A stretch of DNA of 27,238 nucleotides from a virus, in the IMG/VR virus record IMGVR_UViG_3300032285_002458, positions 1-27,238 of that record; one strand, written 5' to 3'. The position numbers were made by a program, and so were the translations under genes. Within the stretch, counting starts at the first letter, position 1; the number at the start of each line of letters is the position of its first letter. This document shows positions 1 through 27,238 of the stretch, piece after piece. The notes under the pieces were generated by a model. That model did not search any database, had not been told where the DNA came from, and worked only from the letters and a program-made list of their open reading frames with translations.

Positions 1-2
1 AA

Positions 3-164
3 TATAGACAAGACACAGACAGTATTACATTTATGCTTAATGACATGGGTATCCTTACACATGACGAGCATGATAAAATGGTTTTCCCAAGAGGGAAGTA
101 TAGAAGTTATAATCAAGTGGAATTCAATCCATTTGACAACACTGTACAAAGAGTATTTGACTAA
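3..164 (+). CDS. C-terminal fragment of an unknown protein
   Basis: Frame 3 is open from the left edge to a TAA at 162-164 and gives 53 residues with a protein-like composition, starting YRQDTDSITFMLND and ending NTVQRVFD. Frame 1 is also open for a while, but its translation is rich in Trp, Met and Ile and looks like a shadow. The start lies outside the window, so length and family cannot be judged. No motif is recognised. It is followed by 170 nt without a gene. Confidence 0.65.
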   Translation, partial: YRQDTDSITFMLNDMGILTHDEHDKMVFPRGKYRSYNQVEFNPFDNTVQRVFD

Positions 165-334
165 AAGCTTACAGTCCCAGAATGCTGAATAAAACCTTGT
201 ACCCTTGCCTCAGGGTTGGTCTAGACATAGATTACTTGCAAGTTGTGTAGCATATTAACTGGGAGGATTGTTTTCATGCATGACAAAGTAATCAGGGGGG
301 TTTTGCTGTACCAGAACAGCTAATTTTTATTATT
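165..334. other. Non-coding leader or intergenic region with small palindromes
   Basis: No convincing ORF is present; the longest ATG-started frame is about 20 codons. G+C is about 39% by hand count. Visible structure: a small hairpin ACCCT/AGGGT (201-216), the palindrome ACTTGCAAGT (234-243), the palindrome CATGCATG (275-282), and a hairpin GCTGT/ACAGC (305-320) followed by a T-rich run ending next to the ATG at 335. The last could be a weak terminator for the upstream gene or a leader hairpin of the helicase mRNA. No TAnnTTTG box was seen, and no tRNA T-loop. Confidence 0.4.
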
Positions 335-1426
335 ATGAACAAAAGAGAACAAATACAACAAGATGCTTTAACAATAGCTCTACAACAAAAACGTTGTGGA
401 TTAGCTGTAAGCATGGGTGTAGGTAAAACTCTTATTGGACTTAAATATGTAGATGAATTACAGGGGAAGAATATGAGGAAGCTAAAGGTGCTCGTTGTAG
501 CACCTAAGCTTTCCATATTTGATTCTTGGAAGAATGATGCAATTAAGTTTGATATAGATGTAGACAATGTAGAATTTACTACATACCTATCATTATATAA
601 AAAGAATCCTCATATATATGATATACTAGTGTTAGATGAATGTCATAGTTTATTACCAAGCTCTCTTCCGTTTTTAGAAATGTTTACAGGTAGAATACTA
701 GGACTAACAGGTACACCACCACGACATGTTAATTCCGAAAAGGGAATGTTAGTACACAAGTATTGTCCTATAATGTATAGATATACCACTGATGTAGCTG
801 TAGACGATGATATTTTAAACAACTATAAAATTATAGTGCATAAAATGAATCTGTCTTCAGACAATACAATTGAAGTGAAACTTAAAGACAAATCATTCTT
901 TACATCAGAGGCTAAGAATTATGCATATTGGACACAACGTATAATGGATTCTGCAAGTAAAAAACAAACACAGATAGCTGCCGTTATGAGAATGAAAGCT
1001 ATGATGGAGTTTAAAACTAAAGAAAAATATACAAAAGAACTTTTATCAGATATAGATGACAAATGTATAGTGTTTTGTAATACACAAGATCAAGCTGATC
1101 AAATGTGTAAGTATTCATATCATTCTAAAAACCCAGAGTCAGAAGATAACTTACAACAGTTTAAGAATGGAAATATATCAGAACTCAGTTGTGTATTACA
1201 ACTTAGTGAAGGTGTAAATATACCAGAACTTAGAGCAGGTGTAATTATGCATGCTTATGGTAATGAACGTAAAAGTTCTCAAAGAATAGGTAGGCTTCTA
1301 AGACTTAATCCGGATGAAACATCTGTTATTCATATACTATGTTATAAAGACACTGTAGATGAAAAATGGGTTGATGAAGCACTAAAAGATTTTGATCAAT
1401 CTAAAATAAAATATTTTAATGTATGA
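335..1426 (+). CDS. SF2 DNA/RNA helicase (DECH-box, SNF2/DEAD-like)
   Basis: A compact superfamily 2 helicase of 363 residues, expected to use ATP to translocate on or remodel nucleic acid during phage replication or repair. Visible motifs: Walker A MGVGKT (27-32), motif Ia-like VVAPKLS (54-60), motif II DECH (101-104), motif III LTGTP (124-128), motif V-like LSEGVNIPE (290-298) and motif VI QRIGRLLR (316-323). Both RecA-like lobes are therefore present with little extra sequence. An SNF2-type helicase is a common partner of uracil-DNA glycosylase in crAss-like phages, and UDG lies two genes away here. The ATG at 335 follows a T/A-rich leader; the stop overlaps the next start as ATGA. Annealing helicase, branch migration or repair roles cannot be told apart from sequence alone. 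Confidence 0.9.
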   Translation: MNKREQIQQDALTIALQQKRCGLAVSMGVGKTLIGLKYVDELQGKNMRKLKVLVVAPKLSIFDSWKNDAIKFDIDVDNVEFTTYLSLYKKNPHIYDILVLDECHSLLPSSLPFLEMFTGRILGLTGTPPRHVNSEKGMLVHKYCPIMYRYTTDVAVDDDILNNYKIIVHKMNLSSDNTIEVKLKDKSFFTSEAKNYAYWTQRIMDSASKKQTQIAAVMRMKAMMEFKTKEKYTKELLSDIDDKCIVFCNTQDQADQMCKYSYHSKNPESEDNLQQFKNGNISELSCVLQLSEGVNIPELRAGVIMHAYGNERKSSQRIGRLLRLNPDETSVIHILCYKDTVDEKWVDEALKDFDQSKIKYFNV

Positions 1427-1815
1427 GCCATTTAAACGGTAAGTATAAAAAAGAAAGAGGAATTCTTAAACCTCTCACTATAGGAGCTATGAAGCAATAT
1501 GAATTATTTGTATCTAGACTACCTGATGGGGCTATTGTAGAATTCTTCTATGAAGAACAACATGACGATGGTACACTACCACAGCTTGCTAAACTTCATG
1601 TTATGATTAAAGAATTAGCTACACACATAGGAGAGACATCAGAAAATATGAAACTTCTTATTAAAGACAGAGCTGGACTGTGTATAGCAAGAGAAGTTAG
1701 TGGTAAAGAATACTTTCTAGCTAAATCATTTGGTGATTGTTCTAGAGAAGAACTTTCACTTGCTATACAAGCAGCAATTGAGATTGGAGAACAGGTTGGG
1801 TTTATTCTTAACTAA
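1423..1815 (+). CDS. Unknown phage protein, helicase-coupled
   Basis: 130 residues, translationally coupled to the helicase by an ATGA overlap. The protein looks genuine: mixed alpha/beta composition, a central LPQLAKLHVMIKELATHIGET stretch and a well-formed C-terminal helix SREELSLAIQAAIEIGEQVG. I do not recognise a catalytic motif. The layout (a short beta start with LPDGAIVEFFYEE, then helices) is loosely like NinB-type phage recombination proteins, but this is a weak impression and not a call. Its last 8 nt overlap the 3' end of a convergent small gene on the other strand. Confidence 0.75.
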   Translation: MSHLNGKYKKERGILKPLTIGAMKQYELFVSRLPDGAIVEFFYEEQHDDGTLPQLAKLHVMIKELATHIGETSENMKLLIKDRAGLCIAREVSGKEYFLAKSFGDCSREELSLAIQAAIEIGEQVGFILN

Positions 1816-2086
1816 TTTTATCTACATCTTCTTCATAAACAAACCCTTGTGATATCCCTTCTTCTTCAATACTTTTTACAAGTAGTGATAATGTAAACAC
1901 AGTGTTCATCCAAGGTTCTGTTAATTCTTCTTTATTTTCTATTAAACTATGAAGATTTGCTAAATCCTCTTCTGTTTTACCTGCAGACACGTCTAATAAA
2001 GCATTTTGTATTCTTTTTATAAAAGCTGTACCCACTTTAATGGTGATTACAGCATCAGGTTTAAGCATTTTTATTTTATTACCCAT
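1808..2086 (-). CDS. Small antisense-oriented unknown protein (92 aa)
   Basis: A - strand gene inside a + strand block. The open frame extends upstream to 2218, but the extra part is Phe/Asn-rich and antisense to the UDG gene, so I start at the ATG at 2086 (MGNKIKMLKPDAVITIKVG). The 92-residue product is helical and acidic towards its end (VYEEDVDKIS), without TM segments. A near-consensus Bacteroidetes promoter sits just upstream (2105-2135) and supports the gene and this start. Function unknown; its own promoter suggests it is regulated apart from its neighbours. Confidence 0.75.
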   Translation of the reverse strand: MGNKIKMLKPDAVITIKVGTAFIKRIQNALLDVSAGKTEEDLANLHSLIENKEELTEPWMNTVFTLSLLVKSIEEEGISQGFVYEEDVDKIS

Positions 2087-2104
2087 AGTGTATATATTTT
2101 GTAA

Positions 2105-2135
2105 CAAATTTAAACAAAAATTGTGACAGAACAAA
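2105..2135 (-). promoter_or_regulatory. Bacteroidetes sigma-type promoter for the 1808-2086 gene
   Basis: On the - strand the sequence reads TTTG (2135-2132), 19 nt, TAAATTTG (2112-2105). This matches the known Bacteroidetes -33/-7 consensus TTTG-N19-21-TAnnTTTG at every fixed position. Transcription would begin near 2098, about a dozen nt before the ATG at 2086. The -33 element lies within the first codons of the divergent UDG gene, so polymerase bound here could interfere with UDG transcription. Confidence 0.7.
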
Positions 2136-2845
2136 TTAATCTTGAAGAAGTTAAACTTAAGATGATAGAAAAGCTTCAACCATCTGGTTGGGCTCATATG
2201 CTTAGAGGATTTGTACAAAGCTCAGACTTTGATAAAATCCTTAACACACTATATAAATTAAGAGAAGAAGGTAAAAGATTTACTCCTCCTCTTAAAAATG
2301 TATTTAATGCATTTGAAAAATGTCCTATAAAAGGTTTAAGGGTGGTTCTTGTAGGTCAAGATCCCTATCCTTACATCAACGTGGCTGATGGTCTTGCATT
2401 CTCATGCAGCATCACAGGAAAACCACAACCAAGTTTAAAATTTATTCAACATTCTATTACACAGACAGTGTATGATAATGATGAAACTATCCAACACAAT
2501 CCTGATTTAACAAGATGGGCAGAACAAGGAGTGTTACTTCTTAACTCAGCTCTCACTTGTGAAATAGATAAGGTGGGATCTCACACTCCCATATGGAAAG
2601 ATTTCATTTCATATCTAATTGACATGTTGAATTTTACAGACAGTGGACTAGTATTCATCCTACTAGGTAAACAAGCACAAGAATTAGAAGGATTAATTGG
2701 TCCTAATCACTATGTTCTTAAAGCATCTCATCCAGCATCAGCAGCCCACAATGGTACAAACGTTTGGGATTGTAACAATGTGTGGAATGAAGCTAATAGA
2801 ATTATAGAAGGAAACAACGGACCGGAATTTAAAATCAATTGGTAA
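2123..2845 (+). CDS. ung: Uracil-DNA glycosylase, family 1
   Basis: Removes uracil from DNA by cutting the N-glycosidic bond, starting base excision repair. The 240-residue product has the family 1 signatures: water-activating motif GQDPYP (78-83, D80), uracil-binding LLLNSALT (138-145), LGKQAQ (181-186) and the HPS-loop equivalent HPASAAH (203-209, H203). Length is normal (E. coli Ung 229). The start is uncertain: GTG at 2123 gives MTEQINLEEV, which resembles a normal N-terminus, while the ATG at 2162 would remove 13 residues. A- and T-rich sequence rather than a Shine-Dalgarno site precedes both. UDG is a recurrent gene of crAss-like phages and may protect the AT-rich genome or shape nucleotide composition. 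Confidence 0.95.
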   Translation: MTEQINLEEVKLKMIEKLQPSGWAHMLRGFVQSSDFDKILNTLYKLREEGKRFTPPLKNVFNAFEKCPIKGLRVVLVGQDPYPYINVADGLAFSCSITGKPQPSLKFIQHSITQTVYDNDETIQHNPDLTRWAEQGVLLLNSALTCEIDKVGSHTPIWKDFISYLIDMLNFTDSGLVFILLGKQAQELEGLIGPNHYVLKASHPASAAHNGTNVWDCNNVWNEANRIIEGNNGPEFKINW

Positions 2846-2864
2846 AAAATTAAAAACAATTAAC

Positions 2865-3221
2865 ATGGCAATTCAAAAAGTAGACTTAACTGTAAGTCAA
2901 TTAGTAAGTGATCTTAATGATGGTTTTACATGGCTTAAGAAAGATGACTTAGGTTATGGATCTATAGAAGAAAAATATAAAGCTAATCCTATAGAAATAG
3001 CAAAGATTAGAAAACATCCAGCTCTTAAAGATGCAGAGACTAGTATTACAATATTTAACATTATAGATGATACAAAGAATGATACAACCACCTCTACCAA
3101 AGAATCTTCATCTAGAAGGACAGATAGTAATGTTCAACAACCAGTATTGGCAATGGAACAGAGTAACACAGGAGTGGATGTTAATGAATCAACTGCAGCA
3201 GACATCTTTGCAAACCTCTAA
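2865..3221 (+). CDS. Unknown protein with a disordered Ser/Thr-rich tail
   Basis: 118 residues. The first ~70 are ordered and helical (VDLTVSQLVSDLNDGFTWL, then a KYKANPIEIAKIRKHP region). From about residue 72 the sequence becomes Thr/Ser/Asn/Asp-rich and probably disordered, ending STAADIFANL. An A-rich tract precedes the ATG. It lies between UDG and the AAA+ gene, 20 nt before the latter's preferred start. Another frame is open across its last 155 nt (see findings). No family is recognised. Confidence 0.7.
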   Translation: MAIQKVDLTVSQLVSDLNDGFTWLKKDDLGYGSIEEKYKANPIEIAKIRKHPALKDAETSITIFNIIDDTKNDTTTSTKESSSRRTDSNVQQPVLAMEQSNTGVDVNESTAADIFANL

Positions 3222-3240
3222 CAATGATCCTCTTAGAATT

Positions 3241-4854
3241 ATGAGTACAAGACCAAGTCCTACAGAAAGTGCTACATGGTATGAACCAGGCACAATTAAA
3301 CAAGGTAATGATGGAAGAATGTACACTATAAGTGTTACTAATGGTGGTGCACATAGATGGGTACCAGCACCACATAACTTATATAGTTCAGTAGAAATTA
3401 AGAGTCCTAGACATCCTGCATTTAATATTACTGCAAACTCAACATATGGAGCTCATATAAATTCTCAATATAAATTTAAAGTAGGAGATAGAGTAAAAGT
3501 AATACAACATGGATTAGGAGTAGGTCCAGAAGATGCTGGAGTAGAAGTAATTGTTATAGAAACAGGAAACTATTCAGGTAATCCAGGGTATAAAGTATCA
3601 CCTCCTATAGGTAATAGTCAACAATATTCTGATGGACATTACCATGGATACGATGGATTCATAGGAGAACAAACATTTGAACTTGTAGAACAACCAATTA
3701 TTCAACAAACAATAACAAAACCCCGTAACATGGCAAAAGCAGTAAAGTCTATCACTAAGAAGACTACACAGGAAGTAAGAAACATTGAAACTTCTTTGAT
3801 TAACAAGGAAGAGGTATTTAAAATGCTAGCATTAGCAGAAGCTACAGGATTACCATTATTATTGGTAGGAAACCCAGGAGTAGCTAAAACCAAAACTATT
3901 ATAGAATATGCCAAAGCTTGGTTAAACAAGGATGGTAAAATGACTGCAGATGATTTTGCAAACAAAATGTATGTACTAGAAACTGACGAGGGTACTAAAG
4001 CATCAGAGATTAAAGGTATCCCAGACTTAGGTAAGTTGTTCACTGATAACAAATATGAACTTAGCACTCCTATTGCAGATGCTGAGATTGTTGTAATCAA
4101 TGAGGTGGATAAAGCTAGCTCAGCTATCAGAAATGCTATGTTGGGTGTAATGAACGAGAAGTTCTTATTTAATGGTAAGCACAAGATTCCATGTAAATGG
4201 AAATTGTTTGTAGCCACTTGTAATGAAATTCCTAAAGAAGAAATAGGAAGTCCATTCTGGGATAGATTTATGTTGAAGATGACTGTAAACCGTGTAACCA
4301 CAGGTGAGCTTGTAAAGTATTATGAGAAAGGTGCTAGAGACTATCGTGAGAAGTTTTCTATTGGTATTCCTAATAAGGCTGAGATGGCTAATTTAGAAGT
4401 TCCAGTTAAGAAAATGGAGAAATATCTTGAGGTGGGCTATCAAGCAAGTTCAGATCGTACATTAACTTTTGTACCAAGTTTGGCTAAAGCTGTAAGTTAC
4501 ATTTGGGATATTAGTATTGACAAAGCTTTGGTGAAAACAGCTCAGATAATGATTGGACAAACTGCTGGTTCTGAATTACAGAATAAGTTGATGAGTCCGG
4601 AAGTTAAGGCTGTAATGTCTAAAGTGGAGATGTTACGTTCTCATAACAGCAATGAATCTCTTGAGCTAGCAGTAGCTGAGATTGAAAGCTTGATTAATGC
4701 ATACACTTCTAGAGGTGTAATGGATGAAGGTCAAGTGGAAGAGATAGAAATATCTATGCAGTATCTTTTAGCTGATCATCCAGCTCGTAAAGACTATCAG
4801 TCTTCAGAAGAGTTTGATGCTATGTTAGAAGATTCTCCTGAATCAGCATTCTAA
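3241..4854 (+). CDS. MoxR-type AAA+ ATPase with KOW/SH3-like N-terminal region
   Basis: 537 residues from the chosen ATG. Residues ~1-50 hold an aromatic motif (WYEPG...MYTISVTNGGAHRWVP), ~76-150 a beta-rich SH3/KOW-like segment beginning YKFKVGDRVKV, and ~190-400 the AAA+ module: Walker A GNPGVAKT (210-217), Walker B IVVINEVD (283-290), sensor 1 FVATCNE (323-329) and a DRF motif (341-343). The NE in Walker B and overall pattern fit MoxR ATPases, which with VWA partners remodel or activate target proteins. A VWA gene follows directly. The frame stays open upstream to 3067 in overlap with the previous gene; ATG 3241 is chosen for minimal overlap. An in-frame ATG at 3730 could give an ATPase-only form. 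Confidence 0.85.
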   Translation: MSTRPSPTESATWYEPGTIKQGNDGRMYTISVTNGGAHRWVPAPHNLYSSVEIKSPRHPAFNITANSTYGAHINSQYKFKVGDRVKVIQHGLGVGPEDAGVEVIVIETGNYSGNPGYKVSPPIGNSQQYSDGHYHGYDGFIGEQTFELVEQPIIQQTITKPRNMAKAVKSITKKTTQEVRNIETSLINKEEVFKMLALAEATGLPLLLVGNPGVAKTKTIIEYAKAWLNKDGKMTADDFANKMYVLETDEGTKASEIKGIPDLGKLFTDNKYELSTPIADAEIVVINEVDKASSAIRNAMLGVMNEKFLFNGKHKIPCKWKLFVATCNEIPKEEIGSPFWDRFMLKMTVNRVTTGELVKYYEKGARDYREKFSIGIPNKAEMANLEVPVKKMEKYLEVGYQASSDRTLTFVPSLAKAVSYIWDISIDKALVKTAQIMIGQTAGSELQNKLMSPEVKAVMSKVEMLRSHNSNESLELAVAEIESLINAYTSRGVMDEGQVEEIEISMQYLLADHPARKDYQSSEEFDAMLEDSPESAF

Positions 4855-4860
4855 TAAACT

Positions 4861-4898
4861 AATAAAGGGGGTACTACTTTTTGGTACCCCTTTATTTT
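4861..4898 (+). terminator. Intrinsic terminator between the MoxR and VWA genes
   Basis: AATAAAGGGGGTAC (4861-4874) pairs with GTACCCCTTTATT (4884-4896), leaving one bulged G and a loop of about 9 nt, then a T run. It begins 6 nt after the AAA+ stop and ends 13 nt before the VWA start. The flanking A and T runs could let it work in both directions. Confidence 0.7.
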
Positions 4899-4910
4899 AA
4901 ATTAATAATT

Positions 4911-6416
4911 ATGGCAGGTAAAAGTTACAAGAATGTATATACCATTCTAGAGAAAGTAAAGAAGGGAGAAATCAAATCCCATTATAAAACAGATGAAGGT
5001 TTATTTGGAAAAGTGAATTTCTATAAAAAACCAGATATTGTCACACCAAATCTTCACTATTTAGATGAAGCTAGAATAGATTCTATTATGAGAACTCATA
5101 TAGAAAACAAAGATTCATACAAAGAAACATTTGATAGATTCAGAAGTGGTTCTGCGTATAGAAAAGTTCCAGATGATAAGAAACCAGATTTTAATAAATT
5201 CTATGCTGAGGTTGCTGATATTTATAAGAATAAGTTTCCTAAACATTTAGCTAGAGACATTTTCAAGATGTACTATAATAAAATAGAAAAGCTTGAATTT
5301 GAAAACAGAGATGAAAAAAACCACAGTAAATTTAAGTTTTTAGAAAGAGCTAATAATCCTGTAGGTAAAATCATGTCAGAAAATAGTCAGCTTAAATCTG
5401 CTATTTTTATGAAGAACATTGTAGGATATTATGTTTCACAACTTGCTATGTTAAAGTTTCAAGATGAACAAGCAGCTGAAGATATAATGAACAATCTTAA
5501 AAATGGTGGAAATGAGTTTAGTAATGACAAAGCAGATGATGCAATGGATAAAATGCTAGACAACGCTCTATCTAAAAACATGTTAGAGCAAGCTGTTAAT
5601 GATGCACAGAATACATGTAAAACACTTGATGAAGCAATGTCTGATGAGCAACAGGATCAAATGTTTGAGTCTTCTAACAGAAGTGAAGAAGCTTCTAAAC
5701 TAGATGGTCAGTTCTTAAATAGAATAGCCAAAGACATCCAAAGAGTTAAGCTTTCTTTAGGCAATCTTAAAGAGAAGATTAAAAAGCTAATGGATAAATC
5801 TGCTAGTTATTTTTCTGCTAAAGAAGAAACTACGTATGATGATTTGTTCAATTCTGACAATATTGGAGGTCTTGATGATTTTATGTTGTTACATCCTAGT
5901 CTTAGAAAGATAATGATTGAAGATGTAATGATTAAAGACACCAAAAAAGTGGGTAAGATAGATCTTTATATAGATATATCAGGATCCATGGCTTCAGATT
6001 GTGGTGTTAAAACAGATGATGGATCCTATATCAGCAAGCTTGATTTCTGTAAATCTTTTGCATATAAGCTTAAAGAAATGGATATGTTGAATGACATCTA
6101 CACCTTTGAGAATGTTGTAAGAAAGATTGGTAGTGATCTTGTAAGTATTGCAATGATAGATGACAGAGGTGGTACAGATATTGATAAAGCTGTATCCAAA
6201 GTTGTAAAGAATGGCTTAAATGCTATTATTATTACAGATGCAGAAGATCATTGCTCTATTTATTCTGATAAGGCATTCTTTATTGGTGTACAGGGATCTA
6301 GATTTAGTGGATTCCGTGATGAGGTGATTAAAGAATATTCTGAAAAAGAACAAGTGATTGTATTCAATGGAACCACCATTAGTAAAGTGGACCAAAGAGG
6401 TTTCATAATAAAATAG
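4911..6416 (+). CDS. VWA-domain protein, partner of the MoxR ATPase
   Basis: 501 residues. The upstream extension to 4881 lies in the terminator, so the start is ATG 4911 (MAGKSYKNVYT). Residues ~1-340 are helical, charged and probably coiled-coil rich (an NQLKSAIFMKNIVGYY-type helix, then an Asp/Glu/Asn-rich linker). The last ~150 residues form a VWA domain with a metal-ion site: DISGS (near 355), the Thr of GGTDID (near 420) and the Asp of IITDAED (near 440). The order of a long helical region followed by a C-terminal VWA resembles the VWA partners of MoxR ATPases (CoxE, ViaA, NorD types), which act as adaptors for the AAA+ ring. The target in the phage cycle is unknown. The stop is TAG. 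Confidence 0.85.
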   Translation: MAGKSYKNVYTILEKVKKGEIKSHYKTDEGLFGKVNFYKKPDIVTPNLHYLDEARIDSIMRTHIENKDSYKETFDRFRSGSAYRKVPDDKKPDFNKFYAEVADIYKNKFPKHLARDIFKMYYNKIEKLEFENRDEKNHSKFKFLERANNPVGKIMSENSQLKSAIFMKNIVGYYVSQLAMLKFQDEQAAEDIMNNLKNGGNEFSNDKADDAMDKMLDNALSKNMLEQAVNDAQNTCKTLDEAMSDEQQDQMFESSNRSEEASKLDGQFLNRIAKDIQRVKLSLGNLKEKIKKLMDKSASYFSAKEETTYDDLFNSDNIGGLDDFMLLHPSLRKIMIEDVMIKDTKKVGKIDLYIDISGSMASDCGVKTDDGSYISKLDFCKSFAYKLKEMDMLNDIYTFENVVRKIGSDLVSIAMIDDRGGTDIDKAVSKVVKNGLNAIIITDAEDHCSIYSDKAFFIGVQGSRFSGFRDEVIKEYSEKEQVIVFNGTTISKVDQRGFIIK

Positions 6417-6443
6417 TCATAGGGGGTTATGATGAAAACTAGT

Positions 6444-6473
6444 AGAGAGCTTCACATTTCTGTGAGGCTCTCT
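6444..6473. terminator. Hairpin between convergent transcription units
   Basis: A 12-bp stem: AGAGAGCTTCAC (6444-6455) pairs with GTGAGGCTCTCT (6462-6473) with one U-G wobble when read on the + strand; loop ATTTCT. It lies between the VWA stop at 6416 and the end of the convergent - strand operon at 6481. The tail is not a clean T run in either direction, so it may be a weak terminator or a 3'-end stabilising hairpin. Confidence 0.6.
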
Positions 6474-6480
6474 CATTAGT

Positions 6481-6603
6481 TTAACGTCCTTGTCCTATGT
6501 ATTTTTTGGGTCTAGGATTATGTTTATTGAAACTCTTTTTAGCAGATCCTGTTTTACGTCTACCAAATGTAAGTTTTCTAGTATCTCCTGTTGATTTAGC
6601 CAT
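6481..6603 (-). CDS. 40-aa very basic small protein
   Basis: Complete - strand frame from ATG 6603 to TAA 6481: begins MAKSTGDTRKLTFGRRKT and ends RPKKYIGQGR. About a third of residues are Lys or Arg and almost none are acidic, which suggests nucleic-acid or virion binding. It is the last gene of the fibre/lysis operon, 11 nt after the collagen-like fibre gene, and ends 8 nt before the convergent hairpin. The size, tidy start and composition argue for a real gene. No family recognised. Confidence 0.6.
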   Translation of the reverse strand: MAKSTGDTRKLTFGRRKTGSAKKSFNKHNPRPKKYIGQGR

Positions 6604-6614
6604 TATACTATATT

Positions 6615-7706
6615 TTAGTTGTACACTCTTATTTCTATAAACATATTACTTACATTTGGTGTTCCTGTTTGAGTACCATCATGTAAAAACATATTTATAT
6701 CAAATTGTGTAGTAGGAAATAGGTTACTTGAACTACCTGTAACAAAATATGGTGAACCTGAATTATTATAACTACTTGCTATAAGTGTTGTTTTGTTCAC
6801 TGTAAATGGAGTTCCTGAAGCAGCTGTTGCTCTGAAAACACCACTTGAAGGGTTAGTCCAATTTAAGTTAAAACCTAATGTATTTTCTAAAACAGTTACT
6901 GTAGGTGTTGTACCATTTAAAATAGCAGAATATACTTTATATCCTTTAGAACTACTTAATGACCAAGTAACCCAATAACCAGGAACAATACATTGGAAAA
7001 CATAAATTTTATTTGTTTGATTTCCTGCTATAAAAGGACTACCATTTGAAAAACTACCTGCTGAAAATATTGCACTTCCATTTCCATCTATTCTTAAATC
7101 AAGATTAGCATTTATATTAGCTATATAATAAGTATCACCTATAGCTGGACTAGCTGGTAATTTAACATAAGTACCACCACCTACAGTAGCATTTGTATAT
7201 GTTGCTGTTATAGGATTAGCATTTACACCATTAGTTCCAGTTACACTTAAAATTTCAAAAGTATATGGACTAGTACCACTTGGACCTTGTGGACCCTGTG
7301 GTCCTGTTGGACCCTGAGCACCTGTAGCTCCAGTAGCACCTACAGCACCTTGAGAAGCTAATAAAGCCCAATGAGTAGTGTCTAAATCAGGAGTGGTAGT
7401 ACCAGATGTAGCTGAAGTACAGAAGTAAGAAGCTCCACCGTATCCTACAGCATTATTTAATATATAAGATGTGCCTGAAACCCATGATCCTCTCCATGTA
7501 AGACCAGCTGGACCTACGGGACCTGGAACACCTTGAGGACCTACAGGACCTTGTATACCTTGTGCACCGGCAGGACCTACTAAACTTGTAGAATTAATTT
7601 GATCTACTAATTGATTAACATGAGCTATACGAGCTAATGTATTATCACCTGTTGTCTTACTTAAATAAGGATCAGGACTTTTTGCTTTAATTTTTTTGAT
7701 TGACAT
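6615..7706 (-). CDS. Collagen-like tail fibre / receptor-binding protein
   Basis: 363 residues. Order: N-terminal module (1-37) shared with the protein at 7857-8546, a Gly-X-Y collagen-like run (~44-69), a Trp-bounded segment (71-113, WRGSW...HW) resembling chitin/cellulose-binding CBM5/12-type modules, a second Gly-X-Y run (~120-144), then a beta-rich Thr/Ser/Gly/Asn C-terminal region to 363. Gly-X-Y stretches in phage proteins form trimeric stems, so this is probably a surface fibre or appendage with a glycan-binding bead and a C-terminal head. Start at ATG 7706 in an A-rich context, directly after the 42-aa gene. Alternative: a capsid-decorating fibre. Confidence 0.75.
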   Translation of the reverse strand: MSIKKIKAKSPDPYLSKTTGDNTLARIAHVNQLVDQINSTSLVGPAGAQGIQGPVGPQGVPGPVGPAGLTWRGSWVSGTSYILNNAVGYGGASYFCTSATSGTTTPDLDTTHWALLASQGAVGATGATGAQGPTGPQGPQGPSGTSPYTFEILSVTGTNGVNANPITATYTNATVGGGTYVKLPASPAIGDTYYIANINANLDLRIDGNGSAIFSAGSFSNGSPFIAGNQTNKIYVFQCIVPGYWVTWSLSSSKGYKVYSAILNGTTPTVTVLENTLGFNLNWTNPSSGVFRATAASGTPFTVNKTTLIASSYNNSGSPYFVTGSSSNLFPTTQFDINMFLHDGTQTGTPNVSNMFIEIRVYN

Positions 7707-7708
7707 AG

Positions 7709-7837
7709 TTATATAGTTTTAGATTGTAATTTTGCTTGTTCAGCTTCTAATTTAGCTTTAGAGGCATCCAATATCTCTTGTACTTTTTCAGATACCGGTT
7801 TAGGAGCAGGGGGGTTAGGAAATAGGGTTTGTGTCAT
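7709..7837 (-). CDS. 42-aa Pro-rich/helical small protein
   Basis: Complete frame from ATG 7837 to TAA 7709. The product starts MTQTLFPNPPAPKPVSEK (Pro-rich) and continues as a Lys/Glu/Ala/Gln helix (LDASKAKLEAEQAKLQSK). It fills the gap between two fibre genes exactly, ending 2 nt before the next ATG in transcription order. Possibly a fibre-associated helix or small chaperone, but no function can be assigned. Confidence 0.55.
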   Translation of the reverse strand: MTQTLFPNPPAPKPVSEKVQEILDASKAKLEAEQAKLQSKTI

Positions 7838-7856
7838 AATATTTAAGTTTTAAAGG

Positions 7857-8546
7857 TTAATCTTGCCAAAGTGTAACAATAGAATTTCCTGCTACAATTT
7901 CAAAGTCATATGATATAAGAGCTTCAGCTAAATCGGTTGTAGGTATAGCACCATAAGCTTCTAATACAAGAGCATAATTAATTTCTCCTGTATCAGGATC
8001 TGGATTACCACTATAAGCATACATCATCATTTTAACACCATTTAAAGTATTAAAAGCATTTGCATCTACATCCCACATTTGAGCACCATCTGCTAAAGGA
8101 GTAGTTGTTACATCTACACTAGGATCAAACAAACTACCACCATCTGTAGCTGCTACCATTCCTGTTAATTTACCAGGAAATAAAATAGGACCTCCATAAA
8201 AATTACCAGTGGGTACAAGCTTAATTGTACCCAAATATTGAGAAATAATAGAACTTCCACCATAAGGAAGCATTCCTCTCACTCTATAACTATTTAAGGT
8301 GATAGCTGGAATAGACCCCATCCCTTGACCAACAGGATAATGATATAAAGGACCAGCATTAAATAATGTAGCACGTGGGTAATCTATAAAAGGATAATCA
8401 AGAGTATGAACTTCTTGATTAGCTTTACCAGCTTCTACATCTTCTGCAAGTCTATTAAGATGACCAAATCTAGCTATTTCATTGTCACCTTTAATTTTGC
8501 CTAATGATTTATCAGGGCTTGATGGTTTAAATTTTCTAATTGACAT
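7857..8546 (-). CDS. Virion/fibre-like protein sharing the N-terminal module
   Basis: 229 residues. Residues 1-37 (MSIRKFKPSSPDKSLGK, then GDNEIARFGHLNRL) match the start of the collagen-like fibre at about 18 of 37 positions. The rest is Gly-, Pro- and Thr-rich, probably beta-structured (GMLPYGGSSIISQYLG, LEAYGAIPTTDLAEALI) and lacks recognisable enzymatic motifs. Sharing a head with different bodies is typical of proteins docking on the same virion site, so this is probably an accessory tail or head-fibre protein. It lies between the 22-aa and 42-aa genes of the operon. Confidence 0.65.
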   Translation of the reverse strand: MSIRKFKPSSPDKSLGKIKGDNEIARFGHLNRLAEDVEAGKANQEVHTLDYPFIDYPRATLFNAGPLYHYPVGQGMGSIPAITLNSYRVRGMLPYGGSSIISQYLGTIKLVPTGNFYGGPILFPGKLTGMVAATDGGSLFDPSVDVTTTPLADGAQMWDVDANAFNTLNGVKMMMYAYSGNPDPDTGEINYALVLEAYGAIPTTDLAEALISYDFEIVAGNSIVTLWQD

Positions 8547-8551
8547 TCTAT

Positions 8552-8620
8552 TTATTTTTTAGGTTTAGGAAGAGCTGGTTTACCACAGCCACATCCATAG
8601 TTAGAAATATTTTTTATCAT
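8552..8620 (-). CDS. Possible 22-aa peptide with a CGCG motif
   Basis: ATG 8620 to TAA 8552 encodes MIKNISNYGCGCGKPALPKPKK. It sits neatly between the endolysin stop at 8625 and the fibre gene start at 8546, and has an A-rich upstream context. The paired cysteines and basic Pro/Lys tail are unusual. It is very short and may be a chance frame; conservation between related phages would decide. Confidence 0.4.
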   Translation of the reverse strand: MIKNISNYGCGCGKPALPKPKK

Positions 8621-8624
8621 AATT

Positions 8625-9041
8625 TTATATTTTAGCTAATTGAAAATGCATTCCATCAGGTTTAGTCCATGTACCACCCCATTCAAATCCATTATCTGTA
8701 AAACATTTTACAAATCCTGCAGACAACACCGGCTTGCAACCAAAACAGTTCCAAGCTGCATTAAGATCTACAGCAATAGCCCAGCTATGTAAAGACATAC
8801 TAGTTTGTCCTCTTTTCTTACGAATATTAAAACAACCATCCCATGTCTTTAATTCACTAACATGTCCTGTTGTAATAAGAGCTTGAAGAGCTTTAGCTAA
8901 TGGTTCAACCATGTCTTTATTACAATAGATTTTTTTAGGGATAACTCCCACTTCTAAATATCCTGGAACATCCCACATGATTAGTGCTGATTGTTTCTCA
9001 GGATCTCCGTATTTTTTTAATGCTTGAGCTGATGTAACCAT
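8625..9041 (-). CDS. Peptidase M15-family endolysin
   Basis: 138 residues, within the usual size for zinc D-Ala-D-Ala carboxypeptidase or L-Ala-D-Glu endopeptidase-like (VanY/M15) phage lysins that cut peptidoglycan peptides. Zinc ligands are visible: H85 and D92 in SLHSWAIAVDLN, and H132 in DGMHF, with GFEWGGTW (118-125) before it and D129 as probable catalytic acid. No signal peptide or cell-wall-binding domain is present, so export needs a holin; the DUF1003 membrane protein encoded directly upstream (1-nt TAATG overlap) is the obvious candidate. Confidence 0.9.
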   Translation of the reverse strand: MVTSAQALKKYGDPEKQSALIMWDVPGYLEVGVIPKKIYCNKDMVEPLAKALQALITTGHVSELKTWDGCFNIRKKRGQTSMSLHSWAIAVDLNAAWNCFGCKPVLSAGFVKCFTDNGFEWGGTWTKPDGMHFQLAKI

Positions 9042-9448
9042 TATTTAGTTTTTTTAATTTTTTTAATTTCAGATAATATTTCAGCGTGTTGTTGAATAGC
9101 TTGTCTATCAAGTTTAAGATCTTCTTCTATTTTTGTAAGAAGAACCATCACATCCTTTAATAATTCATTAGTGTTTTCATCCACTCTAAGATCAGCTATC
9201 AATTGTTCTCTATCTTTAACAGCTTGTCTATTAGAACTCATTAAAATCATTGGTGTAGCATAAGCTGCTTGTGATGATAATAATAAGTTCATCAATATAA
9301 AAGGATAGGGATCAAAAGTTACTATATGATCAACATTTAAAAACATCCAGATTATAAGAATAACAGTTTGTATAATAATAAATTTCCAGCTCCCTACGAA
9401 GCTAGCAATACTATCAGCTAAATTTATTCCAAAGTCTTTTAGTTTCAT
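9041..9448 (-). CDS. DUF1003-family membrane protein, holin candidate
   Basis: 135 residues with the pattern of the DUF1003 family: ASFVGSWKFIIIQTVILIIW (15-34), FDPYPFILMNLLLSSQAAYATP (45-66) and SSNRQAVKDR (71-80). Two transmembrane helices (~21-38 and ~49-70) are followed by a charged coiled-coil tail ending KKIKKTK. DUF1003 proteins occur in many bacteria with no settled function. Its position between the spanin-like genes and the endolysin, overlapping both by 1 nt, suggests a membrane role in lysis; that it is the holin is inference. Confidence 0.8.
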   Translation of the reverse strand: MKLKDFGINLADSIASFVGSWKFIIIQTVILIIWMFLNVDHIVTFDPYPFILMNLLLSSQAAYATPMILMSSNRQAVKDREQLIADLRVDENTNELLKDVMVLLTKIEEDLKLDRQAIQQHAEILSEIKKIKKTK

Positions 9449-9858
9449 TATTTTAATATATAAAGAACACCCAACGCAATAATAATTGGTAGTCCAAATA
9501 CTGATTTAAGTTTACTTTTAATTCTATAAAGTTTTTCTTTCTTTGCCAAAGTATTATATTCAGTCTTGCAATTGGTATATAGTTCTTCAACTTCTATTTT
9601 TTGCAATTCTACATTAGTCACCTGGTTTTTTAAATTAATTTCCTTTGTTTTAAAATTAAGAATAACACTATCTTTATATTCCATTTTTTCTTTAAGAAGA
9701 AATACTTCCTCCTCTGAAAAAAACAACATGTCTTTAATAGAATCACATGCTAAAAGATCTTGAGCTATTTGTTTAGCTACAGATACAGGCATTGTAATTT
9801 CTTGAGCCTTTATATTCATACTAAAAAGTATAATACCAATAAGTATAAAATATTTCAT
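9448..9858 (-). CDS. Secreted coiled-coil protein with C-terminal TM, spanin-like
   Basis: 136 residues: an N-terminal signal peptide (MKYFILIGIILFSMNIKA, cleavage likely before QEIT), a long charged periplasmic coiled coil (~45-115) and a C-terminal TM helix (~119-135, VFGLPIIIALGVLYIL). C38 and C97 could form disulfides. There is no lipobox, so it is not a classical outer-membrane spanin lipoprotein. The neighbouring gene encodes an N-terminal-TM coiled-coil protein, so the two may form a spanin-like envelope-fusing pair. Overlap with the DUF1003 gene is TAATG. Confidence 0.65.
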   Translation of the reverse strand: MKYFILIGIILFSMNIKAQEITMPVSVAKQIAQDLLACDSIKDMLFFSEEEVFLLKEKMEYKDSVILNFKTKEINLKNQVTNVELQKIEVEELYTNCKTEYNTLAKKEKLYRIKSKLKSVFGLPIIIALGVLYILK

Positions 9859-9860
9859 AA

Positions 9861-10232
9861 TTAGTATTTATATCTTGATTTAAAAAAACTATCCACTTGT
9901 TCAGTGGTATAACTCTTAGGAGCTGCTATTTTTTTACTATAATATTTTTTAACTATAATTGTTCTAATATTTAAACTATTAAGTTTATCGTCAATGGAAT
10001 CAATTTGAGCATCATACACTAAACTCATACTATCAAGCTTTTTTTGTGCTTCTGTAAGCCTTATATTATCTTTCTTAAGACTATCAATATATTTGATAAT
10101 ATTTTCAGATTCTTTAAGCTTTTCTTTAGGAGCAAATATTACTACAAAAACATAGATAAGTAAAAGTATTCCTATAATATATAACAAAATAGTTACAGTA
10201 TCAATTTTCTTTTTTTTAGTTGGTTGTTCCAT
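9861..10232 (-). CDS. Membrane-anchored coiled-coil protein, inner-spanin-like
   Basis: 123 residues: a basic cytoplasmic start (MEQPTKKKKIDTV), one TM helix (~15-33) and a periplasmic coiled coil (~36-90), ending in a basic aromatic tail (FFKSRYKY). This topology is that of Rz-type inner-membrane spanins. It ends 2 nt before the next lysis gene. It could instead be a structural tether, since coiled-coil membrane proteins are hard to assign. Confidence 0.6.
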   Translation of the reverse strand: MEQPTKKKKIDTVTILLYIIGILLLIYVFVVIFAPKEKLKESENIIKYIDSLKKDNIRLTEAQKKLDSMSLVYDAQIDSIDDKLNSLNIRTIIVKKYYSKKIAAPKSYTTEQVDSFFKSRYKY

Positions 10233-10233
10233 A

Positions 10234-10902
10234 TTATACAGTATTTAATATTACAGTGTTAGCTGGAGATAACCCCACTATTTGAGGATCTGTAGCTAAA
10301 GCAGCTGGTAATGTAATTGCAATAGTTTGACCGGATATATTATCAAATACAAGATTACCTAAAAATGTACATTTATTAATGTTAATAGTATTTATTGAAT
10401 TACAAAAAGAAAAAGTTTGTTCTCCTAATTGTGTAGTAGCAGGTAAATTAGCATAAATAAGATTACTACAATTTTTAAATGTAAAAGTTCCTAATTCTGC
10501 TTTAGGTAGATTAACAAAAATAAGAGCATTAAAATCAAAAAAAGTACTATCCCCCACTGAAGTAATAACTCCACTAGGATCATCTACACTTATAAGAAAG
10601 GAAGCAGCATTACGAGCACTAACCCAATTACTAGTTAATCCAACATTAGATCCACCATATAGTCTTTGAACATTTCCAATTGTAATTAATGCTGTAAAGT
10701 TTCCATTAAGATCATTATTTGCAAATGAAAGTTTAGTCCAACCTTCAGTAATATCACTCCATACAAATTCTACATAAGGTGGATTATCAATAGTTATTTG
10801 AGCAGCATTTTGATTAATAAGACCAATAGCACAGCAAAGACTTTTAACTTTTTTAGTTAACCAATTTAGTCTACCAAATATATCAGAGTTTATAGGATTC
10901 AT
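10234..10902 (-). CDS. Leucine-rich-repeat (BspA-like) fibre/adhesin protein
   Basis: 222 residues. The N-terminus (NSDIFGRLNWLTKKVKSLCC) is a short helix like those at the start of the other fibre proteins. Residues ~125-205 hold BspA/LRR_5-type repeats (FVNLPKAELGTFTFKNCSNL, then ANLPATTQLGEQTFSFCNSI), each a beta strand followed by a turn with Phe and Cys/Asn. Such repeats mediate binding to proteins or surfaces, so a receptor-binding or adhesin role in the virion is likely. The start overlaps the previous gene's stop as ATGA. Confidence 0.65.
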   Translation of the reverse strand: MNPINSDIFGRLNWLTKKVKSLCCAIGLINQNAAQITIDNPPYVEFVWSDITEGWTKLSFANNDLNGNFTALITIGNVQRLYGGSNVGLTSNWVSARNAASFLISVDDPSGVITSVGDSTFFDFNALIFVNLPKAELGTFTFKNCSNLIYANLPATTQLGEQTFSFCNSINTININKCTFLGNLVFDNISGQTIAITLPAALATDPQIVGLSPANTVILNTV

Positions 10903-11225
10903 ATTTTTTCAGTTATAATTTTTTCATTAATATCAAAATATTCTTCATGTTTAAAAAACTTATCATAATTAAACTGATCTGATACAGTCACTTTAGACAT
11001 TGCTCTTTTTAAGAAAACTGCATTATTTAATAGTTCAACTTGTTTCTGAAGCTGCTCAATCTTAGTTTTATCTACGTTAGACTGGGCTAAAAGCATTTTA
11101 ACATCCGATCTTATCTCTAACACTTCTTTATATATTATAGCAGCTAGAATGCTCACTAGAGCAGGAAACAGCCACAACTTAATTTGATTCATTATTCTCT
11201 CTGTAGTAGAAGTTGTAGGAGACAT
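10899..11225 (-). CDS. Membrane-anchored coiled-coil protein, first gene of the lysis/fibre operon
   Basis: 108 residues from ATG 11225; a second ATG at 11192 (MNQIKLWLFPALVSILAA) would put a TM helix directly at the N-terminus and is also plausible. TM at ~17-32, then a coiled coil (SDVKMLLAQSNVDKTKIEQL to ~75) and a charged tail. It starts the - strand operon next to the divergent AT-rich gap. The topology would fit a pinholin, spanin or tape-like accessory, but no family is clear. Confidence 0.65.
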   Translation of the reverse strand: MSPTTSTTERIMNQIKLWLFPALVSILAAIIYKEVLEIRSDVKMLLAQSNVDKTKIEQLQKQVELLNNAVFLKRAMSKVTVSDQFNYDKFFKHEEYFDINEKIITEKI

Positions 11226-11320
11226 AACTTTTAAATTTTAATATTCACCATTATTTACAATATAATATACACTTTTTTTAAGTAAAATCCATATATTTGT
11301 TCCCCCTAAATAAATTAATC
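11226..11320. promoter_or_regulatory. AT-rich divergent promoter region, candidate origin
   Basis: The 95-bp gap between the divergent - and + operons is extremely AT-rich, with runs such as TATAATATAC and CTTTTTTTA. It contains a TATATTTG -7 box on the + strand (11292-11299). On the - strand the stretch TTATATTGTAAA (near 11264-11253) is only a near match. It lies next to a DnaA-domain-IV-like gene, which makes it a candidate for initiator binding and melting. No consensus DnaA box (TTATnCACA) is visible. Confidence 0.5.
11292..11299 (+). promoter_or_regulatory. TAnnTTTG -7 element upstream of the DnaA-like gene
   Basis: TATATTTG matches the Bacteroidetes -7 consensus exactly and lies 21 nt before the ATG at 11321. 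No TTTG is present at the expected -33 distance (11267-11272 reads ATACAC), so the promoter may be weak or may need an activator. Confidence 0.5.
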
Positions 11321-11821
11321 ATGATAAAGTACAGTAAAAAAGAAGAAATTGAGAAAAGACTCATTAACAACTTCAGAAGGACTTTTTATAAAAGATTGGG
11401 GTATTATCCCATAGTGAGCACACAAGTTATTCAAAATGATTCTGTTATAAGTATCATGAGTTTAAATGAACTTGAACAGCATTTTGCCCATAGGTTTCCC
11501 TATAAATTTGGTAAACACCACAACTTAAGAAGTAATGGTAGATATAGAGAACTTATAGATTTGAGGATTATATTCACTCAGATAGCAAGGACAATGAATT
11601 ACACCTATCAGAATATAGGACAGTATCTTGGGGGTAAACATCACACCACCGTTTTAAATTATGCAGTGCTATTTAGAAATTTGATGGAAACATCTGAGCC
11701 ATTCAGAGAATTATATACTACTATTTTTAACCATATAAAAGAAAAAACAAAACATGAGTCATCAAATCTGGAATCCCTTAATCAAACACAATGTGAGCCC
11801 CAATCAGATTTATTTTCTTGA
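11321..11821 (+). CDS. DnaA domain IV-like DNA-binding protein
   Basis: 166 residues from ATG 11321 (an upstream TTG extension is discarded). Residues ~76-125 resemble the DNA-binding domain IV of bacterial DnaA: a helix DLRIIFTQIARTMNYTY, then IGQYLGGKHHTTVLNY, which matches the DnaA signature around GGRDHTTVLHA. The AAA+ domain of DnaA is absent, and the N-terminal 75 residues are basic and unrelated. It is first in the replication operon, facing an AT-rich gap, so it probably binds phage DNA as a replication initiator or regulator. The Ser/Gln-rich tail overlaps the next gene by 68 nt. Confidence 0.8.
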   Translation: MIKYSKKEEIEKRLINNFRRTFYKRLGYYPIVSTQVIQNDSVISIMSLNELEQHFAHRFPYKFGKHHNLRSNGRYRELIDLRIIFTQIARTMNYTYQNIGQYLGGKHHTTVLNYAVLFRNLMETSEPFRELYTTIFNHIKEKTKHESSNLESLNQTQCEPQSDLFS

Positions 11822-12329
11822 TTGCTGCAGAGATAAAATTAGACCTAGTGGTATTGTAAACTATGAGGCAGAATTTTTAATCTGTCAAATGAAGGACTTA
11901 ATCAGTTCTGAAGGAATACTTCTTCCTAAAGGACTACTAGTTTTACAAGAATGGGAAACATTCTTAGTAAAAACTAAGAAGAAGGTGGTTACAGATGTTT
12001 TAGGACCTAATGCTATAGAAAATGTAAAGAAGTATAGAGAAATGTTTCCTACAGGAAGGTTTCCTTCTAAGGCTTTAGCTAGACAAAATCCAGAAGATTT
12101 AAAGAAGAAGTTCATCTGGTTCTTTCAAACCTATCCAGAATATACCTGGGAACTTGTACATGATGCCACTCATTACTATCTTCATGTAAAGGAGTTGGCA
12201 GACTATCAGTTTGCTGTAACAAGCAGTTATTTTATAAGCAAAACAGATAGATATACTAAAGAAGTGACATCTGCTTTAGCTGATTATTGTCAGGAATTAC
12301 TTGATAATCCTGATTTAAAAAACCATTAA
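11754..12329 (+). CDS. Unknown protein of the replication operon (191 aa)
   Basis: 191 residues from the ATG inside the 3' end of the DnaA-like gene. Mostly helical with several aromatic motifs (KKKFIWFFQTYPEYTWELVH, HYYLHVKELADYQF). No catalytic motif is recognised. Position between an initiator-like protein and DnaB is where phages often encode a helicase loader or other initiation factor, so a loader role is possible, but this rests only on context. The next start follows one nt after its stop. Confidence 0.7.
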   Translation: MSHQIWNPLIKHNVSPNQIYFLDCCRDKIRPSGIVNYEAEFLICQMKDLISSEGILLPKGLLVLQEWETFLVKTKKKVVTDVLGPNAIENVKKYREMFPTGRFPSKALARQNPEDLKKKFIWFFQTYPEYTWELVHDATHYYLHVKELADYQFAVTSSYFISKTDRYTKEVTSALADYCQELLDNPDLKNH

Positions 12330-12330
12330 T

Positions 12331-12522
12331 ATGACAAAATATGAAAAGATATTACACAGATTTTTAATTAGTATGTTATTTTCTGCAGCTAGTTGGTTGA
12401 TTATCAACAACTTAATTATAGAAATTAGCTTTTGGAAATATTTCATTATAGAAATACTACTTGTAATAATGTTGAAATTTAGCACACTATTAACTAAAAA
12501 ACTTGGTTTATGGACCCTATAA
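12331..12522 (+). CDS. Small two-TM membrane protein
   Basis: 63 residues with two hydrophobic helices (~11-30 LISMLFSAASWLIINNLIIE and ~34-53 FWKYFIIEILLVIMLKF). It begins one nt after the preceding stop and overlaps the DnaB start by 13 nt, so it is embedded in the operon. A membrane protein within a replication block might anchor replication to the membrane or act on the host envelope; neither can be shown from the sequence. Confidence 0.6.
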   Translation: MTKYEKILHRFLISMLFSAASWLIINNLIIEISFWKYFIIEILLVIMLKFSTLLTKKLGLWTL

Positions 12523-13583
12523 AAAAGCCTTTTGGGGCAAGAAAGTATTCAGAAATACTTAAAGAAGGATTAAAATATATAGATGATAGAAGAAAAGGAA
12601 GAATAAAGTCCTTCAAAACTCCATGGCTTGGTATAAATAAATCAGGTGTAGGAGGACTAGAGTGGGGATCTATGCTAACTATAGGTGCTAGACCAGGTTC
12701 TGGTAAAACCTTAGTTGTAAATCAGATTCTTAGAGAAGCTCACAAAAATAATCCCTCCCAAGATTTTAATATTCTAGACTTTCAGTTTGAGATGGGAGGT
12801 AAACAATCAGCAGCTAGAGCTTTTGCTGCAGAGACAGCCTTGGATTATAACATAGTTCTTTCTACAGATAGGCAGTTGGATGATTATTCTTATTCAATGA
12901 TGGACCAACATGTAAAAGAAACAGAAGCTTTTGAGGCTGTAGGTATAAATAGAGAAGTGATTACAGAACCTCTCACTCATGATGGAATTAAAAAAGCTAT
13001 AGAGCATTATTATGTTGCTATGGGAGGTAAACCTATGGTGGTAACTATAGATCATAGTTGGCTTATCAAAAGAATGCCGGATGAGAAAGAAAAGATTACC
13101 ACCCTGTATAACACTGTAGAGATGTTGATGCAACTCAAGAACCAGTATCCTATTATAATTATAATGATCACCCAGTTAAACCGGGGGATGGAAGATTATA
13201 CAAGGAAAGAACCGGGTAAAATAGCAAACTATCCAACTAGTACAGATATATTTGGTGGTGATGCTTTAATGCAGGGTTCAGATATGGTGATTGCTCTTAG
13301 TAGACCGTTCACCCTTAATATTCCCTTGTACGGAGACAAAGCCTATCTTGTAAAAAGTGATGATATATTTGTCCATCTTCTTAAGGTGAGAAATGGTGGA
13401 GATACCCATCCTATTCTGTTTATGAAAGCAGAGTTTAATAAACAAAGAATGATAGAAGTGTCAGAACCCCAGGCCACAAGTAGTGGTAGTAAAACTGCTG
13501 GAACTGGATACACAAGACTATCACAAAGAGCAACAACACCATCAACACCTGTACCCGGAGATATAGATGTAGATGATATTTAA
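12510..13583 (+). CDS. dnaB: DnaB-like replicative helicase
   Basis: 357 residues, a RecA-fold DnaB family helicase expected to unwind the phage fork as a hexamer. Visible: Walker A GARPGSGKT (59-67), a DFQFEMGGKQSAAR motif after it (~90-105, H1a-like region), Walker B VVTIDHSWLI (~176-185), the ITQLNRG segment (motif H3, ~222-228) and GGDALMQGSDMVIALSRP near the end of the core. It is shorter than E. coli DnaB (471) because the N-terminal primase-interaction domain is reduced to about 45 residues. The C-terminal ~45 residues are Ser/Thr/Pro-rich and probably flexible, ending acidic (DIDVDDI). Confidence 0.9.
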   Translation: MDPIKKPFGARKYSEILKEGLKYIDDRRKGRIKSFKTPWLGINKSGVGGLEWGSMLTIGARPGSGKTLVVNQILREAHKNNPSQDFNILDFQFEMGGKQSAARAFAAETALDYNIVLSTDRQLDDYSYSMMDQHVKETEAFEAVGINREVITEPLTHDGIKKAIEHYYVAMGGKPMVVTIDHSWLIKRMPDEKEKITTLYNTVEMLMQLKNQYPIIIIMITQLNRGMEDYTRKEPGKIANYPTSTDIFGGDALMQGSDMVIALSRPFTLNIPLYGDKAYLVKSDDIFVHLLKVRNGGDTHPILFMKAEFNKQRMIEVSEPQATSSGSKTAGTGYTRLSQRATTPSTPVPGDIDVDDI

Positions 13584-13605
13584 TAACAATTAAAACAAAC
13601 AAACA

Positions 13606-14169
13606 ATGCCGGAAAATCCACAATTTGATTTAAAAGAATGGAAGAAACAGAAGCTAGATGCTATCCGTAACTTTCATATGGGATTAATCAATGACCTTGG
13701 AATTAGTCCATTAGATTTCAACATGAAGAAAGCCTTTTATGATAAACAGGGCAGAGAAGTTGTTGGAATCTTTGGTTCAGAATTCCGAAAAGACAAAGGC
13801 TTTTTCTTTGAGTTAATCAGTAGTGATCTTGATCCTATTGATGCAGAAAGAAAAGTTTATAGAGTACCACCAAACGCTTGTTTTGAAGAAGAGTATGAAC
13901 TCAATCCTAAGAATTCATACAATGTTCCTTTAGAAGAATTAAGAGTGGTAAATCCTTACTCAGCAGCTATTAGCAAGGGTGCTGCTATAGAAATTATGGA
14001 AAAAAAAGTAGAAGAAAAAACATCAAAATTCCATAAAATTTCAGTACCTTTGGAGGAAATTGATGCACCGTATAGTGAGATGACAATTAGAGACTTCTAT
14101 GCTATGCAATCAGGTAAACCAGTTAGTTTAAAAGGCTGGCTTAACAACTTAATCAAATCTTCAACATAA
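13606..14169 (+). CDS. Unknown protein between DnaB and the Sak4-like ATPase
   Basis: 187 residues, alpha/beta, with no TM or signal peptide. It starts with a charged helix (FDLKEWKKQKLDAIRNFHMG) and ends with another (MTIRDFYAMQSGKPVSLKGW). An A-rich tract (AACAAACAAACA) precedes the ATG and its stop is one nt from the next ATG. Codon use and composition are those of its neighbours. I do not recognise a family; the context implies a replication or recombination accessory role. Confidence 0.75.
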   Translation: MPENPQFDLKEWKKQKLDAIRNFHMGLINDLGISPLDFNMKKAFYDKQGREVVGIFGSEFRKDKGFFFELISSDLDPIDAERKVYRVPPNACFEEEYELNPKNSYNVPLEELRVVNPYSAAISKGAAIEIMEKKVEEKTSKFHKISVPLEEIDAPYSEMTIRDFYAMQSGKPVSLKGWLNNLIKSST

Positions 14170-14170
14170 C

Positions 14171-14854
14171 ATGGCACAGAGTATTTTAGTAATTGCCGAA
14201 TCAGGTAGTGGTAAGTCTACAAGTATAGAAAACTTGGACCCCAAAGAAACCTTTATCATTAATGTGGCTAACAAGCCCTTACCGTTCAAAGGTTGGAAGA
14301 AAAAGTATACCATCTGGAGTAAAGACAACCCCACTGGTAATATGTATGACAAGTCCACAGTACCTAACATTGAAGCTTGTATTAAATATGTCAATGACAA
14401 AAGACCTGATATAAAGGTGTTAGTTATTGATGATTTTCAATACATGAGCTCATTTGAATTCTTTGAGAGAGTTGATGAAAAAGGTTATGAAAAGTTCACA
14501 CAGATCGGAGCAGGATTAGCACGTATAGCTAGAATGCCAAAGGATCTAAGAGATGATCTTCAAATCTATTTCTTGACACATGCAGAAGAATCTTCAGATT
14601 TAGAAGGAAAAAAACGTTACAAAGCCAAAACCATTGGTAGAATGGTAGATGAAAAGCTTACATTGGAAGGCTTGTTCTCTATTGTATTATTTGGTAAGGT
14701 GAAGAAGGACAAAGATGGTGCTATCCGTCATGTGTTTGAAACACAAAACAACGGAGAGAACACATGTAAAAGTCCTAAAGGAATGTTCCCTACCTTTGAG
14801 ATTGTAAATGATCTTGAATATGTAAGACAAGCAATTATTGACTACGAGAATTAA
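14171..14854 (+). CDS. Sak4-like RecA-fold ATPase (AAA_24 type), recombination
   Basis: 227 residues. Walker A ESGSGKST (10-17) comes almost at the N-terminus and Walker B VLVIDDF (83-89) follows; further on there are YFLTHAEES (a sensor-like TH) and a KAKTIGRMVDEKLTLEG region typical of phage Sak4/AAA_24 ATPases. These are short RecA-core proteins that promote single-strand annealing, often with the phage SSB. The SSB-like gene follows directly, which supports that pairing. Confidence is high for the ATPase fold and moderate for the Sak4 name. Confidence 0.85.
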   Translation: MAQSILVIAESGSGKSTSIENLDPKETFIINVANKPLPFKGWKKKYTIWSKDNPTGNMYDKSTVPNIEACIKYVNDKRPDIKVLVIDDFQYMSSFEFFERVDEKGYEKFTQIGAGLARIARMPKDLRDDLQIYFLTHAEESSDLEGKKRYKAKTIGRMVDEKLTLEGLFSIVLFGKVKKDKDGAIRHVFETQNNGENTCKSPKGMFPTFEIVNDLEYVRQAIIDYEN

Positions 14855-14877
14855 TCATTATTTAAAAACAAAACAGT

Positions 14878-15486
14878 ATGTTTAACACAAAAGGACAAGA
14901 AATCAAATCGGGAGGAAGCACTCCTAAATCGTTACAACCAGGAGTTGTAAAAGCACACATCTTTAGTTCATCAGTTAGAACTGCAAAGAGTGGTAAAAAA
15001 TCTTTAGAATTAATCTTAGAAGGTCCAGCAATGGAAGGCTTTGAAGGTTGGGCTATAGATAAGAATAATCCAGAAGGACCAAAGTTCAAAGGTCAGTCTT
15101 CTAGAGTGAGTGCTACTATTTATTCTGATCAATTTGATTCAGATAGCCCAGCTAAGAATGAGATCATTTACAAATTATTATTTATTGCCTCTGAACTTGG
15201 GTTGAGAGATGATGCAGATAATGTAAGTGCTAACAGTATTGAAGAATGGGTTGAGAAGGTAACTGATATTATCAAAGGTCATGATCTATATTTCTTCTTG
15301 AAGGGTACTGAAGAAGAGTATAATGGTAAAACAATTGTAAAATTATCTTTACCAAGATATAAGTTTGCTTCAGTGGATGTAACAGGAGTAGATAAGTTTG
15401 ATAAAAACAATCAATACCATTACAAAGCTATTACAACTAAAACAGTTAGTGGTTTTGAACCAGCTGTTGATGATTTTGATATGTAG
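14878..15486 (+). CDS. Single-stranded DNA-binding protein (SSB-like)
   Basis: 202 residues. It is beta-rich with OB-fold-like alternation (GVVKAHIFSSSVRTAKSGKKSLELILEG), a helical insertion at ~120-140, a DLYFFLKG...KTIVKLSLPRYKFA strand pair, and an acidic aromatic C-terminal tip (PAVDDFDM) like the SSB tail that recruits partners. It follows the Sak4-like gene and precedes a strong terminator, then the primase. SSB is expected at this position of a crAss-like replication block; the fold is inferred, not proven. Stop is TAG. Confidence 0.75.
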   Translation: MFNTKGQEIKSGGSTPKSLQPGVVKAHIFSSSVRTAKSGKKSLELILEGPAMEGFEGWAIDKNNPEGPKFKGQSSRVSATIYSDQFDSDSPAKNEIIYKLLFIASELGLRDDADNVSANSIEEWVEKVTDIIKGHDLYFFLKGTEEEYNGKTIVKLSLPRYKFASVDVTGVDKFDKNNQYHYKAITTKTVSGFEPAVDDFDM

Positions 15487-15508
15487 TATTTTTTCTTTTT
15501 TAATTGTC

Positions 15509-15540
15509 GGGGGGATGTTTCTACATTCCCCCTTATTTTT
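15509..15540 (+). terminator. Intrinsic terminator after the SSB-like gene
   Basis: GGGGGGATGT (15509-15518), loop TTCT, ACATTCCCCC (15523-15532), then TTATTTTT. A 10-bp stem with one G-U wobble on the + strand; the same pair would be C-A on the - strand, so it is directional. It probably limits transcription from the SSB gene into the primase gene. Confidence 0.8.
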
Positions 15541-15541
15541 G
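15534..15541 (+). promoter_or_regulatory. Possible -7 promoter element before the primase gene
   Basis: TATTTTTG fits TAnnTTTG and lies 17 nt before the primase ATG at 15558, right after the terminator. But the -33 position falls in the G-rich stem, with no TTTG, and the match overlaps the T tail, so it may be chance. Confidence 0.25.
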
Positions 15542-15557
15542 CATAAAATTTTGGAAT

Positions 15558-16544
15558 ATGTTTAATACAAAGAATCTAGTACACGATGTGAAAGATGTTC
15601 CATCAAGTTGGATATTTGAACACTTCTGTGTACTTAAAGAAAAACTAAATGGACAGGATGTAAAGTTTAAATCTATATTCAATCCTGGTGAACGTACACC
15701 TAGTATGTGTATATATTTTGATGGTAAAGTTTATAAGTTTAAAGATTTCTCCACTGGTAAAGGAGGGGATGCTATACATTTTGTAAAAGAGATGACACAT
15801 CTATCATTTCATAAAACTTGTCAGCTTATTGTAGAAACATACAATGATTTTGTTCTTCATAACAATGGAGGATACGACATAGAAAAGTTTCAAAAAGCTT
15901 CCAAGTATAAGGTGACTAGTCATACAGTTAGAAGTTGGACCACACAAGATCAATATTTCTGGACACAGTTTAATATTGGATCTAAACTACTTGAAGCTCA
16001 CAACGTGAAGCCACTAGAAAGTTATTGCATGACCAAGGATGATAATGAACTTTGTATCAAAGGACTATATCTCTATGGTTATTTCAAAGAAGATGGTACC
16101 CTATATAAAATCTATCAGCCCAAGACATTAGATAAGAAGTTTATCAAAGCTGAAAGCTATGTACAGGGGTGGGAACAATTACAAAATCGTAAGCACTTAG
16201 TAATTACTTCTAGTCTCAAAGATGTAATGTCTATTAAATCTTTAAAACTGAATGTAGATGTTATAGCTCCTGATAGTGAGAATACTATGATTAAACAAAC
16301 TGTGATGGAAGATCTTAGAAATAAGTATTCTAAAATTATTGTAATGTTTGATTATGATGATGCAGGTATAGAGGCTATGAAAAAGTATAAAGAAAAATAT
16401 CCATTTATAGAAATTACGGTGCTTCCTATGAGCAAGGATCCATCAGATAGTATAAAAGATTATGGAGCTAAGGAGGTTAGGAACAGATTAGTTCCTATCT
16501 TAGCAAAAAAATTAAATAATGAGGAAGAAAACAGCCAAACCTAG
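15558..16544 (+). CDS. DnaG-like primase (TOPRIM)
   Basis: 328 residues from ATG 15558; the upstream extension would cross the terminator. Residues ~35-75 (KSIFNPGERTPSMCIYFDGK, then KDFSTGKGGDAIHFV) correspond to the CHC2-type N-terminal domain of DnaG, though its zinc cysteines are not conserved. The TOPRIM domain spans ~213-300: a first strand HLVITSSLKDVMS and the DxD-type motif MFDYDDAG (263-270). In classical TOPRIM the first motif carries a Glu (often EG), here replaced by Ser-Ser, as I recall also for some phage primases. It should make RNA primers for DnaB-driven replication. The 3' end overlaps the HNH gene by 26 nt. Confidence 0.85.
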   Translation: MFNTKNLVHDVKDVPSSWIFEHFCVLKEKLNGQDVKFKSIFNPGERTPSMCIYFDGKVYKFKDFSTGKGGDAIHFVKEMTHLSFHKTCQLIVETYNDFVLHNNGGYDIEKFQKASKYKVTSHTVRSWTTQDQYFWTQFNIGSKLLEAHNVKPLESYCMTKDDNELCIKGLYLYGYFKEDGTLYKIYQPKTLDKKFIKAESYVQGWEQLQNRKHLVITSSLKDVMSIKSLKLNVDVIAPDSENTMIKQTVMEDLRNKYSKIIVMFDYDDAGIEAMKKYKEKYPFIEITVLPMSKDPSDSIKDYGAKEVRNRLVPILAKKLNNEEENSQT

Positions 16545-16914
16545 AAAAGGTGCAGCACCAAAAACTAGAAATGCAGGAACTATGACAGAGTCTGCATTCT
16601 GGTCTTTTATAAGAAGTGCACTAAGACAAAAGTCTAGATGGTGGAAACCTATAGCCCAAGCTAAAGCAAAAGTTAAAAGGGCTTACAAGGGCCCACTTAA
16701 GAGACAGAAGTTTGAGTATCAGTGTGCAGAGTGTTCTAATTGGTATCCTGACAAGAAAATCAATGTGGACCACATTATACCGGCTGGTACTTTAAGGTGT
16801 GCTAATGACCTTCCAGGGTTTGTAGAAAGATTATTTTGTGAAATAGATAATCTACAGGTGCTCTGTGAGACCTGTCACAATAAAAAGACACAAGATGAAA
16901 AGTCCAAAAAATAA
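16519..16914 (+). CDS. HNH nuclease-like protein
   Basis: 131 residues. A basic N-terminus (~1-65) with FWSFIRSALRQKSRWWKP is followed by an HNH domain: CAEC (69-72), the HNH His-containing VDHIIPAG (83-90), NLQVLCETCHNKKT (111-124) with the second CxxC (CETC) and the C-terminal His/Asn. Zinc-binding cysteines and the DH pair are all present, so it is probably active. Overlap with the primase end and with the next small gene places it tightly in the operon, unlike a recently inserted free-standing homing endonuclease. Role in DNA processing is likely, but the substrate is unknown. Confidence 0.8.
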   Translation: MRKKTAKPRKGAAPKTRNAGTMTESAFWSFIRSALRQKSRWWKPIAQAKAKVKRAYKGPLKRQKFEYQCAECSNWYPDKKINVDHIIPAGTLRCANDLPGFVERLFCEIDNLQVLCETCHNKKTQDEKSKK

Positions 16915-17083
16915 ACAGGACCTTATAGAAACAGTAATTAAACAAATAGAATTAGATGTACACTGTGGTGAATATGAAGCTTTACATATGTTACTTGAAT
17001 ATTTATCCATAGATAATCTAATAGAATATTTACCAGAAGAAGACTGGAAACAATTTAAACATTTAAGAGATGCAAATAATTAA
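16895..17083 (+). CDS. Small acidic phage protein (62 aa)
   Basis: 62 residues from ATG 16895, chosen over an upstream start at 16865 that lies deeper in the HNH gene. Helical sequence DLIETVIKQIELDVHCGEYE then ALHMLLEYLSIDNLIEYLPEED; this pattern of a short two-helix protein with a LIEYLPEE-type motif is, from memory, common in phage genomes, with unknown function. It overlaps the genes on both sides. Confidence 0.7.
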   Translation: MKSPKNKQDLIETVIKQIELDVHCGEYEALHMLLEYLSIDNLIEYLPEEDWKQFKHLRDANN

Positions 17084-17330
17084 CGGTAAAGAATCTGATA
17101 TAAGTGAGATACAATGGCTTCAAGTAATATTTTCTTATTTAAAACATCAGATAGACCCTCAGCCTAGTATTCGTCTTGACTATCTTGAGAGTTTAAATAT
17201 AGAAGATTTAAGTGCTATTACACCTGATATGTTTGAAATACGTGAATACACAAAAGAAGATGTACAAGATATGCTAGAAGCATTGAATTTAATCATTCAA
17301 AAAAAAGAAGAAGATGGCAGAACTACATGA
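17070..17330 (+). CDS. Unknown acidic small protein (86 aa)
   Basis: 86 residues, helical and acidic (LDYLESLNIEDLSAITPDMF, then YTKEDVQDMLEALNLIIQKK). No motif recognised. It overlaps the previous gene by 14 nt and the next by 17 nt, so the three small genes form one translation-coupled string before the nuclease gene. Confidence 0.65.
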   Translation: MQIINGKESDISEIQWLQVIFSYLKHQIDPQPSIRLDYLESLNIEDLSAITPDMFEIREYTKEDVQDMLEALNLIIQKKEEDGRTT

Positions 17331-17541
17331 GACCCTAATGGGTAAAAAACTTATAGAAGGTACATTACCTGATATAGCTAATCAGCTTAAGAGAATAGCT
17401 GATACTATGGAAAAGGCTACAAGTGATGTGGATACTAAGAAAGTAATAGAGTTTCTTGAGTATGAAGAAGCATTAACAAAGGATCCTAAAACAGCAACAA
17501 GAATTGCATTACTATTAAAAGAATTAAACATATGGAATTAG
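17314..17541 (+). CDS. Unknown coiled-coil small protein (75 aa)
   Basis: 75 residues, with a probable coiled coil (LPDIANQLKRIADTMEKATS) and a second helix pair (VIEFLEYEEALTKDPKTATR). No recognisable domain. It overlaps the PD-(D/E)XK nuclease start by 10 nt and may be a partner of that enzyme, but this is only inferred from position. Confidence 0.65.
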   Translation: MAELHETLMGKKLIEGTLPDIANQLKRIADTMEKATSDVDTKKVIEFLEYEEALTKDPKTATRIALLLKELNIWN

Positions 17542-18560
17542 AAGATTTAATGGAAGAGTCCATAAAGATTATGGAATCAGAGTTTTATAAAAAGAAGTTC
17601 TACTTCAGTTATAGTAGTTTGAATAAATTGATGTGGAACCCAGTGGTTTTTCATCAGCTGTATGTACTAGGAATTAAAGAAGAAAAGACAGATGCTCATC
17701 TTGTACAAGGAAAGATTATTCATGGATTGTTATTAGAACCAGAGAAGTTCAATGAGCAGTTTATAGTTAGCCCTGATAATCTACCAACTGGTAATACAAA
17801 AACAGTTGTAGATAGAGTGTTTGCTCATCATACAGAGCTTGCTAAGAATGGAGATGAAAGAACAAGTCTTGTAGAATTTACAGATGCTATCATAGATATT
17901 CTTAAAGATATGAATCTTCATCAGAGTTTAAAGACTGACCAGCAGAGACTGGATAAAATCTTAACTCCAGATGCTGAAAATTATTGGAATTTTCTTAGAG
18001 CTAAAGGGAATAAAACGTTAATTGATCAGCAGAGTTATGACTATTGTAATAGTGCTGTAGAGATAATTAGAACTAATAAAAAAGTGTGTGATCTTATTGG
18101 TTGTAATATAACAGAATTTGATAATAAAATTATAGCTAATGAGTTTCCTATACAAATTGATGTTCCAGGAAGACCTTTCGGCCTTAAGGGAATTATTGAT
18201 AATTTAATAGTTGATAATGACAAGAAAATTATCTATATTAATGATGTAAAGACTACTAGCAAAGAGCTAAAAGACTTTGAAGAAAGTGTAGAATTTTATT
18301 CTTATTGGATGCAAGCAGTTATTTATTGTACAATGGTAACTGTTCATTTCAAAGATCTTATAGATGCAGGGTATGAGATGAAGTTTCATTTTATTACAAT
18401 AGATAAAATGTTTCAAACATATGCTTTCCCTGTAAAAGATTCTACATTAGCTTCATGGTTGGGCAGACTTAATGAAGTGTTAGATAAAGCTGAATGGCAT
18501 TATTTAAATAACAGTTTTGATCTTCCTCATGCTTTTGCTACAGATTCAGTAACCTTATAA
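17532..18560 (+). CDS. PD-(D/E)XK nuclease (YqaJ/RecB-like exonuclease)
   Basis: 342 residues. Motifs of the phage PD-(D/E)XK exonuclease type: SYSSLNKLMWNPVVF (26-40), GKIIHGLLLEPEKF (60-73, H64), a GIIDNLIV segment with D223, INDVKTT with D238-x-K240 as the D-x-K active-site pair, and YSYWMQAVIYC (256-266, motif IV-like Gln261). Such enzymes resect dsDNA ends or cut host DNA, supplying 3' ssDNA for annealing by Sak4-type proteins. It shares the operon with the Sak4-like ATPase and SSB, so a recombination role is plausible. Confidence 0.85.
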   Translation: MELEDLMEESIKIMESEFYKKKFYFSYSSLNKLMWNPVVFHQLYVLGIKEEKTDAHLVQGKIIHGLLLEPEKFNEQFIVSPDNLPTGNTKTVVDRVFAHHTELAKNGDERTSLVEFTDAIIDILKDMNLHQSLKTDQQRLDKILTPDAENYWNFLRAKGNKTLIDQQSYDYCNSAVEIIRTNKKVCDLIGCNITEFDNKIIANEFPIQIDVPGRPFGLKGIIDNLIVDNDKKIIYINDVKTTSKELKDFEESVEFYSYWMQAVIYCTMVTVHFKDLIDAGYEMKFHFITIDKMFQTYAFPVKDSTLASWLGRLNEVLDKAEWHYLNNSFDLPHAFATDSVTL

Positions 18561-18570
18561 ATTATATAAA

Positions 18571-19131
18571 ATGATCAAGAGTTTATACAGTAAATACTTT
18601 CAGAAATCTAAGTCATTTCTATACCCAGCTCTTGGCATAAAGAAGAATAGTGAATTTTCACCCTCCGGCACCTATCTAGCTATTCAAGACTATATAGGTG
18701 CTGAAGACGTGAAGTTTATTTGTACATTTGAGAACATTGATAGTGTTGAGTTTAAATCATTTGAGCAGAATATGCTAATTGAAAATCCTTTGTTTATAGA
18801 AAAGATAGTTATTGAAAACTATTCTGTCTATACTTTTGATTATGGCATATATCAAACAGATTGGTTTAATTTCATTATGGGGAAGTATTCAAAACTATCA
18901 ACGGTTTTAAAGAAAGCTATAAGAACATATTACGGAGAAGGTTCTTCTGAATATAAATATATTGAAACTTATATTCATCCTCAAGAATACTTTGAAGAAT
19001 ATGCCATCCTTCTTGATGTAAACGTAGATGACCTAAAATCTATAGGGGAATTGTGTAATGCGTGTGACATGGAAAAAGAAACTTTAAAAATTCCTAAAGA
19101 ATATTTGGAAAGTTTAAAAAAAAGAGTTTAA
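18571..19131 (+). CDS. Unknown protein (186 aa)
   Basis: 186 residues, soluble, alpha/beta, with an aromatic-rich middle (VYTFDYGIYQTDWFNFIMG) and a helical C-terminus (LCNACDMEKETLKIPKEYLE). It follows the nuclease by 10 nt. No recognisable domain. Composition matches neighbours. Its 3' end contains the promoter of the next gene, so transcription there is not simply read-through. Confidence 0.7.
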   Translation: MIKSLYSKYFQKSKSFLYPALGIKKNSEFSPSGTYLAIQDYIGAEDVKFICTFENIDSVEFKSFEQNMLIENPLFIEKIVIENYSVYTFDYGIYQTDWFNFIMGKYSKLSTVLKKAIRTYYGEGSSEYKYIETYIHPQEYFEEYAILLDVNVDDLKSIGELCNACDMEKETLKIPKEYLESLKKRV

Positions 19132-19136
19132 CTTTG
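19104..19136 (+). promoter_or_regulatory. Near-consensus Bacteroidetes promoter for the 19160 gene
   Basis: TTTG (19104-19107), 21 nt, TAACTTTG (19129-19136): all fixed positions of TTTG-N19-21-TAnnTTTG are met. It sits mostly inside the end of the preceding gene and 24 nt upstream of the next ATG at 19160, so transcription would begin near 19143. Confidence 0.7.
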
Positions 19137-19159
19137 TTTAAACCAACAAAACCAAATGT

Positions 19160-19576
19160 ATGAATAATTCAATGATGCTGATTACTTCCAGCTGGGGTCA
19201 ATTTAAGACCTTCAAAATGATTCCTACTGATATTAACTGTCCCTATAGTGAGTGTATTTTTGATGTACAATCTAAAGTGTTAGCTATTATTGGTAGAATT
19301 AGTAAAGAGTCTTTGCACATGTTACCAAAGCTTACTGATATTGGAGATGTAAACTATCTTAAAATTGGTAAAAGAGAAAATGGTAAACCATATGCTGAAG
19401 AAAGAAGAACACTAAATACTCTTTACGAATACTATATAGAGGATGTAGAAGAGATTAAAGCTTTTGTAAATGGATTTGCAGAAAATTCTGACACGTTCAA
19501 CATACAACAGTATATAGATCTTGTTATAGACACTAAACCAGTTGCTGCTGAGAACAGCATTATTACGACAGTCTAA
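19160..19576 (+). CDS. Unknown protein with its own promoter and terminator (138 aa)
   Basis: 138 residues, soluble, beta-rich then helical: SWGQFKTFKMIPTDINCPYS, a DVQSKVLAIIGRISKES strand-turn, YLKIGKRENGKPYAEERRT, and a helical C-terminal part. The start at 19160 follows an A-rich tract. An out-of-frame ATG at 19156 stops after three codons. It has a near-consensus promoter upstream (19104-19136) and a good terminator downstream (19599-19630), so it can be made alone and possibly in large amounts. A DNA-binding or polymerase-associated abundant protein is conceivable, but there is no motif evidence. Confidence 0.75.
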   Translation: MNNSMMLITSSWGQFKTFKMIPTDINCPYSECIFDVQSKVLAIIGRISKESLHMLPKLTDIGDVNYLKIGKRENGKPYAEERRTLNTLYEYYIEDVEEIKAFVNGFAENSDTFNIQQYIDLVIDTKPVAAENSIITTV

Positions 19577-19598
19577 TTGTTATTCATACTAATAAATT

Positions 19599-19630
19599 AA
19601 GGAGGTGCTTTCTAGCACTTCCTTTTTTTA
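19599..19630 (+). terminator. Intrinsic terminator before the DNA polymerase gene
   Basis: AAGGAGGTGCT (19599-19609), loop TTCT, AGCACTTCCTT (19614-19624), then TTTTTA. An 11-bp stem with a single G-U wobble in the + orientation. It closes the transcription unit of the 138-aa gene. Confidence 0.85.
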
Positions 19631-19674
19631 TCTTTTTAATTTAAGGGGAAACAGCTTAACTGAATATTATAGAA

Positions 19675-21603
19675 ATGAAAAGAACACATTGGGTGATGGA
19701 CTATGAAACTATTGTAAATTGTTTCGTAGGTGTATTTATAGATTATAAAGACAGTAATGTAAAGCACTTGTTCGTTGTTCACGAACAGAGAAATGACATC
19801 TCTAAGCTTGTCACATTTCTTCAAAAATGTGTGACACAAAAAGAATGGCACATCTCTTATAATGGACTAGCATTTGATGCTCAAATTACTCAATACATTC
19901 TAGACAATGCTAAGAAATTAGAAAAGATGTCTACAGAGAATGTTATAAAAAACATATTTAATTTTGCACAAGAAACTATTAAGAAAACAGATAGTGGCGG
20001 CTTTGCTACTTACTCTCCTTCTAAGCTTAAAATCAGGCAGATTGACTTATTCAAACTCAACCACTGGGATAACAAAGCAAAGATGAGTAGTCTTAAGTGG
20101 ATACAGTATTCTATGGATTGGCAAAACGTAGAAGAGATGCCACACCACTATCTTCAACCAGTCACAGACAGTAACACATTGAAAGCTGTTATTGACTATT
20201 GTGTTAATGACGTACTTTCCACTAAGGAAATTCTCAAACATTCTAAAGAGCAGATACAGCTTAGGAAAACTCTCACTGATGAATATAACATAGATCTTTA
20301 TTCTGCATCTGAGCCACGTATATCTAAAGAGCTATTCTTACATTTCTTAAAAGAGAAATTAGGAATAGAAAAGTCTGAGATTAAACAGCTTAGAACACCA
20401 AGGGATTATATTGTATTAGCTGATTGTATACTACCATCTGTAAAGTTTCAAACCCAAGAATTTCAGGATATACTTACATATTTTAGAACAAAGGTTATCA
20501 CCTCCACTAAAGATAAGTTTAAGTATACAATGAATTATAAAGGAGTAAAGACTGACTATGGACTAGGTGGTTTACATGGTGCTGCTGATATGGGAGTTTA
20601 TAAAGCTAAACCGGGATGGACTATTATGACATCTGATGTTGTAAGTTTCTATCCCAATCTTGCTATTAAGAATAAATTTCATCCAGCCCATCTACCAGAG
20701 AAGGAATTCTGTGAATTGTATGAGTGGATATTTGAAGAAAGAAAGAAGATTCCAAAATCTGATCCCAAGAACTATGTGTATAAGATTATTCTTAATAGTA
20801 CATACGGTTTAACAGGTGATGAGAATAGTTTTCTATTTGATCCTAAGATGACCATGGATATTACCATTAATGGTCAGCTACAACTATCTATGTTATATGA
20901 GATGTTATGTCTTGCTATTCCAGAAGCACAACCTCTAATGCAGAATACAGATGGCTTAGAGATGATGATTCCTGAGGATAAGAAAGATGTCTATCTTAAA
21001 GTATGTGGTGAATGGGAATATCTTACACAATTAGCTCTTGAGCATGATGAATATTCTAAGATGATAATTGGTGATGTAAATAATTACATTGCTGTTTATA
21101 AAAATGGAAAAACAAAGTGCAAAGGTAGATTTGAGTGGGAAGATTTAGAAAAGAAAAAGGTGGCTATGTTCCATAAGAACAAAAGCTTTCTTATTATTCC
21201 TAAAGCTATATATGCATATCTTGTAGATGGAGTGAAGCCTGAAGATTTTTTAGCTCAGAACCAAAACATTCTTGATTATTGTGGTGGTGTTAAAGCTAAA
21301 GGAGCTTGGCACTTTGTAGAAAGAAATATAATAGATGGGCAGCTTGTTGATAAAAAGCTTCAAAAGATTATCAGGTATTATGTATCCAACAACGGAAGTA
21401 AACTTGTAAAATGCCATACTGATGGTAGAGAAATACAAGTGGAGGCTGGTGAATGGATGCAAACCACTATGAATCAGATGGTAGATAAACCATTTGAGGA
21501 GTATGACATTGACATGAAGTATTATATTGATGCAATATATAGAGAAATAAACCAAATAGAAAAAGTTAAGAGCAGAGCTGTTACACAACTTTCATTATTT
21601 TAA
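19675..21603 (+). CDS. Family B DNA polymerase with 3'-5' exonuclease
   Basis: 642 residues. Exonuclease motifs: Exo I DYET (D9, E11), Exo II YNGLAFD (62-68), Exo III YCVND (175-179). Polymerase motifs: a YxGG-like GLGGLHG (296-302), motif A DVVSFYPNL (321-329), motif B KIILNSTYG (370-378), motif C NTDG (424-427, where the usual DTD is NTD), and a KxKG motif at 481-484. The replicative DNA polymerase of the phage. Motif A and motif B are only ~49 residues apart, too short to hold a TPR1 insertion like that of the protein-primed phi29 type, so it is probably primed by the TOPRIM primase of this operon. Confidence 0.92.
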   Translation: MKRTHWVMDYETIVNCFVGVFIDYKDSNVKHLFVVHEQRNDISKLVTFLQKCVTQKEWHISYNGLAFDAQITQYILDNAKKLEKMSTENVIKNIFNFAQETIKKTDSGGFATYSPSKLKIRQIDLFKLNHWDNKAKMSSLKWIQYSMDWQNVEEMPHHYLQPVTDSNTLKAVIDYCVNDVLSTKEILKHSKEQIQLRKTLTDEYNIDLYSASEPRISKELFLHFLKEKLGIEKSEIKQLRTPRDYIVLADCILPSVKFQTQEFQDILTYFRTKVITSTKDKFKYTMNYKGVKTDYGLGGLHGAADMGVYKAKPGWTIMTSDVVSFYPNLAIKNKFHPAHLPEKEFCELYEWIFEERKKIPKSDPKNYVYKIILNSTYGLTGDENSFLFDPKMTMDITINGQLQLSMLYEMLCLAIPEAQPLMQNTDGLEMMIPEDKKDVYLKVCGEWEYLTQLALEHDEYSKMIIGDVNNYIAVYKNGKTKCKGRFEWEDLEKKKVAMFHKNKSFLIIPKAIYAYLVDGVKPEDFLAQNQNILDYCGGVKAKGAWHFVERNIIDGQLVDKKLQKIIRYYVSNNGSKLVKCHTDGREIQVEAGEWMQTTMNQMVDKPFEEYDIDMKYYIDAIYREINQIEKVKSRAVTQLSLF

Positions 21604-21606
21604 AAC

Positions 21607-21693
21607 ATGTATCAAAGAAAAAATACCATAAAAGGTTGGCTATACCATATTTGGTTAGTAATTTTATCAATAACTAAAAAACCAACACAATGA
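21607..21693 (+). CDS. Possible 28-aa membrane peptide
   Basis: ATG 21607 to TGA 21693: MYQRKNTIKGWLYHIWLVIL, then SITKKPTQ. A basic start, one hydrophobic segment (~10-22) and a basic tail. It begins 3 nt after the polymerase stop and its TGA overlaps the next start (ATGA), as expected of a coupled gene. Too short to be sure. Confidence 0.4.
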   Translation: MYQRKNTIKGWLYHIWLVILSITKKPTQ

Positions 21694-22364
21694 TTATAGG
21701 AATTAATGGATACAGTGGTTCCGGTAAAGACACTGTAGGTGCTATTATACAATATATATTTGCTCATCAGGAAGAACCACTAGCTCTTCCTGTTGAAGTA
21801 ATGGTTACTAACATGGAAGAACATGGATGGTTCTTAGAAGAGCAATCCGGTTGGGAAATTAGAAAGTTTGCTGGTAAGCTTAAAGACATAGCTGAACATC
21901 TTACAGGAATTGATATAGAAAAGTTTGAAGACCAGGAATTCAAAAAAACTGAGCTTGGTTCTGAATGGGCTATACATGGTATGCCAATGACTGTTAGAGA
22001 TTTCTTACAGAAACTTGGTACAGATGCACTCAGAAATGGACTACATCATAATGTATGGGTGAATGCTCTAATGGCTGATTACACTCCTGAATGGACAACT
22101 GATGAAGGTAGACATAATCCAGTACAGGAATTTCCTAACTGGATTATCACTGATGTTAGATTTCCTAATGAAGCTAAAGCTATCAAAGATAGAGGTGGTA
22201 TCATCATCCGTATAGAAAGACCCGGGGTGAAACCCATTAATGATCATCCATCTGAGATAGGACTAGATGATTGGAATTTTGATTATAAAATAGCCAATGC
22301 ATCAGACATCTTTGCACTAGCTGAGACAGTAAGAAGTATTTTAAACCACAGTAAATTATTATGA
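21690..22364 (+). CDS. Deoxynucleoside monophosphate kinase
   Basis: 224 residues. P-loop GYSGSGKDT (7-15) at the very N-terminus, with ITDVRFPNEAKAIKDRGG (~152-169) and IERPGV...HPSEIGLDDWNFDYKIAN (~174-204) as in T4 gp1-like phage dNMP kinases. It phosphorylates dNMPs to dNDPs, feeding dNTP synthesis during replication, and suits its place next to the DNA polymerase. Its stop overlaps the next start as ATGA. Confidence 0.85.
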   Translation: MIIGINGYSGSGKDTVGAIIQYIFAHQEEPLALPVEVMVTNMEEHGWFLEEQSGWEIRKFAGKLKDIAEHLTGIDIEKFEDQEFKKTELGSEWAIHGMPMTVRDFLQKLGTDALRNGLHHNVWVNALMADYTPEWTTDEGRHNPVQEFPNWIITDVRFPNEAKAIKDRGGIIIRIERPGVKPINDHPSEIGLDDWNFDYKIANASDIFALAETVRSILNHSKLL

Positions 22365-22582
22365 GAATAGGAGATCTTTGTGCTAAGGATGAATATCTAA
22401 AGATATATGATCCTACCAAACAACAAATTATAAAAGAATGTGACACCTATGTAGATGCTGAAATATTTACAGGTATACATGCTAGTATATTAAGAAATGC
22501 AGTTAAATATAAGACTAGAAGATTCTCTCCATTCTTAAATAAAGAAATAGCAATTAGAGTAGGAATTAAAAAACAATTATGA
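22361..22582 (+). CDS. Small unknown protein (73 aa)
   Basis: 73 residues. The segment EIFTGIHASILRNAVKYKTR, followed by RFSPFLNKEIAIRV, faintly resembles a helix-turn-helix or NUMOD-type DNA-binding repeat, but the likeness is weak. ATGA overlaps join it to the kinase gene upstream and to the small membrane gene downstream. Confidence 0.6.
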   Translation: MRIGDLCAKDEYLKIYDPTKQQIIKECDTYVDAEIFTGIHASILRNAVKYKTRRFSPFLNKEIAIRVGIKKQL

Positions 22583-22677
22583 AAAACACAAACTTTTTTG
22601 CAATGTACATTGTAGTATTAGCATCTGCATTAATACTAATGTATGCAATTATAAATTTAATAATAGACACAGTATGA
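22579..22677 (+). CDS. 32-aa single-TM peptide
   Basis: ATG 22579 to TGA 22677: a short polar start MKNTNFFA, one TM helix (~9-29, MYIVVLASALILMYAIINLI) and a short end. ATGA overlaps on both sides (with 22361-22582 and 22674-22859) argue strongly for a real, coupled gene. Function unknown. Confidence 0.6.
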   Translation: MKNTNFFAMYIVVLASALILMYAIINLIIDTV

Positions 22678-22859
22678 AAAAACAACTAAAAGTTAGCTTT
22701 CACTTTTTAGAAAGCAATAAGTCCGTATTAGGACTAGAATACAGTCAGGGCACTGTATCATTTCCAGGTGAGAAACCTGAAAACTATGATGAACTTATAA
22801 TAGGATTTTTGTTCTTTTATATATCAATTATGTACACAACAGAAAAAGGGGATAGTTAA
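22674..22859 (+). CDS. Small unknown protein, last of the replication operon (61 aa)
   Basis: 61 residues. A beta-like start (KQLKVSFHFLESNKSVLGLE) is followed by a hydrophobic stretch (LIIGFLFFYISIMY, ~41-54) that could be a TM helix. Its stop falls within the terminator hairpin. No family recognised. Confidence 0.6.
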   Translation: MKKQLKVSFHFLESNKSVLGLEYSQGTVSFPGEKPENYDELIIGFLFFYISIMYTTEKGDS

Positions 22860-22870
22860 TCCCCTTTTTT
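22843..22870. terminator. Bidirectional terminator between convergent operons
   Basis: AAAAAGGGGAT (22843-22853) and ATCCCCTTTTT (22859-22869) form a perfect 11-bp stem with loop AGTTA. A and T runs flank it, so it can act on both the + replication operon and the - strand giant gene, whose stop is at 22874. Confidence 0.85.
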
Positions 22871-22873
22871 GTT

Positions 22874-25800
22874 TTATCTAATATAGAAATTACTAACAGT
22901 TTCAAAGCTTTCCCATCTATTTAGAATTCCTAAAGCTGGTATTATATCTTTAGCTTGTTTCCAAGCTTTCAATTGACCATCATAAGGACCTCTTTCATAA
23001 TAGTTTTTATCATATGGAGGGAAAGGAAGACTAAGAATAGAACTTATAGCTTCTCCCCAATCTTTCATTGTACCAACAGCAGCTATTGGACTTTTAAGCA
23101 TCTGAAATTGTTCACTCCAACCAAGAATTGGGATATATGTTTTTATCTCATTTTGTTGTCTAGTTTGTTGGTATATCAAAAAGTTTACTAATTTTTTTAC
23201 TTCATCATCATCATCATCAACACCAGATGCTAACAATCTAAATAAATGAGCGGCAATAACAGATGCCATAAAGAAACTTAATTCAGCAAGATTTTTATAC
23301 ATGTTCTTCACTTGGATTTCATCCATATTTTGATATGTTTTAGATCCAGGTATAAATGCTCCAATCATACCGACTGTCTTAGCTAAGAAACCTTGTTCAG
23401 TTTGATAAACATGTTTCATAACATTATAAAAAGTTCTATATCTACCTTCAATGGTTCCTAATGTAACATTATCATATCTTCCTTGGAATCTAGCTTTAAT
23501 CCCTGGTACTATCCATTTATGGAACTGAGCACCCAACTGTCCAAGAGCATGCTGTTGTATAACCATTCTATCTTCATGAGCATAGTTACCATGAATTTGT
23601 TTATTCACTTCATATATGTAAGTGGTAACTTTTGTTCTAAGATCTTCAGGTAGTTCAAACCCAGGTTTTAATGTTAGTTCATTTGTTTGTTCATTAAATG
23701 TAAAGGCATCATATATAGATAGAGTTTCACCTGTTGTTTCATTTTTTACTTGAAACTTATCTCCCATTACAATAGCCATTCCTGTTTTAGATTGTACATT
23801 AAATTCACCCACTTCTTGAAATATATAAGCAGCTTCTGTAAGTTTATTACCAGTTAGCTTACCGGAATCATCTTGGAATTTTCTTACCATTCTAAAATAG
23901 GCAGCTATTGCTTCATATTTAGAATAGTGTTTTTCTTGTTTATATGGTCCATCATTTGAAGATCCTATTCTTTTCATAGCACCAGGTAGATAATCTTTAT
24001 TATATTCACTTGTTGCTTTAGAATAAGATTTTCTATCATAATAAACTCCACCATAAGCTTCTATGGCATTATTTATTCTACCCATTACATAGTTATTTAT
24101 ACCACCAAATAGGTTAAAACCAATTCCTTTTAATGATGTAATATTTTGAATTTTCTTAGCCACTTGAGCAAACTGACTATAATCATACTCATCATTATTG
24201 TAATACACCATCTTGAACCATTTCTTCATACGTTCATATGCAAGAGAAGCACCTTCAGCTTTATAAATATCTTTACTATCTACACCTTTAGATACAAACT
24301 TTTTATCTTCACTGGTAGATTGGTAGTATTTTTTCTTTTCTACAATTTTAGAAATAGCTAACAATGAACTTTCTATGTTAGACATCTGCTCATACTTCTC
24401 AGTCATAGATCTAAAAGCTATAAGATTTTCTACAAGATCTGTATTAATCTCATCATAGTCTATTTTAGAATTTTCAATAGCTAATGAAAGTTCAAGTTTT
24501 TTTAATTCACTTTCATATTCTTCACTAGTCAAAGCTTTAGCAACTATATACTGATTTTTTAAGTCTTTTATTTTTTGTTCTAAAGCTGCTATTCTTTTTT
24601 CATTACGAGCATTATTTGTATAAAGAACAGGTAGGTTATCTACAGGAACACCTTCATCATCTGTAAGACGTTGAGTTGAATGCATCTTAGGAGATATATC
24701 AAACCAACTAGTTATACCTTTGGTTACAGCTTTAAAATAAGAAGTTCCTTTACGTTTAGCAGCATTTAGATAATTATCCTTCACTCTAGCCACTTTTCCC
24801 AACATCTTTTGTTGTTGGTCAAGGGTGAGACTTTCTAGTCCTGCTTTCATTTCTTCAACAAATACATGATAGAATTCTCTTTTTGCAACATCTTCTGCAG
24901 ATTTACCATTCATAAGAGAAACATATCTTGCATCTCTCATGTCTTCACCATCATTAGTTATTTCTTTTATCTCTACACATTTTGATTTTGGGAAATAACT
25001 TATATCTTTTTTAACCTTTCCTTTAAATTCACCATCAACAGTTTCTGCTCTTAAATATTCCACTCTATCATACCATCTATCTCTATATTTTCTATAAGCT
25101 TCATCACTCACTCCTATTTTTTGAACCCAAACTAATTTTCCTTTTTGTAAAGCTTGACCATTCGGAACTTCATATTTAGCTCTTTCATTTATAAATTCAA
25201 TACTAAATCTATGATGATTACCACTTATTATTTGGTTCTTACCATCTAATTGTTCAGCTTGTCTAAACTCTTGAATCTTTTCTTTTATCTGTCTCACTTT
25301 TATATTGTGAGCTATTTGTTCCGGAGTAGCTTTAGATAAATCTTCTATTTCAATATATTCCATTGTCTCTCCATTCTCATCCTTTAGAAGAGAATACACT
25401 TGACGTTTTATATCATAATACTTTTGACCAATGGCTTGTAAATATCGTCCTGAGAATTTTCCTTCTTTGTCATAGTTTAACATGAAAGAAAAATCTATTT
25501 TCTTTACACCTAAAGCAGCTGCTAGTTTATTACCTGCAGTCATTATTCTACTTTTAAATGTATCATTTTTGTTTTTAGATTTTTGATCAGCTTCTGTCCA
25601 TAAATTAGCAGCAATAGCTAAAAGCTTTTCTTTGGTGTTTTGCATATCACTAAGTCCATAGTCAGCTAAGCTAATATCGTATCCTTCTTTTAAAAGATTT
25701 GTAAGTTCCTCTTCAGAAATTGTATTGTCTAATTTTTTTCTAATAAGATCTTTTACATATTCTTCTAGGGCCGGATTGATTTCTGCTTTTACAGCATTCA

Positions 25801-27238
25801 ATCTACTTTGTACAGATCTCATAAGAGCATACTGGTCTTGTGACCCAAGTCCAATTTCTGGGATACTTGCTATATCTCTGTAAGACTCTACAAACTTTTC
25901 AGCTTCTAACACAACATCAATATAATTTTCTTTATTAACATTAGCTGGATTACTTATATACCTATACAAACTATCAAGAGTATCTTTTGTATAATTTAGT
26001 AATGCTCCAAAAGCAAGATCGGGTGCTCCAATAGTTTTTATTTCTACAACCGAAAGTAGTTGTGATATTCTATCTATAGCAAGTTCTTTACTTTCATCAC
26101 TAAATGCATCAAATCTTGTCTGATTAAGATTCTTTAAATACTCCATACGTTTACGGAGCTTATCTCTATAAGTTTGAATAGTTTCTTTAAGTTTAGCTTG
26201 TATTTCTGCTGGAATTTCTTCTGGCATTTCTTCTTTCTCATCTAAGAAGTTATCATCATTAGCTGGATTGTGTACCCCTAATGTTTTTTTAAAGCCAGCC
26301 ACTTTATTTTTACCAGGTTTTGTAGGAACTATTCTATTTACAAATGCTTCATTAGAACTTGGTAGATGTTCTTGTTCATCTTCTAATTCAAAATCTTTAA
26401 TTCTTTGAGTGTCTCCTAGTCCTTCTAATTGTAAATGAATATGTATTGTAGATGTACCAGAAATAGGAAATCCACTTATTTCAGCAAGTCTTTTGTAAAC
26501 AGCCACCTGAATATTGTGTTGCTGTTGTGTAGTTATTTTTTCACCAATTAATAATGATCCTTTATTTACAGGATGTGGAGTGTTTCTATAGGCATCAGAT
26601 GTACTTCTAGTTTTAGAAACCTTAAGATCCTTGATAAACATTTCACCATTAGGTTTTATTATCAATATATCCAAAGAACCAGCTATACCGGATATAGGAT
26701 CTGCTACAACAAACTGAGGAACTATTATAGAACCATCAGATGTAAGACCTAATACAATTCCTTTTAAAAGATCATAAGCTCTTCTTGAAATATCTTCAGA
26801 TACAATATCTGTCATATCAGATTTAGCTTCTTCAAATGTTTTACCTTCAATAATATTTTGAAGAGCTTTATCAAAGTGATTACCAAAAAGTCTATTAAGC
26901 TCATACTTTCCTTCAGGATCATTCATCTCACCTTTAATTGCCATGGTGGTTGATGTATACACTTGACCTGTTTTGGTATGCATGTATACGTGACTTTTTT
27001 CTTCTAATAAAACTCTACCTGGATCTTCTTCTCCTGGTTTAGCTTCAAAATATAATTCATCAATTATTCTTTTTTGAAGGTCGTTGCCTTTAGCTCTAAG
27101 TCTGTCTTTAAACTTTCTAGTTCTATCATCTAACTGATAGTTTGCTTTTCTACTTACATTTAATCCCTTTACATTTATTTTAGAATCAGACATGCTCACC
27201 ATATTAGCAATATCTTGTAAGCTGTTGGTAAGTTCTAA
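22874..27238 (-). CDS. Giant virion-associated-type protein with PD-(D/E)XK domain (N-terminus outside window)
   Basis: At least 1,454 residues. The first internal Met is at 27202, but the frame stays open for 12 more codons (LELTNSLQDIAN) to the window edge, so the true start may lie outside. Counting from Met 27202, ~65-240 looks like a PD-(D/E)XK nuclease: HVYMHTKTGQVYTSTTMAI (71-89), GSLDILII with D178, KDLKVSK with D192-x-K194, and QQQHNIQVAVYKRL (226-239). Then come long charged coiled-coil stretches, a possible TM helix (~1308-1327) and a DDDDD tract, with a conserved-looking YIPILGWSEQFQM end. No RNA polymerase DxDGD motif is visible. Probably a virion or ejected cargo protein. Confidence 0.75.
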   Translation of the reverse strand, partial: LELTNSLQDIANMVSMSDSKINVKGLNVSRKANYQLDDRTRKFKDRLRAKGNDLQKRIIDELYFEAKPGEEDPGRVLLEEKSHVYMHTKTGQVYTSTTMAIKGEMNDPEGKYELNRLFGNHFDKALQNIIEGKTFEEAKSDMTDIVSEDISRRAYDLLKGIVLGLTSDGSIIVPQFVVADPISGIAGSLDILIIKPNGEMFIKDLKVSKTRSTSDAYRNTPHPVNKGSLLIGEKITTQQQHNIQVAVYKRLAEISGFPISGTSTIHIHLQLEGLGDTQRIKDFELEDEQEHLPSSNEAFVNRIVPTKPGKNKVAGFKKTLGVHNPANDDNFLDEKEEMPEEIPAEIQAKLKETIQTYRDKLRKRMEYLKNLNQTRFDAFSDESKELAIDRISQLLSVVEIKTIGAPDLAFGALLNYTKDTLDSLYRYISNPANVNKENYIDVVLEAEKFVESYRDIASIPEIGLGSQDQYALMRSVQSRLNAVKAEINPALEEYVKDLIRKKLDNTISEEELTNLLKEGYDISLADYGLSDMQNTKEKLLAIAANLWTEADQKSKNKNDTFKSRIMTAGNKLAAALGVKKIDFSFMLNYDKEGKFSGRYLQAIGQKYYDIKRQVYSLLKDENGETMEYIEIEDLSKATPEQIAHNIKVRQIKEKIQEFRQAEQLDGKNQIISGNHHRFSIEFINERAKYEVPNGQALQKGKLVWVQKIGVSDEAYRKYRDRWYDRVEYLRAETVDGEFKGKVKKDISYFPKSKCVEIKEITNDGEDMRDARYVSLMNGKSAEDVAKREFYHVFVEEMKAGLESLTLDQQQKMLGKVARVKDNYLNAAKRKGTSYFKAVTKGITSWFDISPKMHSTQRLTDDEGVPVDNLPVLYTNNARNEKRIAALEQKIKDLKNQYIVAKALTSEEYESELKKLELSLAIENSKIDYDEINTDLVENLIAFRSMTEKYEQMSNIESSLLAISKIVEKKKYYQSTSEDKKFVSKGVDSKDIYKAEGASLAYERMKKWFKMVYYNNDEYDYSQFAQVAKKIQNITSLKGIGFNLFGGINNYVMGRINNAIEAYGGVYYDRKSYSKATSEYNKDYLPGAMKRIGSSNDGPYKQEKHYSKYEAIAAYFRMVRKFQDDSGKLTGNKLTEAAYIFQEVGEFNVQSKTGMAIVMGDKFQVKNETTGETLSIYDAFTFNEQTNELTLKPGFELPEDLRTKVTTYIYEVNKQIHGNYAHEDRMVIQQHALGQLGAQFHKWIVPGIKARFQGRYDNVTLGTIEGRYRTFYNVMKHVYQTEQGFLAKTVGMIGAFIPGSKTYQNMDEIQVKNMYKNLAELSFFMASVIAAHLFRLLASGVDDDDDEVKKLVNFLIYQQTRQQNEIKTYIPILGWSEQFQMLKSPIAAVGTMKDWGEAISSILSLPFPPYDKNYYERGPYDGQLKAWKQAKDIIPALGILNRWESFETVSNFYIR

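Follow-up and report, generated by a model that had tools for sequence, protein, structure and literature searches.

A MoxR ATPase with variable N-terminal modules and its VWA partner in uncultivated Crassvirales-like phages

The stretch of DNA analysed here, referred to as the window, comprises 27,238 nucleotides (positions 1 to 27,238) of the virus record IMGVR_UViG_3300032285_002458 from IMG/VR. Four plus-strand genes lead up to the MoxR-VWA pair: one for an SNF2-like helicase (335-1426), a small one (1423-1815), one for a uracil-DNA glycosylase (UDG; 2123-2845) and one of 118 codons (2865-3221). They are followed on the same strand by the gene for a MoxR ATPase, with a full open frame of 595 codons (3067-4854), and by the gene for a VWA protein of 501 amino acids (4911-6416), which is supported by a 50-member alignment and by its position next to MoxR. 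Two gene starts differ from those given previously. The ATPase frame had been placed from 3241, but it actually opens at 3067, with the first 58 codons of the MoxR gene overlapping the 2865-3221 gene in the +1 frame of the latter; the VWA protein was assigned to the ATG at 4911 instead of the listed frame from 4881, which opens within a hairpin. The conserved 118-residue protein encoded directly 5′ of MoxR is a third member of the cassette with an unassigned function: tblastn detected its gene in 105 of 111 collected sequences, and the protein has no match in Pfam or NCBIfam. It always lies 5′ of MoxR, and its C-terminal half is variable, of low complexity and dual-coded.

The part of the MoxR frame from 3730 to 4854 encodes the AAA+ core together with a helical C-terminal part. 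The motifs from which the original prediction had recognized a MoxR AAA+ ATPase were all located in the window, i.e. Walker A (GNPGVAKT, nucleotide 3868), Walker B with its NE (IVVINEVD, 4087) and sensor 1 (ATCNE, 4213). The product of 3730-4854 matches the Pfam family bpMoxR (PF20030) with an E-value of 1.6e-23 and 83.3 bits (cut-off 27), AAA_5 being matched too, and bpMoxR is the top Pfam match in all 49 MoxR relatives analysed. Searched against the PDB, the family profile retrieved RavA (1.2e-8) and a ClpB-like protein of marginal score, but no other entry; the top Foldseek matches of the MoxR model are RavA, CHU_0153 of Cytophaga and BchI. The motifs and the profile score above the cut-off thus place the protein among MoxR AAA+ ATPases, in the bpMoxR/RavA branch; it is not RavA proper, as it scores 47.5 bits with the NCBIfam RavA equivalog, whose curated cut-off is 681 bits. 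The MoxR core is 84-85% identical to its counterparts in two distant genomes, the highest value among 15 proteins compared (41-81% for the others, including 54-56% for the VWA protein). The MoxR alignment, when used to scan bacterial genomes, returned no relative, so no bacterial source for MoxR was identified. In one relative (L021, 1285-2356) an insertion of about 1 kb interrupts the MoxR gene at Walker A, and since the insert codes for a GIY-YIG-like endonuclease, it is likely a mobile intron. Insertions at Walker A occur also in L018, L019, G023 and G025, and L146 carries one at another site; a search of the Walker A insertions against Rfam found no group I intron.

The original prediction of a helical protein ending in a MIDAS-bearing VWA domain is upheld for the adjoining gene. 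The AlphaFold2 model (mean pLDDT 80.5) combines an alpha-helical body (5058-5798) with a C-terminal Rossmann-type VWA domain (5943-6413), in which the MIDAS elements DISGS (5973), GGT (6168) and ITD (6231) are found. The MIDAS residues D355, S357, S359, T422 and D443 are invariant in the alignment of 50 VWA proteins, and Foldseek retrieves integrin I domains, TROVE/Ro proteins and VWFA proteins of tailed phages. The DxSxS...T...D signature and the predicted fold identify the protein as a VWA protein with a MIDAS; it is missed by the Pfam VWA model and has no other usable Pfam match. Pfam searches of the 50 members likewise revealed no effector domain and no metallopeptidase domain. An identity as a TROVE/Ro60 protein was considered and rejected: the top Foldseek match, 9kop, has a probability of 1.00 but a TM-score of only 0.21-0.23, and in a profile comparison with a crAss TROVE protein the alignment is limited to the DxSGS strand. 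We retain TROVE/Ro60 as a distant fold resemblance of the VWA model.

Scanning IMG/VR with each of the two proteins yielded 110 loci, several of them from shared contigs, and the VWA gene stands next to the MoxR core in every locus with enough downstream sequence. To avoid circularity, we gathered long contigs through Sak4 and PolB instead and searched 20 of them for the pair. Both genes occur in 19, in single copy unless split by an intron; the exception, G018, is an 86-kb contig with Sak4 close to its end, and its coordinates suggest that the pair would lie beyond. This survey of co-occurrence bears out the original view of a phage-encoded pair of the RavA-ViaA/CoxDE type whose members are retained together: MoxR and VWA are single-copy core genes of a deep, uncultivated group of Crassvirales-like phages. 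We call the group uncultivated because a collection of phage isolates gave just four weak matches to MoxR and nothing related to the VWA protein. At 21-25% identity, the capsid, portal, terminase and RNA-polymerase-like proteins of a 131-kb relative (G002) have counterparts in the crAssphage cr112_1 (the terminase was recovered by this comparison and not by Pfam PF03237), and a giant protein encoded on the minus strand of the window (22874-27202) is a distant kin of crAssphage virion RNA polymerase subunits. The group therefore appears to belong to Crassvirales or to a close sister lineage, an assignment based on the presence of marker homologues. Two further features of individual relatives may be mentioned here: the DNA polymerase B matches in L307 and L308 are about 175 bases longer than those in other relatives, suggesting an insertion, and G009 encodes a ribonucleotide reductase (C1:20603-21928) that is absent from 11 other contigs of the group.

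The N-terminal region of MoxR, for which a known domain had been sought, gave nothing in Pfam when searched alone, even at E≤10. The region had been pictured as a single unusual extension with an SH3/KOW-like segment; the predicted barrel is indeed there, but comparison of relatives resolves the region into as many as three small beta modules (M1, M2 and M3) in varying combination rather than a single domain. Any of them may be absent, and in L090, L095 and L105 the extension is almost lacking. AlphaFold2 models the modules with pLDDT near 90 (about 87-95) and the linkers between them with values below 50; the placement of the modules is uninformative, because the full-length MoxR model reaches a pTM of only 0.54. 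M1 (3118-3186; GQ..WNNQWYLW....Q.W) is modelled as a three-stranded beta mini-domain (pLDDT about 87-93) and is dual-coded with the upstream gene; matches to its profile are confined to MoxR frames of these phages, and in some relatives a helical segment replaces it. M2 (3250-3369; RPSPT.SAT..G....GNDG..W.V....GV.RWV), defined by alignment and AlphaFold2, shows a hint, and only a hint, of a single beta-propeller blade: it weakly matches designed beta-propeller Cake proteins, with repeats summed over blades. A stand-alone protein of 63 amino acids, barely more than M2 (SPTDSAT..GNDG.MW.V..NGV), is encoded by a 635-kb huge phage (L314, 2432-2623). M3 (3472-3690; KFKVGD.VKV..) is a predicted SH3/KOW-like beta barrel (pLDDT 90-95), and it was found in unrelated phage proteins, too (L147, L148, L149, L150 and L151).

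The reading of the extension as protein is supported by the pattern of dual coding. Among 63 distinct upstream genes, the +1 frame is open for 50.7 codons on average, compared to 18.8 under synonymous resampling, the respective values for the other alternative frame being 11.4 and 8.7; the MoxR core lies in the +1 frame of the upstream gene in 57 of the 63. Substitution rates in the overlap differ little between codon positions, as they would if both frames were constrained. Where the extension meets the core, an in-frame methionine is present in each of the 41 distinct extended relatives; it corresponds in the window to the ATG at 3730-3732, which together with its A-rich, G-poor leader constitutes a conserved internal start (3709-3732). 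The 21-nt leader has frequencies of 0.58 for A and 0.03 for G, compared to 0.40 and 0.17 in the extension just 5′ of it, and resembles authentic starts in these phages; in the window, the sequence TAACATGGCA at the internal start is identical to that at the start of the 2865 gene. A conserved in-frame ATG with a start-like leader following the extension makes two forms of MoxR likely. The simplest reading is a single gene with two starts, giving a long form with the modules (3067-4854) and a short form that would be the bare core (3730-4854), such that the N-terminal region may sit on only one of two isoforms. An alternative is that translation begins at 3730 only and that the upstream stretch, separate or untranslated, is in frame by chance. 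The start signature present in every extended relative and the existence of relatives lacking the extension would agree with it, but we regard it as quite unlikely, given that the modules show conservation at the protein level, are modelled with high confidence and turn up in other proteins, that no stop separates modules and core in the extended relatives read, and that the frame is kept open relative to synonymous resampling.

Between the two genes the window contains a terminator-like hairpin (4865-4893, plus strand) with a 12-bp stem and a U-containing tail (folding z-score -3.35), and a hairpin is found at the MoxR/VWA junction in 49 of 51 relatives. The original prediction took it for a terminator implying unequal expression of the pair; the hairpin in the window is real and terminator-like, but in many relatives the same site resembles a frameshift-stimulating structure. 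At 25 of 67 distinct MoxR 3′ ends, the last codons before the stop read NNC CCT TTY, constituting a C CCU UUY heptamer, and each of these 25 has a -1 frame that stays open for 27 codons or more, while the 29 ends lacking such a frame are all without the heptamer (Fisher 3e-9, a p value that is too small, the sequences being related). Open -1 frames of this length number 38, as opposed to 8.3 expected from shuffles. The spacer from the heptamer to the stem is mostly 4-7 nt in the relatives, and the stems at the signal have z-scores of -3.8 to -9.3. In the carriers, which include L003, L004, L005, L017, L064, L077, L085, L099 and L102, the conserved -1 frame spans 27-53 codons. A canonical -1 frameshift signal is thus predicted to add a variable C-terminal tail to MoxR in these relatives, and the predicted tails form a small number of families. 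Carriers of the signal are scattered over the MoxR tree, which implies frequent gain and loss of the signal or its transfer by recombination. The MoxR 3′ end of the window itself (GCATTC TAATAA) has no -1 frameshift signal, and neither have the nearest relatives, L002 and L039.

Our preferred reading, which we hold at about even confidence, is that the locus encodes a RavA/ViaA-like two-protein remodelling chaperone, some of whose subunits carry interchangeable adaptors. By analogy with RavA-ViaA, CobS-CobT and ATV p618-p892, we infer that MoxR would assemble into a hexameric ring driven by ATP and that the VWA protein would bind both MoxR and a client via the metal site of its MIDAS. The core being near-invariant, the variable N-terminal beta modules and the C-terminal tails of relatives would most likely serve as adaptors for the client or for localization. 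Translation starting inside the upstream gene would give MoxR with the N-terminal modules and translation from the ATG at 3730 the bare core, whereas the tail of the relatives would require a -1 frameshift; the extensions would therefore probably occur on only some subunits of a ring. That the phages build such mixed rings on purpose, mostly from bare cores with a minority of subunits bearing swappable N- or C-terminal adaptors, is a possible but doubtful extension of this reading.

The main rival, which we consider rather improbable, is that the pair is a virion-assembly chaperone that folds or assembles a structural protein, as has been proposed for the pair of jumbo phages (PMC7824862) and for ATV, whose p618/p892 interact with virion and tail proteins (PMC4124505). 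The genes, however, share their strand with the DNA helicase and UDG, apart from those for capsid, portal and terminase, and the variation of the modules suggests a variable client, though a tail protein could fit this as well. Because the pair lies beside helicase and UDG genes and away from structural genes, we weakly favour a replication, transcription or host complex as the client over late virion assembly. Less probable still is a conflict or counter-defence device, in which the pair would disarm or hijack a host system and the variable modules would track host targets. The best Pfam match being bpMoxR and the fast change of both MoxR termini are in line with it, the ternary MoxR-vWA systems being predicted conflict systems (PMC7159879), but the pair belongs to the core single-copy genes of these phages, and there is neither an effector domain on the VWA protein in the 50 members nor a beta-propeller, VMAP or iSTAND neighbour. 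Finally, a CobS/CobT-type cobalt-insertion helper raising vitamin B12 for ribonucleotide reductase, which a weak phrog_249 match (E 0.04) and the frequency of cobST pairs in tailed viruses (PMC8651126) might suggest, is highly improbable, as the NCBIfam CobS and CobT models have no match, CobN was found in none and ribonucleotide reductase in one of 12 related contigs, and both profile and fold put the ATPase nearest RavA.

If the remodelling chaperone does operate with mixed rings, exchange of adaptors would retarget one conserved motor to new clients. MoxR-VWA pairs are widespread, and for the question of how they choose their clients the large phage group described here offers many natural module swaps on a near-invariant core; if the internal start and the frameshift are used, they would provide a testable case of adaptors set by translation on some subunits of an AAA+ ring.

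Comparison with known systems helps to delimit what is new. The original prediction could name no described function for this architecture in phages; MoxR-VWA pairs as such have been reported from phages and other viruses (PMC7824862, PMC8651126, PMC4124505). As in RavA-ViaA of E. coli, the gene after the MoxR AAA+ core encodes a helical protein that ends in a VWA domain with MIDAS, the differences being the N-terminal beta modules, the internal start and the phage setting of the window MoxR. With the MoxR-vWA-beta-propeller ternary systems (PMC7159879) the locus shares bpMoxR as the best Pfam match (49 of 49 members), but its third conserved gene encodes a small unrelated protein, M2 is only blade-like, and a Pfam scan of the neighbours between 335 and 8546 found no beta-propeller third component, so it does not represent such a system. 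Group 2.2 jumbo phages likewise have adjacent MoxR and vWA genes, for an AAA+ chaperone and a VWA co-chaperone (PMC7824862); our locus falls outside that type, since their VWA protein carries a metallopeptidase domain and the one described here does not. ATV p618/p892 is a virus-encoded MoxR ATPase with a VWA partner, for which interaction and stimulation of the ATPase have been demonstrated (PMC4124505), but it comes from an archaeal virus and is a virion component; the likeness drawn here is one of described features. CobS/CobT-annotated pairs (PMC8651126) also combine AAA+ and VWA-MIDAS genes, whereas here matches to the CobS/CobT models and CobN are lacking and ribonucleotide reductase is almost absent. 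Frameshifting of the -1/+1 type in chlD yields separate chelatase subunits (PMC9227772) and thus resembles the present case in giving two products from a gene of the AAA+/VWA class; here, however, the predicted frameshift concerns relatives only and would add a C-terminal tail. The pair alone is thus already known in phages and viruses; what is new is the variable modules on a near-fixed motor, the internal start and the predicted frameshift of relatives.
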